Origin: Leptospiraceae bacterium
GTDB lineage: Bacteria; Spirochaetota; Leptospiria; Leptospirales; Leptonemataceae
Length of the DNA stretch: 64,000 nucleotides
Assembly: GCA_025059995.1 (NCBI GenBank)
Contig: JANXCF010000002.1
Coordinates: forward strand, 124,001 to 188,000
Reading direction: 5' to 3'
Part shown: positions 1-64,000 of the stretch, piece by piece
Numbering within the stretch: the stretch's first letter is position 1
Layout of the letters: every line of letters begins with the position of its first letter
Notes under the pieces: generated by a model
Told to the model about the DNA's origin: nothing
The model's input: the letters and a program-made list of their open reading frames with translations, nothing else
Database searches by the model: none
Program-made: the position numbers and the translations under genes

Positions 1-1
1 C

Positions 2-604
2 CTTAATCGAATGAATGATTTTATCGAAGGATTTCGCATTACTGGGAAAGTACTTTTAAATGGAGAAGATATTTATGATAAAAAAATCGATCCTGTAGAA
101 ATACGTTTACGAGTCGGAATGGTGTTTCAAACTCCTAATCCATTCCCCAAATCTATTTACGAAAACATAGCTCTTGGTCCTCGAATCAATGGATATAAAG
201 GAGACTTAGATGAGTTAGTGTATGAGTCTTTATCAAAAGCGTATTTATGGGATGAGGTTAAAGATAAACTTCATGAAAGTGCCTATTCTTTATCAGGTGG
301 ACAACAACAACGACTATGCATAGCACGTGCTATTGCTATGCAACCAGAAGTTTTATTAATGGACGAACCCACAGCAAGTTTGGATCCGATTTCTACGAGA
401 AAAATAGAGGAGTTGATTTTTGAACTAAAAGAATTCTACACCATCATAATTGTTACTCACAATATGCAACAAGCTGCGAGGGTAGGAGATTTTACCGCCT
501 TGTTCTATCAAGGAAGACTCATAGAATATGATAGTACCTTCAAGATTTTTACCAGTCCAAAAGAAAAATTGACAGAAGATTACATCACAGGTAGATTCGG
601 TTAA
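2..604 (+). CDS. pstB: Phosphate ABC transporter ATP-binding protein PstB (5' end outside window)
   Basis: This is the ATPase that drives high-affinity phosphate import on the cytoplasmic face of the PstSCAB transporter. The reading frame is open from base 2, and the residues before the first internal Met (Leu-Asn-Arg-Met-Asn-Asp) match the usual PstB sequence, so the true start and the Walker A loop lie upstream of the window. Visible are the Q-loop ([12 protein letters not shown], near base 115), the ABC signature LSGGQQQR (about 290-312), Walker B with [12 protein letters not shown] (about 355-387) and the switch histidine in VTHNMQQA. Its stop codon overlaps the next start (TAATG), so the methyltransferase gene that follows is probably translationally coupled. 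PstB is more often followed by phoU, which is not here. Confidence 0.93.
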
Positions 605-1206
605 TGGATAGCCAAGAAGCATGGGAAAGTTATTACAAAAACACAAATCACAACTTGATCTATCCCGATGAAAACCTGATCCGAATCATCGAAAAAATAT
701 ATCAACCCAGCTGGCAAAAGGCATTAGACTTTGGATGTGGAAACGGAAGAAACCTGAGATATTTAAAAACAAAAAACATTCCTTTTCTTTATGGTTTAGA
801 CTTTTCGCAAGAAATCATAAGAAAAAATCAAGAACGTCCAGCGGGAATAGTTTATCTTCATTATCAAAATCACTCCCATCTACCATTTCCTGATGATGAT
901 TTTGATTTAGTAATTTGTTGGGGGGTTTTGCATTATAACCCTAAACCTATTAGAGAATTTCTTCTTCGAGAATTTCGTCGTGTTTTAAAATCCGATGGTT
1001 ACTTAGTGGGAACATTTCGTTCAAATCGTGATACATATTTTTATCAGTCTGAAGTAAAAAATGCCTTTATAGAATTCTTTGAGGAACAACAAATTTATGA
1101 AGAACTAAAAGATTTCACCGACATAAAACTTTCTCATGTGGAACGAACTCTATTAGGAGATTTACAAACAAAGATAGCCCATTATCTGTTTGTTTCAAAA
1201 AAATAA
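604..1206 (+). CDS. Class I SAM-dependent methyltransferase, small
   Basis: This 200-residue protein has a Rossmann-type methyltransferase core. Motif I is DFGCGNG at residues 42-48, followed by the acidic end of strand 2 (GLDFS), a D-D-F-D motif before strand 4 (DDDFDLVICWGVLHY) and a later RVLKSDGYLVGTF segment typical of the methyltransferase 11/25 families. The substrate cannot be read from the sequence. The start codon overlaps the stop of pstB by one base, so the gene is probably expressed with the phosphate transporter. I see no phosphate-related feature in the protein itself, so a functional link is only suggested by position. Confidence 0.8.
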   Translation: MDSQEAWESYYKNTNHNLIYPDENLIRIIEKIYQPSWQKALDFGCGNGRNLRYLKTKNIPFLYGLDFSQEIIRKNQERPAGIVYLHYQNHSHLPFPDDDFDLVICWGVLHYNPKPIREFLLREFRRVLKSDGYLVGTFRSNRDTYFYQSEVKNAFIEFFEEQQIYEELKDFTDIKLSHVERTLLGDLQTKIAHYLFVSKK

Positions 1207-1236
1207 AATTTTAGTAGTATAGAATTAGATTTTTAA

Positions 1237-1264
1237 TTGAATTCACATGATAAATTAATACAAT
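1237..1264 (+). promoter_or_regulatory. Possible sigma70-type promoter for the ODP-SpoIIE gene
   Basis: TTGAAT at 1237-1242 and TACAAT at 1259-1264 are separated by 16 bases. Transcription would begin only a few bases before the ATG at 1275. No Shine-Dalgarno sequence is visible before that ATG, so a nearly leaderless transcript would fit. In DNA this AT-rich such matches arise by chance, so this is weak. Confidence 0.3.
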
Positions 1265-1274
1265 TGTTATTAAT

Positions 1275-3374
1275 ATGAATACTACATTAGATTTTACAAA
1301 AGCAATTGAGATTGCCAAAAATACGTATTGGATTGGAAAGTATTTAGAAAATGACCCATTTCAATGTCATCCCTATTTAATCGTTAACAATAACGAATCT
1401 ATCCTGATAGATCCTGGCTCTATGTTAGAGATTGATGCAATTATAGAAAAGATTAACAGTGTATCTAATATACAAAACATTAAATATATCATACTTCACC
1501 ACCAGGATCCCGACTTAGCAGCAGCGGTTCCTTACTTGGAAACATTAATCCAACGGGATGATTTGGTAATTATTACCCATAGTAGGATGACGTTTTTAGT
1601 GAAACATTATGGAATTAAATCTCAATATTATCGCATTGATCATCAGAACTTCGAGATAGACATAAATGGATATAAATTAAAGTTTTATACAACTCCCTAT
1701 TGTCATTCACCTGGCGCCTTTATGACATATGACGTTCAAACCAAAGTGCTATTTTCAAGTGATTTGTTTGGTGGATTAGAAGAAAGTTGGGAATTCTACG
1801 CAGGTGATGATTATTTCAAAAAAATTGAAGGTTTTCACATGGCATACATGCCAAGTAGAGATATCTTGAACTATTCTTTAAGAAAGATCGAAAACTTGGA
1901 TATTGAACTTATAGCACCTCAGCATGGATCAATCATTACTAAAGACAAAATTAAGCCATTGATTGAGAAAATGAAAGAAATGGAATGCGGCTTGTATATA
2001 GAAAAGAAATATTCAGAGGATTTAACTTCAACTATTTTGAAATTGAATCAACTCAAAAAAGAGTTTGAAGTTTCATTGGAAGAAATCAAGCAATTGAAAA
2101 GAAGTCAAGATGGTGATTATTATCTTGCTACTTTATTGATTAAGCCATTGATTGTAAATAAAATCAATAGCGATAAATTCAAGATAGATTTTATCAACAT
2201 TCAAAAGAAATCTTTTCTCTTCAAGAATAAACACAATCAGTTAGGTGGTGATTTGTGTTATGCAAATTATATAAAAATCAATAATCAGAACTATATCTTG
2301 TTTTTTAACGGCGATGCCATGGGGAAATCCATTCAGGGAACGAGCGGTGCAATCGTGATGGGGACAATTTTAAACTCCATTTCTTATCGTCATTTTGATT
2401 ATGTTCAAAGTATGTCGGAATTCTTTCACATATCAGAATTTTTCTATGAAATTTATAATGAAATTCAAAGTATCTTTCTTTCATTTAGTGGAGCTATGAT
2501 GTTATCAGGTGTTTTAGGAATCATTGATGAAAAAGAAGAAAAGATGTATTATATCAATGCAGAACATCCTTATGTGGTTCTTTATAGAGATGGCAAAGCA
2601 AGTTATATAGATAAAGAACTAACACTAAGAAAATTTGGATTTCTTTCTGAGTTTTCTTTGAAAGTAAATATGTTTGATTTCAAAGAAAATGATGTGATAT
2701 TCATAGGAAGTGATGGTAAAGATGACCTTTTACTTTATGATGGTGTTGAAAAAAAATTAAACACAGATCCAAATCTCTTTTTGTCTATTGTTGAAAAAAA
2801 TCAAGGGAAGTTGAAAAATATAATTAATTTTATTTATAAAATTTCAGAACCTACAGATGATATATCAATCATGCGAATTTCTTTTAAGGAACATAATTAT
2901 AATAAAAATCATCATATTATTGATGAAGATAGAATATACAAAATCAAGATCAAAAGTTATATTCGCCAGAAAAACTTTAAAAAGGCTTTGGAATTAATGG
3001 AAGGACCTTCAGAAAATCAACCAGTTGATATTCTACTTTATCGAGGATATTGTTTCTTGAATTTGCAAAGGTATCTCAAAGCTCTTAAGTACTTATTGAA
3101 GGCAAAAGAAAAACAACCTGATAATCCAGTTGTGTTGAAGTTTCTTGGATTAGCTTATTATTACTTAAAGAACTATAAGTTAGCAAAAGAATATTGGGAA
3201 AAAGCTATAGAATTAAAACCAGAAGATTCCTTGCTCAATAAAAATTTGAAAAAAGTCAATTCTATTTTGGAACGCCAACGAGTATTGATGGGAAAAGCAC
3301 AAGGATTATCACAAGGGGTAGATAAGAAAGAACAACAAATAGATACACTCAAATATGAATTAGAAAAGATTTAA
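1275..3374 (+). CDS. Fusion of oxygen-binding di-iron (ODP) domain, SpoIIE/PP2C phosphatase and TPR repeats
   Basis: This 699-residue protein has no transmembrane segment. Residues 1-235 form a metallo-beta-lactamase fold of the flavodiiron/ODP type. The predicted iron ligands are H76, D78 and D80 (in HHQDPD), H144 (CHSPGA), D163 (FSSD) and H217 (PQHG). No flavodoxin domain follows, so it is more likely a sensor than an oxygen or NO reductase. A short, probably coiled linker leads to a SpoIIE/RsbU-type phosphatase (about 285-535) with metal-binding positions in GGD (D326), NGDAMGK (D347), SDG (D480) and TDD (D528, D529). TPR-like helices occupy about 560-660. I infer an O2-, NO- or redox-controlled phosphatase acting on an anti-anti-sigma factor or similar partner. 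No such partner is encoded next to it. The stop overlaps the start of the following methyltransferase (TAATG). Confidence 0.85.
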   Translation: MNTTLDFTKAIEIAKNTYWIGKYLENDPFQCHPYLIVNNNESILIDPGSMLEIDAIIEKINSVSNIQNIKYIILHHQDPDLAAAVPYLETLIQRDDLVIITHSRMTFLVKHYGIKSQYYRIDHQNFEIDINGYKLKFYTTPYCHSPGAFMTYDVQTKVLFSSDLFGGLEESWEFYAGDDYFKKIEGFHMAYMPSRDILNYSLRKIENLDIELIAPQHGSIITKDKIKPLIEKMKEMECGLYIEKKYSEDLTSTILKLNQLKKEFEVSLEEIKQLKRSQDGDYYLATLLIKPLIVNKINSDKFKIDFINIQKKSFLFKNKHNQLGGDLCYANYIKINNQNYILFFNGDAMGKSIQGTSGAIVMGTILNSISYRHFDYVQSMSEFFHISEFFYEIYNEIQSIFLSFSGAMMLSGVLGIIDEKEEKMYYINAEHPYVVLYRDGKASYIDKELTLRKFGFLSEFSLKVNMFDFKENDVIFIGSDGKDDLLLYDGVEKKLNTDPNLFLSIVEKNQGKLKNIINFIYKISEPTDDISIMRISFKEHNYNKNHHIIDEDRIYKIKIKSYIRQKNFKKALELMEGPSENQPVDILLYRGYCFLNLQRYLKALKYLLKAKEKQPDNPVVLKFLGLAYYYLKNYKLAKEYWEKAIELKPEDSLLNKNLKKVNSILERQRVLMGKAQGLSQGVDKKEQQIDTLKYELEKI

Positions 3375-4246
3375 TGGATTGTCCTTTTTGTGAGGTTCCC
3401 ACGAGTCTTTTATTTCATATTAAAAAGTTCAGTGAGCCTTTTTCTATCTATATTTGCAAAAATTGTGGATTACAACATAAATACCCTCAAAATCAATCAA
3501 ACTACTATACAAAAGACTATTATGAAGGAAAAGCTGAATATAGTTATATTGACGAAAGGAGATATTTCCCCTTCTTCGAGCAAGTTTGGAGAGCAAGGTT
3601 AAAAACCATCAAAAAATATAAACCTCCTCCTTTGAGGTTTCTCGATGTAGGTTGTGGATTTGGAGGATTTGTCTTGACTGCCTTACGAATGGGGTATGAC
3701 GCTGAGGGGATTGATGTTTCTGAATATGCTGTTGAGGAAGCAAAGAAAAATCAAGATTTGAAAAATCGAATTTATCATACTGATCTTTTAAGCTTTGAGC
3801 CAAAAAAAAAATACGATGTAATCACTTTGATTGAAGTGATTGAACACCTAACTAACCCTAAAAGTGTTTTTGAAAAATTATCAGACCTCTTAAATCCAAA
3901 AGGTCTTTTGGTAATCCAAACGGCAAACATGGATGGTCTCCAAGCAAAACTATTAAAAGAACGATATCATTATTACTTACCTGGTCATTTATATTATTAT
4001 TCTAAAAAAAACTTAATAAACTTTTTAAAACTCTATGGTTTTGAGGATTTTATTCCTTTTCATGGGGTTGATTTTGGTTTGCTACCCAAATATAAAAAAA
4101 TGATGGGTTTTTTTGTGTCTTTTTGGGATTATAGAAAATTTCTAAGGGTGGGATTGTATCATTTTCTGAGTAAAATAGCCATAGGAAATTTTGCCATGAC
4201 AAGTTCTTTTGTTTTATATGCATTCAAGAAAAAGAGCTTTTTATGA
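3374..4246 (+). CDS. Class I SAM-dependent methyltransferase with N-terminal zinc-ribbon-like cysteines
   Basis: This 290-residue protein begins with two CxxC pairs (C3/C6 and C28/C31), which probably bind zinc. A methyltransferase core follows, with motif I DVGCGFG at 91-97, an acidic strand-2 end (EGIDVSEYA) and the segment VITLIEVIEHLTNP typical of the methyltransferase 12 / UbiG-like group. Proteins of this architecture often methylate sugars or small metabolites in surface-polysaccharide pathways, but no such genes are adjacent, so the substrate is unknown. The start overlaps the stop of the ODP-SpoIIE gene by one base. That implies coupled translation and perhaps a shared process. Confidence 0.8.
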   Translation: MDCPFCEVPTSLLFHIKKFSEPFSIYICKNCGLQHKYPQNQSNYYTKDYYEGKAEYSYIDERRYFPFFEQVWRARLKTIKKYKPPPLRFLDVGCGFGGFVLTALRMGYDAEGIDVSEYAVEEAKKNQDLKNRIYHTDLLSFEPKKKYDVITLIEVIEHLTNPKSVFEKLSDLLNPKGLLVIQTANMDGLQAKLLKERYHYYLPGHLYYYSKKNLINFLKLYGFEDFIPFHGVDFGLLPKYKKMMGFFVSFWDYRKFLRVGLYHFLSKIAIGNFAMTSSFVLYAFKKKSFL

Positions 4247-4307
4247 GAAATTTCTATGTTCCGCATTGTTCTTAAAATTTTCGAAAAGCTGTTTTATTTT
4301 TGCTACT

Positions 4308-4700
4308 TCATCCCCACCAACGGAAAATTTTTTGTAAGAATTCTATAAAATTCCACCATAGGTTCAGCCAAAAGGAATTTTGTTGATAACGTTTGAGGAG
4401 GTGTTTTGCTTTCTCGAGTTCTTCAGCTGTGAAGTTTTTTCTTATTTGGTTTTCTTCGAGTTCGATTAGGAGTCGCTTTTTTTTATCTCGAACATCAATG
4501 ATTTTGGCATCAATGGTATTCCAGCCTAAGCTTTTGGCTGCTAAATATCTTCGATAACCTGCAAGAAGTTCGTAGTTCTGATTAATAAGAATGGGTTGAA
4601 GTTGTCCGAACTCTGACATTGATTCCATCAAGTCATCCACGTTCGTTTTTCGATTTCGTATTCGTGGTGGAATTTTGATGTCCTTGAGAGGAATCTGCAT
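4308..4700 (-). CDS. ParB/Srx-fold protein without HTH domain, tryptophan-rich tail
   Basis: This is a 130-residue protein. Residues 1-90 match the ParB N-terminal domain: an IPLKDIKI start, EFGQLQPILI (30-39), the phosphate-binding GYRR (48-51, usually GERR) followed by YLAAKSLG, and EENQIR (82-87). The helix-turn-helix and dimerisation domains of chromosomal ParB are missing. Instead residues 106-130 form a short amphipathic or hydrophobic tail with five tryptophans (W111, W115, W116, W128, W129), which could sit on a membrane or a partner. I chose the ATG at 4700 because the longer frame starts at TTG and a GGA lies just upstream. It is transcribed divergently from trmH. The true partition parB should lie elsewhere, so this is a paralogue of unknown role. 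Confidence 0.75.
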   Translation of the reverse strand: MQIPLKDIKIPPRIRNRKTNVDDLMESMSEFGQLQPILINQNYELLAGYRRYLAAKSLGWNTIDAKIIDVRDKKKRLLIELEENQIRKNFTAEELEKAKHLLKRYQQNSFWLNLWWNFIEFLQKIFRWWG

Positions 4701-4732
4701 ATATCCAAACAATAGAAAAAAAATCCAGTTGC

Positions 4733-4762
4733 AAACAAAAACTAAAAATGACGTTTTTGTTT
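4733..4762. repeat. Perfect 10-bp inverted repeat between divergent genes
   Basis: AAACAAAAAC (4733-4742) and its exact reverse complement (4753-4762) flank a 10-base spacer. The second arm ends one base before the ATG of trmH at 4764. The repeat lies in the 63-base gap between the ParB-like gene and trmH, so it could be an operator, or a hairpin over the trmH ribosome-binding region. The arms are A/T-rich, so chance is possible. Confidence 0.5.
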
Positions 4763-4763
4763 C

Positions 4764-5438
4764 ATGATGGAATTCAATCTTTTGTGGGAGATGTTGACCG
4801 AGAGTCGCAGACGACGCTTTCTAAAGGTCTTAGAAGAACGAACACGCTACATTACAGTGGTTTTAGAAGATATTTTCGATCCTCACAATGGTTCGGCATG
4901 TTTACGTTCTTGTGAAGCCAATGGAATTCAGGATATTTACATCATTGAGCGGGAAAGACCTTTTACTACAAAAGAAGGGGTTTCTATGGGATCAGGGAAA
5001 TGGCTCACGTTGCATAAGTTCTCAAACACACAGCAGGATCCCACAGTAGAATGTCTAAAGGTTTTATCCCAAAAAAACTATCGGATTTATGGTATGAGTT
5101 CTTATGAAATCTCGGGTAAAGTAAATCGTTCATTGCAAGAATTATCATTGAGTCAGCCAGTAGCATTGGTATTTGGTTCTGAAAGGAATGGGCTAAGTAA
5201 TGTGGCACTAGAACATATAAATGAATTTATCCAAATCCCAATGTATGGTTTCGTGGAAAGCTACAACATTTCAGTGGCTTGTGCAATAGCAGTATATACC
5301 CTTGTTCAAAATTTAAGAAACACAAATTACTCTTGGAGATTATCAAAAGAAGAAAAACAAGAAGTCTTATGGGAATGGTTGAAAAAAGAATTTCCCGATC
5401 ATGAGAAAATTTTAAAAAATCAAATCAAAAGTTTTTAA
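4764..5438 (+). CDS. trmH: tRNA (guanosine-2'-O)-methyltransferase, TrmH/SpoU family
   Basis: This protein probably methylates the 2'-OH of G18 in tRNA using SAM, through the trefoil-knot SPOUT fold. Motif 1 is DPHNGSACLRSCEANG with the likely catalytic R48, motif 2 is ALVFGSERNGLS (about 134-145), and motif 3 is IQIPMYGFVESYNISVA (156-172), which closes the knot. The length of 224 residues and the absence of an extra N-terminal domain fit TrmH better than RlmB (TrmB here would be a different fold). Two ATGs lie side by side at 4764 and 4767, with no obvious Shine-Dalgarno sequence. A 10-bp inverted repeat abuts the start. The exact tRNA position modified is inferred from the family. Confidence 0.85.
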   Translation: MMEFNLLWEMLTESRRRRFLKVLEERTRYITVVLEDIFDPHNGSACLRSCEANGIQDIYIIERERPFTTKEGVSMGSGKWLTLHKFSNTQQDPTVECLKVLSQKNYRIYGMSSYEISGKVNRSLQELSLSQPVALVFGSERNGLSNVALEHINEFIQIPMYGFVESYNISVACAIAVYTLVQNLRNTNYSWRLSKEEKQEVLWEWLKKEFPDHEKILKNQIKSF

Positions 5439-5490
5439 ATAAATTCGAAAAATCATTGAACTTTTTGAATTGTTTCTCAAAATTGTGTAT

Positions 5491-7416
5491 ATGACATCCC
5501 AAAGCTTAAAGCAAAGAATCACAGATTTTTTGATAAAATACGTCCCCTTTTCATACATAAAAGAAGAAGATTTGCTCAAACTTGCTGGAACTTGCAAAAT
5601 CAAAGTCGTTAATCAAGGTGAGTTCATATTTCGTGAAGGTGAGAATCCGCCAAAAGAATTTTATGTAATTCATCAAGGTTCAGTGGAGTTATTAGACGAA
5701 AAGACTAATGAAATCATAGAAGTTTTAGAAGAAGGGGATTTGTTTGGTATTGCAGCTTTACTTGCCAAGCGATCATATATTTTTTCTGCTAAAGCAACAG
5801 AGGATACAATCCTATACATTCTTTCGTATGATATTTTTTATGAATATATACAAAAATATCCAAGGGTGTTACGCTTTTTTTCTTCTGGTTTCGCTCCTGG
5901 TATGCAGCAATTCAAAAAGCAAAATATTTCTTTTCAGGATCAAGTCTTGCGAACCGTGGTGGCTCATGATGAAGTCTTGGAGTTACGAATCAACAAAAAC
6001 GTAATTACGGCGAAACCAGATGCTACCGTGCAAGAAATCGCCAAAATCATGACTGAAAAAAACATTGGATCTATGATAATAGCTGATGAAGAACGACGTC
6101 CATTAGGAATCATAACAGATTCAGATTTACGGAAAAAAATTGCTACGGGAAAATTCCCCATCACGGCAAAGGCACGGGATATTATGTCTGCACCAGTATT
6201 CACATTACCACCAGAAATCACCGCAACAGAAGCCATCATTCAAATGATGAAACGAAATATCCGACATTTGGTTTTAACACAGGATGGAACCAATCAAACC
6301 CCAATTTATGGGATCGTTTCAGAACATGATTTGTTAGTATTACATGGAAACAATCCAGCGGTTTTAGTAAAAGAAGTTCAGAGTATATCAAGCTTAAAGA
6401 CTGATATTTTACGTATCATACGAGAAAAAACTGATACTTTAATCAAAAGCTATCTGGAGCAAGATTTGTCTTTGCCTTTTATCACTAACACCATCACGTT
6501 AATTCATGATAATTTGATTGAAAAAGCCATCAAACTTGCAAAAGAAAAACTCAAAGAAGAATTCCCAGAATATCCACAACCACCTGTGAAGTTTGCTTGG
6601 CTTTCTATGGGTAGTGAAGGAAGAAAAGAACAAACTTTGCGAACGGATCAGGACAATGCCATCATCTACGAAGATCCACAAGAAGAAGATAAAGAAAAGA
6701 TACAAAAATATTTCTTACGAATGGGGGAATTGGTGAATCAGTTCTTGGTGGACTATGGATTTAGTGAATGTCCTGCTAATATTATGGCGAGGAATCCTGA
6801 GTGGTGTAAACCTGTATCTGTGTGGAAAAATTACTTTCGAAAGTGGATTGAAGTTCCTGCAGAGAAGAATCTTCTGAATGCTACGATTTTTTTTGACTTT
6901 CGTGTTGCTTATGGGGATGAGTCACTTGCCCAAGAATTACGAGATGTGATTTATAAATACAAAAATCCGTTCTTCTTGGTGTTTTTGGCGAAGGAAGCGG
7001 CAACAAGCGCTCCTCCTTTAAACTTCTTTCGAAATTTCATTGTAGAAAAGTCAGGAGAGCACAAAAATGAATTCGACCTAAAAGGAAGAAGCATCAAACC
7101 CTTAGTAGATGCGGCTAGGGTTCTTGCCATTGATTTTCAAATCCTTGAGTATTCTTCTACCATAGAGCGATATGAAAAACTCAAAGAAGTGGATCCAGTA
7201 AATCAACATATTTATAGAGATGCCATTGATTCATTTCAACTTTACTTAAAATTACGAACTTATTTTGGTTTCAAAAATCAAGACTCTGGTAGATACATCA
7301 AACCAGAGGAGCTAAGTAAATTAGAAAAACAAATGCTCAAGAATTCCTTTTTAGCGATTGAAAACATCCAAAAACTTTTAGAAGCTCGATACCAGCTAAA
7401 TTTGATAAGGGAATAG
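5491..7416 (+). CDS. Cyclic-nucleotide-binding / CBS / DUF294 nucleotidyltransferase-like signalling protein
   Basis: I start this 641-residue protein at the ATG at 5491; a longer frame opens at 5470. Counting from 5491, it has a cyclic-nucleotide-binding (Crp-type) domain (about 18-125), a pair of CBS domains (about 163-290, ending GIVSEHDLLV), a DUF294 nucleotidyltransferase-like domain with the GSEGRKEQTLRTDQDN signature (near 370-385) and a helical DUF294 C-terminal domain. Families with this layout are thought to sense adenine nucleotides through the CBS pair, but the catalytic activity is not established. The exonuclease gene begins 3 bases after its stop. This pairing is common in bacteria, which suggests a shared function. 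Confidence 0.88.
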   Translation: MTSQSLKQRITDFLIKYVPFSYIKEEDLLKLAGTCKIKVVNQGEFIFREGENPPKEFYVIHQGSVELLDEKTNEIIEVLEEGDLFGIAALLAKRSYIFSAKATEDTILYILSYDIFYEYIQKYPRVLRFFSSGFAPGMQQFKKQNISFQDQVLRTVVAHDEVLELRINKNVITAKPDATVQEIAKIMTEKNIGSMIIADEERRPLGIITDSDLRKKIATGKFPITAKARDIMSAPVFTLPPEITATEAIIQMMKRNIRHLVLTQDGTNQTPIYGIVSEHDLLVLHGNNPAVLVKEVQSISSLKTDILRIIREKTDTLIKSYLEQDLSLPFITNTITLIHDNLIEKAIKLAKEKLKEEFPEYPQPPVKFAWLSMGSEGRKEQTLRTDQDNAIIYEDPQEEDKEKIQKYFLRMGELVNQFLVDYGFSECPANIMARNPEWCKPVSVWKNYFRKWIEVPAEKNLLNATIFFDFRVAYGDESLAQELRDVIYKYKNPFFLVFLAKEAATSAPPLNFFRNFIVEKSGEHKNEFDLKGRSIKPLVDAARVLAIDFQILEYSSTIERYEKLKEVDPVNQHIYRDAIDSFQLYLKLRTYFGFKNQDSGRYIKPEELSKLEKQMLKNSFLAIENIQKLLEARYQLNLIRE

Positions 7417-7419
7417 TTC

Positions 7420-8136
7420 ATGAAATTTCTCGACAAGTACAAACTCAAATTATGGAAAAAAAAGTATTGTAATAGTAAAAATTCATCTATGGCGGTTTGC
7501 CATTACTTAGAAAGCATCGAAAAAAATAAAATCTTTACAGAACCGGAAAAAAATCGTTATATAATTTTAGATACTGAAACAACGGGATTGGACTACAAGA
7601 ACGATCAGGTTCTATCGATTGGAGCGATTAGGATTGAGAATTTGGAAATCAATATCAGTGATTCTTTTGAGGTGATACTACAAACAGAAACGGCAGGTGA
7701 CAAAGAAAGTATCGCTGTTCACGGAATTCGAACTCAAGATGTGAAACAAGGAATTCAAAGGGATTTCGCCTTCGAGCAGTTTCTTTATTTTTTGCAGGGT
7801 GATATTATTGTTGGACATCACATTCTTTTTGACAAGCTAATTTTATCAAACAACATCAAAAAAATTTTTTCGATTGAGTTACTTAATCCCATCATTGATA
7901 CGTTCGATGTTGCTATTTACTATGAAAACCTTGTAAAAAAAAGAAATGTGATTCCTGAAGAGGCTAATCCAGAGGAATTTTCTTTGGATAATCTTTTGAA
8001 TAGATTTCGCATCAAAAGCAGTGGAAGGCATACTTCCATTGGGGATGCACTGCTAACTGCGGAGTTGTTTCTCAGAATGATGAAAAAATTAATCCAACAA
8101 AAAAACTTTCGAATTGAAAGTTTAATCAAATATTGA
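7420..8136 (+). CDS. DnaQ-type 3'-5' exonuclease
   Basis: This 238-residue protein is an RNase T/DnaQ superfamily exonuclease (DEDDh type). Exo I is D51-T-E53 in LDTETTGL, Exo II contains D138 in GHHILFDKL, and Exo III is H204 with D209 in GRHTSIGDA. The segment VHGIRTQDV (about 100-108) is also typical of epsilon-like exonucleases. An N-terminal stretch of about 45 basic residues precedes the domain. It is encoded 3 bases after the CBS/DUF294 gene. In many bacteria this pair replaces a stand-alone dnaQ, but the replicative proofreader of this organism could instead be elsewhere, so I assign no symbol. Confidence 0.85.
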   Translation: MKFLDKYKLKLWKKKYCNSKNSSMAVCHYLESIEKNKIFTEPEKNRYIILDTETTGLDYKNDQVLSIGAIRIENLEINISDSFEVILQTETAGDKESIAVHGIRTQDVKQGIQRDFAFEQFLYFLQGDIIVGHHILFDKLILSNNIKKIFSIELLNPIIDTFDVAIYYENLVKKRNVIPEEANPEEFSLDNLLNRFRIKSSGRHTSIGDALLTAELFLRMMKKLIQQKNFRIESLIKY

Positions 8137-8205
8137 TTCTTTTGTTTTTGTTAAAAAAATCCCGTGTGATTTCTTGTTCAATCCACCGAAATAAAAATTG
8201 ATTTT

Positions 8206-10311
8206 ATGAAAGCGAAATCTCGTATTTCTCAAAATTCTCGTTTAATATCCGAAATCCCTGTGGAAGTATTATCAGGCTTGGGAGAAGCTAAAAAAAAAGC
8301 CTTAGATAAAATTGGCATTCATACGATTGAAGATCTTTTGTATTTTTTCCCACGAAGGTATGTGGATCGAAGTTTCCACGAGGAGTTTTTCTTGAAGGAA
8401 GGAAACATAACTTTGATTGTAAAAGTTCAATCTTCGTTTTTGGCTCATGGCAGAAAATCCCGCTTGATGGTTCAATGTAAAACCCTAAAAGGAAATTCCT
8501 TGACACTAATATTTTTTAATGGTTTACAATATTATCGATATGCCTTTCAAAAAGAAAAAAATTATGTGGTTTCAGGAAAATTAGAAATCTATAAAGGTTC
8601 TTATCACATGATTCATCCAGAAGTAGAAGCAATCGACGAAGAAGATATTCACCAAGCTATACACAGCGGAGGAATTATCCCAATTTATTCTACAACAGAA
8701 GCTCTAAAAAAAGTAGGTTTAGATAGTCGAGGTTTTCGAAGGTTGATACATCAAGTTCTACAAAAGATCGAAATGGAATGGGTGGTTCCTGAGATCTTCC
8801 CAGAAGAAATTCGAAAAAAATACAAACTCCCATCTCGAAAAGATGCCATCAAGCAAATCCATTATCCTGAATCAAGAGAGTCTTATAGAATTGCCAACAG
8901 AACATTAAAGTTCGAGGAGTTGTTTCTATTTGGTGTTTTGATTCATAAGAAAAAAGAAACTCGAAAGTCTTTTCCCAGACAAGTTTATCCTCTATCTTTT
9001 GGAGAAAGCAAACTTTTCGAAATCCTAAAAAAGAATCTTCCGTTTGAGTTAACAAACGGACAACAACAAGCCATACAAAAGATGCTCGAAGGTTCTAAAC
9101 GTCCCTATATGTCGGCATTTTTGCTTCAAGGGGATGTAGGTTCTGGGAAAACCCTTGTGGCTTTTTCAGTAGCTCTGCATTATATCGAAAAAGGATATCA
9201 AGTAGCTCTGATGGCACCAACGGAACTCTTGGCTCGCCAACATTACAATACTTTATCCACTTTACCGGGTTTTATTCCTGGGGTGCAATTAGATCTCCTC
9301 ACAGGTTCAGAAACCAAAAAAAATAAAGAAATTGTATTGGATCGGATCAAACGGGGTGATAGTAACTTTATTATTGGAACCCATAGCTTGATTGAACCTA
9401 ATGTGGAGTTTCATTCATTAGGATTGGTTATCATCGACGAACAACATCGATTTGGCGTGCAACAACGGGAAAACCTACGTCAAAAAGGGAAAAACCCAGA
9501 TTTGATTGCCATGACAGCAACACCCATTCCAAGGTCCTTGTGCTTAACTATTTTTGGAGACTTGGAGTTAGTGTATCTCAAAGAAAAACCTGCGGGGAGA
9601 AAACCCGTCAAAACCATGTGGTTAAGAGAACACCAACGAGAAGGACTTTATAAATCCATCAGAAAGTATCTCCAACAAGGAAGACAGTGTTATATTGTTT
9701 ATCCAGTCATTGAGGAATCAGAAAAGCTGGATTTGAAGGCAGCAACCGAAGCCTATGAGGAGTTAAAAACCCAAATCTTTCCTGAGTTTCGCGTAGAACT
9801 CATTCACGGAAGAATGAAGCCCGAGGAACGAGATAAAATCATGAGGGATTTTCGAAATGGCAAAGTCCATATTTTAGTAAGCACAACTGTGATTGAAGTG
9901 GGAGTTGATGTTCCCAATGCTACTATAATGGTGATTGAAAATGCAGAAAGATTTGGGCTTTCACAACTTCATCAACTACGAGGAAGGGTTGGTCGCGGAA
10001 CAGAAGAGTCTTTTTGTGTTTTGGTGTCGAATAGTGATTCTTCGGCTGCGAAAGCGCGACTACAGGCCATCGTAGAAATACAAGATGGTTTTGAATTGGC
10101 TGAGATTGATCTTAAAATCCGAGGACCTGGCGAGTTATTGGGAACAAAGCAACATGGACTTCCTGATTTTCGTTTATCGGATTTTGTGAAGGATCGAAAA
10201 TTAATGGAAATAGCTTATAGTGAAGCCACTCAATATCCTCACATTAACGAAGAAGCCATTAAGTTTTTGAAGAAGAGTTTTTCTGAGGGTGTGATGGTGT
10301 TTCCCAATTAG
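8206..10311 (+). CDS. recG: ATP-dependent DNA helicase RecG
   Basis: RecG remodels stalled replication forks and branched recombination intermediates. This 701-residue protein is full length for the family. An N-terminal wedge/OB region starts with SGLGEAKKKALDKIGI, a helix-hairpin-helix-like entry typical of RecG. Walker A is GDVGSGKT (about 309-316), motif II is DEQH (about 411-414) followed by RFGVQQR, motif III is TATPIPRSL (about 437-445) and motif VI is LRGRVGRG (about 591-599). The C-terminal TRG-like segment includes LKIRGPGELLGTKQHG. No Shine-Dalgarno sequence is visible before the ATG. The last 53 bases overlap the convergent DUF2892 gene. Confidence 0.96.
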   Translation: MKAKSRISQNSRLISEIPVEVLSGLGEAKKKALDKIGIHTIEDLLYFFPRRYVDRSFHEEFFLKEGNITLIVKVQSSFLAHGRKSRLMVQCKTLKGNSLTLIFFNGLQYYRYAFQKEKNYVVSGKLEIYKGSYHMIHPEVEAIDEEDIHQAIHSGGIIPIYSTTEALKKVGLDSRGFRRLIHQVLQKIEMEWVVPEIFPEEIRKKYKLPSRKDAIKQIHYPESRESYRIANRTLKFEELFLFGVLIHKKKETRKSFPRQVYPLSFGESKLFEILKKNLPFELTNGQQQAIQKMLEGSKRPYMSAFLLQGDVGSGKTLVAFSVALHYIEKGYQVALMAPTELLARQHYNTLSTLPGFIPGVQLDLLTGSETKKNKEIVLDRIKRGDSNFIIGTHSLIEPNVEFHSLGLVIIDEQHRFGVQQRENLRQKGKNPDLIAMTATPIPRSLCLTIFGDLELVYLKEKPAGRKPVKTMWLREHQREGLYKSIRKYLQQGRQCYIVYPVIEESEKLDLKAATEAYEELKTQIFPEFRVELIHGRMKPEERDKIMRDFRNGKVHILVSTTVIEVGVDVPNATIMVIENAERFGLSQLHQLRGRVGRGTEESFCVLVSNSDSSAAKARLQAIVEIQDGFELAEIDLKIRGPGELLGTKQHGLPDFRLSDFVKDRKLMEIAYSEATQYPHINEEAIKFLKKSFSEGVMVFPN

Positions 10312-10504
10312 ATTTCGGAAGTTCACAACTTCCTGTTATAAAGTAATCCCAACATGTGTATTTTGGAAAGATACCTCGAAGAATGGGGATGAAACCCACC
10401 ATCCCCCACCAACTTTCATATCGAAAACCAATCCAATAGATCAAAAAAAGACCAATCAAAATCTTAGCAATTCGATCAAAAGAATCAATGTGTCTTTCTA
10501 ACAT
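10259..10504 (-). CDS. DUF2892 (YgaP-like) small membrane protein, second copy
   Basis: This 81-residue protein starts at the ATG at 10504, one base after the stop of the upstream paralogue, so translation is probably coupled. The sequence IDSFDRIAKILIGLFLIYWIG followed by SWWGMVGFIPILRGIF matches the DUF2892 pattern of two membrane helices with a WWG turn. The C-terminal part (KYTCWDYFITGSCELPKSNW onward) is a hydrophilic extension, and its final 53 bases overlap the 3' end of recG. DUF2892 domains occur alone or fused to rhodanese (YgaP), and their role is unresolved. Confidence 0.7.
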   Translation of the reverse strand: MLERHIDSFDRIAKILIGLFLIYWIGFRYESWWGMVGFIPILRGIFPKYTCWDYFITGSCELPKSNWETPSHPQKNSSSKT

Positions 10505-10505
10505 G

Positions 10506-10688
10506 TTAAGATTTATTTGTTTTGATATTAAACGGAAGATAAGCAGGGCACCAACCAATAGCTCCTGTCAATAGGGGAATGAGTCCTACGGCTCCCCACC
10601 AACTTTGATACACAAAACCTATCACAATGATCACCAGACCTACAACCACACGAATAATTCGATCTACTGTTCCAACATTCCTTTGCAT
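10506..10688 (-). CDS. DUF2892 (YgaP-like) small membrane protein, first copy
   Basis: This is a 60-residue protein. I start it at the ATG at 10688 because a clear GGAGG lies six bases upstream; the longer frame to 10715 would put this ribosome-binding site inside the gene. It shows the DUF2892 layout: NVGTVDRIIRVVVGLVIIVIG, then SWWGAVGLIPLLTGAIGWCPAYLPF, giving two short membrane helices and the conserved CPAY segment near the end. It is followed directly by a paralogue (TAA-C-ATG junction) and is divergent from the sugar dehydrogenase lipoprotein gene. Confidence 0.8.
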   Translation of the reverse strand: MQRNVGTVDRIIRVVVGLVIIVIGFVYQSWWGAVGLIPLLTGAIGWCPAYLPFNIKTNKS

Positions 10689-10782
10689 CTTAGTCCTCCA
10701 TTCTTTAAATGACAATCAAATTTATAAAAAAAATAAACAAAAATCATTGGAACGAATAGTGAAAAATATTTAAATGGAATTC

Positions 10783-12030
10783 ATGAAAACTAAATTTTTT
10801 CTGATGGGAATTTTGCTTTTTTTGATGGGTATTATAAGTTCTTGTCAATGGATACAAAATCAAATCATTGAAATTTTCACACCTGAATATACAGCTCAAT
10901 CTCGTGAGTTTGCACCTTTGTTCGAAGGAAAAGATACCCAAAGAAAAAAAATCCTGATTCAACTTCAACCCATAATTTCAGGATTACCGCAAATCACTTC
11001 CATAGCTGAGTTTCCTTTGGATTCCCAGTTTCTTTTTGTTACCATCAAGACGGGGGAAATGATGGTATATAATACCAAAAATCAATCATATCTTTTGAAA
11101 AAGTTTGATGTTTTAACTTCATCTGAACAAGGGCTTTTGGGGATTGCTTTTCATCCTAACTTTAAAGAAAATCGACTCTTATACCTTCATTACTCTGTAG
11201 AGATTGAAAAGAAAAAATACGGAAGGATTTCGGAATTTGTATTATCACCTTCAAAAACAAAAAAAGGATTTCCTTATGAACTCGAAAGAGAGCGAGTTCT
11301 TTTAGAAGTTCAACAACCTTATTCTAATCATAACGGAGGGCATTTAGAATTCGGCCCCGATGGTTTTTTATACATTGGATTAGGGGATGGTGGATGGCGA
11401 GATGATCCTATGAACCACTCCCAAAATCCAAGAACTTTGCTTGGAGCTATGCTTCGAATTGATGTTAAGCCTTCGAAGGACAAACCCTACTCCATTCCTT
11501 TCGACAATCCTTTTCGTTTTAATCCTGATTGGAGAGAAGAAATCTTTGCCATCGGACTTCGAAACCCCTGGAAGTATAGTTTCGATCCCCGATCCAAACG
11601 TTTGATTGTTGCCGATGTGGGACAAGATGCATTCGAAGAAATTTCGATTGTAGAAAAAGGAAAAAATTATGGATGGCGCATCAAAGAAGGTTTTTCATGC
11701 TATCTAGATAAACAGTTCTGCAGTCGCACAGATTTGGTGGATCCTATCTACGTTTATGACCACTCCGAAGGACAATCCATCACAGGAGGGTATGTTTATA
11801 TGTCGGATGAAATCCCTGAACTCAAGTTTAAGTATATCTTTGGTGATTTCGTTCAAGGTAGAATCTGGGCAATAGAGCTACCCGAAACAAATGAAAAAAT
11901 CAGAGAAGATCAAGTATATAGTTTAGGTAAGTGGCCCATTTTGATTTCTACTTTTGGAATCACTTCTCGAGGTGAAGTTTTGGTTGGGGATTTCAAAACA
12001 GGAAAAATCTTTCGTATAACGAAAAAATAA
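10783..12030 (+). CDS. PQQ-dependent sugar (glucose/sorbosone) dehydrogenase-like lipoprotein
   Basis: This 415-residue protein is a six-bladed beta-propeller of the GSDH/YliI family, which oxidises aldose sugars outside the cytoplasm using pyrroloquinoline quinone. The key segment NHNGGHLEFGPDGFLYIGLG contains the candidate catalytic His183. ITGGYVY and the repeated DVGQDAFEEIS and NYGWR segments are typical of the fold. The N-terminus (MKTKFFLMGI, hydrophobic core, then SSC with C21) looks like a spirochaetal lipoprotein signal, placing it on a membrane surface. I prefer the ATG at 10783; one three codons upstream (10774) is possible. PQQ biosynthesis genes are not visible here, so actual PQQ use is uncertain. 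Confidence 0.85.
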   Translation: MKTKFFLMGILLFLMGIISSCQWIQNQIIEIFTPEYTAQSREFAPLFEGKDTQRKKILIQLQPIISGLPQITSIAEFPLDSQFLFVTIKTGEMMVYNTKNQSYLLKKFDVLTSSEQGLLGIAFHPNFKENRLLYLHYSVEIEKKKYGRISEFVLSPSKTKKGFPYELERERVLLEVQQPYSNHNGGHLEFGPDGFLYIGLGDGGWRDDPMNHSQNPRTLLGAMLRIDVKPSKDKPYSIPFDNPFRFNPDWREEIFAIGLRNPWKYSFDPRSKRLIVADVGQDAFEEISIVEKGKNYGWRIKEGFSCYLDKQFCSRTDLVDPIYVYDHSEGQSITGGYVYMSDEIPELKFKYIFGDFVQGRIWAIELPETNEKIREDQVYSLGKWPILISTFGITSRGEVLVGDFKTGKIFRITKK

Positions 12031-12032
12031 AG

Positions 12033-13514
12033 TTATTCTGCTTGTCCTAAACTAAAACCACGAACACCATCGATGAGATAGAGATTTTGGACTTTAACTA
12101 CTTCAAATCCCGAATCGTAGAGTATCGAAATCAATTTTAAGATTTCTTCTTTTTTGACGGCTACATACGAATCTTCTACATTCGACTCGATTGACTTTTT
12201 AGAGATAAATCGGCAGCGCCAATAGTTAGAACAAAAAGTCTCGGTGAACTCATTCGGGTAAACTTTCATGCCTCTATTGGTTATCATTTTTAATCGTAGT
12301 TCTGTGTTGTGTTTCGTAATGTTTGTCAGTTTTTCTCCTAACTCAGAAGCTTCGCCAAAATAATCAATAAAAATATCAACTCCAACCAGTTCTTTATTTG
12401 TGGTTTTCCTTTTGTACGGGAAGAAGGGAATACCTTTGCCTAATTTTTCATAGTTTGCGGGTTTAAGAATTTTTGGTTGTTCGCGATGTTTGATACGTTC
12501 AATCACTGCATGAGTGAATTCTTCAGTACTTACTTTCTTTTTGCTGATACCATCTTGGTAAATATCTGCTGTGTGGATGCCATCTTCAATGGTTTTCAAC
12601 CATGCATTATGAATGATTTTTGCATGCTCTCCAAAACCCATATGAACCAACATCATGATCCCTGCATTTAATAAACCTGATGGATTGGCGATATTTTTCC
12701 CTGCTATATCGGGAGCTGAGCCGTGTATGGCTTCAAACATAGCGAGGCGATCACCAATATTAGCAGAACCCCCCATTCCTACTGAACCTGCTATTTGTGC
12801 CACTAAATCAGAAAGAATATCTCCATATAGGTTCATAGTCACTACAATATCGTATTTCTCTGGGCGATCCGCTAAATGCGCTGCGCCAATATCAATGATT
12901 TGAGAGTTGCTTTCAATATCAGGGTACTCTTTGGAAATTTCTTGAAACACGCTCTGAAACAAACCATCAGAATGTTTCATAATATTGTCTTTCACCATAC
13001 ATGTGACTTTTTTTCTATTATAAGCTCTGGCATATTCAAAAGCATATCGAATGATTTTTTCTGAGCCGGGATACGTAATTAGCTTGAGGGTTTCTACAAC
13101 CTCTGATGTTTGTTGGTATTCTATTCCTGCATATAAATCCTCTTCGTTTTCCCTAATGATAACAATATCCAAGTTTGGATGTCGGGTAAAAACGAAAGGA
13201 TGATAGGAAACACAAGGACGTACATTAGCATACAAGCCAAATGTTTTTCGAATTGTAACATTTAGGCTTTTATAGCCTGAGCCTCTGGGTGTAGTTATGG
13301 GAGATTTAAAAAAAATTTTGTTTTTTTTCAAGACTTCCCAGTCTTTTGGCTTAATCCCAGAAAGGTATCCTTCGTAGTATGCTTTTTCGCCAATTTCAAT
13401 AAATTCATAATTCAAGGGAACTTCAGCAGCATCGAAGATTTTCAAAACAGACTTCATGATCTCTGGACCGATACCATCACCTAAGGAAACAGTAATAGTA
13501 GTAAAGTTTTGCAT
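12033..13514 (-). CDS. icd: Isocitrate dehydrogenase, long (Thermus/Rickettsia-type) form
   Basis: This protein converts isocitrate to 2-oxoglutarate in the TCA cycle. Its 493 residues belong to the isocitrate/isopropylmalate dehydrogenase family: GDGIGPEI near the N-terminus, TPRGSGYKSLNVTIRK (substrate loop with the Ser/Asn/Arg contacts), ENEEDLYAGIEY, VKDNIMKHSDG with the catalytic Lys, and GDILSDLVAQIAGSVG with the metal-binding aspartates. The extra C-terminal domain of about 140 residues (from KPANYEKLGKG on) distinguishes the Thermus/Rickettsia-type enzyme from the shorter E. coli Icd and from LeuB. It is convergent with the sugar dehydrogenase gene, with only two bases between stop codons. 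Cofactor preference (NADP) is inferred from the subfamily. Confidence 0.9.
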   Translation of the reverse strand: MQNFTTITVSLGDGIGPEIMKSVLKIFDAAEVPLNYEFIEIGEKAYYEGYLSGIKPKDWEVLKKNKIFFKSPITTPRGSGYKSLNVTIRKTFGLYANVRPCVSYHPFVFTRHPNLDIVIIRENEEDLYAGIEYQQTSEVVETLKLITYPGSEKIIRYAFEYARAYNRKKVTCMVKDNIMKHSDGLFQSVFQEISKEYPDIESNSQIIDIGAAHLADRPEKYDIVVTMNLYGDILSDLVAQIAGSVGMGGSANIGDRLAMFEAIHGSAPDIAGKNIANPSGLLNAGIMMLVHMGFGEHAKIIHNAWLKTIEDGIHTADIYQDGISKKKVSTEEFTHAVIERIKHREQPKILKPANYEKLGKGIPFFPYKRKTTNKELVGVDIFIDYFGEASELGEKLTNITKHNTELRLKMITNRGMKVYPNEFTETFCSNYWRCRFISKKSIESNVEDSYVAVKKEEILKLISILYDSGFEVVKVQNLYLIDGVRGFSLGQAE

Positions 13515-13671
13515 ATTCTCTTGATTATTCAGAATTTATTCTTTAAGTCTTGAATTTTTATATATAAACTTTCCGTCAATTAATTTAATTAAAATATAAA
13601 ATTCGTTTTGTATAATTAAATTGATTTAAAATTTAGTAGATGATAAAGAGTTATGATATTTTTATTCTTAC

Positions 13672-14889
13672 ATGTTTATTGGTTTTTTATATTCACTTAG
13701 GAAAGAAAAAATTCCCGTTTCGTTGATAGAATTTTTGGATTTATTAAAGGTTTTATGGGAGCTCCACCAACAAAATGAAGCTTTGACCCTGGAAAGATTC
13801 TTCTTGATTAGCCGTTCCCTTTTAGTGAAGGACACAAAGTTTTATGATAAGTTTTATCAGGTTTTTTATTCTTACTTTGGTCAAATCCAAAAATTGGACA
13901 TCTCGAAAATAGAAGATATAATTCAAAATTGGCTCAGCTCTATTCATGGAGAAGTTTCTCTTATTCAAGAACAAAAAATTTATCTAACAAAAGAAATTTT
14001 CGAAGAATTAAAAAAACGACTCGAACAACAAAAAGAAGAACACCATGGGGGAAGTTTTTGGATAGGAACAAGAGGGAGCTCACCCTTTGGACAATGTGGT
14101 GCACCTACTCAAGGTATCCGAATGGGGGATTTTTCTACCTCAAGGCTTGCTATCGAAAAATATGCATCCTCAAACTATGAGGATTATAATCCCAATGAAG
14201 TTTTTAATGTTCGGCAATACAAAGTGGCATTAAAAAAATTACGAAAACTCCAAAAAGCAGGTAATTTGGTTCTGAATATAAAAGAAAGTGTGAAGAAAAC
14301 CTCTGAAAACTTAGGAGACCCTTGGCTCGTCTTTGAACGTTTGAAGAAAAATCAGATTTCTTTGATTCTGCTTATGGACGTAGGTGGTAGCATGACGCCT
14401 TTTCAGAATTTAGTGAATCGTTTTTTTAGTGCCTGCTATAAACTTCAGTATTTCAAAGAATTTCATCATTTTTATTTTCACAATACAATTTATGAGTGGA
14501 TTTTCTATCATGCAAACTTCAAGAAGAAAATACATATCGAAGATTTTTATAAAAAGTTTCAGAAAAACTACCACGTCATCATCGTAGGGGATGCCTGTAT
14601 GAATCCTTATGAGCTTTACGATAAACAACATGCTTTTTTTGAATATTATTATCTTACTGATAAAGTTCTTACTCAAGAAGAATTACAAAAAGTCTCATCG
14701 ACAATAAAAAATAGTTATCAACGGTTAAGAGAATTCAAAAAACACTTTCCTAAATCTGTCTGGCTTAATCCTCTACGAGAATTCCAATGGGATCACGAAA
14801 CCATTGATGCCATTCGAGGCATTTTTCCTATGTTTTTTTTAAACCTCAATGGAATTGAGAGAGCTATTGAAACACTATTAAAATCCTAA
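13672..14889 (+). CDS. CoxE-like von Willebrand factor A domain protein
   Basis: This 405-residue cytosolic protein has a helical N-terminal half and a C-terminal VWA domain whose metal site reads DVGGSM (D236 to S240; the usual DxSxS is here DxGxS). HFYFHNTIYEWIF and the following region match the CoxE/YehP-type VWA family. These proteins normally work with a MoxR-type AAA+ ATPase as chaperone-like metal-insertion or remodelling pairs. No MoxR gene is next to it, so the partner must be elsewhere or absent. Its stop lies one base from the stop of convergent ilvE. The upstream 157 bases, shared with divergent icd, are very AT-rich and contain no promoter I can defend. Confidence 0.75.
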   Translation: MFIGFLYSLRKEKIPVSLIEFLDLLKVLWELHQQNEALTLERFFLISRSLLVKDTKFYDKFYQVFYSYFGQIQKLDISKIEDIIQNWLSSIHGEVSLIQEQKIYLTKEIFEELKKRLEQQKEEHHGGSFWIGTRGSSPFGQCGAPTQGIRMGDFSTSRLAIEKYASSNYEDYNPNEVFNVRQYKVALKKLRKLQKAGNLVLNIKESVKKTSENLGDPWLVFERLKKNQISLILLMDVGGSMTPFQNLVNRFFSACYKLQYFKEFHHFYFHNTIYEWIFYHANFKKKIHIEDFYKKFQKNYHVIIVGDACMNPYELYDKQHAFFEYYYLTDKVLTQEELQKVSSTIKNSYQRLREFKKHFPKSVWLNPLREFQWDHETIDAIRGIFPMFFLNLNGIERAIETLLKS

Positions 14890-14890
14890 A

Positions 14891-15814
14891 CTAACCATAA
14901 ACAGGAACAACCCAATGGGAATATTCGGGATCTTCCCCATAAACAATCTTTTCATATTTTTCTTTTAGAAGTTTTGTGATAGGACCGATCTCACCATTTC
15001 CGATCACTCGTCGATCAATCTCAGCGATCCAAGCCACTTGAGCACCCGTGCCAGTGAAAAATACCTCATCGGCGATGTAAAGTTCCGAACGAGAAATATC
15101 ACGAATTTCAACGGGGATGTGTTCTCTTCTAGCAATCTCGAGAACACTTCTTCTCGTAATTCCTTCTAAGATGGCGGAATGATTAGGAGGGGTTGAAAGA
15201 ACTCCATCTCTTACGATAAATATGTTTTCAGCACTTCCTTCGCTCACATAACCACGATGATCTAAAAAAATGGCTTCATCGAAACCATTTTGTAAGGCTT
15301 CGGATTTTGCTAAGGCAGAATTCGCATAACCACCAGATACCTTAGCCCGAGTGGGAATAATGTTATCATCAATCCTTCGCCAACTCGAGATCATTACTCG
15401 AAGCCCACGGTTTGTATCCAAATAATCATCAAGAAGAAGGGAATATACCGAAAAAGAATCTTCTACATCATGTAGACTTGGAGACAACCTCAAAGCCGAT
15501 TTGTAAATAAAAGGACGAAAATATATGTTGGATTTGTATTGATTTCGTATTGTTAATTCTTTTAAAATATTTACCATTTCTTCTATGGAATATTTGGGTT
15601 TCATTTGCATAATCTTTGCACTATTATGAAGCCTTTTAAAATGATCATAAGGTCGAAATAAAAACACATTATCTTTCTTAGAATTGTAATAACCTCGAAT
15701 TCCACCAAATACCATTGTGCCATATTGGAGAGCATGAGTCATGATATTAATAGTGCATTCACGTAGTGGTCGAAATTCACCTTCATGGAAAGCAATGGAA
15801 TTCAGATCAGGCAT
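14891..15814 (-). CDS. ilvE: Branched-chain amino acid aminotransferase
   Basis: This PLP enzyme of fold type IV transfers the amino group between glutamate and the 2-oxo acids of Leu, Ile and Val. In its 307 residues, YFRPFIYKS (about 98-106), RAKVSGGYANSALAKSEA with the Schiff-base Lys158, DHRGYVSEGSAENIFIV with Glu192, LEGITRRSVLEIA and VFFTGTGAQV (the phosphate-binding end) match IlvE closely. D-amino acid aminotransferase and aminodeoxychorismate lyase share the fold but not the full set of motifs. Upstream, TTGTCATT occurs twice with an 11-base period (15831-15849). The gene is divergent from the chemoreceptor and tail-to-tail with the VWA gene. Confidence 0.93.
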   Translation of the reverse strand: MPDLNSIAFHEGEFRPLRECTINIMTHALQYGTMVFGGIRGYYNSKKDNVFLFRPYDHFKRLHNSAKIMQMKPKYSIEEMVNILKELTIRNQYKSNIYFRPFIYKSALRLSPSLHDVEDSFSVYSLLLDDYLDTNRGLRVMISSWRRIDDNIIPTRAKVSGGYANSALAKSEALQNGFDEAIFLDHRGYVSEGSAENIFIVRDGVLSTPPNHSAILEGITRRSVLEIARREHIPVEIRDISRSELYIADEVFFTGTGAQVAWIAEIDRRVIGNGEIGPITKLLKEKYEKIVYGEDPEYSHWVVPVYG

Positions 15815-15830
15815 AAAATCAAAATTTCTG

Positions 15831-15849
15831 TTGTCATTGTATTGTCATT
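15831..15849. repeat. Short direct repeat upstream of ilvE, possible operator
   Basis: TTGTCATT occurs at 15831-15838 and again at 15842-15849, an 11-base period close to one helical turn. The repeats are 17 bases upstream of the ilvE start on the opposite strand. They could be a protein-binding site, but the units are short and chance is likely enough to keep this tentative. Confidence 0.25.
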
Positions 15850-15957
15850 TGAAATTTTACTTAAAAGAAACTATTTACTTTATTTAAAAAAACTAATTGC
15901 AATCAAATTCAATAATAATTGATTGTTAGGGAAAAGTATTCCAATGAAGGTCAGTTT

Positions 15958-18459
15958 ATGAAATCCAACGATTTTCAGTTCACAAGATATCAAAAAAACT
16001 ATAATTACAAAAAATTTCTTTGGGAATTTCTTTTGAGGAGTGAAGTCATAGGATTTGGGGTATTAACGCCTATATATGCAATTATTGTTTATTTTTCATT
16101 GGATTTTCAAATAATCCATTTTAGTTTTTTGATTTCTGCTATTATCGCGGTTTTGATTCTTTTAATATATGTTTTTATATCAACCTTTGTGTTTTTGAAA
16201 CCCATTAAAAGACTGATAAAGTTCATATTTGAAAATGAAGGAAGTTTAAAAGAAGAAGAATTACGAAAATATCTAAATTTACTATTTCGTTTACCTTTAC
16301 GAAGGAGTATTGATGTTTTGATAAGAATCATTTTAGGATCAATTGTTTTTTCGGTAATATTGAGTTTATTTGTCGAACTTAATTTATTTCAGTTTGTAGT
16401 AATTACTTCGATTTTATTCATGTTTTCATCAAGTGGTGCATTGATTTATTACTTTTTATTGGAGTATATGGTAATCAAGTTAGTCAATAGCGAGGTCTTT
16501 CGTTCTAAGGTTCAAATTGCTAACTTAGAAAACATAAGATTTGTAAAACTTAAATATGTGGTATCTTATCTTTTGTTTTTGGTTTTTTTCTTTTTTGCCT
16601 CATCTGCTGGTTTTGTAAGCTCCCAGTTTGGGGAATATTGGAGCAAACAAATCCAGCGAGAAAGTTCCCTTCTAACTTTGATTAGTATTAAAGATGAATT
16701 AAATAGTTTCTTTATCAATCTTAAAAACGAAATGCAGAAAAACGAATTGAACTCCAAAGAAAAAATATCCCATAGTCATTTCCTTTCTACTCATCCAATT
16801 GTATTAGATTATGGTATTTTTGATTTAAAAGAAAATGAGTTTATTTATCTTCAATCTCATTATTTGCTTAATGAAATCGAAGAAATCAAAAAGTGGATTA
16901 AGAGTAATCAAAAAGAATCATTTTTCCCTTATACATTAACTAAAGGAGAACCCATCAGAGTCCTTGCTTGGATAAGACCTTTTCAAGATGAGTACTTTCA
17001 TGTTCTTTTTTTGAAGGCAAATGATTTGGAAAGAAAAATCTTTAGAAAATCTGAAAAAGATAATATGTTTTTTCTTACCGATGAAAAAGGAAATATTTTG
17101 ACTTCATCCAGCCTTGAGTTTTTAAATCAAAATGTAATAAATTTGAGTCCTTTGATTTCTTTGGAAAAAGAAAGTAGCTTTTTTGAGGATATTTCTTACA
17201 ATCGAAAATCTCATGAATTGCAGTATGTAAGTTCGAAAGTTTTTCCCTTTAAAATAGCTAATCTATTTGATGTTTCATTGTATCAAGAGCGGATTTCGTT
17301 TGCTGTTTTCTTGATTGTGAGTTTATTTTTAAGTGGTGGATTGATTCTTATTGGTATTATATTTTATGTTCTAAACACAAAACTAAAACACTTAGAAAAC
17401 ATCAATGAAGTCATAAATTTTTTATCGCAAGGTCGTTTTCATAGAGAGGTTTTATTGATTACAAATGATGAATTTGGTGATTTAGCTATATCCATCAGTA
17501 ATTTGAAAGAAAATTTATACGAAATCATTACTCAAACAAAAAAGGTGGTGAATTTGGTCAAGGACTCAGCCCAAAGTTTTATTGTTTTGGTGAATCAGTT
17601 GGTCCAGGATTCTGAGAATGAAGCGGCAACCACGGAAGAAATCTCTGCTACCATCGAAGAAATCTCAGCCAGCATGGATCGAATCTCAGAATATGCAAGC
17701 GAACAAAATCACTTGATTGAAAATCTCTCTAAAACTGTGAATGATCTGACTATTATAATCAAACAAGCTCAAGAAAATCTTAAAGAAATCAAAGAAATCA
17801 TAGCAGAAGCAGACACCCTCAAAAGTGAAAGTGAAAAAGAAATGAATACCATTACCAAGGCTATGGGGGAAATTCAAGAAACCTCAAGTAAAATTACTTC
17901 CATTACGGGGATTGTAAAAGACATAGCAGAACAAATCAATTTGCTATCACTGAATGCTTCTATTGAGGCAGCAAGAGCTGGTGAGTATGGGAAAGGTTTT
18001 GCTGTGGTAGCCGATGAGGTATCGAAATTAGCAGAAAAAACTCGAAGTAGCATAAAAGACATCAATACATTGATAAAAAATTCCAGCAATCAAATTCAGC
18101 AAGGAATTCAAATTACGAATAACTTCAAAGAACTATTAGGAAGACTTTTAAAGGAATTCCAAAAAATCCATCAGCTTAGCTCAAAGATTTCTGAGGTTAT
18201 AACCAAGCAAGAGTTTGTCAATGTTGGGGTATTATCACAAACAGATCAGGTGAAAAAGAAATCTCAAGAAGTTCAAAGAAGCACAGATGAGCAAAAATTA
18301 GCTGTAAGAGAAATTACTTCTTCGATTTCTACTATCAACCGTGCCATTTTGAGTTCTACTGAAAATGTTCGAAAGATACACTCAATCGCAAAAGAATTAG
18401 AAAGCAAAATCCAAGAAGTCGAGCAAGTATTACAATACTTTCATATCCAAGGAAATTAG
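15958..18459 (+). CDS. Methyl-accepting chemotaxis protein with multi-span N-terminus
   Basis: I start this 833-residue protein at the ATG at 15958, which has GAAGG seven bases upstream; the longer frame begins at a TTG. The N-terminal 220 residues contain about five hydrophobic spans, followed by a periplasmic region of about 200 residues without a recognised sensor fold. A further span ([21 protein letters not shown]) precedes a HAMP-like segment (about 470-530) and a long MA signalling domain. The conserved hairpin tip reads [22 protein letters not shown] (split here by position: about 652-673). There is no CheR-binding pentapeptide at the C-terminus. The ligand is unknown, and no che genes are adjacent. 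The stop overlaps the convergent HIT gene by four bases. Confidence 0.93.
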
Positions 18460-18800
18460 CCTGGTGGCCAACTGAAGGTTCTACCTGCTAAAATATGAAT
18501 ATGTAAGTGAAAAACCGTTTGTTGTGCATCTCGGTTGGTATTGATAACAACTCGATAACCATCTTCAGAAACACCAGCTATTTTTGCAATATAAGATGTT
18601 TTTGAAAGTAATTTGCCAAGAAGTCCCTCATCTTCGGGTCGAATTTCAGCCAAGGATGGTATATGTTTTTTGGGGATTACTAAAATATGAACTGGAGCTT
18701 GAGGATTGATATCATGAAATGCTGAGAGGTCTTCGTCTTCGTAAACAATTCTTGCGGGGATTTCTTTCGCAACAATACGGCAAAACACACAATTTTGCAT
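18456..18800 (-). CDS. HIT family protein (HinT-like nucleotide hydrolase)
   Basis: This 114-residue cytosolic protein belongs to the histidine-triad superfamily, which hydrolyses AMP-lysine-type phosphoramidates. The triad is H98-L-H100-I-H102 in [10 protein letters not shown]4 and C7 with a downstream histidine form the partial zinc site seen in many bacterial HinT proteins. [16 protein letters not shown] precedes the triad as expected. The sequence is full length for the family and covers the last four bases of the convergent chemoreceptor gene. The physiological substrate in bacteria is generally uncertain. Confidence 0.93.
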
Positions 18801-18884
18801 AAGTAAAGAAATTTATGTTATTCTTTAAATTCAAATGTTTTTTTGTTTTACTTTAAAAATATTGAAGGAATTAAGGAATCAGCT

Positions 18885-19406
18885 ATGTTGGATTACATTA
18901 AACAGAACTGGCTTTCTTTGCTTATTATAACCCTTTTGATTGGATATTTGCTGTATCAACGAATCCCTTTATACATTTCGAATTCGAAGTTAGAAAATCA
19001 AGAAATCACTGTTAATTTGCGGTTTCAAAAACTCAATGGAGAAATCATTACATTAGAAGATTTGAAAAACAAAACCATCGTTTTGAACTTTTGGGCAACT
19101 TGGTGTATGCCTTGTAAAATAGAAATGCCCCTTTTGGAAAATACATACAACGATTTGAAAGATCATGTTGAGATTTTAGGAATCACGATTGAAGAAAAAG
19201 ACACCGTGATTCGCTATTTAGAAAATCATAAGGTTTCCTATCCTATCATTTTAGATACGGATTATTCAATCACTGAATATTTTAACATCATGGGATATCC
19301 TTCTATCATTATCATCAAAGACAATAAAATTGTTAGTGCTTCGACAGGTTTGAATCCTCTGATTAAGTGGAAGATTCGCTGGTATGCAACAAATTCGATT
19401 TTTTGA
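18885..19406 (+). CDS. Membrane-anchored thioredoxin-like protein (TlpA/ResA type)
   Basis: I start this 173-residue protein at the ATG at 18885, which has AAGG eight bases upstream; the open frame extends to a TTG at 18843. A single N-terminal membrane span (about 9-26) anchors a thioredoxin fold whose active site is WC74-M-P-C77. LNFWATWC and the later IMGYPSIIII cis-proline segment are standard for TlpA/ResA. It probably reduces or exchanges disulfides on periplasmic proteins such as apocytochromes. Its TGA stop overlaps the ATG of the large FAD/Fe-S dehydrogenase (TGATG), which suggests joint expression. Confidence 0.88.
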   Translation: MLDYIKQNWLSLLIITLLIGYLLYQRIPLYISNSKLENQEITVNLRFQKLNGEIITLEDLKNKTIVLNFWATWCMPCKIEMPLLENTYNDLKDHVEILGITIEEKDTVIRYLENHKVSYPIILDTDYSITEYFNIMGYPSIIIIKDNKIVSASTGLNPLIKWKIRWYATNSIF

Positions 19407-22246
19407 TGGAACTTAAAAAATCAAAACTCATTTCACTTGTCCAAAAAAAAATCCCAAAAGAACGAATCCTTTCAAAAGAAGTTGATTTGATTTCTTATTC
19501 TTATGATGCGAGTTTTTATTTTCTCAAACCTCAACTTGTTGTAAGACCACTCAATCTCGATGAAGTTCAGTTTTTACTCGAAATAGCAAATGAAGAAAAA
19601 ATTCCTCTCACGTTTCGAGCTGCTGGAACAAGTTTATCAGGGCAAGCCGTTGGTGAAGGAATTATTGTTGATCTATCTTTTGGATGGAAAAATTACGAAA
19701 TCCTCCACAATGGAGAGAGTATTCGATTCGAACCAGGGATCATTGGTAATCATTTGAATGTCTTTTTGAAGCCATACAAAAGAAAGATTGGACCTGATCC
19801 TGCTTCCATCAATGCTTGTATGATGGGGGGTATCTTAGCCAATAATGCCAGTGGGATGTGTTGTGGTGTAGAATTCAATTCTTACCATACGTTAAAAAAC
19901 ATCAAGGTTTTATTAGCAAATGGTTATGTCTTAGACACGTTTGATCCTGATTGTGAAGAAAAACTGCAAAAATATCAGCCTGAAATCTATCAGGGGATTC
20001 TCAAAATCAAAAGAAAGATTGAAAATCACCCAGAATTAAAACAAAAAATCCAAACCAAATTTCAAATCAAGAACACAACAGGTTATTCCTTGAATGCCTT
20101 TGTAGATTTTGAAAGAGCTACCGATATCTTAGCCCATTTGATGATTGGTTCAGAGGGAACATTAGGTTTTATTGCCGAAGCAGAGTTACGAACAATTCCG
20201 GACCCAACCTTCAAATACACAGGACTTTTATGTTTTGAGGATATTTTTCAAGCATGTGAATCCATCCCACTTCTGAAAAAACTAAACGCTGTAGCTATAG
20301 AATTGATGGATCGTTCTTCCATTCGTTCAGTGGAGAATTCTCCCTATGTCCCTGAATATTTAAAAGAGCTCCCTGAAACTTCCACAGTTCTTTTGGTAGA
20401 GTTTGAATTTGAAAATCCAAAAGATTTAGAAGAATTTCAAAAAGATTTCCCTCAAAAAATCCAGAACTTAAAGTTAGTGATTCCTTCGGATTTTTCAAGT
20501 GATGAAGAGAAACGAAATATTTTGTGGAATATACGAAAAGGGCTTTTCCCCAGTGTTGGGGCAGTCCGAAAAAAGGGAACCACTGTAATCATCGAAGATG
20601 TGGCGTTCCCTTTGGAGAAACTACCATATGCAACGTTGGATCTACAGGCTTTATTCAAAAAACATGGATATGAAAATGCCATCATTTTTGGTCATGCCAA
20701 AGATGGAAATCTGCATTTTGTGATCACACAAAAATTCGAAACCAAAGAGGAAATACGTCAGTATGATGAATTTCTTAAAGACGTGGTTTCACTGGTTGTG
20801 GATAAATACCAGGGTTCTTTAAAGGCTGAGCATGGCACAGGAAGAAATATTGCCCCTTTTGTGGAAAAAGAATGGGGTAGGGAGCTCTATGAAATCATGC
20901 ACGAAATCAAAACTCTTTTAGACCCAAATGGGATTTTGAATCCGGGTGTGATTTTGAATCCTAATCCAAATGCTCATATTGAAAATCTAAAACAAATTCC
21001 GAAGTTTGTTGAAGAAAATGTCGTTGCAAATGATTTTTGGAAAATCCAAAATGAACTCTCTGAAAAGTGTATTGAATGTGGTTTTTGTGAATCGGTTTGT
21101 CCGAGTAAGAATCTCACCACAACACCCCGTAAAAGAATCATACTCTATCGAGAAACAATACGAAACCCAAAATTTTTAGATGCACATCTTCATGATTTTG
21201 AGCATTATTTTTTCGAAACTTGTGTGAAATGTGGTCTTTGTGAAACACCATGCCCAGTAAAGATCAATACAGGAAATTTGGTAAAATCCATCAAAGACAA
21301 AGAGCACGGTCTCCTATCCAACCAGATTGCGAAGAAGTCGGTGAAGTTTTTTTATTTTATCGAGAAGTTTATACGACTCCAACTTTCTTTGGTTTTCTTT
21401 CTCAAGAAGATTTTTTCTTTTTTTGTTTCATATTTTGAGTCACTCACATATCGCTTGAATCAAATCCTCAAGACACCTGTTTATTATAGAGAGCTGCCAC
21501 CTCCCTCTAAATGGAAGAAGTTGATAAAAAACTCCCTCAAAACAAGCAAATCAACAAAACCTGATTTTTATTATTTCCCCACTTGTTTGAGTAGGGTGTT
21601 TGGAACTCACAATGGTTATGATTTAGTGGAGCTCGTTCCTAAGATTGCCGAAAAACTTTCCCTCCGGGTTGAGGTTCTTCCCACACAGGGTTTATGTTGC
21701 TCCCAACCCTATGAAAGTAAAGGATTTCTTGATGCACAAAAAGAAATGATTCAAAAAACCCGAAATTTTCTTGAAAGAGTTGATCCGAAAATACCCATCA
21801 TCGTTGAGAATACTTCTTGTTCATATGTATTCAAAATCAAAAGAGAGTATAAAGATTTTCAATTTCTTGATTCAATTGAGTGGATAGAAATCTTACAAAA
21901 GCAGTTTCCCCATCGTTTTCGGAAAGTCTATCAAACACTTTATGTCCAAAATATTTGTTCTGTTCAAAAGTTGAATGCGACAAAAAAACTAATTTCTATT
22001 CTGACGCCTATCGCTCAAAAAGTAGAAGTTTCTTCATTTTCAGAATGTTGTGGTTTTGCAGGAGATAAAGGCATATACACCCCCGACGTCATGAAGTCAT
22101 CTACTCAACAAATCAAAGAAAGGTTAGAGACAAAACAATACGATGGCTATGTAAGTAGTAATCTTACGTGCGAATTAGGTCTGACCATTGGGACTAAAAA
22201 GAACTTCAAGCACCATTTGTATTATATTTTTATGAGCCTATTATAA
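19406..22246 (+). CDS. FAD-linked oxidase with Fe-S and CCG domains (D-lactate / D-2-hydroxyacid dehydrogenase type)
   Basis: This 946-residue protein fuses what other bacteria split into GlcD- and GlcF-like parts. The N-terminal PCMH-type FAD domain shows FRAAGTSLSGQAVGEG and GPDPASINACMMGGILANNASG. The cap domain includes GHAKDGNLHFVIT and AEHGTGRNIAPFV. Two 4Fe-4S motifs follow, CIECGFCESVCP (about 554-565) and CVKCGLCETPCP (about 607-618), then two CCG-type cysteine segments near 765 and 881. The layout matches YdiJ-like and bacterial membrane-associated D-lactate/D-2-hydroxyglutarate dehydrogenases that feed electrons to quinones. The exact substrate cannot be read. The start overlaps the thioredoxin stop, and the 3' end overlaps the convergent SDR gene by six bases. 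Confidence 0.88.
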   Translation: MELKKSKLISLVQKKIPKERILSKEVDLISYSYDASFYFLKPQLVVRPLNLDEVQFLLEIANEEKIPLTFRAAGTSLSGQAVGEGIIVDLSFGWKNYEILHNGESIRFEPGIIGNHLNVFLKPYKRKIGPDPASINACMMGGILANNASGMCCGVEFNSYHTLKNIKVLLANGYVLDTFDPDCEEKLQKYQPEIYQGILKIKRKIENHPELKQKIQTKFQIKNTTGYSLNAFVDFERATDILAHLMIGSEGTLGFIAEAELRTIPDPTFKYTGLLCFEDIFQACESIPLLKKLNAVAIELMDRSSIRSVENSPYVPEYLKELPETSTVLLVEFEFENPKDLEEFQKDFPQKIQNLKLVIPSDFSSDEEKRNILWNIRKGLFPSVGAVRKKGTTVIIEDVAFPLEKLPYATLDLQALFKKHGYENAIIFGHAKDGNLHFVITQKFETKEEIRQYDEFLKDVVSLVVDKYQGSLKAEHGTGRNIAPFVEKEWGRELYEIMHEIKTLLDPNGILNPGVILNPNPNAHIENLKQIPKFVEENVVANDFWKIQNELSEKCIECGFCESVCPSKNLTTTPRKRIILYRETIRNPKFLDAHLHDFEHYFFETCVKCGLCETPCPVKINTGNLVKSIKDKEHGLLSNQIAKKSVKFFYFIEKFIRLQLSLVFFLKKIFSFFVSYFESLTYRLNQILKTPVYYRELPPPSKWKKLIKNSLKTSKSTKPDFYYFPTCLSRVFGTHNGYDLVELVPKIAEKLSLRVEVLPTQGLCCSQPYESKGFLDAQKEMIQKTRNFLERVDPKIPIIVENTSCSYVFKIKREYKDFQFLDSIEWIEILQKQFPHRFRKVYQTLYVQNICSVQKLNATKKLISILTPIAQKVEVSSFSECCGFAGDKGIYTPDVMKSSTQQIKERLETKQYDGYVSSNLTCELGLTIGTKKNFKHHLYYIFMSLL

Positions 22247-23071
22247 ATATTTTTTTATTACTTCTTTTGTTTTCATGTAGAGTTCTTGTTGGTGGGATTT
22301 TATATAGGTTTCCGATGAGCTTTTATCGATTCTGCTATTATTGAAATATTTTCCTGTAATCGATTTGACTTCATCGGATGTGGCTAAATACAGGGAGGTT
22401 TTTATCCCTTCGGTTATGGGAGCTCCCCTCATGCCGAAATTTTCCCTTAGTATTTTTGTATCAATCACTCCCGGATGTAATGAGTTCACCGTAATAGAAT
22501 GATCTTTATAGATGTCAGCTATATAATAGCCATACATGATTTGTGCCATTTTGGAATTAGCATAAGCCATATAGCCATTGAAACTTTTCGGATAAAACCA
22601 ATCGTTGAAGGAATACCTTCCACTTTGATGGGCAATGCTGCTTACTAAGATAATTCGCATGGGATCATTATTTCGCTTTCGTTCTTCTTTTGATTTACTG
22701 AAAAAAGAAAATAACTTTTCATTTATCAAAACGTTTGAAACAAAATTTACTGCCATGGTTTTTTCGATCTTGTCGGGATTCCATTGAAGCCTTTGTTCAT
22801 ACGTTCCAGCGTTGTGAATGAAGACATCTATTTTATCAAAATCCTTTTGGATGTCTTCGCACATCCTTGTGACTTGTTCAAAATCCGCAAGATCCGAAAG
22901 ATAACCTTTGACGGTGATTCCTGTTTGATCTTTGACTTCTTTTAGTGTTTGATTCAATCGTTCTTGTTTTCTTCCGTGAAAAATGACTTCGTAGTCTTTT
23001 TTCAGAAGCTCAATTCCTAAAGCTTTTCCAATTCCATCGGTAGAGCCTGTAATAAAGATTAGTTTCTTCAT
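22241..23071 (-). CDS. Short-chain dehydrogenase/reductase
   Basis: This 276-residue protein is a classical SDR. It has the cofactor loop TGSTDGIG (8-15), HNAG (86-89), the catalytic serine in VSSIAHQSG (S144/S145) and the YxxxK pair Y170/K174 in MAYANSKMAQ. HGRK after strand 2 favours NADP(H). VNSLHPGVIDT resembles retinol-dehydrogenase-like and WW-domain-like SDRs, whose bacterial substrates are mostly unknown. It lies four bases downstream of the XPB helicase gene on the same strand, so the two are probably co-transcribed without an obvious functional link. Confidence 0.88.
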   Translation of the reverse strand: MKKLIFITGSTDGIGKALGIELLKKDYEVIFHGRKQERLNQTLKEVKDQTGITVKGYLSDLADFEQVTRMCEDIQKDFDKIDVFIHNAGTYEQRLQWNPDKIEKTMAVNFVSNVLINEKLFSFFSKSKEERKRNNDPMRIILVSSIAHQSGRYSFNDWFYPKSFNGYMAYANSKMAQIMYGYYIADIYKDHSITVNSLHPGVIDTKILRENFGMRGAPITEGIKTSLYLATSDEVKSITGKYFNNSRIDKSSSETYIKSHQQELYMKTKEVIKKYL

Positions 23072-23075
23072 AGGT

Positions 23076-24791
23076 TTACCTCTGAGTTATGATTTCTTTT
23101 GCTTTCCCTTTCATTTTTTGGTATTCCTCAAATGTGTAGATTTGATATTCATAGCCTTGTTCTGTCAAAAATAGTTGGCGATTTTGAGCAAAGGTTTCTT
23201 CGGTTGTGTCTCTTGATACAATCGTATAGAAGTATGCCATATTGTCTTTCCCTTTTGGGCGTAGTATCCTTCCTAATCGTTGAGCTTCTTCCTGGCGTGA
23301 GCCGAAAGTTCCACTGACTTGAATGGCAACACGAGCATCAGGTAGATCAATAGAGAAATTGGCTACTCGCGAAACAATCAAACAGGGTTCTTTTTCTTCT
23401 CGGAAGGCTTTGTAAAGTCTTTCCCTTTCTGATAGGGGGGTTTGCCCTGTGATGATAGGTAGTTTGAATCGTTTGGCTATGGTATTTAACTGATCAAGAT
23501 ATTGACCAATGATGAGAACATTATTCCACTCATGTTCATCCAAAATGGCTTTGATAACCTCTAACTTTAATGGGTTTTCAGAAGCTATTCGATACTTTTC
23601 GCGATCATCAGAAACAGAATACTTGGCACGAAGTTCTTCATCCATGTCTATACGGATTTCTATACACTTAGCACTGGCAATCCAAGAGAGCTTTTCTAAA
23701 TCCTTCCATGGGATATCATACTTTTTTGGTCCGATCAGAGAAAAAACATCTTCTTCTAATCCATCTTCTCGAACTAAGGTAGCAGTTAATCCCAATCTAC
23801 GCTTTGCTTGTAATTCCGAGGTCAAACGAAAAACGGGAGCAGGAAGCAAATGAACTTCGTCATAAATAATTAGTCCCCAGTTGGCAGCACTAAAAAGATG
23901 ATAGTGTGTAAACTCGCCTCCTTTTTTCTTTCTATGGGTTACGATATTGTAGGTGGCAATCGTGATGGGACGAATTTCTTTCTTTTCGCCGCTGTATTCC
24001 CCTATGTCTTCTTCTGGAATGTCGGTTTTATCTAAGATTTCGTTTTTCCATTGCCGAATGGATAAAGTATTCGTAACTAAAATCAATGTGTAAGCTCCGA
24101 CCAATTGCATCACACCTAAACCAACGATAGTTTTTCCTGCTCCACAGGGAAGAACAATCACACCCGATCCTCCGTATTTACTTCCCCCTGCATGAAAGAT
24201 TTCGACAGCTTTACGTTGGTAATCCCTCATTCCGAAAGACTTTCCGGAACGAGTAACAGCTCGAAAATTAAAATGATACGCAGCCCCTTCTTCATAACCA
24301 GCTAAATCTTCAACGGGATAACCAACTTTAATCAATGCGTGTTTGATGTGTCCTCGGTATTCTTTTAAAATAGCAATGCGATTTGGTTGAACTTCTTTGA
24401 TAAAGTTTTGGATAGCTCTATGATGAGCGATTTCTTTCAAAAAGTTAGGTTCTTCGGAAATGATATAAAGCTCACCATCTTCTTCTTTTACGAGTTTTAC
24501 TTTTCCATATCGTGAGATTTGTTCTTGGATTTCTTTGATGACATTTTTGGGTAGGGGATATTTAGTGAATTCTTCTAAACCATTCAAGATTTCCTCTGCC
24601 GTCATACCACTTGAGGCAGCATTCCACAATGACAATGGTGTTATTCGATAAGTATGGAAATGTTCAGGACTTTTCTCTAAATCCGCAAATTTACTACAAA
24701 ACGCTCGGCATTCTTCAAATCGAGGGTTATGAACCTCTAAGAGTAAGGTTTTATCAGACTGAACAATTAAAGGATTGTTAATGTTTGGCAT
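23076..24791 (-). CDS. XPB/Ssl2-type DNA repair helicase
   Basis: This 571-residue superfamily 2 helicase resembles eukaryotic and archaeal XPB, which opens DNA in nucleotide excision repair and transcription. An N-terminal damage-recognition-like region (LSLWNAASSGMTAEEIL) precedes a Q-motif-like RDYQRKAV (189-196), Walker A PCGAGKT with K220, motif II DEVH, motif III LTATLVREDG (which also contains the XPB-specific RED triplet) and motif VI QEEAQRLGRILRP. Bacterial XPB is known from spirochaetes and actinobacteria. The archaeal partner nuclease Bax1 is not encoded nearby. AAGGAA precedes the ATG. The neighbours are the SDR gene on the same strand and a divergent YaaR gene. Confidence 0.92.
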   Translation of the reverse strand: MPNINNPLIVQSDKTLLLEVHNPRFEECRAFCSKFADLEKSPEHFHTYRITPLSLWNAASSGMTAEEILNGLEEFTKYPLPKNVIKEIQEQISRYGKVKLVKEEDGELYIISEEPNFLKEIAHHRAIQNFIKEVQPNRIAILKEYRGHIKHALIKVGYPVEDLAGYEEGAAYHFNFRAVTRSGKSFGMRDYQRKAVEIFHAGGSKYGGSGVIVLPCGAGKTIVGLGVMQLVGAYTLILVTNTLSIRQWKNEILDKTDIPEEDIGEYSGEKKEIRPITIATYNIVTHRKKKGGEFTHYHLFSAANWGLIIYDEVHLLPAPVFRLTSELQAKRRLGLTATLVREDGLEEDVFSLIGPKKYDIPWKDLEKLSWIASAKCIEIRIDMDEELRAKYSVSDDREKYRIASENPLKLEVIKAILDEHEWNNVLIIGQYLDQLNTIAKRFKLPIITGQTPLSERERLYKAFREEKEPCLIVSRVANFSIDLPDARVAIQVSGTFGSRQEEAQRLGRILRPKGKDNMAYFYTIVSRDTTEETFAQNRQLFLTEQGYEYQIYTFEEYQKMKGKAKEIITQR

Positions 24792-25008
24792 ATTGTTCCT
24801 TAAAATTTTTATTAACTAAGAAAAGAAAAACTTAAGCAAGATATGACAATTGAAATTCCTTTTGTTTGTCAAGTAAAATTTCGCTGAATGTTTGAAAATT
24901 TATCAACTCAGATTTCAATGTGTAAATGAAAATCTAAAAATTATTGAAAAAAGAGAAAAAAGAAAAAACAAATCATGACAAAATAAAATAAATTCCGAAG
25001 GGAAATAT

Positions 25009-25521
25009 ATGATTTCCATCGAGCAAGGAATTGTAAAAAATCAAACATCAAGTTCATGGAGATTGACTCAGACAAATGCTCAATCTACCAGAGAAACAAA
25101 AGAAACAAAAAAAGAAAAACGTGTTGAAGACAAAGAAAATCATAAACCAAAAGAATCGAATTTTTTAGAAATCTTAGAGGAATTTATCCCATCAAAAAAA
25201 GAGCCGGAATTGCATCAACTTTGGGTAAGGCTTCCTGAAGTTGAAAGTGAATTAATCAAAAATCCCACAGAAGATATATTAGAAGAATACAAAAACTTAG
25301 TAAGACAGATTGCAAAACTCCAGATTGAAAAGAATGTCAAAATCCAGACCCTCAAACGAAAAAATTCCGCTGGTAAAGAGTTTCTTCTTTCTTATGTGAA
25401 AATCATCGATGAAAAACTTCACAAAATGACGTTAGCCATTCAATCCAAAAGAAATACAGCGTTTGAAATTCTCAGAAACCTACGTGAAATTCGAGGATTG
25501 TTAATTGATATGCGAAGTTAA
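25009..25521 (+). CDS. YaaR family (DUF327) protein
   Basis: This 170-residue protein has a charged, disordered N-terminal third (Lys/Glu/Thr-rich to about residue 45) and a helical C-terminal part. The C-terminal half matches the DUF327/YaaR pattern: EYKNLVRQI, then a short R-K-N-S-A-G-K segment, YVKIIDEKLHKMTLAI and finally LREIRGLLIDM. The family is found in Firmicutes and spirochaetes and has no firm function. A good ribosome-binding site (GAAGGGAA) precedes the ATG. The 217-base upstream gap, shared with divergent XPB, holds a TTGACA on the XPB strand but no convincing -10. The 145 bases after the stop separate it from convergent nadB and show no strong terminator. Confidence 0.7.
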   Translation: MISIEQGIVKNQTSSSWRLTQTNAQSTRETKETKKEKRVEDKENHKPKESNFLEILEEFIPSKKEPELHQLWVRLPEVESELIKNPTEDILEEYKNLVRQIAKLQIEKNVKIQTLKRKNSAGKEFLLSYVKIIDEKLHKMTLAIQSKRNTAFEILRNLREIRGLLIDMRS

Positions 25522-25666
25522 AGTAAAGTTTTTTCAATTTAGCCAAAACCCACTCTTTTGTTTTTATAAAAAGCATATGATTGAAATCAAAAAGTGATGT
25601 TTAAGGTGTTTTAATTTTTGTTGTGGTTGAGTAAGTTGGTTTTTTTATTAATTTTGGCTTTAAAAA

Positions 25667-27295
25667 TTATTGTTTTAGTATATAGAATTCTTTTTCTGGT
25701 AGTCGTAGAATACGAGTGTATTCTTTTGAAGGTTTTTTGTTTTCTGGGTAATCGGTAGAGTAATGAAGTCCGCGGCTTTCTTTTCGGTGTAAAGCAGAAA
25801 GAGTGATGATTTTAGCAACTATTGTGATGTTTCTTAGTTCTAATATTTTGTTTTGAATTACTGTTCTTCTGTAGAAGTCCATGACTTCGTCGTAAAGAAG
25901 TTCAAGTCTTCGCAGAGCTCGTTGTAGTCGAAGGTTGGATCGAACTATTCCAACATAGTTCCACATAATGGTTTTGATTTCTTGGAGATTATGTTGAACT
26001 AAAATCCATTCTTCTGGGTTATTTAGTCCATCTTTGTTCCAAGGCTTGATCTTTTTATTTTGTTTCATTATTGGGTTTAGTTTTAAGTATTGATAAATCC
26101 GATAACCGAACACTAAGCCTTCTAATAAACTGTTAGAAGCCAAACGATTTCCTCCATGAACTCCCGTATGAGCCACCTCTCCTACTGCAAAGAGACCTTT
26201 TAGTTTAGTTCTTCCCCAGAGATCTACTTCTACACCACCACACATATAGTGGGCAGCTGGCACAACAGGAATCCATTGTTTTGTAATATCAATCCCCCTT
26301 TCCAAGCATGTTTGATAAATGGTTGGGAACTTTTCTTTGGTTTCCTCTGGATTTTTGTGGGTTATGTCTAAATATACATGTGGGGATCCGGTTTTTTTCA
26401 TTTCCGCGTCGATAGCTCTTGCTACAACATCTCTGGGAGCGAGTTCTAATCTTTCATCATATCGATGCATGAAAGGTTCGCCATCAATGTTGAGAAGTTT
26501 TGCTCCATAACCACGCAGAGCTTCCGTTATCAAAAATGGTGGTTGATTGGGACTATATAATGAAGTGGGATGAAATTGATAGAATTCCATGTTGGTAATG
26601 GTGGCACCAGCTTTATAAGCCAATGCTACTCCATCACCTGTTGCTACATCAGGATTTGTGTTATGAAGGTATACTTGTCCTGCACCTCCAGTTGCTAAAA
26701 TAGTGGCTTTTGCATAAATGGGAAAAATGTCCCACGTCTTTCTTGAATAAACATAAGCTCCATAGCATACAGATTCTTTGAGGATAGGGTCTCCTTTTTC
26801 TTCTACATGGTATTGTGTGATTAATTCCACAGCTACGTGATGTTCTAAGATTAAGACATTTTTCTTTTTTGATATGACGTTCATCAATACATGTACAACC
26901 TCTTTTCCCGTCAAGTCCTTGGAATGAACGATGCGATCATGACTATGTCCTGCTTCCCGATTTAGATGTAATTTGCCGTCCGGGGTTCTATCAAAATTGG
27001 CTCCCAACTCCAATAATTTATAAATATGAGTAGGTCCTTCTTTTACCAATATTTCTACGGCTTTAGGATCGCATAAACCAGCTCCGGCTTTTAAGGTATC
27101 TTCGATATGGCTCTGGTAAGAATCATGCTCGCTAAGAACACTCGCAATCCCACCTTGTGCGTAGGAGGTATTGGATTCAGATATTGTAGCTTTCGTTATG
27201 AGGATAACATCTCCTAATTCAGAAAGATAATAAGTGGTATAAAGTCCAGAAATACCACTTCCAATAACTAAAAAATCACATGAAAGCACCTCCAT
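25667..27295 (-). CDS. nadB: L-aspartate oxidase
   Basis: NadB oxidises L-aspartate to iminoaspartate, the first step of de novo NAD synthesis. Its 542 residues show the FAD-binding VIGSGISGLYTTYYLSE near the start, SYAQGGIASV, REAGHSHDRIVHSKD, the active-site region MEFYQFHPTSLY, and GEVAHTGVHGGNRLASNSLLEGLVFG with the conserved His and Arg. The helical C-terminal domain (LRLQRALRRLELL) is typical of NadB and separates it from succinate dehydrogenase/fumarate reductase subunits, which also carry covalent FAD. It starts six bases after the CtpA-like gene on the same strand. No nadA or nadC is adjacent. Confidence 0.93.
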   Translation of the reverse strand: MEVLSCDFLVIGSGISGLYTTYYLSELGDVILITKATISESNTSYAQGGIASVLSEHDSYQSHIEDTLKAGAGLCDPKAVEILVKEGPTHIYKLLELGANFDRTPDGKLHLNREAGHSHDRIVHSKDLTGKEVVHVLMNVISKKKNVLILEHHVAVELITQYHVEEKGDPILKESVCYGAYVYSRKTWDIFPIYAKATILATGGAGQVYLHNTNPDVATGDGVALAYKAGATITNMEFYQFHPTSLYSPNQPPFLITEALRGYGAKLLNIDGEPFMHRYDERLELAPRDVVARAIDAEMKKTGSPHVYLDITHKNPEETKEKFPTIYQTCLERGIDITKQWIPVVPAAHYMCGGVEVDLWGRTKLKGLFAVGEVAHTGVHGGNRLASNSLLEGLVFGYRIYQYLKLNPIMKQNKKIKPWNKDGLNNPEEWILVQHNLQEIKTIMWNYVGIVRSNLRLQRALRRLELLYDEVMDFYRRTVIQNKILELRNITIVAKIITLSALHRKESRGLHYSTDYPENKKPSKEYTRILRLPEKEFYILKQ

Positions 27296-27301
27296 TAACC
27301 A

Positions 27302-29137
27302 TCAAGGATTGGGGTAGAGTTTCATGACTTTAATGTAAGGTAAAGCTCGTATCAACATGGCATCAGGTTTGATTGCATCATGTTGATGTTGTTTTAGGAA
27401 TTCTTCGGCTTTAATGGTCCACGGTTTGGCTATGGTTTGGAGTTTTTTTACCCACTCTTCTCGGTTGGGGTCAGGTTGACGTTTTTCCAATTGAGGTAGG
27501 TGTTGCCACATGTCTTCTTCACGGAACTTTGGAGGAAAGGAATTATCGAATTCATCCGAAATCAAAATATCAGGTTCCACTCCATAAACTTGAATGGTGT
27601 ATCCATTGGGAGCATAGTATCGAGCAGTGGTGATTTTGATCAAAACATCATTCATCCGCCGAATTCCTTGGACTGTTGCTTTTCCAAACGTTCTTTCTCC
27701 TACGATTAGAGCTGCATTATGATCCATCAATGCAGAAGCAAAGATCTCACTGGCAGAAGCAGAACTCGCATTTACTAAAACCACCACAGGAATTTTTTTA
27801 TTATTAACGACAAGAGGGGTTTGTGAACTATATCGTTTTTCAGTTTGATTATTCTTCCCACGAATTTCTACAACAACGGATCTTTCTGGCAAAAACAATC
27901 CCGCAACCTTGATGGCTTCGTCCAAATCACCACCGGGATTGTTTCTTAAATCGATAATTAATCCTTCCAACTTCCCTTCGGATTTTTCCATCAGATTATA
28001 GAATTCTTTTCGAATCATTTCGGACTGAGGCACTTTATCAAAAAGAAAAGAAGTGATTTTGATGATTCCAATCTTCATTTTGATGAAATCATAATAAATA
28101 GTCTCAGGAAGATAAATAGAACTTACGGCTTTTTGTTCAATCACACCCCGTTTGATTCTTAGAACATAGGTTTTCATTTCTGTGGGTCTTTCAATCTCAA
28201 GCTCTACTATGGTATCTTTGGGACCACGTATTCGCTTGACAACTTCATTTAGTGGCAAATTACTGATGGATTCACCATTGACTTTTCGTATGATATCTCC
28301 AGCTCTTAGTCCTGCATTTAGAGCTGGTGAACCCGGAAGAGGAGTCTCTACCACCACATCAGATATACCACCACCACGAAGAAGAGCTCCAATTCCTTCA
28401 AAAGAAGAATCTTCTGATTCTTTTCTCATTCTTTCCCAACTTTTCAAATCAATCAGTCCACTATGGGGATCAAAAGATGCTAAGAAACCATTTGCTGCTG
28501 TAAAATAGACGATATTCATCCCAAAATTCGGATGTTTTTCGTTATTTTTTGTTTTGGCGGTTTTTGGGGGTTGGGAATACTTCTCTAAATTATTTTCAAT
28601 GAATTGAATAACTTTTAAGAAATCTTCCCGATTAAAAGAAGTTTTATCCCAATAGGAATCTAAAATTTGTTGTTCTTTTCTGATTTCTTCTTGAGTTTTT
28701 TTATTGAGCTCTAATCTTTGCTTTGGGTCTAGTTTTCTTAGTTCTTCTTCTCTGGCTTTGTTTTTTGCTTCTAATAGTTCATAGTTCGGTTCAATGATGA
28801 CGTAGCTATCCTCAGGTTGTATTTTGATGATATTTCCTTCAACAATACGTTCGGGTTTTATGAGGTTTTGAACGTTTTTGTAGAATTCCTCTGGATAAAT
28901 TGCTAATCCGTAAGGAAGAGATTTCAAAGCAAATTCTGCTGCATTTATGTAAGCTCTTTTTGAATCAATAAGTTTAGGATCATAATAATGATTTAGGGCA
29001 TAGTTGATGATTTCATCGAATTCTCTTCTTCCAAAATTTGATGGGATTTCACGAGTTTCTGCTTGATTGCATCCACAGAAAGTGAAGTATAGGCTAAAAC
29101 CAATCAAAACTACAAAAATAGATTTTGCAAATTTCAT
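27302..29137 (-). CDS. C-terminal processing peptidase (S41 family), lipoprotein-like
   Basis: This 611-residue protease cleaves proteins at C-terminal tails in the periplasm. It has a signal peptide with possible lipid-attachment cysteines (C21 or C23), a helical N-terminal region with a charged coiled stretch (about 120-160), a PDZ domain (about 245-320, GSPALNAGLRAGDIIRKVNG) and the S41 catalytic domain. The catalytic Ser is S461 in SASASEI, with Lys486 and Gln490 in FGKATVQ; the 25-residue Ser-Lys spacing equals that of Prc. AAGGTG precedes the ATG, and a good promoter lies 29-57 bases upstream. It is the first gene of a likely two-gene operon with nadB, an unexpected partner. Confidence 0.92.
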   Translation of the reverse strand: MKFAKSIFVVLIGFSLYFTFCGCNQAETREIPSNFGRREFDEIINYALNHYYDPKLIDSKRAYINAAEFALKSLPYGLAIYPEEFYKNVQNLIKPERIVEGNIIKIQPEDSYVIIEPNYELLEAKNKAREEELRKLDPKQRLELNKKTQEEIRKEQQILDSYWDKTSFNREDFLKVIQFIENNLEKYSQPPKTAKTKNNEKHPNFGMNIVYFTAANGFLASFDPHSGLIDLKSWERMRKESEDSSFEGIGALLRGGGISDVVVETPLPGSPALNAGLRAGDIIRKVNGESISNLPLNEVVKRIRGPKDTIVELEIERPTEMKTYVLRIKRGVIEQKAVSSIYLPETIYYDFIKMKIGIIKITSFLFDKVPQSEMIRKEFYNLMEKSEGKLEGLIIDLRNNPGGDLDEAIKVAGLFLPERSVVVEIRGKNNQTEKRYSSQTPLVVNNKKIPVVVLVNASSASASEIFASALMDHNAALIVGERTFGKATVQGIRRMNDVLIKITTARYYAPNGYTIQVYGVEPDILISDEFDNSFPPKFREEDMWQHLPQLEKRQPDPNREEWVKKLQTIAKPWTIKAEEFLKQHQHDAIKPDAMLIRALPYIKVMKLYPNP

Positions 29138-29165
29138 ATCACACCTTTACGTGAAAAATCTTATT

Positions 29166-29194
29166 CTTATAGACAAAAAAAAAATCTTTGTCAT
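29166..29194 (-). promoter_or_regulatory. Sigma70-type promoter for the S41 peptidase-nadB operon
   Basis: Read on the minus strand, ATGACA (29194-29189) and TATAAG (29171-29166) are separated by 17 bases. Each hexamer matches the consensus at five of six positions. The spacer contains ten consecutive T residues. Transcription would begin near 29159, about 20 bases before the peptidase ATG at 29137 and its AAGGTG ribosome-binding site. Confidence 0.5.
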
Positions 29195-29231
29195 TGAATT
29201 TTCAACAAAAAAATAGCGATCTATATTTTGG

Positions 29232-29420
29232 ATGAGTTCTTTAAAAACAATAGAAGAATTTTTCTATCATTCTTTTCTAAAGCAAAAGGTGATCATTTTG
29301 ACAGAATATAAATTGCTCAAAGAGCTGATAGAGTTAAAAAATGAAATACCCTATTTAGGGTTTTATATCCAGCCTATTTCTAAGAACGAAAACATGATTG
29401 TTATCACAAAGATAATCTAA
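29232..29420 (+). CDS. Small protein of unknown function
   Basis: This 62-residue open frame fills an otherwise empty 287-base gap between the S41 peptidase and H-NOX genes. Its composition (mixed hydrophobic and charged residues, MSSLKTIEEFF, KVIILTEYKLLKELIEL, YLGFYIQPISKN) looks like a folded alpha/beta protein rather than noise. It ends four bases before the convergent H-NOX stop. No Shine-Dalgarno sequence is visible and I recognise no family. Confidence 0.4.
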   Translation: MSSLKTIEEFFYHSFLKQKVIILTEYKLLKELIELKNEIPYLGFYIQPISKNENMIVITKII

Positions 29421-29424
29421 AGGT

Positions 29425-29949
29425 TCAATATTCAAACTCAATTTCTACTTCTTCTGAAGAAAGCTTTCTTATCTTTAAATTCTCATTATAATATTTTCCT
29501 ACTGAATGTATTAAAGCAATCATTAAGTCTATCAATCCTCTTTTGGATTTGTATTTCATTTTGAGGGTTCTTTTGTCTTTCCAGTGGTATTCAAATCGTG
29601 GGGGATTTGCATCTGGTATTGTCTTGGTGGTTTCGTAATGAACTTCATCCATCTTTAGCAGAAATTCTTTGGCATTCTTACATTCATCATAGTAGTGCGA
29701 AAAAACTCTTGGTGCGTATTGAAGTGTCCAGTAGTCTGAGAATAGTTCAAAAATTTGCCGGTTTGTGAGGTTGAAGGTTTTGCCAATGGCATCAATAATA
29801 CAAAAAACTAAAGTATCAGGAACATCTTCGGTTGCGAGAAAAAATGTATCTTTTCTTAGGTTGCACATCTCTAAGAGTTTCTGCCATTGTTCTTTCCCAA
29901 AATTTTTTGTAATCAGTTCTTCTATTGCTTCAACAATTATGCCTTTCAT
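29425..29949 (-). CDS. Stand-alone H-NOX (heme NO/O2-binding) protein
   Basis: H-NOX proteins bind heme and sense nitric oxide or oxygen. Counting from the ATG at 29949 (MKGII, the usual family start; an ATG three codons upstream is possible), this 174-residue protein has the proximal heme ligand H104 in MDEVHYETTK and the heme-propionate clamp Y133-x-S135-x-R137 in YKSKR, with the preceding IPDANPPRFEYHW also typical. The position matching Tyr140 of the oxygen-binding Thermoanaerobacter protein is Leu142, so by the established distal-tyrosine rule this should be an NO sensor rather than an O2 binder. Usual partners (histidine kinase, diguanylate cyclase, chemoreceptor domain) are neither fused nor adjacent. 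Confidence 0.88.
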   Translation of the reverse strand: MKGIIVEAIEELITKNFGKEQWQKLLEMCNLRKDTFFLATEDVPDTLVFCIIDAIGKTFNLTNRQIFELFSDYWTLQYAPRVFSHYYDECKNAKEFLLKMDEVHYETTKTIPDANPPRFEYHWKDKRTLKMKYKSKRGLIDLMIALIHSVGKYYNENLKIRKLSSEEVEIEFEY

Positions 29950-30064
29950 TGTTAACATAGATTCTTTATTTCACTTGATTCGTAAAGTCTTTTTTTTCTT
30001 GATAGGCTTAATAGGTTTGATACGTTTTTATTGATTTTGAGTGTATGTGTGATTGTTTATCTTT

Positions 30065-30424
30065 ATGGAAATTATGAAGATCATTTCTGAGATATACCAG
30101 TCAGGGAGGTATTTGGATTCTGCGGTTTTCACCGAAGAAGAACTGAATTTTTATGAAAAGAAACTCGGAACTCTTTTCCCTAAAGACTATCGGGTTTTGC
30201 TTCTTTCTGTGGATCCCGACATCCCTGATTTTTTCTTCACCATTCCAGAACGGCATCCTAGTCTAAAAAATTATATCTTGATTGCCAAATACAAAGAATA
30301 TGACATCGCTTTTGATCGAAAACATAACATGAAGGTGGTATACCTCTTGGAGGATCAAAAAGTCGAAATTTACGAGAACTTCTTGATATGGTTTGAGCAG
30401 TTTTGGGAAAAAGCGAAAAAATGA
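30065..30424 (+). CDS. SMI1/KNR4 (SUKH)-like small protein
   Basis: This frame gives about 119 residues from the ATG at 30065; an ATG at 30074 and a TTG at 30053 are alternatives, and no strong ribosome-binding site decides between them. TEEELNFYEKKLGTLFPKDYRVLLLSVDP resembles the N-terminal signature of the SUKH fold (an E-E-hydrophobic-x-x-F-E-x-x-L-G-x-x-P-x-D-Y pattern). SUKH proteins often serve as immunity proteins or adaptors, but no toxin is visible here. Its stop is one base from the stop of the convergent secreted VWA gene. Confidence 0.5.
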   Translation: MEIMKIISEIYQSGRYLDSAVFTEEELNFYEKKLGTLFPKDYRVLLLSVDPDIPDFFFTIPERHPSLKNYILIAKYKEYDIAFDRKHNMKVVYLLEDQKVEIYENFLIWFEQFWEKAKK

Positions 30425-30425
30425 C

Positions 30426-31931
30426 TCAGAATTCCATCGTTCGATAACGGATTTGGATTTTTTCTATGTTTTGATTACCCACTAAAACAATCGCATTTTC
30501 TTTTTCATGATAGAAAAAATAAGTCTGATTGGGATCGAATTCTCTTTCATCTAAATATAAATAACGAATTTTAGTGGTAAAGCTTTGAACTTCTATCGTG
30601 CTTTGGATGGGAAGGCGAGAAAGCTTGAATTTTGAATGATGTCCCAAGGTTTGATAAGCAATCGTTTTGAACAAAAATTGATAATCAGAATTACAAATCG
30701 AAAATGTAAGACCTTTCGTGAGCCTCGAGAGTAATTTATAATCAATTGCGAGTTCGTTTTTTTCTTTCTTGTCGTATTTGAAGTGTAGTTTGGTTTTTCC
30801 TAAGTTTCCTATGCAATCAGTTATGTTCCCATAATGATCCATAGGAAGAATCCCAAAAACAGGAATGGCTTTTTTTAAAAAAAGGTTGTCCCTTTCGGAG
30901 AATTTTTTTTGGGTGATTTTTGAGTAATAGTCCCCTTCATCACTCAAACAAACGAAGGCAATGTTTTTGTTTGTTTTTTCTGATATGAATGTCTCAGCAC
31001 ATAACAAACATGACTCGTAAAAAAACTTTTGAGTATCTTCTACTTGATGTGACTTTTCTTTGTTGGAATTTTCTGTTTTTGGTAGCTCTTGGTATTGACA
31101 ACCATACATAGTGATGAGTCCAAAGCGAAGGGATGAGAAAAACGCTGAATGTGTTTTCGCAAAATACTGCCATTGTTCTTCGAAAAAAAGAAATTTCTCC
31201 TTCATGCTATAAGAGTTATCAGCGATGAAAAGGATTTCGCTGTGTTCTTGTAGATTTTCGAATTCATCTTCAATCAAAATCCTAAGGGCATTTTTCGGGA
31301 TAATGTTTGTTGAAGCAAAAACTTGATCTAACCAAAAATAGCTTTTTTTGTAGGTTTCTTTTGGAAATATCCCCAAAATCAAAAAACTATGATTTTGTTC
31401 GTTATTTAGGATTTTCCATTTTAAATGATAGATGAGTTCTTTTTCTTCGCTGAAATTAGAAAATTCATTCTCGTAAGGTAGCTTGAGAAGTCGTAAAACT
31501 TCTTTTAAAAGATGAGATGGTGCTTTAGGATTATCCAATACCAATTCCAGAACTACATCATAGACTTCATAGAAGTAATTCATGACTTCATAGCATTCTT
31601 GAGCATAATTTTCCAAACATCCGACAAATTTGGTGTTGGGGCGAAGGATGTATTCATCCCAATGGTATAAATCAATGCCACCTTTTACAAGGAAGGGTAA
31701 GGTTTCTAATAAAGATATCCAGTTTTGGATTTTTTCGTTATTGATTTTTTCTTTGGATTGTAGCGCAACTCCCACGAAATTTCGCTCTTGTGAATGCAAA
31801 AAAAAGATACCCCTGGAGTAAGTCTTAATTTTTTCTGATGGGAAGATAAAAATATAATCTTGAGGGAAATATTCTTTGTGAAAAGAAAAAATAAATAATA
31901 AGAAAATCCATAAAAAAATTTTTTTCATCAA
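30426..31931 (-). CDS. Exported protein with von Willebrand factor A domain
   Basis: This 501-residue protein begins with a signal peptide (MMKKIFLWIFLLFIFSF). After about 210 residues of unrecognised sequence comes a VWA-type domain. ILFIADNSYSM carries an intact metal site D238-x-S240-x-S242, and AFVCLSDEGDYY provides a later acidic metal-site segment. The C-terminal 120 residues are predicted mostly beta. Secreted VWA proteins usually bind other proteins or matrix through the metal site. No Shine-Dalgarno sequence is visible. I find no further family match, and the role is unknown. Confidence 0.65.
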   Translation of the reverse strand: MMKKIFLWIFLLFIFSFHKEYFPQDYIFIFPSEKIKTYSRGIFFLHSQERNFVGVALQSKEKINNEKIQNWISLLETLPFLVKGGIDLYHWDEYILRPNTKFVGCLENYAQECYEVMNYFYEVYDVVLELVLDNPKAPSHLLKEVLRLLKLPYENEFSNFSEEKELIYHLKWKILNNEQNHSFLILGIFPKETYKKSYFWLDQVFASTNIIPKNALRILIEDEFENLQEHSEILFIADNSYSMKEKFLFFEEQWQYFAKTHSAFFSSLRFGLITMYGCQYQELPKTENSNKEKSHQVEDTQKFFYESCLLCAETFISEKTNKNIAFVCLSDEGDYYSKITQKKFSERDNLFLKKAIPVFGILPMDHYGNITDCIGNLGKTKLHFKYDKKEKNELAIDYKLLSRLTKGLTFSICNSDYQFLFKTIAYQTLGHHSKFKLSRLPIQSTIEVQSFTTKIRYLYLDEREFDPNQTYFFYHEKENAIVLVGNQNIEKIQIRYRTMEF

Positions 31932-31961
31932 TTGAAAGCAAAATCAAACCTATTCGACTAG

Positions 31962-32006
31962 CAAGAAAAAAGTTCCCTGGTAAAATATTGAAAAATTACC
32001 AGGGAA
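31962..32006 (-). terminator. Intrinsic terminator downstream of the 32139-32549 gene
   Basis: TTCCCTGGTAA (31973-31983) pairs perfectly with TTACCAGGGAA (31996-32006) around a 12-base loop. Read on the minus strand the 11-bp stem is followed by CTTTTTTCTTG, a U-rich tract, so it can terminate the minus-strand gene ending at 32139. On the plus strand there is no T-tract. It lies in a 207-base gap that holds no other feature I can identify. Confidence 0.65.
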
Positions 32007-32138
32007 AACGTGAGGCTATTGAATAACGGAGGCGTAAAAGTAAATAGTAAAAGGATAGCATTTATCGAAAAATGACGAAAATTTTGAAATTTTTTAAAGG
32101 ATTTTGAAAATTTTTTTAGGAAAAAGTAGAAAAAAATT

Positions 32139-32549
32139 TTAATCTAAATATATAACGCTTTTGATGATTTTGGAAATATCTAAGGCAATTTTCGAAGAAG
32201 GGATTTCATCACTATTCCACAAGAAAAGGATGTATTTGTGATCCTTTCCTATTATATTTGCAAACCAAAAGCGGTCTTTATGCATGTATTCAATCGTTGA
32301 TGCTTGGATGGAATTCGATAGTTCGTAATTGACAATTCTATGTTCGGCGCCATAGATATTTTGTGCTTTAAGATATCTTAACAATTCCCTTTTGGTATCA
32401 ACTCCTTCCGGATCATGATAACGAAATGCAACCACAATCAGAGCTCCTGAACCTTGGGGATGAAACAAACTGGGAATGTTTTCAATGATTTTTAACTCCC
32501 AATCGTCAGGATAATAAAACAAATAAAACGTCCCTCGGAAAGATTTCAT
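32139..32549 (-). CDS. Conserved-looking hypothetical protein
   Basis: This 136-residue cytosolic protein has no signal peptide and no motif I can name with confidence. The opening RGTFYLFYYPDDWELKIIENIP followed by ALIVVAFRYHDP resembles the first strands of PsbP/DUF1795-like domains, in which an aromatic-YP-x-W segment opens a beta sandwich. This is only a resemblance. The gene is divergent from the His-rich lipoprotein gene across a 109-base AT-rich gap, and a clear terminator hairpin lies after its stop. Confidence 0.55.
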   Translation of the reverse strand: MKSFRGTFYLFYYPDDWELKIIENIPSLFHPQGSGALIVVAFRYHDPEGVDTKRELLRYLKAQNIYGAEHRIVNYELSNSIQASTIEYMHKDRFWFANIIGKDHKYILFLWNSDEIPSSKIALDISKIIKSVIYLD

Positions 32550-32658
32550 AAAACCTGAATTGCGCTAAATCCCATTTATAGAAAAGAATTTTTTTATAAT
32601 GATAAAATTAATGTTAAAAAATCATAGACAGAATAAAAATTAACATAAAATTGACGTT

Positions 32659-33171
32659 ATGAAAACATTAAAACCGCTCAATTTTTTAATTCTTTTGGTC
32701 TTCATCATCACGTCTTTTTGCAAAGAAAAAGAAAAAGAAGCATCAAGTCATGCTCACCATCACCATCATCATCATAGTGGAGTTGTAGAAGAAATCAAAG
32801 ATTTTATTTTATGTGATGTCCACAAAGAAATTTGTCATTTCACTATTCAAGATGAAAAAAAACAAACCTTCATAGAAGGTAAACTCAATTTAAGTCCCAA
32901 ACCTGTATATACAATGAAAGAAATACAGTTCCAATTAGAGTTCACAAAATCAAACATTCATCAACCAGAGATTCTTTTAGATTTGACCATGCCAGCTATG
33001 TACATGGGAGAAAACAAAGTAATCATGAAAAAAGTATCAGATAACCTTTTTGAAGGAAAAGGGATTTTTCCTGAATGCACGTCAGACGATCGAAGATGGA
33101 ACATCAAAATCCTAATGAAAACCCCCGAAAAAGAATATGTAAAGAACATTCAATTTGATATTTTGCAATAA
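32659..33171 (+). CDS. His-rich lipoprotein with YtkA-like domain
   Basis: This 170-residue protein has a lipoprotein-type signal ending ITSFC (C21), then a Lys/Glu-rich linker and a metal-binding histidine run (H31 and H33-H39). The C-terminal domain, with LDLTMPAMYMGENKVIMKKV and EGKGIFPECTSDDRRWNIKILM, matches the YtkA-like fold, whose MPxM segment is often linked to copper handling. Additional cysteines (C53, C60 region and C135 region) could also bind metal. It is followed after five bases by a TauE/SafE-type membrane protein, a combination seen in copper or cbb3-oxidase assembly loci. I therefore infer periplasmic copper binding or transfer. Confidence 0.7.
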   Translation: MKTLKPLNFLILLVFIITSFCKEKEKEASSHAHHHHHHHSGVVEEIKDFILCDVHKEICHFTIQDEKKQTFIEGKLNLSPKPVYTMKEIQFQLEFTKSNIHQPEILLDLTMPAMYMGENKVIMKKVSDNLFEGKGIFPECTSDDRRWNIKILMKTPEKEYVKNIQFDILQ

Positions 33172-33176
33172 AGTTC

Positions 33177-33866
33177 ATGACGTCGTTTTATCTTATTGCT
33201 TTGAGCACGGGTTTTTTTGGAGGGTTTGCCCATTGTGTTTCCATGTGCGGTCCTGTTGTTTCTTCAGTAATCTTAGGAAAATCCCCCTATCTTTCTTTTT
33301 GGCAAAATACGCTGATTCAAATTCTATATCATTTTGGTAGGATTTTTACTTATAGTTTGATTGGATTAGTCATGGGATTTACAGGCTCTTTTGTGAATAC
33401 GATGGGATCGTTGATGGGAATAAAGAATGCCGTTCTAATTTTGGTAAGCATCTTCATGATTTTCAAAGGGCTTGAGCATTTGCATTGGCTTCCATCAAGC
33501 AAATTGTATCTTTTTCTTCAAAAGTTGGAAACACTTGGGTATCATTTTTCTGGCTGGGTTCGTAATCTAAAAGAGAGTTCATCAATCTGGAGTTATTTTC
33601 TTATTGGAATGGTGTTAGGACTTTTACCCTGTGGTTTGTCTTATACTGCCTTTATCACATCATCGGGGTTGGGGGATCCTATGAAGGGCTTTCTCTTTAT
33701 GTTTTTGTTTGGATTGGCAAACATACCTTCGCTGTGGGTGGTGGTGAGTTTTTCTTCTGTTTTGTTCATGAAATTCAGAAATATAATGAATATCCTCACA
33801 GGGATTATGTTTTTATTATTTGGTGGTTATTACCTTTACAGCTCTTTGAGTAAAATTTTTCAGTAA
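33177..33866 (+). CDS. TauE/SafE (COG2836-type) membrane protein, probable metal-related transporter
   Basis: This 229-residue polytopic protein has about six membrane spans. The first bears GGFAHCVSMCGPV (H19, C20, C24), the MCGP signature of the COG2836 branch of TauE/SafE-like proteins. A symmetrical second half has MVLGLLPCGLSYTAF, with a Pro-Cys-Gly that often lies opposite. Members of this branch are frequently encoded with cbb3-oxidase assembly and copper genes, and the preceding His-rich YtkA-like lipoprotein supports a copper role rather than sulfite export. It starts five bases after that gene and ends five bases before the next start. Confidence 0.8.
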   Translation: MTSFYLIALSTGFFGGFAHCVSMCGPVVSSVILGKSPYLSFWQNTLIQILYHFGRIFTYSLIGLVMGFTGSFVNTMGSLMGIKNAVLILVSIFMIFKGLEHLHWLPSSKLYLFLQKLETLGYHFSGWVRNLKESSSIWSYFLIGMVLGLLPCGLSYTAFITSSGLGDPMKGFLFMFLFGLANIPSLWVVVSFSSVLFMKFRNIMNILTGIMFLLFGGYYLYSSLSKIFQ

Positions 33867-33871
33867 AAAAG

Positions 33872-34552
33872 TTGAATCTTTTACTCATAGGTTCTGCTGT
33901 CTTAGAAGAAATCGAAGACCTTTTATTTCTGCATCAAAAAACATTTTTGCTTACCAACAAAAAATACAAAATTCTGATTCAGCCATTTGGGATTGGGAAG
34001 TTGAATTCGATGTTTTCTTTGATTTCTCTTTTAAATCAAGAAGGACGTTTTTTCTATGAGGATATCGAAGTTCTGTTCTTAGGCTCCTGTGGTAGTTATG
34101 AAAGGCATTATCCTGAGTTTGTCGTAGCAAACCAGTTTGTGAATCTTGATTATGCTATTTTGCACAAAAAAGCTAAGTTTTTTTCTGAAGTATCTGGGTT
34201 GATACAAACAAAGCGAGGTGAAGTTGCAAAAGAAATCATACTTCTTTATCCCCTCTTTGAAGAAGCTTTGATCAATACAACGGACTCAGTTACTCTCACA
34301 GAGGTTCCTCTTGATCGTTTTTGGAAGTTTTTGCCCCAGAGTCATGCAAGTATTTACGAAAACTTAGAAGCTTATGGATTGGCAAAGGTTTGTTTTGAGC
34401 AAGCTATTCCTTTTACATCATTTTTAGCTGTAACGAACTACGTTCATGAGGGAGGTTCTCGACAATGGGCATTGAACTATCAAAATATGTCCAAAAAGTT
34501 AAATGATTTTATAAAAAAATTCTTTATAAAGATTTTAGAAACGCCTCTTTGA
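33872..34552 (+). CDS. Nucleoside phosphorylase/hydrolase family protein (MTA/SAH nucleosidase or futalosine hydrolase-like)
   Basis: This 226-residue protein appears to start at TTG (33872), since the next Met is inside the fold and the TTG frame supplies the expected first strand LLLIGSA. IQPFGIGKLNSMFSL resembles the first phosphate/ribose-binding loop, EVLFLGSCGSY the second, and YENLEAYGLAKVCF occupies the place of the MEGAA segment. AVTNYVHEGGSRQWALNY near the end resembles the closing helix of futalosine hydrolase (MqnB) more than MTAN. The catalytic Asp usually found after this strand reads Asn here. Five bases separate it from the membrane protein gene, but a functional link is not evident. 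Confidence 0.6.
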   Translation: MNLLLIGSAVLEEIEDLLFLHQKTFLLTNKKYKILIQPFGIGKLNSMFSLISLLNQEGRFFYEDIEVLFLGSCGSYERHYPEFVVANQFVNLDYAILHKKAKFFSEVSGLIQTKRGEVAKEIILLYPLFEEALINTTDSVTLTEVPLDRFWKFLPQSHASIYENLEAYGLAKVCFEQAIPFTSFLAVTNYVHEGGSRQWALNYQNMSKKLNDFIKKFFIKILETPL

Positions 34553-34588
34553 AGTTCGATAAACACAAAAAGAAGTCGGGGTTAGCGA

Positions 34589-34918
34589 ATGAGTGGAAAT
34601 CATGATCAAAAAGAAGTGTATTATAGAATCCAACTTACAGTAGCGGTTTACAAAGACAAAAAATTAGCATATAAGAAAGAAGTGATAGTTCCAACATGGT
34701 ATACAAGAAGATCCGAAGCACGAGAGCATATCCGAAAAGAAATTGAGCGAAGACTGAAAGAAACCGATTTTTTTATTTCTCCCCGTGTAGATTATGATTT
34801 AGTTCGTTATACCCAAGAAGGAAGTGTAAATACCTACATTCGATACCGGATTATCGAAGAAGAAGGTGACATCCTAAAGCTTCAAGAACAAATATCAATT
34901 GACAAATCCATTTCATAG
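34589..34918 (+). CDS. Unrecognised small soluble protein
   Basis: This 109-residue protein is rich in charged residues and alternates strand-like and helical stretches (YYRIQLTVAVYKDKKLAYKKEVIVP, then a basic helix with REHIRKEIERRLKE). It has no signal peptide, cysteine motif or family signature that I know. A weak GGGG lies upstream of the ATG. It sits 36 bases after the nucleoside phosphorylase and 15 bases before the next gene, which suggests co-transcription. Confidence 0.6.
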   Translation: MSGNHDQKEVYYRIQLTVAVYKDKKLAYKKEVIVPTWYTRRSEAREHIRKEIERRLKETDFFISPRVDYDLVRYTQEGSVNTYIRYRIIEEEGDILKLQEQISIDKSIS

Positions 34919-34933
34919 AAAAGAAAAAAATAT

Positions 34934-36280
34934 GTGAGTTTTTTAAGTGGAAAATCCTATGTAAGTGATGAAGAAGTCCTTATCTATTTAATCAAAAAGA
35001 TAATCGAAAGCAATAATCTCAATCCCAATGATTATATAAAGAAAATTAATGATTTCTTTCGAAAGGAAAACATTACAAATTTAGAGGCTTTTCTTCAAAA
35101 AAGCAAAAATATTGCGAATCTTCTACGAATCAACGAGAAATCATTGAATGAATATATACAAAAAAATTACTTCAAAACCGTTCAAAATCTAAAAAAAGAA
35201 AAAGAAATTCTACGCAATGCCATTTTCAATGAACAAACATCATTGATTAGCATTATCGTTCAATATATCTTCTTGCATGATTTTTCGAAAGGAAAATTTA
35301 TAGAAGATAAATCCGACTATGTCTTAAAGTTGCCTGGAAGGACGATTTATTCTAAGATAATTCAATCACAACTCAATAAAAGTGAAGAAAGTAAAATCCA
35401 AACACCATCTCAATCAGAACGATTAACAACAAAAGTTGATCCAAAAGAACTTTCCGTAATACAAGAAATTTTAGAGAAGTTTCAATTTAACTATATATCC
35501 TTGGATCTAGCTCAAAAACTCCAAACTGCAGTTGAAAATCCTCAAGATACCTTTAATCTCAATGCAAACAGACAAACCTTGCAGCAAGAACCTCAAAAAG
35601 AAAAAGAAGAAGAAGAATCTATCATACTTGAGATCTTGCGTCTTTTCCCCATGAAAGTAGAACTTCGGCTCCAGGAAATCATAAAGAATCAAAACGGAGA
35701 GTCAAATGTTTCTATTGAAAATCAGAATGGGGGTTCTTCCCAGAACAAACGAGAAGAACAAATTCCCTTTACGATATCCGATTTTGTTGAGGTTCGAAAG
35801 AAAATTTTGTATTTTAAAAATCATCAAAAGATACAAGAATATCAAGATTTTGTTGCTGGGGCTGATTCTATTGTAAAAAGTGTGATTGGGATTTTGAATA
35901 TCCTTCCTTTGGAGAGTCAGCCTGATTTTTCTTTGAAGAAGAATTTAGAAAAATTATCCATCAAAACAAAGCTTTCTGTGGAGTCTTTAGAAGAACTCTA
36001 TTTTCGAATCAAAAAATACAACCAATTGCTAAGTTATCTAAAACAAGTTCAAGAATACCTCAAGCAAAAGAATGAAAAATACTACACATACTTTCGGCAA
36101 GTCTACGAACCTTTTTTGGATTTTTTGTCTGTTTATGATCCAACCAATGAACTCAATTCAAATGAGTCAATACAAAGAAATTTAAAATTATTATTGATTT
36201 TTATTCAAGATGAAAATGATAGGCAAAAATTTGAGGACTACTTAAAACAAATTATACAGAGAGTTATTGTATATTTGTAA
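34934..36280 (+). CDS. Unrecognised helical protein, GTG start
   Basis: This 448-residue protein starts at GTG (34934); an overlapping ATG at 34932 is in another frame and stops at once. It is almost entirely helix-forming and strongly charged, with Lys/Glu-rich segments such as QKEKEEEESIILEIL near residue 225, and has no membrane span or signal. I recognise no domain. It follows the 109-residue gene by 15 bases and ends 31 bases before the promoter of the tRNA-ribosomal run. The long helical stretches suggest a structural or scaffold role, but this is speculation. Confidence 0.6.
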   Translation: MSFLSGKSYVSDEEVLIYLIKKIIESNNLNPNDYIKKINDFFRKENITNLEAFLQKSKNIANLLRINEKSLNEYIQKNYFKTVQNLKKEKEILRNAIFNEQTSLISIIVQYIFLHDFSKGKFIEDKSDYVLKLPGRTIYSKIIQSQLNKSEESKIQTPSQSERLTTKVDPKELSVIQEILEKFQFNYISLDLAQKLQTAVENPQDTFNLNANRQTLQQEPQKEKEEEESIILEILRLFPMKVELRLQEIIKNQNGESNVSIENQNGGSSQNKREEQIPFTISDFVEVRKKILYFKNHQKIQEYQDFVAGADSIVKSVIGILNILPLESQPDFSLKKNLEKLSIKTKLSVESLEELYFRIKKYNQLLSYLKQVQEYLKQKNEKYYTYFRQVYEPFLDFLSVYDPTNELNSNESIQRNLKLLLIFIQDENDRQKFEDYLKQIIQRVIVYL

Positions 36281-36310
36281 AACTTAGAATAGAATTTAGC
36301 TTCAATTGGC

Positions 36311-36340
36311 TTGACATCCTAATCAGATAAAAAATATAGG
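36311..36340 (+). promoter_or_regulatory. Sigma70-type promoter of the tRNA-secE-nusG-ribosomal run
   Basis: TTGACA (36311-36316, consensus) and TATAGG (36335-36340, four of six) are separated by 18 bases. Transcription would begin about 8-10 bases before tRNA-Thr at 36356. It is the only convincing promoter before the long run of same-strand genes that extends to the end of the window. Confidence 0.65.
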
Positions 36341-36355
36341 TCTTTCTAAAACTAA

Positions 36356-36428
<73 letters not shown>

Positions 36429-36432
36429 AAAA

Positions 36433-36503
36433 AGGCCGGTAGTTCAATGGTAGAATTGGGGCCTCCAAAGCCTCAGGCGCGAGTTCGATTCTCGCCCGGC
36501 CTG
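36433..36503 (+). tRNA. tRNA-Trp (anticodon CCA)
   Basis: The acceptor arms AGGCCGG and CCGGCCT pair fully, with discriminator G. The anticodon stem GGGGC/GCCTC (one G-U) holds the loop CTCCAAA, anticodon CCA, and the T-arm contains GAGTTCGATTCTC. tRNA-Trp directly before secE is a widespread bacterial arrangement. Only four bases separate it from tRNA-Thr, so both are processed from one transcript. Confidence 0.95.
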
Positions 36504-36519
36504 CTGTAGAGGGATCACT

Positions 36520-36702
36520 ATGTGGGATTTTTTAAAAGGCGTAAGAGAAGAGTTAAAACATGTGATTTGGCCAACCCGAGACGAAGTGGTAAAATCAACA
36601 TGGGTCATATTAATCACAGTAATTTTGATTTCTCTATTTTTGTATTTCACAGATTTTGTTTTTGAAAAAATTTTTGATTTTTTAGTTAGCTTGGGGTCAT
36701 AG
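36520..36702 (+). CDS. secE: Protein translocase subunit SecE
   Basis: SecE clamps the two halves of the SecY channel. This is the short single-span form, 60 residues: an amphipathic N-terminal helix (FLKGVREELKHVIWPTRDEV, the conserved WP-T turn), then one membrane helix (about 26-46). GAGGG precedes the ATG. It lies between tRNA-Trp and nusG, as in most bacteria. Confidence 0.95.
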   Translation: MWDFLKGVREELKHVIWPTRDEVVKSTWVILITVILISLFLYFTDFVFEKIFDFLVSLGS

Positions 36703-36708
36703 TAATTT

Positions 36709-37242
36709 ATGAAGCAATGGTATGTGATTTCAACTCAAGCAGGACATGAGAAAAAAGCCAAAGAAAATTTAGAGCGATATGTTGAAAATAAAGGAATCAA
36801 GGATAAATTAGGGCAAATCATTGTGCCAGTAGTCAAGGTTCCTCAAATGCGAAAAGGGAAAAAAGTCATCATAGAAAAAAAAATCATGCCAGGATACATC
36901 ATTGCAGAGTTGGAACTTGATGAAGAATTGAAAACCGAAATCCGAAAGGTTCCTTCGATTCGAGGGTTTTTAGGTGGTTCAGATCCAAAACCTCTATCAA
37001 AAGATGAAGTTAGAAACATTTTGAACCTTCAATTATCAGAAAAAGAAGCGGAAACACCACTTCCTCCACCAGTTCTTCTGAATAAAGGAGAAAAAGTTAA
37101 GATTGTAGATGGACCTTACAACAATTTCTCTGGGATTATAGAAGATATATTGAAGGATCAAGGCAAGTTGAAAATCAAGATCGAAATCTTCGGACAAACA
37201 ACCACAATCGAAGTTGATTATTCTCAAGTGATTACAATTTAG
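36709..37242 (+). CDS. nusG: Transcription termination/antitermination protein NusG
   Basis: NusG binds RNA polymerase and couples it to ribosomes and Rho. This is a 177-residue protein. The N-terminal NGN domain begins KQWYVISTQAGHEKKAKENLE and includes IMPGYIIAEL and VPSIRGFLGG. The C-terminal KOW domain has GEKVKIVDGPYNNFSGIIEDI. There is no long insertion between the domains. It starts six bases after secE, with which it is almost always encoded. Confidence 0.97.
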   Translation: MKQWYVISTQAGHEKKAKENLERYVENKGIKDKLGQIIVPVVKVPQMRKGKKVIIEKKIMPGYIIAELELDEELKTEIRKVPSIRGFLGGSDPKPLSKDEVRNILNLQLSEKEAETPLPPPVLLNKGEKVKIVDGPYNNFSGIIEDILKDQGKLKIKIEIFGQTTTIEVDYSQVITI

Positions 37243-37260
37243 AATTATAGGGTAAAACTT

Positions 37261-37689
37261 ATGGCACAAAAAAAAGTAGTAAAACAGATCAAACTACAAA
37301 TCGAGGCAGGGAAAGCAACCCCCGCACCACCAGTTGGACCAGCTTTAGGTCAGGCAGGAGTAAACATCAAGGAATTTTGTGAACAATTTAATAATCGGAC
37401 CAAAAGCCAAGCTGGTATAAAAATACCTGTCATCGTCACAGTTTATTCGGACAGAAGTTTTACTTTTATTACCAAGTCTCCACCAGCATCGGTTTTGATA
37501 CTCAAAGAATTGGGGGTAGAGAAAGGAGCTAAAACCCCAGGTACGCAAAAAATTGGCAAACTCACAAGAGCTCAGTTGGAAAAAATCGCAGAAATCAAAA
37601 AGAATGATTTAAATGCTCCAGATTTAGATACGGCTGTGAAGATTATTGCGGGTACTTGTAGATCAATGGGAGTTGAAGTTGATTTATAA
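37261..37689 (+). CDS. rplK: 50S ribosomal protein L11
   Basis: L11 forms part of the GTPase-associated centre with 23S rRNA and contacts elongation factors and RelA. The 142-residue sequence is full length. The N-terminal domain shows [22 protein letters not shown], with the proline-rich loop that binds thiostrepton, and the rRNA-binding C-terminal domain ends [14 protein letters not shown]. It starts 18 bases after nusG, beginning the rplKAJL block. Confidence 0.97.
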
Positions 37690-37703
37690 AAGGAGTTAAA
37701 ACT

Positions 37704-38381
37704 ATGAAACGAGGGAAAAAGTGGATAGAAGCAAGTAAAAAAGTCAATTCTAATGAAGCTATAAGCATTGATGAAGCAGTTAGAAAAGTAAAAGAAGTAT
37801 CCTATACAAAGTTTGATGGGACGGTGGAGGCACATTTTAAAATCAATTATAAATCTATTCAAAACGTTCGGGGGATTGCATTATTACCTTATGGAACAGG
37901 GAAAAAAATCACAGTTTTAGTGATTGCGAAGGAAGACAAACACCAAGAGGCAAAGGAGGCAGGAGCTGACTTCGTAGGTTCTGATGACATTATTGAAAAA
38001 ATCCAAACAGAGAAATGGACCGACTTCGATGTCTGTATAGCTACCCCCGATATGATGGGAAAAATCGGAAAATTGGGTCCTATCTTGAAAGGGAAAATGC
38101 CAAAACCCAAAGCTGGCACAGTAACGGATGATCTAAAAACAGCCATCAGAAACGTGAAAGGTGGTCAAATCGAGTACCGTGCTGACAAAACTGGCGTGAT
38201 ACATGTACCAATAGGAAAGGTATCTTATGAAGAAGAAAAACTAAAGGAAAATCTAAAAACCATGTATCAAACCATTATGAGGGATAAACCGGCAGATGCC
38301 AAAGGGGAATACGTGAAGACTCTATATATAGCTCCAACAATGGGACCATCAATCAAGATAAATCCAAAAACTATTATATGA
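37704..38381 (+). CDS. rplA: 50S ribosomal protein L1
   Basis: L1 builds the mobile stalk near the E site and in many bacteria represses its own operon by binding the mRNA. The 225 residues include the family signatures GTVEAHFKINYKS, LLPYGTGK, ATPDMMGKIGKLGPILKGKMPKPKAGTVT (given here by its ends, near residues 113-141) and YIAPTMGPSIKINP at the end. AAAGGAG precedes the ATG. I see no obvious L1-binding mimic before rplK, though autoregulation would be expected. Confidence 0.97.
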   Translation: MKRGKKWIEASKKVNSNEAISIDEAVRKVKEVSYTKFDGTVEAHFKINYKSIQNVRGIALLPYGTGKKITVLVIAKEDKHQEAKEAGADFVGSDDIIEKIQTEKWTDFDVCIATPDMMGKIGKLGPILKGKMPKPKAGTVTDDLKTAIRNVKGGQIEYRADKTGVIHVPIGKVSYEEEKLKENLKTMYQTIMRDKPADAKGEYVKTLYIAPTMGPSIKINPKTII

Positions 38382-38394
38382 TAGAGGGATTGAT

Positions 38395-38934
38395 ATGCCA
38401 TCACGCAAGAATGTTCAATTGGTAAAAGAATTAAAAGAAATCATAGAAAAAAAGCCAAATCTAATCATGACGACCTATACAGGCTTAACCGTAGAGCAAT
38501 TGACTGAACTGCGAAAAAAGCTCAAAGAAAAAAAAGCCACAACAAAAGTTGTTAAAAATACTATCTTCAAAATTGTTTTGAAGGACTCACCTCATCATGA
38601 ATACGAAGAAAAACAAAAAGCTATTGAAGAAACCATAAGAGGTCCACTCTTTGTTGCTTTTGCAGGGGATGAATTACCAAGTATTGCAAAAGTCATAATT
38701 GAAGAAAGCAAAAAAGATGAAAAAATCCAACTACGTGGAGGGTATTTTGAAGGAAAATTTTTGGACTCTAATGAAATCAAGAGCATAGCAGGATTACCAA
38801 CGAAAGAAGAATTGCTAACTATTATTGCAAGAGGTTTAAATACACCTGCGCAACGAATCGCCATAGGTATGAAGGAAATCATAACTCGAATTGCACGTGG
38901 TATCCAACAAATTGCAGAGAAACAAAATTCCTAA
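38395..38934 (+). CDS. rplJ: 50S ribosomal protein L10
   Basis: L10 anchors the L7/L12 dimers on the ribosomal stalk. This 179-residue protein has the rRNA-binding N-terminal domain (KNVQLVKELKEIIEK, TYTGLTVEQLTELRKKL, TKVVKNTIFKIVLK) and a C-terminal helix that would bind two to three L7/L12 dimers. Only 13 bases separate it from rplA, so the long structured L10 leader that regulates rplJL in many bacteria cannot be present between the two genes. Confidence 0.95.
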   Translation: MPSRKNVQLVKELKEIIEKKPNLIMTTYTGLTVEQLTELRKKLKEKKATTKVVKNTIFKIVLKDSPHHEYEEKQKAIEETIRGPLFVAFAGDELPSIAKVIIEESKKDEKIQLRGGYFEGKFLDSNEIKSIAGLPTKEELLTIIARGLNTPAQRIAIGMKEIITRIARGIQQIAEKQNS

Positions 38935-38961
38935 TGTAAATTATTTAGAAAGGAGTTTCAT

Positions 38962-39354
38962 ATGTCAGTAGTAGATGAATTACTTGAGAAAATAAGCAAA
39001 TTAACCTTAGTCGAAGCATCGGAATTAGTAAAAAAAATGGAAGAAAAGTTTGGCATTTCCACAGCGGCTCCAGTAGCTGTTGCAGCAGCGGTCGCTCCCC
39101 AAGCTGGGGGTGCAGCTCAGCCTGCTGAAGAAGCACCTGCAGCCTTCAACTTAGTCTTGAAGAGTGTTGGTGAGAAAAAAGTTGATGTGATCAAAATCGT
39201 AAGGGAAATCACAGGTTTGGGTTTGAAAGAAGCAAAAGAACTAGTAGAGAAAGGCAATCAAGTAGTCAAAGAGGGTTTAGATAAAAATCAAGCTGAAGAA
39301 TTGAAGAAAAAATTCACTGACGTGGGGGCTACCGTAGAACTTGTTCCTGCTTAG
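38962..39354 (+). CDS. rplL: 50S ribosomal protein L7/L12
   Basis: L7/L12 recruits and activates translational GTPases. The 130 residues comprise an N-terminal dimerisation domain ([21 protein letters not shown]), a flexible Ala-rich hinge ([16 protein letters not shown]) and the conserved C-terminal domain ([26 protein letters not shown]). GAAAGGAG precedes the ATG. A GC-rich hairpin follows the stop, before rpoB. Confidence 0.97.
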
Positions 39355-39361
39355 TTCAAAA

Positions 39362-39390
39362 TCCCATCCCAAAGTTTTTCTGGGGTGGGA
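39362..39390 (+). terminator. Hairpin in the rplL-rpoB gap, possible attenuator or RNase site
   Basis: TCCCATCCC (39362-39370) pairs with GGGGTGGGA (39382-39390) with one G-U and an 11-base loop. Only ATTTATG follows, so this is a poor intrinsic terminator. In other bacteria a partial terminator or RNase III site in this same gap lowers rpoBC expression relative to rplJL, and that role is inferred here. The rest of the 168-base gap holds no further feature I can identify apart from AAGGGAT before rpoB. Confidence 0.5.
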
Positions 39391-39522
39391 ATTTATGATT
39401 CTTTTCATGAAAATTTCAATCCAAAACGCTGCCAAAGAATCCAGTATTCAAAATCCGAAAAAAAGCAATTTTAACTTTTTATTCATATTTTGATAAAAAT
39501 CACTTCCACAAAGGGATAAACT

Positions 39523-42500
39523 ATGTCAGAAAATATTCAATTTACCATAAAAAGAACGAAGGATTTTAAAGTAATCAATTTGGGAAAAATCACAAACTAC
39601 GATTTGATACCAGATTTGATTTCTATTCAATTTCGTTCCTATGATGAGTTTTTACAAAAAGATGTTGATCCAAAACAACGTGAAAACAAAGGACTAGAAC
39701 AGGTTTTTCGGGAAGCATTCCCTATTGAGACAGATGATACAGATGATCAAAATGGTGTGATTGTCGAGTATGATCATTATAAAATCCAAGAAAGCAGATG
39801 GTCTCCTTTGGAATGCAAAAATCGAGGTTTAACGTATGGTGGAGCATTAAAAGTAGTTTTGAAGATATTTTTGAAAAAAACTGGAGAAATTCGATTACAA
39901 GAAGTTTATTTTGGTGAAATTCCTTTGATGACTCCAAATGGAACTTTTATCATCAATGGAGCAGAAAGAGTAGTGGTATCTCAGCTACATCGTTCACCAG
40001 GGATTTTCTTTTTTTACGATCAGGAAAAGAATTTATATACAGCTCGAGTTATTCCATACAAAGGTTCGTGGTTAGAAATTGAATTAGACCCCAAGGATGT
40101 TCTTTATATAAAAGTTGATAAGAGAAAAAGAATCCCAGCAACTATCTTTCTTCGAGCTTTAGTATGTGAGGAGGGAACAAACGAAGAAGTTCTGAAACTC
40201 TTTTATGAAACAGAAAAAATCGATTTGTCAGGCTTAAAGAAAAAACAATATTCTAAAATCATCAAAAAAAGAGTAGCAACTGATATCATTGATCCTGAGT
40301 CAGGTGAAATCATCTTTGAAGCAGGAGACATGTTGGATGAAGACTCCATCCAAAAACTAAAAGATATTGGGATTGAAGAAGTCGAAATTCTTAAATTCTA
40401 TACGAACAAAGATGATACTATAGTTATAAATACTCTACAAAAAGATGAAGTAAAAAATAAAAAAGAAGCTGTGATGAAATTTATTCAATATGTCCGTGGG
40501 GATAACTATGACTATGATGATGCTTTGGAAATTATTGAGTCAATGTTTTTTGATGAAAAAAATTATGATTTATCTCCCGTAGGAAGACACAAAATAAACA
40601 ACAAGTTTAAATACATAAGTCCACAAAACTTTGATGGCGTAAAAACACGGACTCTAAGAAAAGAAGATATCATAGAAACCTTTAAATATTTTCTAAAATT
40701 AGTTAAAGAAGTAGATGGTTATGAATTAGATGATATTGATCACTTGGGGAATCGTAGAGTTCGAAGTGTAGGTGAGTTATTAGCAAATCAATTGCGACAA
40801 GCATTTGCCAAAATGGAAAGAAGCATCAAAGAAAAATTAGCTTCTATAGATAGAGAAACTATTACACCTACTGCTGTAGTGTCAACAAAGTCTTTTGCAA
40901 GTGCTATCAATGATTTTTTTGGGTTGGGTCAGTTATCTCAGTTTATGGATCAGACAAACCCCTTATCCGAGACTACTCATAAAAGAAGATTGAATGCGCT
41001 AGGTCCAGGAGGATTGAATCGCGAACGAGCTGGTTTTGAAGTTCGTGATATTCATTATAGTCATTATGGAAGGATGTGTCCCATTGAGACTCCAGAAGGA
41101 CAAAATATCGGCTTAATTGTTTCAATGAGCACATTAGCTCGGGTGAATGAATATGGTTTTTTAGAAACTCCTTATCGAAAAGTAATTAAACAAAAAGATG
41201 AAAAAGGTCGTATAGTAAAAGTTTATGTTTCTAATGAAATTGAATACCTTACAGCAGATGCAGAAGAACTCTATGCTATTGCTCAAGCAAATACACCATT
41301 GAATGAAGATGGCACTTTCAAAACAAAATTTGTTGCTTGTCGTAAAAGAGATGATTATCCACTACTTCCTCCAGAAGAAATCGATTATATGGACATAGCT
41401 CCACTACAAGTGGTTAGTGTTTCAACATCGCTCATACCCTTCTTAGAGCATGATGATGCTAATAGAGCTCTTATGGGGTCTAACATGCAAAGGCAAGCAG
41501 TTCCCTTAATTGAAGAAGAAGCACCTTTCGTAGGAACAGGAATGGAACCCAAAGTGGCTTATGATTCAAGAGTTTGTGTACTAGCAGAAGAAGATGGTGT
41601 TGTAGAAAAAGTCGATGCTAATGAAATTATCGTAAGAAACAAAGATGGTAAAAAACAAAAATATGTATTAAGAAAATTCGAAAGAACGAACCAAAATACA
41701 ACATTCAACCAAAAACCTGTTGTTAATACAATTATCTTTGATTACAAGGAATGGGATAACGAACTCAAAAAGTATATTTACTTCAAAGAAGCAGTTGTAA
41801 AAAGTATAAAAAAAGATGAAATCGAAATTCAGGTGACCACAGAAAATGGAAAGGTAGTGAATGTTTCTTATCCTCTCAAAATAGGAGAAAAAGAATATGA
41901 ACCCTTAGTGAATGAGAATGAAAGAATCACAAAACCCAAAGCAATAGCAGGACAAAAAGTTTATAAGGAAATACGCGATAAGGACGGAAGAATTAAGCGC
42001 AGAGCTACTATTTTGGCAGAAGGTCCTTCTATAGACAAGGGACGTTTAGCATTAGGGAAAAACGTTTTGGTAGCTTTTATGCCATGGAATGGATATAATT
42101 TTGAAGATGCAATTCTTATTAGCGAACGGTTAGTAAAAGAAGATGTATATACTTCGATACATATTGAAGAATTTGTTGTAGAAACTCGAGAAACGAAACT
42201 TGGTCCTGAGGAAATCACAAGGGATATCCCAAATATTAGCGATAAGGCATTTCGAGATTTGGATGAAAAGGGAGTCATACGAATTGGGGCAGAGGTGCGT
42301 CCTAATGATATCTTAGTTGGAAAAGTCACACCACAAGCAGAAAAAGAAACAACACCTGAATATAAACTTTTACAAAGTATTTTTGGAGAAAAAAGCAGGG
42401 ATGTAAAAGATACCTCTTTGAGAGTTCCTAATGGAGTAGAAGGAATAGTTATTGATGTAAAATGGTATTCTCGGTCGAGAGGAGATGAACTCCCTGCTGG

Positions 42501-43323
42501 AGTAAATGATATGGTGAAGGTTTTTGTTGCTACAAAGAGAAAGATTCAAGTTGGTGATAAGATGGCAGGAAGGCATGGAAACAAAGGTGTGATTTCAAAA
42601 GTTTTACCTGTTGAAGATATGCCCTTTATGGAGGATGGAACTCCAATCGATATTGTTTTGAATCCTTTAGGTGTTCCATCAAGAATGAATATTGGTCAGA
42701 TCTTTGAAACAATGTTGGGTTATGCAGCGAAAAAACTAAACTATCTTTTTGAAACACCTGTTTTTGATGGTGCCAAAGAAGAAGACATAAAGAGATATTT
42801 AGAATTAGCAGATTTACCTTTGGATTGCAAATTTCAACTGTATGATGGAAGAACGGGAGAGAAATTTGAAGGAAAAGTTTTCTGTGGTTATATTTATATG
42901 ATGAAGCTAACACACATGGTGGATGATAAAATGCATGCTCGTTCTACCGGTCCTTATGCTATGGTTACCCAACAACCCTTGGGTGGTAAAGCTCAGTTTG
43001 GAGGTCAAAGATTAGGAGAAATGGAAGTATGGGCTCTTGAGGCTTATGGTGCTGCATATACCTTACAAGAACTGCTATCTTATAAATCTGATGATATTAA
43101 TGGAAGAAATAGGATATATGATGCTATCATAAAAGGAATACATTCCATAAAACCTGGAATACCTGAGTCTTTCAATGTTCTTTTGCAAGAATTAAGAGGA
43201 TTAGCGTTGGATTTGCAATTATTGGATGAAAACCGAAATCCCATTGATATTTCTGATTTGGATGAAGAATATAGCAAATCCACAAAATCAAAAATACGCA
43301 TTGAAACCATTGAAAGAAATTAA
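39523..43323 (+). CDS. rpoB: DNA-directed RNA polymerase beta subunit
   Basis: This is the 1266-residue beta subunit of RNA polymerase. The rifampicin region reads [20 protein letters not shown] followed by RLNALGPGG, with Asn491 where E. coli has S531; asparagine there is associated with natural rifampicin resistance in spirochaetes. [48 protein letters not shown] and the C-terminal [20 protein letters not shown] are intact catalytic and structural segments. The region around residues 240-300 ([15 protein letters not shown] through the [15 protein letters not shown] segment) is lineage-variable. AAGGGA precedes the ATG. rpoC follows after 33 bases. Confidence 0.98.
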
Positions 43324-43356
43324 AAAAATTTATAAAATTTCAAAGGAGTTATCATT

Positions 43357-46300
43357 ATGCTAAAGAAAAAAGAATTAACTTTTGATGCCGTAAAGCTCAT
43401 GTTGGCTAGTCCTGATAGAATTCGGGAGTGGTCCTATGGTGAGGTGAAAAAAGCAGAAACGATTAACTATCGAAACCTTAAACCCGAAAAAGATGGACTT
43501 TTTTGTGAGAGGATTTTTGGAACAACACGTGATTACGAATGTCATTGTGGAAAGTTCAAATCTGTTAGATACAAAGGAGTAGTATGTGATAAATGTGGTG
43601 TGGAGGTTACTTCTTCGAAGGTTCGTAGAGAAAGGATGGGGCATATAGAATTGGCAACACCTGTAGCACATTTTTGGTTTTATAAAAATGTCCCTAGTAG
43701 AATCGGAATACTGATTAACAAAAACGTAAATCAAATTAAGAAAATCCTTAATTATGAAGTTTTCGTGGTGATTGATCCAGCTGATTCTGATAAAGAAGTT
43801 GGTGAACTCATTAAAGAAGAAGAATATAACGAATTACTAGATGAATATGGTGAGAAGTTTTTAGCTTTAACGGGTGCAGAAGCAATCAAAGAACTACTTA
43901 GCAGAATTGATATTGAACAAGAAATCCACGAGATACGTTCTCAGATTTCGAGTGAACCTTCCAAAAATCCTGATAAAAGATTGCTAAAAAGATTAGAGAT
44001 TTTAGAAGCATTGAAGGAGTCAGGAAACCGCCCTGAGTGGATGATTTTAGAAGTAATTCCCGTGATTCCTCCTGAGCTACGTCCAATGGTTCAATTGGAA
44101 GGAGGTAAGTTTGCTTCTGCTGATCTCAATGATCTTTATAGAAGAGTGATAACACGTAATAATCGACTTAAGCGATTACTCCAGCTAAAAGCTCCTGATA
44201 TCATTATAAGAAACGAAAAGAGAATGCTTCAAGATGCTGTTGATTCTTTAATTGAAAATTCAAAAAAAGGAAAACAAGGTTTAGTGAAAGGAAAAGGAAA
44301 TCGTCCTCTAAAGTCCATTGCTGATAATTTAAAGGGGAAATCAGGTAGATTTCGGCAAAATCTTCTTGGGAAAAGAGTGGATTATTCTGGTCGTTCTGTT
44401 ATTGTGATTGGTCCTAATCTCAAGTTACACGAAATGGGATTACCAAGAAAAATGGCACTTGAGTTATTCAAACCTTTTATAATGAGAAGATTGTTAGAAT
44501 TAGATCTTGCTCCTAATATCAAAACAGCAAAGAAAAAAATCGAAGAAGAGTCACCCGAAGCGAATGAAGCATTAGAATATGTAATCAAAGAGCATCCTGT
44601 TTTACTTAACCGAGCTCCTACTTTACATCGCTTAGGAATTCAAGCATTTCTTCCTGTAATTGTTGAAGGAAAAGCTATACAATTACATCCATTAGTATGT
44701 CATGCCTTCAATGCTGATTTTGATGGAGATCAGATGGCAGTGCATGTTCCTCTATCCCCGAAAGCCCAGTTGGAGTGCTGGATGTTGATGTTGTCATCGC
44801 ATAATATTCTTAATCCTGCAAACGGACAACCAATTGTATTTCCTACTCAAGATATGGTGTTGGGATTGTATTTATTGACGTCGAAATTGAGTGGTGATGT
44901 CGGTGAAGGGAAAAGTTTTTCTTCTTTAGAAGAAATTTATCATGCCTTAGAGAGCAAAGTAGTTGGGCTTAGAGCAGAGGTTCGAGTTCTTTACGAAGAC
45001 AAAATCATCTATACAACACCGGGGCGATTCATTTTTAATTCTATCCTTCCAAAGGGATATCCTTATGTGAATAATCCCATAACTGATAAGGAAGCGATAC
45101 GGATAATTGCTGATGTATACGCAAACTATGGGATTGTTGAAACAGTCGAGATGTTAGAAAAGTTTAAAGAATTGGGTTTTAAATACTCTACGATCTTTGC
45201 ACCTTCCATTGCAATATCAGACATCAAAGTTCCGGCGCAAAAAGTGGAATTTATACAAAAAGCAAATGAAGAAGTAGAAAAAGTAACCAGAGATTACAAG
45301 AATGGCATTATCACCAACGAAGAACGTTATAAAAAAGTCATAGAAATCTGGGACAGAACAAACGAAAAAGTGATGAATGCTGTTTTCGAAGAACTCAAAA
45401 AAGATCAATCAGGTTTCAATCCCATTTATGCCATGGCAGAATCAGGAGCACGAGGTTCAAAACAACAAATCCGTCAGCTGGCAGGTATGAGGGGTCTTAT
45501 GGCTAAGCCCTCAGGAGAGATCATAGAACTCCCTATACGTTCAAACTTTAAAGAGGGTTTAGGTATCTTAGAGTTTTTCATCTCTACTCATGGTGCAAGG
45601 AAAGGATTAGCTGATACGGCGTTGAAAACCGCAGATGCTGGATATTTGACAAGAAGACTCGTAGATATAGCTCAAGATGTGATCATAACAGAAGAAGATT
45701 GTAAAACAGAGCATGGACTTTGGATTAGTGCCGTCAAGGATCGAGACAAGGTTGTGATAAGTTTAGGGGATCGAGCTTTTGGTAGAATCTTAGCAAAAGA
45801 TTTAGAACATCCTATAACAAAAGAAGTCTTGTTTAAAAAAGGAACCCTCATAACGAAAGAAATCGGAAAAACCATTGATGCTTTGGGGATAGAAAAAATT
45901 TATATTCGTTCTATCCTTACATGTGAATCAAAAAGAGGTGTTTGTGCTAAATGTTATGGATTAGACTTAGCGCGATTGAAATTAGTGGAATTGGGTGAAG
46001 CTGTCGGTATTATCGCTGCTCAATCCATTGGGCAACCTGGAACCCAGCTAACCATGAGAACCTTTCACGTTGGTGGTGTGGCCACCAATGTTGAAAGAGG
46101 TGAGAATGAAGTCAAGGCTCCTTCTGATTGTATTAGTTGTATTATCAAAAAAGTTCAAGGTTCTGTTGTGAAAGATAAGACAGGAAAACATCTTTTAGCA
46201 ACTCGTGGTTCCATTGAATTGAAAAAGATTCACCTAAAATTCACGTTGGAGCATTTGCGAAATCTTCGTGTTAGGGATGGAGATCGAGTTATTTCGGGGC

Positions 46301-47742
46301 AACAAATAGCTGACGAGTATTTTGATGGAAATGAATGGAAACGTGGTCTCACATATAGCGGAATGGGAATTGCACGCATTATTGATAATTTGTTCTATAT
46401 TGAAGAAGAGGATATCATTACTATCAATTTAAAGATTGGAAGTGAAATCTTTGTTCAGCAAGATGAATTCTGCCAACCCAACCAGCTTCTTGCAAAGTAT
46501 GATACATTGAATGATATTATAATCACTGATATGAATGGTGAGGTTGAATATAAAGATATTGAGTTAGATGAAAATTTGAAGCAAGATGAACAAGGCTATT
46601 ATCGAGTGTATGAAGTTCGTGGTAAAAAGTATAATCCTACTATAATAGTAAAAAACAAAGATGAAACAAAAGAATATCCCGTGCCCGTAGGAGCAGTTCT
46701 TTTAGTTGAAAATAAAGGAAAAGTAACTGCAGGGGATGTTTTATATAAAGTCACTACAGTAAAAGAAATTAAAACAAGGGATATCACAGGAGGTCTTCCG
46801 AGAGTAGAAGAGCTTTTTGAAGCACGTTCCCCCAAAAAGAGAGCTATTTTGGCTCCAATTGATGGAATAGTGGTTGATAAAAATGAAGTAATAAAAGACA
46901 AAAGGATTATCTACATTAATCCTTTGCAAATTGATCAAAAAGAAGAAGAAAAAGAAATCGATTTTGAAGAAATCCAAAAAATGTATGAAAGACTTGCGAA
47001 ATCATCAAAGAAACATTCTCGTGATGAAGAAGAATTAGAAGAAGCATATGAAGAAGTGGATTATCAAGATTACAATATTTACAATGAAATCGAAAGTGAA
47101 GTCCCAACGAGATATAAAATCGCTATTCCTGTTTCTTTGAGGCTACTAGTAAGGAATGGAGATCAAGTAAAAAAAGGAGAACCTATCACAGAAGGGCAAT
47201 TAGATCCGCACGATATACTCAGGATCAAGGGTTTGGATGCTTTACATGAATATCTAATCCAAGAAATCCAAGAAGTATATCGATTACAAGGAGTCTTTAT
47301 TAACGACAAGCACTTAGAAATCATCATTCGACAAATGCTACGAAAAGTAGAAATTACTGATCCTGGAGATACAAATTTTGTCCTGCATCAACAAGTAGAT
47401 AAAATCAAAGTTAAAGAAGAAAACGAAAGGGTGATTGCTGAAGGAGGAGTTCCTTGCAAATATAAGCCTATTCTTTTAGGTTTAACCAGAGCTTCTTTGA
47501 ATACTGACTCATTCCTTTCAGCAGCAAGCTTCCAAGAAACAACCCGAGTATTAACCGATGCAGCATTGAAAGGAAAGATCGATGAGTTGGTAGGACTAAA
47601 AGAAAATATCATTGTTGGTCATTTGATACCTGCTGGAACGGGTCTTAAAAAGTATAGAGATATTGAAATCTTCTACGAAGAGTATGGTGATATTCAGAAG
47701 GCTTACAAGAAAAGGTTGGAACTCTTAAAAAGAGAAGAATGA
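43357..47742 (+). CDS. rpoC: DNA-directed RNA polymerase beta' subunit
   Basis: This is the 1461-residue beta' subunit. It contains the N-terminal zinc ribbon ([20 protein letters not shown]), the rudder and lid region ([20 protein letters not shown]), the catalytic [12 protein letters not shown] with its three metal-binding aspartates, the bridge-helix region ([19 protein letters not shown]), the trigger loop, and the second zinc site ([13 protein letters not shown]). Near the C-terminus, residues about 1192-1248 form a Glu/Lys/Tyr-rich insertion before [15 protein letters not shown] that I do not recall in common homologues. AAAGGAG precedes the ATG. Confidence 0.98.
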
Positions 47743-47795
47743 TAAACTTCTTGATGAGATATAAGTAAAAATTTTTATGGATGTAGGTGAAGGAG

Positions 47796-47813
47796 TTTAT
47801 AAAATTTTATAAA
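47796..47813. repeat. 18-bp perfect AT-only palindrome between rpoC and rpsL
   Basis: TTTATAAAATTTTATAAA is its own reverse complement. It lies in the 94-base gap between rpoC and rpsL, two bases after an AAGGAG-like sequence that has no start codon at a usable distance. It is AT-only, so it may be chance, or a weak processing or binding site. Confidence 0.35.
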
Positions 47814-47836
47814 GTGTTTAAAGAAATGAGGAAGTT

Positions 47837-48211
47837 ATGCCTACGATAAATCAGTTAATTCGATTAGGAAGAAAAAAACAAAAAGCGAAATCGAAATCTC
47901 CGGCGTTAAAGGGTTGTCCTCAAAGGCGAGGAGTTTGCGTTCGTGTAATGACCATTACTCCAAAAAAACCAAATTCAGCTCTCCGAAAGGTTGCAAGGGT
48001 GCGCTTAACAACAGGAATTGAAGTTACCGCATACATACCCGGTGAGGGTCATAATTTGCAAGAACATCATACTGTTTTGGTTCGAGGTGGAAGGGTTAAG
48101 GATCTCCCTGGAGTTAGGTATCACATAGTAAGAGGAACTTTAGATGCTTTGGGTGTTGAAAAACGTAGAAAAGGAAGATCAAAATATGGAACCAAAAAGC
48201 CAAAAGCATAG
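47837..48211 (+). CDS. rpsL: 30S ribosomal protein S12
   Basis: S12 sits at the decoding centre and controls accuracy. Its 124 residues are full length: [41 protein letters not shown] and [13 protein letters not shown]. Both lysines whose substitution gives streptomycin resistance (in KKPNS and RVKDLPG) are wild-type. GAGGAAG precedes the ATG. It opens the str block (rpsL-rpsG-fusA-tuf). Confidence 0.98.
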
Positions 48212-48220
48212 GAGATCATT

Positions 48221-48694
48221 ATGGCACGAAGAAAATTGAATATCAAAAGAAGAATACCACCACCTGATCCAGTTTATGGAGATGTGCTTGTATCAAAGTT
48301 CATCAATATAATGATGAAACGGGGAAAAAAGTCAGTATCAGAAAAGATTTTTTATAAGGCGATGGAATTGATTAAACAAAAAACGGGAGAGGAAGGAATA
48401 GAGATTTGGAGGCAAGCAGTAGAAAATGCAAAACCAGAATTAGAAGTAAAAAGCCGTCGAGTAGGAGGAGTTACATATCAAGTGCCGGTTGAAGTACCAC
48501 CTCATCGTCAAGAATCTTTGGCTATGCGTTGGATTATTAAATCCGCTAGAGAACGAAAAGGTAAGTCCATGATTGAAAAATTAGCAAATGAGATTATTGA
48601 TGCAAAAAACAACACGGGTGGCGCAATCAAGAAAAAAGAAGAAACAAGAAAAATGGCAGAAGCCAACAGAGCATTCAGTCATTATCGATGGTAA
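48221..48694 (+). CDS. rpsG: 30S ribosomal protein S7
   Basis: S7 nucleates assembly of the 30S head and lines the E site. The 157-residue sequence includes the beta-ribbon region [23 protein letters not shown] and the C-terminal [11 protein letters not shown], the standard length and ending. It starts nine bases after rpsL with a GGAGAT ribosome-binding site. S7 represses the str operon in E. coli by binding the rpsL-rpsG gap; the gap here is too short for that structure. Confidence 0.97.
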
Positions 48695-48724
48695 TTTCAT
48701 ATTAATTTCTTTCGGGAGACAATT

Positions 48725-50824
48725 ATGCCAAGACAAATACCATTAGAAAGAACAAGAAATATTGGAATCATGGCTCACATCGATGCGGGGAAAACTACAA
48801 CCACAGAAAGGATTTTATACTACACAGGAAAAACCTACAAAATAGGTGAGGTTCACGAAGGAACCACCGAAATGGACTGGATGGAGCAAGAAAGGGAAAG
48901 AGGAATCACAATCACCGCAGCGGCAACAACGACCTTCTGGAATGGAATGGAAAAACAGTATCTTCCGCATCGAATCAACATTATTGATACTCCAGGGCAC
49001 GTTGACTTTACTGTAGAAGTCGAACGTTCCTTAAGAGTTTTGGATGGTGCAATTGCTGTTTATGATGGAGTGAATGGTGTTGAGCCACAAACGGAAACGG
49101 TTTGGAGACAGGCTGACAAATATAACGTTCCAAGAATTTGCTTCATAAATAAAATGGATAGAATAGGAGCTGATTTCTTTTTCAGTGTCAATAGTATAAA
49201 AGAACGCTTGGGGGCAAATGCAGTTCCTATCCAACTACCCATTGGAAAAGAAGCAGATTTTGTTGGGGTTGTTGATTTGATTCATAACCGAGAAATTATT
49301 TGGTCTGGTGAGGAATTAGGAGCAAAATTTTACTTTCAAGAAATAAGAAAAGAATTAAGAGACATAGCAGAAGAATATCGCAACAAACTTATAGAGTCTG
49401 CAGTTGAATGTGTTGATGAATTGTTAGAAAAATATTTAGATGGTGGTGAAATCACAGTTGAAGAATTAAAAAGAGCCATTCGGATTGGAACTCTACAAAG
49501 AAAGCTTTTCCCAGTTTTATGTGGAGCAGCCTTTAAAAACAAAGGGGTTCAGCCTCTTCTCGATGCTGTGATTGATTTTCTTCCTTCACCCGTTGATATT
49601 GCTCATGTAAAAGGGATTGATAAGAAAACTGGAGCTGAAATTGAAAGAAAAACTGATGACAATGAGCCATTCGCTGCTTTAGCTTTTAAGGTGATGACAG
49701 ATCCTTATGTAGGAAAATTGACCTTCTTTAGAGTTTACTCAGGCACTTTAAAGAAAGGAACTTACGTATTGAATTCCACAAAAGATAAAAAAGAGAGAAT
49801 GGGAAGGCTTCTTTTGATGCATGCGAATCAGCGAGAGGAAATTGATGAAGTAAATGCGGGTGATATTGCTGCTGCTGTAGGATTAAAAGACACAATCACC
49901 GGTGATACTTTGTGTGATGAAAATGCACCGATTGTCTTAGAAAGTATGTCTTTCCCTGATCCTGTGATTGATTTGGCAATAGAACCTCTGACAAGAGCAG
50001 ATCAAGATAAATTGGGAACAGCTCTTATGAAATTAGCTGAAGAGGATCCTACCTTCCGAGTCAGAACTGATCACGAAACAGGGCAGACCATCATTTCTGG
50101 AATGGGAGAGCTACACTTAGAAATCATTGTGGATCGTTTAAAAAGAGAATTCAAAGTAGAAGCTAATGTTGGTAAGCCACAAGTTGCATACAGAGAAACC
50201 ATCACTGGTTTTGCAGAAGTTGAAGGAAAATACATCAAACAAACTGGTGGTAGAGGTCAATATGGTCACGTCTGGATACGAGTAAAACCAAACGAACCTG
50301 GTAAAGGTTATCAGTTCATTAATTCTATTGTGGGTGGAGTAATTCCTAAAGAATATATACCTGCCGTAGATAAAGGTATTCAGGAAGCCATGCAAAGCGG
50401 TGTTTTGGCTGGTTATCCAGTCGTGGATGTAATTGTTGAGCTTTTCGATGGCTCTTATCATGAAGTTGACTCCTCAGAATTAGCGTTCAAAGTTGCCTCA
50501 TCTATAGCCTTCAAAGATGCGTGTAAAAAAGCAAATCCAGTTCTGTTAGAACCCATCATGGATGTGGAAGTTGTAACGCCAGAGGAGTACATGGGTGATG
50601 TGGTGGGAGATTTGAATCGTAGACGCGGAAGAATTTTATCCATGGATCAAAGAGGGAATGCAAGGGTAATTCGATCAGAAGTACCCTTGGCAGAGATGTT
50701 TGGATACGCCACAGATTTACGAAGCTTTACACAGGGACGAGCTTCATATACGATGAAGTTTAAGCATTACGAACAAGTACCAACGAATATAGCAAATGAA
50801 ATCATAGCAAAAGTTTCTGTTTAG
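48725..50824 (+). CDS. fusA: Elongation factor G
   Basis: EF-G moves tRNA and mRNA through the ribosome using GTP. The 699 residues include G1 [15 protein letters not shown], switch regions with [14 protein letters not shown]3 DTPGHVDF, G4 NKMDR and the domain IV/V segments ([48 protein letters not shown]) typical of canonical EF-G. Spirochaetes often also carry a divergent second EF-G; this one is the conserved form, as its place in the str block also suggests. GGGAGAC precedes the ATG. Confidence 0.97.
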
Positions 50825-50937
50825 TAAAAAAATAAAACATTTTTAGTAAATTATAGTAGACTAGACAATAACGTAAAAAAAATTAACATTCTCAGTAAAA
50901 AATCTGATTGATGAAAATTTAATCAAAGGGTAAAGAT

Positions 50938-52137
50938 ATGGCAAAAGAAAAGTTTGATCGTTCCAAACCGCATGTCAACGTAGGAACTATTGGGCACGTT
51001 GACCATGGGAAAACTACGTTAACATCCGCTATTACACATGTTTTAGCAAAATACAAAGGTGGAAGAAACAGACCCGTAAAATATGAAGAAATCGATAATG
51101 CACCCGAGGAGAAGGAACGAGGTATTACCATAGCAACTTCACATCAGGAGTATGAGACGGAGAAAAGACATTATGCACATGTGGATTGTCCAGGGCATGC
51201 CGACTATGTGAAGAACATGATTACTGGTGCGGCTCAAATGGATGCTGCCATCTTAGTGGTATCTGCAGTTGATGGACCTATGCCACAGACTCGAGAACAC
51301 ATTCTTTTAGCAAGACAAGTGGGGGTTCCATACATAGTAGTATTCATAAACAAAGTAGATGCTTTATCTCCAGATGAAAGAGAAGAAATGGTTGAGCTGG
51401 TAAAAGAAGAAGTAAAAGATCTGTTAGTAAAATATGGTTTTCCTGCAGATACTCCCATGATTGCAGGTTCAGCTCTAAAAGCCCTGGAAGGTGACAATTC
51501 AGAGATTGGTGAACAATCTATTTTAAAGCTCATGGATACAGTTGATGAGTACGTGCCATTGCCCAAAAGAGATATTGATAAGCCCTTCTTGATGCCGATT
51601 GAAGATGTATTCTCCATCACAGGTCGTGGAACTGTTGCAACGGGTAGAGTTGAAACAGGTAAACTAAACATTAACGATGAAGTTGAAATTGTGGGATTGC
51701 GTCCAACACAAAAGACAGTAGTGACAGGAATTGAAATGTTCAGAAAGCAATTAGATTTCGCTCAAGCTGGTGATAACATTGGAGCACTCCTTCGAGGTAT
51801 TAAAAAAGAAGATATTGAGCGTGGACAAGTTCTAGCGAAACCAGGTACTATCACACCCCATAAAAAGTTCAAAGCAGAAGTGTATGTACTCAAAAAAGAA
51901 GAAGGTGGAAGGCACACACCTTTTAGAAACAACTACCGACCACAATTCTATTTCAGGACAACCGATGTAACCGGAACGATTATACTCCCTGATAACGTAG
52001 TCGTCATGCCTGGCGATAACGTCAATTTAACCGTAGAGCTGATAAGTCCCATAGCTATGGATGTAGGTCTTCGATTTGCGATACGTGAAGGGGGAAAAAC
52101 CGTGGGTTCTGGGGTAGTTACTCAAATTATTGAATAA
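50938..52137 (+). CDS. tuf: Elongation factor Tu
   Basis: EF-Tu delivers aminoacyl-tRNA to the ribosome. The 399-residue sequence has G1 [16 protein letters not shown] in switch 1 (here [15 protein letters not shown]), G3 [13 protein letters not shown]4 NKVD and the C-terminal [19 protein letters not shown]. The N-terminus and the SHQEYET switch segment closely match what I recall of Leptospira EF-Tu. A 113-base AT-rich gap separates it from fusA; it holds AAAGGG before the ATG but no promoter I can defend. Confidence 0.97.
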
Positions 52138-52159
52138 CTCTAATTCAAAAGGGAATAGA

Positions 52160-52486
52160 ATGGAGAGAAAAACTAAAAAGATTCGGATTAAGTTAAAATC
52201 TTTTGACCACAAATTGATTGATAAAGCTGCTATTGATATCGTGACTGCTGCAAAAAGGAATGGTGCCAAAGTATCTGGTCCCATTCCTCTTCCTACTGAT
52301 ATTGAAAGATTTACAGTATTACGTTCTGTCCATGTAAATAAGAAATCAAGAGAGCAATTTGAAATGAGAACACATAAACGTTTAATTGATATTTGGGAAC
52401 CAAATGATCAAGTAATGGAAGCATTAGGAAAATTAAAACTTCCAGCCGGAGTGCAGGCAATAACTCTAAAAACTAAACAAAAATAG
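52160..52486 (+). CDS. rpsJ: 30S ribosomal protein S10
   Basis: S10 is part of the 30S head and, as NusE, also of the antitermination complex. I start it at the ATG at 52160, which has AAAAGGG six bases upstream; the open frame extends further but into the end of tuf. The 108 residues include [47 protein letters not shown] and TLKTKQK at the end. It opens the S10 cluster. The 22-base spacer cannot hold an E. coli-style S10 leader. Confidence 0.96.
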
Positions 52487-52495
52487 GAGATTTCT

Positions 52496-53116
52496 ATGCC
52501 AAAAGGTTTGATTGCGAAAAAAATAGGTATGACCCGTATCTTTGATGAAGATCGAAATGAAGTTCCCGTAACGATATTAGAATGCGGACCTTGCTATGTG
52601 GCAGAAATACGAACAAAAGAGAAACATGGTTACGATGCGATTCAATTGGCATTCCAACCAACGAGAGAAAAACTATTAACAAGAGCTGAATTATTTCATT
52701 TAAAAAAATATGGTTTAGGACCGTTCAAAGTAATCAAAGAGTTTCGTGATTTCGGGTTAGAGGTTCAACCAGGCCAAGAAATCAAAGTAGATATTTTTTC
52801 AAAAGGTGAGGTAGTTAAAGTTCAAGGTATTTCAAAGGGGAAAGGATTTCAAGGTGTGATGAAGCGACATGGCTTTGGTGGTGGTAGAATGTCTCATGGT
52901 TCAAAATTCCATCGAGCACCAGGTTCCTTAGGTTCAAGTACGTTCCCTGCAGAGGTGGTAAAGGGGAAAAGAATGCCAGGACGTGCAGGTGGAAAAGCTG
53001 TAACTATTAGAAATTTAAAGATCATCGATGTTGATCCCGAAAACAATTTGCTAATTATAAAAGGTTCTGTTCCGGGTCCAAGAAAATCCATTTTAAAAGT
53101 AGAGGCACAAAAATGA
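52496..53116 (+). CDS. rplC: 50S ribosomal protein L3
   Basis: L3 is an early 50S assembly protein whose loop reaches the peptidyl-transferase centre. The 206-residue sequence begins GLIAKKIGMTRIF and contains the conserved loop KGFQGVMKRHGFGGGRMSHGS, followed by GSLGSSTFPAEVVKGKRMPG. GGAGAT precedes the ATG. Its stop overlaps the rplD start (ATGA). Confidence 0.97.
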   Translation: MPKGLIAKKIGMTRIFDEDRNEVPVTILECGPCYVAEIRTKEKHGYDAIQLAFQPTREKLLTRAELFHLKKYGLGPFKVIKEFRDFGLEVQPGQEIKVDIFSKGEVVKVQGISKGKGFQGVMKRHGFGGGRMSHGSKFHRAPGSLGSSTFPAEVVKGKRMPGRAGGKAVTIRNLKIIDVDPENNLLIIKGSVPGPRKSILKVEAQK

Positions 53117-53769
53117 ATACAATGACTTTACCAAAAGAACGAAAAATAATTCTTTTAGATAAGAATGGGCAAAAGATAGGAGAAGAAAATCTTCTAGATG
53201 AGTTTCAAATTGATAATGAACATATTTCTTTACATTTGATTCATGAAGTATTAGAAATTGAACGTTGGAATCGGCGTCAAGGAACAAGGAAAACCAAAAC
53301 GATCAGTGAAGTTTCAGGTGGGGGAAGAAAACCCTACCGACAAAAAGGAACAGGATATGCAAGACAAGGTTCTATTCGAGCTCCGCAATTTCGTGGTGGT
53401 GCAACTGTTTTTGGACCAAGACCACAAGACTTTTACAAAAAAGTAAACAAAAAAGTCAGAACTCTTGCACTAAAACAAGTCTTGAATTTGAAATCTTCAA
53501 TTAAAGCTATTTACAAGATCGAAGGTTTCCCATTGAGTGGTTTTTCAACGAAAACTGTATATCAAGTTTTGAAAAGGGCTAATCTATTGCCTAATCATCA
53601 GGTAGCAATCATTCATAACAATGAACCATATTTATATCATTCGTCTCGAAATATTGAAAACGTAAATTTGATTGCAGGAAGTCGACCTACGATGCCAGAA
53701 CTATTTTATAGCAATTTTTTGTTATTCACTAATGAAGGATTTCAAAATTTCTTATCTGTAATACGTTGA
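53113..53769 (+). CDS. rplD: 50S ribosomal protein L4
   Basis: L4 lines the peptide exit tunnel. In its 218 residues the tunnel loop appears as TKTISEVSGGGRKPYRQKGTGYARQGS, followed by PQFRGGATVFGPRP. The ATG at 53113 overlaps the rplC stop; a second ATG three codons later is also possible. In E. coli L4 autoregulates the S10 operon through a leader that is absent here. Confidence 0.96.
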   Translation: MNTMTLPKERKIILLDKNGQKIGEENLLDEFQIDNEHISLHLIHEVLEIERWNRRQGTRKTKTISEVSGGGRKPYRQKGTGYARQGSIRAPQFRGGATVFGPRPQDFYKKVNKKVRTLALKQVLNLKSSIKAIYKIEGFPLSGFSTKTVYQVLKRANLLPNHQVAIIHNNEPYLYHSSRNIENVNLIAGSRPTMPELFYSNFLLFTNEGFQNFLSVIR

Positions 53770-53780
53770 GAGAGGTAAAT

Positions 53781-54068
53781 ATGGATCCAAGTAAAGTATT
53801 GATTATGCCATACATCACAGAAAAAACAGAAATGTTGAAAAGCAATTCTAAAAAGGGACAAATCGTTGTTTTTAAAGTACATAAAAACGCAAATAAAACT
53901 TTGATTAAGCAAGCTATCTATGAACTCTATAAAGTCAAGGCATTAAAAGTAAATATCATAAACCAGCCATATAAGAAGACAAGGTTTCGAAATGTCATGA
54001 CGAAAAAACCAGGTTTTAAAAAGGCAATTGTGTTACTTGAACCTGGTAAAGAAATTAAATTTGATTAA
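53781..54068 (+). CDS. rplW: 50S ribosomal protein L23
   Basis: L23 surrounds the tunnel exit and docks trigger factor and SRP. I use the ATG at 53781, preceded by GAGAGG; the frame extends upstream to a TTG overlapping rplD. The 95 residues include [37 protein letters not shown] and [16 protein letters not shown]. Confidence 0.95.
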
Positions 54069-54079
54069 GCGAGGAGTAT

Positions 54080-54922
54080 ATGCCTATAAAAAAATTAAAG
54101 CCTTATACACCAACAACTCGTTATCAAACCTATTATGATTTTAGTGAGCTAGATGATGTTCCACCAAAAAAGTCTCTATTAGAAGTGCTTCATTATAAAG
54201 CCGGGCGAAATTCTCATGGTAGAATAACTGTTTATCATCGTGGCGGTCGACACAAAAGAAAATATCGTATTATAGACTTTAAGAGAGATAAATTTGATAT
54301 TCCTGGAACAGTGGTTTCCATTGAGTATGATCCCAACCGATCAGCGAATATCGCTCTAATCAAGTATCCTGATGGAGAGTATCGGTATATTATAGCTCCT
54401 GATGGATTGAAAAAAGGAGAAACTGTTATCTCATCCAAAAAGAATAATGTTCCTATCAAAATAGGAAATGCAATGCCATTAGAAAAGATACCTCAAGGAA
54501 CAAGTATACATAACGTAGAACTATATCCCGGGAAAGGAGGGCAACTTTGTAGAGCTGCAGGAACCTACGCTGTGTTGGCGGGTTTTGATGACAAATATGC
54601 CATTATACGACTACCATCCACAGAATTACGAAAAGTTCTAAAAACTTGTCTTGCAACCATAGGTGAGGTGGGGGCAAAGGATCATAATCTTGTAGTATAT
54701 GGAAAAGCTGGTAGAAAGAGATGGGTTGGAATTCGACCCACTGTTCGAGGTGTGGCAATGAATCCGATTGATCACCCTCATGGTGGTGGTGAGGGTCGTA
54801 GTAAAGGAAATCACCCACAAACTCCTTGGGGAATACCAACACTTGGATATAAAACTCGAAAGAAACGAAAAAAATCGAATGCTTTGATTATTGAAAGAAG
54901 AAAAAGCAAAAAGAAAAAATAG
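54080..54922 (+). CDS. rplB: 50S ribosomal protein L2
   Basis: L2 helps hold the subunits together and supports peptidyl transfer. The 280-residue sequence has [22 protein letters not shown], the RNA-binding middle region, and the conserved loop with the key histidine in [18 protein letters not shown]. The end is Lys-rich as usual. It starts after GCGAGGAG, 11 bases after rplW. Confidence 0.97.
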
Positions 54923-54935
54923 TTAAGGAGATACT

Positions 54936-55223
54936 ATGGCAAGGTCTGTAAAAAAAGGACCTTTTATCGACGATCACCTGTTAAAGAAAGTTCTGAAAGC
55001 GAGAGAAACCAATGACAGAAAGCCCATAAAAACATGGTCACGAAGATCTACAATTTTGCCAGAGATGATTGGATTAACTTTCTTGGTTCATAATGGTAGA
55101 AGATTTACACCAGTTTATGTCACTGAGCAAATGGTTGGTCACAAATTGGGTGAATTCTCTCCAACTAGAACCTACAAAGGACACACTTCATTAGATAAAA
55201 AAACTAAAAAACAAGGTAAGTAG
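54936..55223 (+). CDS. rpsS: 30S ribosomal protein S19
   Basis: S19 binds the 30S head with S13. The 95 residues begin [18 protein letters not shown] and contain [47 protein letters not shown] and a short basic tail. AAGGAG precedes the ATG. Confidence 0.97.
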
Positions 55224-55233
55224 GACATTGCTT

Positions 55234-55566
55234 ATGGAAGCAAAAGCAATATCGAATTTCTTGATTATAAGTCCAAGAAAGTTAAGACTGGTTGCCAATG
55301 AAGTAAGAGGATATTACGTTGATGATGCTTTGAGTATCCTCAGGAATATGCCTAAAAAGGGAGCACGCTTTTTGGAAAAAACGATCTTGTCAGCAAAAGC
55401 AAATTATTTGTTTCTAAACCAAAAAGCAGACGAGAAAAAAATTTATATTAAGAAACTTTATGTTGATGCAGGTCCGATCTTGAAGCGTTATCGGCCAAGA
55501 GCTCGAGGACGAGCATTTCGAAGGTTAAAACGAACAAGTAAAATCACCGTAGTCGTAGCTGAATAA
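55234..55566 (+). CDS. rplV: 50S ribosomal protein L22
   Basis: L22 contributes a beta hairpin to the exit tunnel. I choose the ATG at 55234 (AGGAC upstream) over the TTG two codons earlier. The 110 residues contain FLIISPRKLRLVANEVRGYYVDDAL, LYVDAGPILKRYRPRARGRAFR and TSKITVVV. Macrolide-contact residues in the hairpin look standard. Confidence 0.95.
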   Translation: MEAKAISNFLIISPRKLRLVANEVRGYYVDDALSILRNMPKKGARFLEKTILSAKANYLFLNQKADEKKIYIKKLYVDAGPILKRYRPRARGRAFRRLKRTSKITVVVAE

Positions 55567-55576
55567 GAGGTAAATT

Positions 55577-56245
55577 ATGGGACAAAAGGTAAATCCAATT
55601 GGATTACGATTGGGCATCAATAAAACATGGGATTCCTTGTGGTATGAGAAAGAAAATTATACAAAATACTTACAGCAGGATTTAATCATTAAAGACATCA
55701 TCAAAAATTCTTATCCTCGTGGGACAATTGTAAGAATCCACATAAAAAGAATCATGGATAGGATTAATGTGACGATTGAGACTGTAAGACCAGGAACCAT
55801 CATTGGTCAAAAAGGAAATAAAATTGAACAACTCAAACAGAAACTAAAATCCCTTCTCAAAAACGAGAACATCAATATAGCCATAAAAGAAAGAAGAAAT
55901 CCGGAAACAATAGCTCAGATTATTGCAGATAATATTGCTGAGCAAATCGAAGATCGAATGCCTTATCGAAGAGCTATGAAGACTGCTATCCGCGCAGCGA
56001 GAAGAGTGAATGTTCAAGGAATTAAAGTTTCTGTATCAGGAAGACTAAATGGTGTTGATATGGCAAGGACGGAATTCTATATCGATGGAAGGGTTCCTCT
56101 GCAAACCTTGAGAGCAAATATAGATTATGCTGTAAGTGAGGCTTTTACTACTTATGGTGTCATTGGTGTTAAGGTATGGGTTTATTATGGAGATATTATT
56201 GAGCCCAAGAAAAACTTTAATCCTTTAGAAGTTGCGGAGACTTAG
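55577..56245 (+). CDS. rpsC: 30S ribosomal protein S3
   Basis: S3 binds mRNA at the entry channel. The 222 residues include MGQKVNPIGLRLGINKTWDS, the KH-domain loop PGTIIGQKGNKIEQLK, and the C-terminal domain with RRAMKTAIRAARRVNVQGIKV and GVKVWVYYGDI. The spacing to rplV is ten bases, with GAGG upstream. Confidence 0.97.
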   Translation: MGQKVNPIGLRLGINKTWDSLWYEKENYTKYLQQDLIIKDIIKNSYPRGTIVRIHIKRIMDRINVTIETVRPGTIIGQKGNKIEQLKQKLKSLLKNENINIAIKERRNPETIAQIIADNIAEQIEDRMPYRRAMKTAIRAARRVNVQGIKVSVSGRLNGVDMARTEFYIDGRVPLQTLRANIDYAVSEAFTTYGVIGVKVWVYYGDIIEPKKNFNPLEVAET

Positions 56246-56255
56246 GAGATAAATT

Positions 56256-56669
56256 ATGTTGAGTCCAAAAAAAGTAAAATATCGAAAAAGACAAAAAGGG
56301 CGTCTAAAAGGAAAGTCCACACGAGCAAATAAAGTTTCATTTGGTGAGTTTGGTCTAAAAGCCATCACAGCGGCAAGAATTACGGCACGACAGATTGAGG
56401 CAGCAAGAAGGGTGATATCGAGACATATCAAACGGGGAGGAAAACTTTGGATTAGAATATTTCCTGATTATCCCGTAACCAAAAAACCAGCTGAGACTAG
56501 GATGGGTTCAGGTAAAGGAAACCCTGAGTATTGGGTAGCAATCGTAAAACCAGGTCGAGTGATGTTTGAAATAAGTGGTATTCCAGAAGATGTCGTAAGA
56601 GAAGCTTTTCGTTTAGCAAGTCATAAATTGCCAGTAAAAACAACGATAGTCAAAAAAGAAATTATTTAG
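56256..56669 (+). CDS. rplP: 50S ribosomal protein L16
   Basis: L16 helps position tRNA in the A and P sites. The 137-residue sequence has [49 protein letters not shown], the basic loop [22 protein letters not shown] and [18 protein letters not shown]. The arginine that is hydroxylated in some bacteria lies in the PxxxRMGxGKG segment and is present. Confidence 0.97.
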
Positions 56670-56678
56670 GAGTAGGCG

Positions 56679-56888
56679 GTGAAGAAAAAATCCAATTTCC
56701 ATTCATTGACGGATGAAGAACTCCATAAACAGTTAAAACAAAAAAAAGAAGAATTATTAAAAATGAGGTTTTCTTTTGGAGTCTCGAAAGTAATGAAGAA
56801 TCCAGCACAATATAGAAAAACCAAGAGGGATATTGCAAGGATACTCACCATACTCAGAAAAAGAGAATTACAGAAATCAAAAGCGTAA
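56679..56888 (+). CDS. rpmC: 50S ribosomal protein L29
   Basis: L29 lies next to L23 at the tunnel exit. This 69-residue helical-hairpin protein starts at GTG (56679), with AGGAG eight bases upstream; no ATG fits. Signatures are [23 protein letters not shown], the [17 protein letters not shown] turn and a Lys-rich end. Confidence 0.95.
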
Positions 56889-56902
56889 AAGGAGTGCATA
56901 GT

Positions 56903-57178
56903 ATGGAGAATGTTCAAAAAAAAGAAAAAAAATTAAGAATTGTGGAAGGGGTAGTGGTATCTGACAAGATGAACAAAACCAGAGTTATTCTTGTGGAAAA
57001 AAGTATAATGCATCCTTTGTATAAAAAAGTAATCAAGAAATCCAAACGGATCAAAATTCATGATGAAAATAATGAAACAAAGGTGGGGGACGTAGTGCAA
57101 GCAATCGAAACACGTCCTTTATCTAAAGAAAAGCGACATGTATTGTTCAAAATCCTCAAAAAAGGAGAAGAGCAATGA
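56903..57178 (+). CDS. rpsQ: 30S ribosomal protein S17
   Basis: S17 is an early 16S rRNA-binding protein. I use the ATG at 56903, with AAAGGAG eight bases upstream; a GTG three codons earlier lies inside that ribosome-binding site. The 91 residues contain [41 protein letters not shown] and [21 protein letters not shown]. Its stop overlaps the rplN start (ATGA). Confidence 0.96.
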
Positions 57179-57567
57179 TCCAAGAACAAACAATTTTGAA
57201 TGTTGCTGATAATACGGGTGCTAAAAAAGTGATGTGTATCAGAGTTTTAGGTAGCACGGGAAGAAAATACGCCACCGTGGGAGATATTATCGTAGTTTCT
57301 GTGAAACAAGCCCTACCTGAATATGGTTTACGGGACTCACGAGGTAAGAAGGTTCATAGTAAAGCAGTGCAAAGAGCGGTAATTCTTAGAACGAAAAAAG
57401 AAATCAAAAGACCTGATGGTTCCATTATCAAGTTTGATGACAATGCTTGTGCTTTGATAGATGAGAAATTAAATCCCAAAGGAACACGAATTTTCGGTCC
57501 TGTAGCGAGAGAATTGCGGGATAAGGACTTCAAAAAAATCATATCTTTAGCACCAGAGGTGGTTTAA
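57175..57567 (+). CDS. rplN: 50S ribosomal protein L14 with extra internal loop
   Basis: L14 lies at the subunit interface beside L19 and binds the assembly factor RsfS. The sequence starts [20 protein letters not shown] and ends [23 protein letters not shown], as expected. At 130 residues it is about eight longer than usual. The excess falls at residues 46-62 ([17 protein letters not shown]), where E. coli has a shorter loop before the conserved AVxxRTKK strand. Confidence 0.97.
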
Positions 57568-57577
57568 GGAAATCCCT

Positions 57578-57970
57578 ATGAAGTTAGATCGAAGAACGCT
57601 ACAAAAAATTCAGAAAGAAGATCCAAAGCTTTATAATAAATTAAAACACAAAAAAACGAAGCTTAAAGTTAATGACGAAGTGATTGTGATTGCAGGAAAA
57701 CACAAAGGGAAACGAGGAAAAATTTTATACATCGATCGTTTGAGACAAAGAGTGATCGTTCAAGGTATCAACAAAATCAAAAAATACGTTCGTCCCACTC
57801 AGGAAAATCCCAAGGGTGGAGTTATAGAGATTGAAGCTCCCATCCACATCTCGAATGTGATGTTTTATGACCCGAAGTTAAAAAGAGGTGTGCGAATAGG
57901 TTACAAATTTGATGAAGATCGAAAGGTTAGGGTTGCAAGAGGAAAAGGTGGAGGGAAAGAAATCGATTAG
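57578..57970 (+). CDS. rplX: 50S ribosomal protein L24 with N-terminal extension
   Basis: L24 initiates 50S assembly and lies near the tunnel exit. The KOW core begins [21 protein letters not shown] and continues through [20 protein letters not shown]. Before it are about 26 extra residues ([18 protein letters not shown] onward). AAGGAAA at a good distance from the ATG at 57578 supports this start, so the extension is probably real. The total is 130 residues, against about 100-105 usually. Confidence 0.95.
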
Positions 57971-57979
57971 GAGGTTCGT

Positions 57980-58522
57980 ATGCCAGTATTGAAAGATTTA
58001 TATCGAAATGAAGTGATACCTAAACTGATGGAAAAATATAAATACAAAAGTATCATGCAGGTTCCAAAAATAGAGAAAGTAACATTGAATGTTGGGATTG
58101 GTAGTGCACCTTCAAATCCAAAGTTATTAGAAGCCGCAATGGAAGAATTAGCGATTATCACGGGACAACGACCAGTGAAAACAAAAGCTAAGAAATCCAT
58201 AGCAGCATTCAAAATACGGCAGGGAATGAATATTGGTTGTATGGTTACGTTAAGACGAGATGTGATGTGGGAGTTTCTCTATAAATTGATTAAAGTAGCT
58301 CTACCTAGGGTGCGGGACTTTCGAGGTTTGAATCCAAAATCTTTCGATGGACGTGGAAACTACAACTTTTCTGTGAAAGAGCAAATTATCTTTCCAGAAA
58401 TCAATATTGATAAGATTGAATCCTATCATGGAATGAATATCACCATAACAACCACAGCAAAAACAGATGATGAAGCCTTGTCATTATTAGAATTTCTTGG
58501 ATTTCCATTCAGGAAAAATTGA
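57980..58522 (+). CDS. rplE: 50S ribosomal protein L5
   Basis: L5 binds 5S rRNA in the central protuberance. The 180-residue sequence includes [75 protein letters not shown] and a C-terminal [19 protein letters not shown] precedes the ATG. Confidence 0.97.
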
Positions 58523-58533
58523 AAGGAGTCAAT

Positions 58534-58719
58534 ATGGCAAGAAAGGCAATGATGGAGAAAGCAAAGCGAGAACCCAAGTTTAAAGTTAGAAAGAGAAACC
58601 GTTGTCCGTATTGTGGTAGACCAAGGGGATACCTTAGAAAATTTGGTATGTGCCGTATCTGTTTTAGAAAAAAAGCAGGATTTGGAGAAATTCCTGGAGT
58701 AATCAAAGCGTCTTGGTAA
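58534..58719 (+). CDS. rpsN: 30S ribosomal protein S14, zinc-binding type
   Basis: This is the short 61-residue zinc form of S14, with C24/C27 and C40/C43 in RCPYCGRP and MCRICFRK. I choose the ATG at 58534 because AAAGGAG lies six bases upstream; the frame otherwise runs back into rplE. Having only the zinc form in this cluster fits many deep-branching bacteria and spirochaetes. Confidence 0.97.
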
Positions 58720-58729
58720 GAGGTGAAAA

Positions 58730-59128
58730 ATGTCACTCATGGATCCCATAGCTGATATGATTACGAGAATTCGTAATGCTCAGATGTCAAAGCATGAAGA
58801 GGTAAAAGTTTCTCATTCCAGATTGAAAGAAGAAATACTAAAGATTTTAAAGCATGAGGGTTTTATCAGAGATTACGAAGTCATTGATCTGGGAAAAAAC
58901 AAAAAAGAAGTTTTGATAAAATTAAAATATTACAATAACAAACCTGTGATAACTGCCATTGAGAGAATTTCGAAACCCGGTCGTAAAATCTACATAAAAG
59001 CAAGTGAAATTCAGCCAGTAATGAATAACAGAGGTATTGCTATATTATCTACATCCAAAGGAGTAATGATTAGTAGAAAAGCCAAAAAACTTGGTGTTGG
59101 TGGTGAGTATTTGATCAAAGTTTGGTGA
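58730..59128 (+). CDS. rpsH: 30S ribosomal protein S8
   Basis: S8 binds the central domain of 16S rRNA and represses the spc operon in E. coli. The 132 residues include MDPIADMITRIRNAQMSKHE, KHEGFIRDYEVI and GIAILSTSKGVMISRKAKKLGVGGEYLIKVW. GAGGTG precedes the ATG at 58730; a second ATG is three codons inside. Confidence 0.97.
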   Translation: MSLMDPIADMITRIRNAQMSKHEEVKVSHSRLKEEILKILKHEGFIRDYEVIDLGKNKKEVLIKLKYYNNKPVITAIERISKPGRKIYIKASEIQPVMNNRGIAILSTSKGVMISRKAKKLGVGGEYLIKVW

Positions 59129-59140
59129 TGGAGGGAGTTT

Positions 59141-59683
59141 ATGTCAAGGATTGGTGTTTTGCCAATATCTCTACCAAAAGGAGTCGAAGTAGTGGTAAAA
59201 GATGATGAGGTCTTAATAAAAGGACCTTTGGGACAAATCACACAAAAATTACCTGAGGGCGTTTCTGTTAAGGTTGAAAATCAACAAATCATTGTTCAAC
59301 GCAAAAGTGATGAAAAACAACACAAAGCCAATCATGGATTGACAAGAGCTCTATTGAACAATCATGTCTTGGGAGTTACAAAGGGATGGACAAAAAGACT
59401 ACAATTGGTAGGGGTAGGATATAGGGCAAACCTAAAAGGAAATACATTGGTTTTTACTCTTGGTTTTTCCCACGAAGTTCAATACGAATTACCCAAAGAC
59501 GTAAAAGCTACAGTGGATCAGCAAGTAAAAATAGAGTTAACGGGAATAGACAAACAAAAAGTTGGGCAAGTTGCTGCAACAATAAGAGCTCTAAAACCAC
59601 CTGAACCCTACAAGGGGAAAGGTATCAAATATGAAGATGAAGAAATTCGAAGAAAAGCGGGTAAAACTGGAAAAGGTAAGTAG
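59141..59683 (+). CDS. rplF: 50S ribosomal protein L6
   Basis: L6 lies beside the sarcin-ricin loop. In its 180 residues are MSRIGVLPISLPKGVEV, GPLGQITQKLPEGV, HGLTRALLNNHVLGVTKGWTKRLQLVGVGYRA and the C-terminal motif PPEPYKGKGIKYEDE. GGAGGG precedes the ATG. The length is standard. Confidence 0.97.
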   Translation: MSRIGVLPISLPKGVEVVVKDDEVLIKGPLGQITQKLPEGVSVKVENQQIIVQRKSDEKQHKANHGLTRALLNNHVLGVTKGWTKRLQLVGVGYRANLKGNTLVFTLGFSHEVQYELPKDVKATVDQQVKIELTGIDKQKVGQVAATIRALKPPEPYKGKGIKYEDEEIRRKAGKTGKGK

Positions 59684-59697
59684 ATAACGAGGTGTCT

Positions 59698-60072
59698 ATG
59701 AATCGCTTGGAACTCAAAAAGGTTCGATTAGAAAGAAGAAAAAAAAGAGTTAAATATGCAACTCAATCCAAAGATCCAGAAAGAAAAAGATTAATTATCA
59801 TCAAAACCAATAGGTATTTATACGCACAAATTGTAGATAATACTACGGGGAAAACCCTTTTGAGTGTGGGGACTTTTTCCAAAGCTGTGGATATACCAGA
59901 AAATGAAAGTAAAAAAAATATAGAGGCAGCGAAGAAGTTAGGTCATTATATTGCTAAACTGGCGCTAGAACGAGGAATAACGAAAGTTTATTTGGATCGT
60001 CGAGGTAGAAAATATACGGGTAAAATCGCTGCCTTTGCTGATGCTGCAAGGGAAGCAGGTTTGCAATTTTAG
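59698..60072 (+). CDS. rplR: 50S ribosomal protein L18
   Basis: L18 binds 5S rRNA with L5. I choose the ATG at 59698 (CGAGG five bases upstream) over a GTG two codons earlier that overlaps the ribosome-binding site. The 124 residues include the RERRKKRVKYAT-like basic start (VRLERRKKRVKYAT), RLIIIKTNRYLYAQIVDNTTGKTL and YLDRRGRKYTGKIAAFADAAREAGL. Confidence 0.96.
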   Translation: MNRLELKKVRLERRKKRVKYATQSKDPERKRLIIIKTNRYLYAQIVDNTTGKTLLSVGTFSKAVDIPENESKKNIEAAKKLGHYIAKLALERGITKVYLDRRGRKYTGKIAAFADAAREAGLQF

Positions 60073-60081
60073 GAGAAGTTT

Positions 60082-60591
60082 ATGTTAATTAAAGATCAAA
60101 GAGAAGAATTGTATGAACGAGCAATAAAGGTCAATCGTGTAACCAAAGTCGTAAGGGGAGGTAGAAGATTCTCTTTTAATGCATTGGTTGTTGTAGGAAA
60201 CAAAAAAGGGAAAGTAGGAATAGGATTTGGTAAAGCCAAAGAAGTTCCAGAAGCTATACGAAAAGCTATGGAAAGGGCAAAGAAAAATTTGATTGAAGTT
60301 GCCATTACCAAACGTCATACAATTCCCCATGATATTATCGGAGAATTCAAAGCAACCAAAGTTTGGTTAAAACCAGCATCACCAGGAACGGGTGTGATTG
60401 CGGGAGAGTCAGTGAAGGCTGTTTTAGAAATGGCGGGCTATCAAGATGTTTTGACAAAGGTTATAGGTTCAAAAAATTATTTAAATGTCGTCAAAGCAAC
60501 GATGAAGGCTCTTCAGCAGTTGGAAACCCCTATCGAAACAGCAAAAAAAAGAGGGATTTCATTAAAACAACTATTTGGTGAATTGGATTAA
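60082..60591 (+). CDS. rpsE: 30S ribosomal protein S5
   Basis: S5 affects mRNA unwinding and decoding accuracy. The 169-residue protein has [40 protein letters not shown], a span whose spectinomycin-contact loop ([11 protein letters not shown]) is standard, and [29 protein letters not shown] precedes the ATG. Confidence 0.96.
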
Positions 60592-60607
60592 TCAAAGGAG
60601 TAAAAAA

Positions 60608-60823
60608 ATGTCGATTTTGAAGCTCCAAGATGAGGGAGTAAAAAAAATACGGGTTACTTTAAAAAAAAGTCTTATCGGAAAGATCCCCAAACACCGAGCC
60701 ACCTTAAAAGCACTTGGATTAAAAAAGATTGGAAGAAGTAGAGAAATTGATATGTCAAATAAAGCATTAGTAGGAATGGTGAAAGAAGTTGAGTATATGT
60801 TAAACATCGAGGTGATAGAATGA
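60608..60823 (+). CDS. rpmD: 50S ribosomal protein L30
   Basis: L30 binds domain II of 23S rRNA. I choose the ATG at 60608, with AAAGGAG seven bases upstream; the frame continues back into rpsE. At 71 residues it is somewhat longer than the usual 58-60. The core VTLKKSLIGKIPKHRATLKALGLKKIGRSREI is clear, and the extra residues are at both ends. The stop overlaps the rplO start. Confidence 0.93.
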   Translation: MSILKLQDEGVKKIRVTLKKSLIGKIPKHRATLKALGLKKIGRSREIDMSNKALVGMVKEVEYMLNIEVIE

Positions 60824-61344
60824 AAAACCAAGAGAAAGAAATTCTAAAAATTTCATCTTTAAAGCCAAGTAGAACCAAAAAGAAAGAAAAAAGAGATATT
60901 CCTATCTTTTTGCTACAACCATTCCCAGGTAGCAGAAAAAAGAAAAAACGCGTTGGTCGAGGAGAAGGTTCAGGGCACGGAAAAACATCGGGGCGAGGAC
61001 AAAAAGGACAAAAAGCAAGGACAGGTTATTCCAAAAAGATAGGTTTCGAAGGTGGGCAAATGCCCCTTTACAAACGTATCCCCAAAAGAGGGTTTCATAA
61101 TCCCTTCAAAATAGAATACCAAGTAGTGAATTTAGAAAAAATAGATAAAATCCAAACTCAAGGTGAAATCACAATCGAAACACTATATGAAAATGGTTTG
61201 ATTAGAAAAAAGAATCAACCTGTTAAAATCTTGGGGATGGGAGAAATTTCAAAACCTCTAACGATTAAAGCTAATGCGGCTTCTAAGAGCGCAATCCAAA
61301 AAGTAGAATCAAAAGGTGGCAAAATCGAAATCATTCAATTTTAA
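60820..61344 (+). CDS. rplO: 50S ribosomal protein L15 with N-terminal insertion
   Basis: L15 is a late-assembly 23S rRNA-binding protein. Its canonical body begins FPGSRKKKKRVGRGEGSGHGKTSGRGQKGQKART and ends with the ASKSAIQKVESKGGKIEII domain. The family usually opens with about ten residues ending L-K-P directly before PGSRK. Here ISSLKP (12-17) is followed by about 18 extra residues (SRTKKKEKRDIPIFLLQP). The ATG overlaps the rpmD stop, and there is no internal Met that would remove the extra part. Total length is 174 residues, against about 145. Confidence 0.95.
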   Translation: MKNQEKEILKISSLKPSRTKKKEKRDIPIFLLQPFPGSRKKKKRVGRGEGSGHGKTSGRGQKGQKARTGYSKKIGFEGGQMPLYKRIPKRGFHNPFKIEYQVVNLEKIDKIQTQGEITIETLYENGLIRKKNQPVKILGMGEISKPLTIKANAASKSAIQKVESKGGKIEIIQF

Positions 61345-61347
61345 ATT

Positions 61348-62706
61348 ATGAATATCCTGCTAAATATTTTTAGAATTGACGATTTGCGAAAAAAAATCCT
61401 ATTTACGTTAGGACTTTTGGTAATCTATCGCTTTGGTTCGTTTATTACTATTCCGGGTGTTGACCCAATTGCTGTTGCGAATGCAAAACCTCGAGGACAA
61501 AGTATATTAGACATCGTAGATATTTTCTCAGGAGGTGCTCTCTTTAAACTCTCGATTTTTTCTTTAGGTATCATGCCGTATATTTCTGCTTCTATTATTA
61601 TGAGTCTTTTGACGATCGTGATTCCATATTTGGCGCAACTCCAACGAGAAGGAGAATACGGGAGAAGAAAGATCAATCAATTTACACGTTTGGGAACGGT
61701 TTTGCTTTGCGCTATCCAATCACTTTTTATTCTACTTTGGGCGGTAGAACAAACCAGTAGGGATGGAATGCCATTAGTTTCTGAGACAATGCCTAGAGCT
61801 CTTTTTTATATTACAGGTATCATCACCATTACGACGGGGACCTTGATTCTCATGTGGATGGGAGAACAAATCACTGAGCGTGGATTAGGTAATGGAGCTT
61901 CTTTAATTATATTTGCTGGAATCATTGCAAGATTACCAACTAACATCATAAAAATGATTCAGGATCCGACCATTAAGTTTTTCGATATTTTTGTTTTGAT
62001 TCTTCTTTTTATCGTTTTGATTGCTTTTACAGTAATACTTTCTCAGGGTGTGAGAAAAATCCCATTACAGTATGGGAAACGAATTGTGGGAAGAAGATTA
62101 GTTCAGGCTCAAAGTCAAAGTTTACAATTTAAATTAAATTCTGCAAACGTGATGCCTATTATCTTTGCATCGTCATTACTTTTATTCCCACAAACCATTT
62201 TTGGGATGTTAGGTTCACAGGCTCAATCTTGGATTGGATGGCAAATCCTACAAGAATGGTTGAATCCGTTTGCTCCCTCTTTTTGGCAACAACTTCCGTA
62301 TTATATATTGTATTCAGGCTTGATCATTTTCTTTGCATATTTTTACACTGCTGTATATATCAACCCTCAAGAACTATCAGAAAATTTAAAAAAATACGGA
62401 GGATACATTCCTGGAGTAAGACCAGGTGTTCAAACAAAAGAATACTTAGAAAAAGTATTAAATCGTATCATTTTACCGGGGGCTATTTTTCTTTCAGGGC
62501 TTGCTATAGCTCCTTACCTTATAATTAACATGATGGATTTAAAGGCAAATCAAAACATACAGGGATTAGCTTATACCTTTGGTGGAACTTCTTTACTTAT
62601 CATGGTGGGAGTAGCCCTTGACACCTTAAAGCAATTAGAAGCTCAGCTTATTATGAGAAATTATCAAGGATTTATGAAAAAAGGAAAACTAAAGGGAAGA
62701 ACATGA
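61348..62706 (+). CDS. secY: Protein translocase subunit SecY
   Basis: SecY forms the membrane channel through which unfolded proteins are exported. The 452 residues give ten predicted membrane helices. [12 protein letters not shown], the plug region [40 protein letters not shown] (here [10 protein letters not shown]) and the cytosolic loop with [14 protein letters not shown] match the family. There is no Shine-Dalgarno sequence in the three-base gap after rplO, so translation is probably coupled. The stop overlaps the adk start. Confidence 0.97.
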
Positions 62707-63269
62707 AAATCATTGTTTTTATGGGACCACCTGGTGCTGGAAAAGGAACTCAAGCTAAAATCATTTGTCAACAATTACAAATACCCCAAATTTCAACCGG
62801 TGATATTTTAAGAAAAGCCATACAAGATCAAACGGAATTGGGGATGCAAGCCAAATCCTATATGGACAAAGGAGAACTCGTTCCTGACTCTGTTGTCGTT
62901 GGAATTGTTGAAGAACGTATAAAACAAGATGATTGTAAAAATGGATTTCTTTTGGATGGATTTCCAAGAACTATCAATCAAGCCATCGAATTGGAAAAGA
63001 TGTTAGAAAAGCTTGAGAAAAAAATCAATGTAGTAATTAATATTGACGTTCCTGAAGAAGAACTAGTTAAAAGACTTTTAAATCGTGCGAAAATCGAGAA
63101 TCGGTCCGATGACACAGAACCAGTAATTCGAAATCGGATGAGGACCTATTTTCAACAAACCTATCCGTTAATTGAATTTTATCAGAAAAAGGGGTTGCTT
63201 GTCAACATAGACGGCATGGGAACCATTGAAGAGATCACGGAAAGAATCATTACCAACATCAAAAACTGA
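62703..63269 (+). CDS. adk: Adenylate kinase
   Basis: Adk interconverts ATP, ADP and AMP. Its 188 residues contain the P-loop [10 protein letters not shown] (8-17), the AMP-binding [26 protein letters not shown] and the LID arginines in [14 protein letters not shown]. The LID is the short form without the zinc cysteines. ATGA overlap with secY suggests coupled translation. The map gene, often found after adk, is absent here. Confidence 0.97.
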
Positions 63270-63309
63270 ATGACAAAAATAAAAATTAAAAAATCTTGGC
63301 TTTTTAGGT

Positions 63310-63528
63310 ATGTCAAAAGAAGAGCCCATAGTAGTTGAAGGAAAAGTGATTGAAAATTTGCCAAATGCCATGTTTCGAGTTGAATTGGATAATGGTCATA
63401 AAGTATTAGCTCACATTTCAGGAAAAATGAGAATGCATTACATACGAATTTTGCCTGGTGATAGAGTACGAGTGGAATTATCACCCTATGATTTGACAAG
63501 AGGACGTATCACATATAGAATCCAATAG
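63310..63528 (+). CDS. infA: Translation initiation factor IF-1
   Basis: IF-1 occupies the A site during initiation. The 72 residues form one S1-type OB domain: [50 protein letters not shown] (spanning about 4-53), ending [12 protein letters not shown]. Length and sequence are standard. The 40-base gap after adk shows only TTTTAGGT as a weak ribosome-binding site. Confidence 0.97.
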
Positions 63529-63545
63529 AGAATTTGAGGTAAAAT

Positions 63546-63659
63546 ATGAAAGTTAGAGCTTCAGTGAAGAAAATTTGCAGTGATTGTAAAATCATTCGAA
63601 GAAAAGGAGTGGTTCGAGTAATTTGTAAAAACCCAAAGCATAAGCAAAGGCAGGGGTAA
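63546..63659 (+). CDS. rpmJ: 50S ribosomal protein L36
   Basis: This 37-residue zinc-ribbon protein reads [20 protein letters not shown], then [17 protein letters not shown]. The zinc ligands C11, C14, C27 and H32 are intact, so this is the zinc-binding form. GAGGTA precedes the ATG. It lies between infA and rpsM, its usual place. Confidence 0.97.
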
Positions 63660-63679
63660 AATAAAAAAGGAGAAAAAGG

Positions 63680-64000
63680 ATGGCAAGGATAGCTGGGGTT
63701 GATTTACCAAAAGAAAAAAGAGTGGAAATAGGTTTGACATACATTTACGGGATAGGAAGAACACGTTCACAAATAATTTTAGACTCACTCAAAATCAATC
63801 GAGACAAAAAAGTAAAAGATTTAACTGATCAAGAAATTGCTGCTATCAAAGATTTCATTGAGAAAAATTATCGTGTTGAAGGTGATTTGAGAACAGAAGT
63901 AAGTTTAAACATCAAAAGGTTAATGGAAATTGGATGTTACCGAGGACTGCGTCATCGTATGGGACTTCCTGTTCGAGGACAAAGGACAAGAACAAATGCC
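63680..64000 (+). CDS. rpsM: 30S ribosomal protein S13 (3' end outside window)
   Basis: S13 lies at the head of the 30S subunit and contacts the P-site tRNA and 50S subunit. The frame starts at the ATG at 63680, preceded by AAAGGAG and AAAAAGG, and runs open to the last base. The 107 visible residues include [31 protein letters not shown] and [20 protein letters not shown]; only about 12-20 C-terminal residues are missing. It begins the alpha cluster, so rpsK, rpsD, rpoA and rplQ are expected next. Confidence 0.96.

Follow-up and report, generated by a model that had tools for sequence, protein, structure and literature searches.

A stand-alone H-NOX protein from a Leptospiraceae bacterium with an apolar distal pocket, and its relatives beside chemotaxis and CO dehydrogenase genes

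We have found that a 64-kb stretch of DNA from a Leptospiraceae bacterium (64,000 nucleotides, hereafter the window) carries an intact gene for a stand-alone H-NOX protein on its minus strand. On balance we lean towards reading the product as a soluble, single-domain sensor of NO (and CO) that would form no stable complex with O2 and would act in trans on a partner, for which a chemotaxis system is the likeliest candidate.

Identity of the H-NOX protein

The gene, at 29425..29949 (minus strand), encodes 174 amino acids; an alternative in-frame ATG at 29958 would add three codons, making a product of 177 residues possible. The protein matches the HNOB profile (PF07700) with 130.7 bits (6.3e-38), above the curated cut-off of 25.5, and its top match in the PDB is the Nostoc H-NOX Alr2278 (E 4.5e-17). 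AlphaFold (AF2) gives a model with a pLDDT of 94.4 and a pTM of 0.88, for which the first matches returned by Foldseek are the Tt/Cs and Nostoc H-NOX structures (TM 0.87-0.89; 0.88-0.89 for 1u4h, 2o09 and 4iae). The preliminary description of this DNA had placed an orphan H-NOX here, and reading frame, strand, profile score, PDB match and fold all agree with it: the product is an intact H-NOX, fits well into a known family, and is predicted to bind haem. No other HNOB match occurs in the genome that contains the window (G000, 2.38 Mb), and the GC content of the H-NOX gene (33.5%) is ordinary. Comparison with plasmids gave nothing above 24% identity and comparison with phages gave no match, while promoter-like matches near the gene are no more numerous than chance would provide.

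The distal pocket and O2

Residue conservation was counted in an alignment of 54 homologues, in all of which H104, P117, Y133, S135 and R137 are invariant. H104 (codon 29638..29640, minus strand) is the proximal haem ligand, P117 is the proximal proline, and the last three residues form the haem-propionate clamp YxSxR, here Y133-K-S135-K-R137 (29539..29553, minus strand); the earlier statement that ligand and clamp are intact is thus borne out. The same alignment, at the column five residues beyond R137, places L142 (29524..29526, minus strand) where the Tt/Cs H-NOX has its O2-stabilising Tyr140, as had been proposed. Across the 54 sequences this column holds F, I, L, V, M or Y, with tyrosine found only in one protein of the same family as the query (L016) and in three clostridial proteins fused to an MCP (L093, L094 and L096).

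In the Cs H-NOX, Trp9 and Asn74 are the partners of Tyr140 in an O2 triad, and a role has also been described for Trp74 of the Nostoc protein (PMC7356049). The query aligns W74 (29728..29730, minus strand) with Nostoc W74 and Cs N74, and its distal pocket of I9, W74 and L142 is apolar and of the Nostoc type, with the O2 triad absent. The three clostridial MCP-fused proteins show W9/N74/Y142, the O2-binding triad, and so the alignment is able to detect this triad where it is present; set against these controls, the pocket of the query backs the earlier prediction that O2 is excluded. The preliminary description would have counted another tyrosine in the distal pocket as evidence to the contrary, and the alignment shows none at any other known distal position of the query, Y73 being common to the NO-selective Nostoc protein. 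Since the query has no distal tyrosine, a stable O2 complex is not expected under the established distal-tyrosine rule, a prediction from sequence that we regard as well supported.

It seems to us very improbable that the protein senses O2 despite lacking the Tyr140 equivalent. The pocket has evidently changed within the family, given the tyrosine of the homologue from genome G008 (L016), but in the query L142 is accompanied by I9 and W74, and Y73 is shared with the Nostoc protein. We note that the G008 protein (L016:8110-8655) combines its tyrosine with W74 and M9 in a mixed pocket, and that its gene adjoins one that reads as a MarR-type regulator. Separately, an HNOB match in genome G060 (L020:7557-8069) has neither the proximal histidine nor YxSxR, and its product is probably not a conventional haem binder.

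Among characterised proteins, Alr2278 of Nostoc sp. PCC 7120 (Ns H-NOX, 2o09) resembles the query in fold (TM 0.88), proximal histidine, YxSxR motif, W74, apolar pocket and stand-alone form. The two are nevertheless 20% identical in the structural alignment, Ns H-NOX has a one-residue insertion after R138, and the query differs from it in lacking both of the family's hinge glycines. The Tt/Cs H-NOX (1u4h), the O2 sensor of an MCP, likewise shares the fold (TM 0.89) as well as the haem ligand and the clamp, but it has Trp9/Asn74/Tyr140 and is fused to the MCP, whereas the query has I9/W74/L142 and is unfused.

The hinge glycines and the fate of the gene

If the protein behaves as its family does, its ferrous haem would bind NO (and CO) without forming a stable O2 complex, and NO would break the bond between the iron and H104, upon which the two subdomains would shift. 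In studied proteins NO binding rotates the distal subdomain about two glycines, in helices alpha-D and alpha-G (PMC8196705, PMC7108781). The preliminary description did not mention that both of these conserved glycines are absent from the query, where S71 (29737..29739, minus strand) replaces the alpha-D glycine, which is G in 52/54 sequences, and A145 (29515..29517, minus strand) replaces the alpha-G glycine, which is G in 46/54; the assignment comes from the alignment and from helix positions in the model rather than from a superposition. Among the 54 aligned proteins, serine at position 71 is otherwise seen only in L085 (S71, S145), which is the unbroken H-NOX protein of congener G003. Hinge glycines are a signalling feature, not counted here as defining H-NOX membership, and they vary in known members, a native alanine in the hinge having been reported (Hespen 2018, as cited in PMC8196705). 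Loss of both implies that the switch would either be more rigid than that of the proteins studied or work differently, and the query is in this respect a natural H-NOX variant.

HNOB is present in 8 of the 48 genomes of the class. Of the three congeners, G001 and G002 have no H-NOX, while G003 has two: an intact one, 34% identical to the query, and a broken copy that is 59% identical over the last 82 residues and contains five stops. This pseudogene (L018, about 7944-8450, minus strand) lies in a region with restriction-modification-like genes. With its hinge glycines gone and a congener's copy broken, the query may be losing its role, and one might regard it as a remnant, still intact but with no current partner. 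The position of the gene at a gene-order breakpoint and the absence of H-NOX from G001 and G002 would fit such a reading; the full-length open frame, the retention of every haem residue, the ordinary GC content and the confident model speak against it, and we think it quite unlikely.

The gene and its neighbours in the window

The H-NOX gene is convergent with, and 4 bp from, an ORF of 62 amino acids (29232..29420, plus strand) and divergent from a SUKH-like gene (30053..30424, plus strand; SMI1_KNR4 5.5e-5, just under the curated cut-off), and it consequently reads as a single-gene unit. The protein is a single domain, and no kinase, cyclase or MCP gene adjoins its gene, the flanks being the 62-amino-acid ORF, beyond it an S41 protease gene, and the SUKH-like gene; in this the preliminary description was right. 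Throughout the 64-kb window no che gene is fused to, or in an operon with, the H-NOX gene, and the closest MCP gene (15919-18456) is 11 kb away. This want of a nearby partner counts against the reading of the protein as an NO sensor linked to chemotaxis.

The two flanking genes had been put forward as the nearest candidates for a partner, and neither can be retained. The 62-amino-acid ORF, divergent from the S41 protease gene, has homologues in G002 (35%, E 0.001) and in G003 (43% over 30 amino acids, E 0.017), each just upstream of the S41 gene and pointing away from it. It is part of the S41-protease locus, and with H-NOX missing from G002 altogether we place it outside the H-NOX unit. All of G001-G003 have the SUKH gene (68-75% identity), in a different setting and in none of them with an H-NOX gene beside it. 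In G002 and G003 the block from S41 to nadB is separated from the SUKH gene, which puts the breakpoint at H-NOX itself.

A putative partner encoded elsewhere

Signalling would then take place in trans, on a partner whose gene lies elsewhere; this is most likely, if uncertainly, a chemoreceptor or CheA. The other candidate is a histidine kinase or diguanylate cyclase, as in Shewanella, Vibrio and Legionella; the stand-alone H-NOX proteins characterised to date as a rule have such a partner (PMC8738867, PMC8196705). The query conforms to the NO-sensing stand-alone type in being a single domain with no distal tyrosine, but the adjacent kinase or cyclase, usual though not universal in that type, is missing; the Shewanella and Vibrio H-NOX proteins that work with HnoK are stand-alone and of the NO type like the query, which has no neighbouring kinase. 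The Vc H-NOX moreover uses a C-terminal zinc site, and the query, whose cysteines are at 29, 50 and 90, has none near it. Distant class-mates do bear the arrangement: in G025 a kinase-like HNOBA protein (44.3 bits) is encoded beside H-NOX, and in G038 and G042 a gene that we read from sequence as a class III cyclase. On the other side, single-family scans of G000 gave no HNOBA match above the cut-off, and an HNOBA partner in the host was rejected; the recurrent neighbours in the close subfamily, furthermore, are Che proteins and CooS. A kinase or cyclase partner therefore seems unlikely to us.

Relatives in chemotaxis operons

A contig search with the single query sequence found nothing, while an alignment of four Leptospiraceae homologues, used as query, found 57 loci. 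Relatives 40-51% identical to the query occur in bacteria (Nitrospirae, Omnitrophota, WOR-3, Bacteroidales, Thermotogae and Electrothrix) and in many archaea (Methanophagales/ANME-1, Methanoperedens, Lokiarchaeota and Thermoplasmata), the taxon labels of these MAGs being those of the submitters, whose bins may include foreign contigs. All 46 aligned sequences from L040-L089 keep the haem residues and have no tyrosine at the key column. In a tree the query falls inside this subfamily, but the placement is unsupported, with long branches, poor resolution and mixed phyla, and we accordingly claim no donor lineage.

The stand-alone proteins of Methanophagales and Methanoperedens (L042-L064) are 43-48% identical to the query and share its pocket type, but several of their genes lie in che operons or adjoin cooS, whereas the query gene lies alone. 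In Methanophagales the gene order is CheB - H-NOX - CheA, with CheB and/or CheA flanking L042, L043, L045, L046, L051 and L057; one CheB was scanned against NCBIfam (386.7 bits, cut-off 293) and one CheA gave 480 bits to its best family, below the equivalog cut-off, the other CheB and CheA genes being assigned by tblastn. L052 lies within a che cluster (CheA/CheB), L061 has an MCP gene 16 bp downstream, in Treponema (L086) an MCP-like protein ends in a C-terminal H-NOX, L087 is probably a similar fusion, and near L089 are genes that read from sequence as CheY- and CheX-like. The preliminary description had proposed a check of the relatives for a neighbouring histidine kinase; in the close subfamily the neighbours point to che genes and cooS instead of a kinase associated with H-NOX. 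That many relatives have neither chemotaxis nor CO dehydrogenase genes nearby counts against the chemotaxis reading.

Since the H-NOX genes of close relatives lie in che operons or encode chemoreceptor fusions, a chemotaxis system is our best guess for the partner of the query, and a tentative one, drawn purely from kinship with proteins 34-51% identical. The host genome itself contains 17 MCP-signal matches.

Relatives beside CO dehydrogenase genes

H-NOX genes lie beside cooS at L056, L058, L060, L063, L064, L068, L075, L079, L080, L134 and L140, and the three CooS neighbours tested against TIGR01702 scored 593-652 bits (cut-off 478). Of 13 Methanoperedenaceae genomes that have H-NOX, 8 have cooS within about 350 bp of it, one of these loci being at a contig end; in Nitrospirota (L058 and L068) it is divergent from H-NOX at about -170; and in Heliobacterium (L079 and L080) it is about 1.5 kb away, with an FAD oxidoreductase gene between. 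Two other H-NOX genomes of the Heliobacteriaceae order have no cooS within 1.5 kb. By chance, 0.05-0.09 adjacent H-NOX/cooS loci would be expected over 19 cooS genomes; the observed loci are not independent, but they still stand for three distinct lineages that differ in arrangement. These stand-alone proteins encoded beside cooS may possibly be CO sensors.

The ligand of the query is probably NO, by family precedent, with CO a possible ligand. The earlier prediction is supported in so far as O2 should be excluded; however, the distal-tyrosine rule tells O2 binders from non-binders and says nothing on the choice between NO and CO, and several relatives flank a CO dehydrogenase gene. A stronger proposal would be that the stand-alone subfamily reports CO, its binding of NO being incidental. 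The recurrent adjacency to cooS in three lineages, far above the chance figure, argues for this, as does the reported preference of Methanoperedens BLZ2 for CO rather than methane as its electron donor (PMC13079737). It is opposed by the genomes of the Methanophagales che-operon relatives and of L052 and L061, which contain no full-scoring CooS, and by the query's own genus: no Prismane match (CODH/Hcp) was found in G000-G003, CODH and Hcp are also absent from four further genomes of the class, and a CODH or Hcp link in the genus was rejected. It is opposed too by L073, where an Hcp-like gene is found 1 kb away. Hcp is an enzyme tied to NO and hydroxylamine. We give the proposal that the subfamily reports CO a low probability. 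The L073 frame itself (2836-3354) contains one in-frame stop, and its neighbour, taken for CooS by clustering, proved to be the Hcp-like protein instead.

The host has neither an Hcp nor a NorB-like gene, and hence by these two markers shows no NO metabolism in need of a sensor, which counts against our reading. Genes that read as NorCB-like occur in G002 and G003 and not in G000, so co-occurrence of H-NOX with NorCB was rejected, as was the reading as NirK of a multicopper oxidase encoded close to G003's second H-NOX gene (86 bits against a cut-off of 296). We also note a COX1-family gene broken by stops in G002 (C7:117067-118390).

A search of freely available full texts for H-NOX together with 'carbon monoxide dehydrogenase' found no paper, nor did the literature search find a report of the stand-alone anaerobe subfamily with its che and cooS neighbours. 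The published work on how Methanoperedens metabolises CO makes no mention of HNOB or of a sensor.

Discussion

Reviews assign O2-binding, chemoreceptor-fused H-NOX proteins to obligate anaerobes; the stand-alone NO type, partnered by a kinase or cyclase, they place in aerobes and facultative anaerobes (PMC8196705, PMC8738867). The relatives described here are stand-alone and without a distal tyrosine, come from strictly anaerobic lineages that include ANME archaea, and are encoded beside CheA/CheB or cooS. With them, the questions of ligand, NO or CO, and of partner become testable in cultivable hosts such as Heliobacterium. This subfamily and its neighbours are a more interesting result than the query protein alone. 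We suggest, as a speculation that we think somewhat unlikely to hold in full, that the anaerobe stand-alone subfamily is a plug-in sensor of NO or CO that acts through the CheA-MCP array or controls the Ni-CO dehydrogenase, and that the partner of the Leptospiraceae member is encoded elsewhere. Were this so, some lineages would use H-NOX to sense CO, and obligate anaerobes would no longer conform to the rule of O2-binding, MCP-fused H-NOX proteins.
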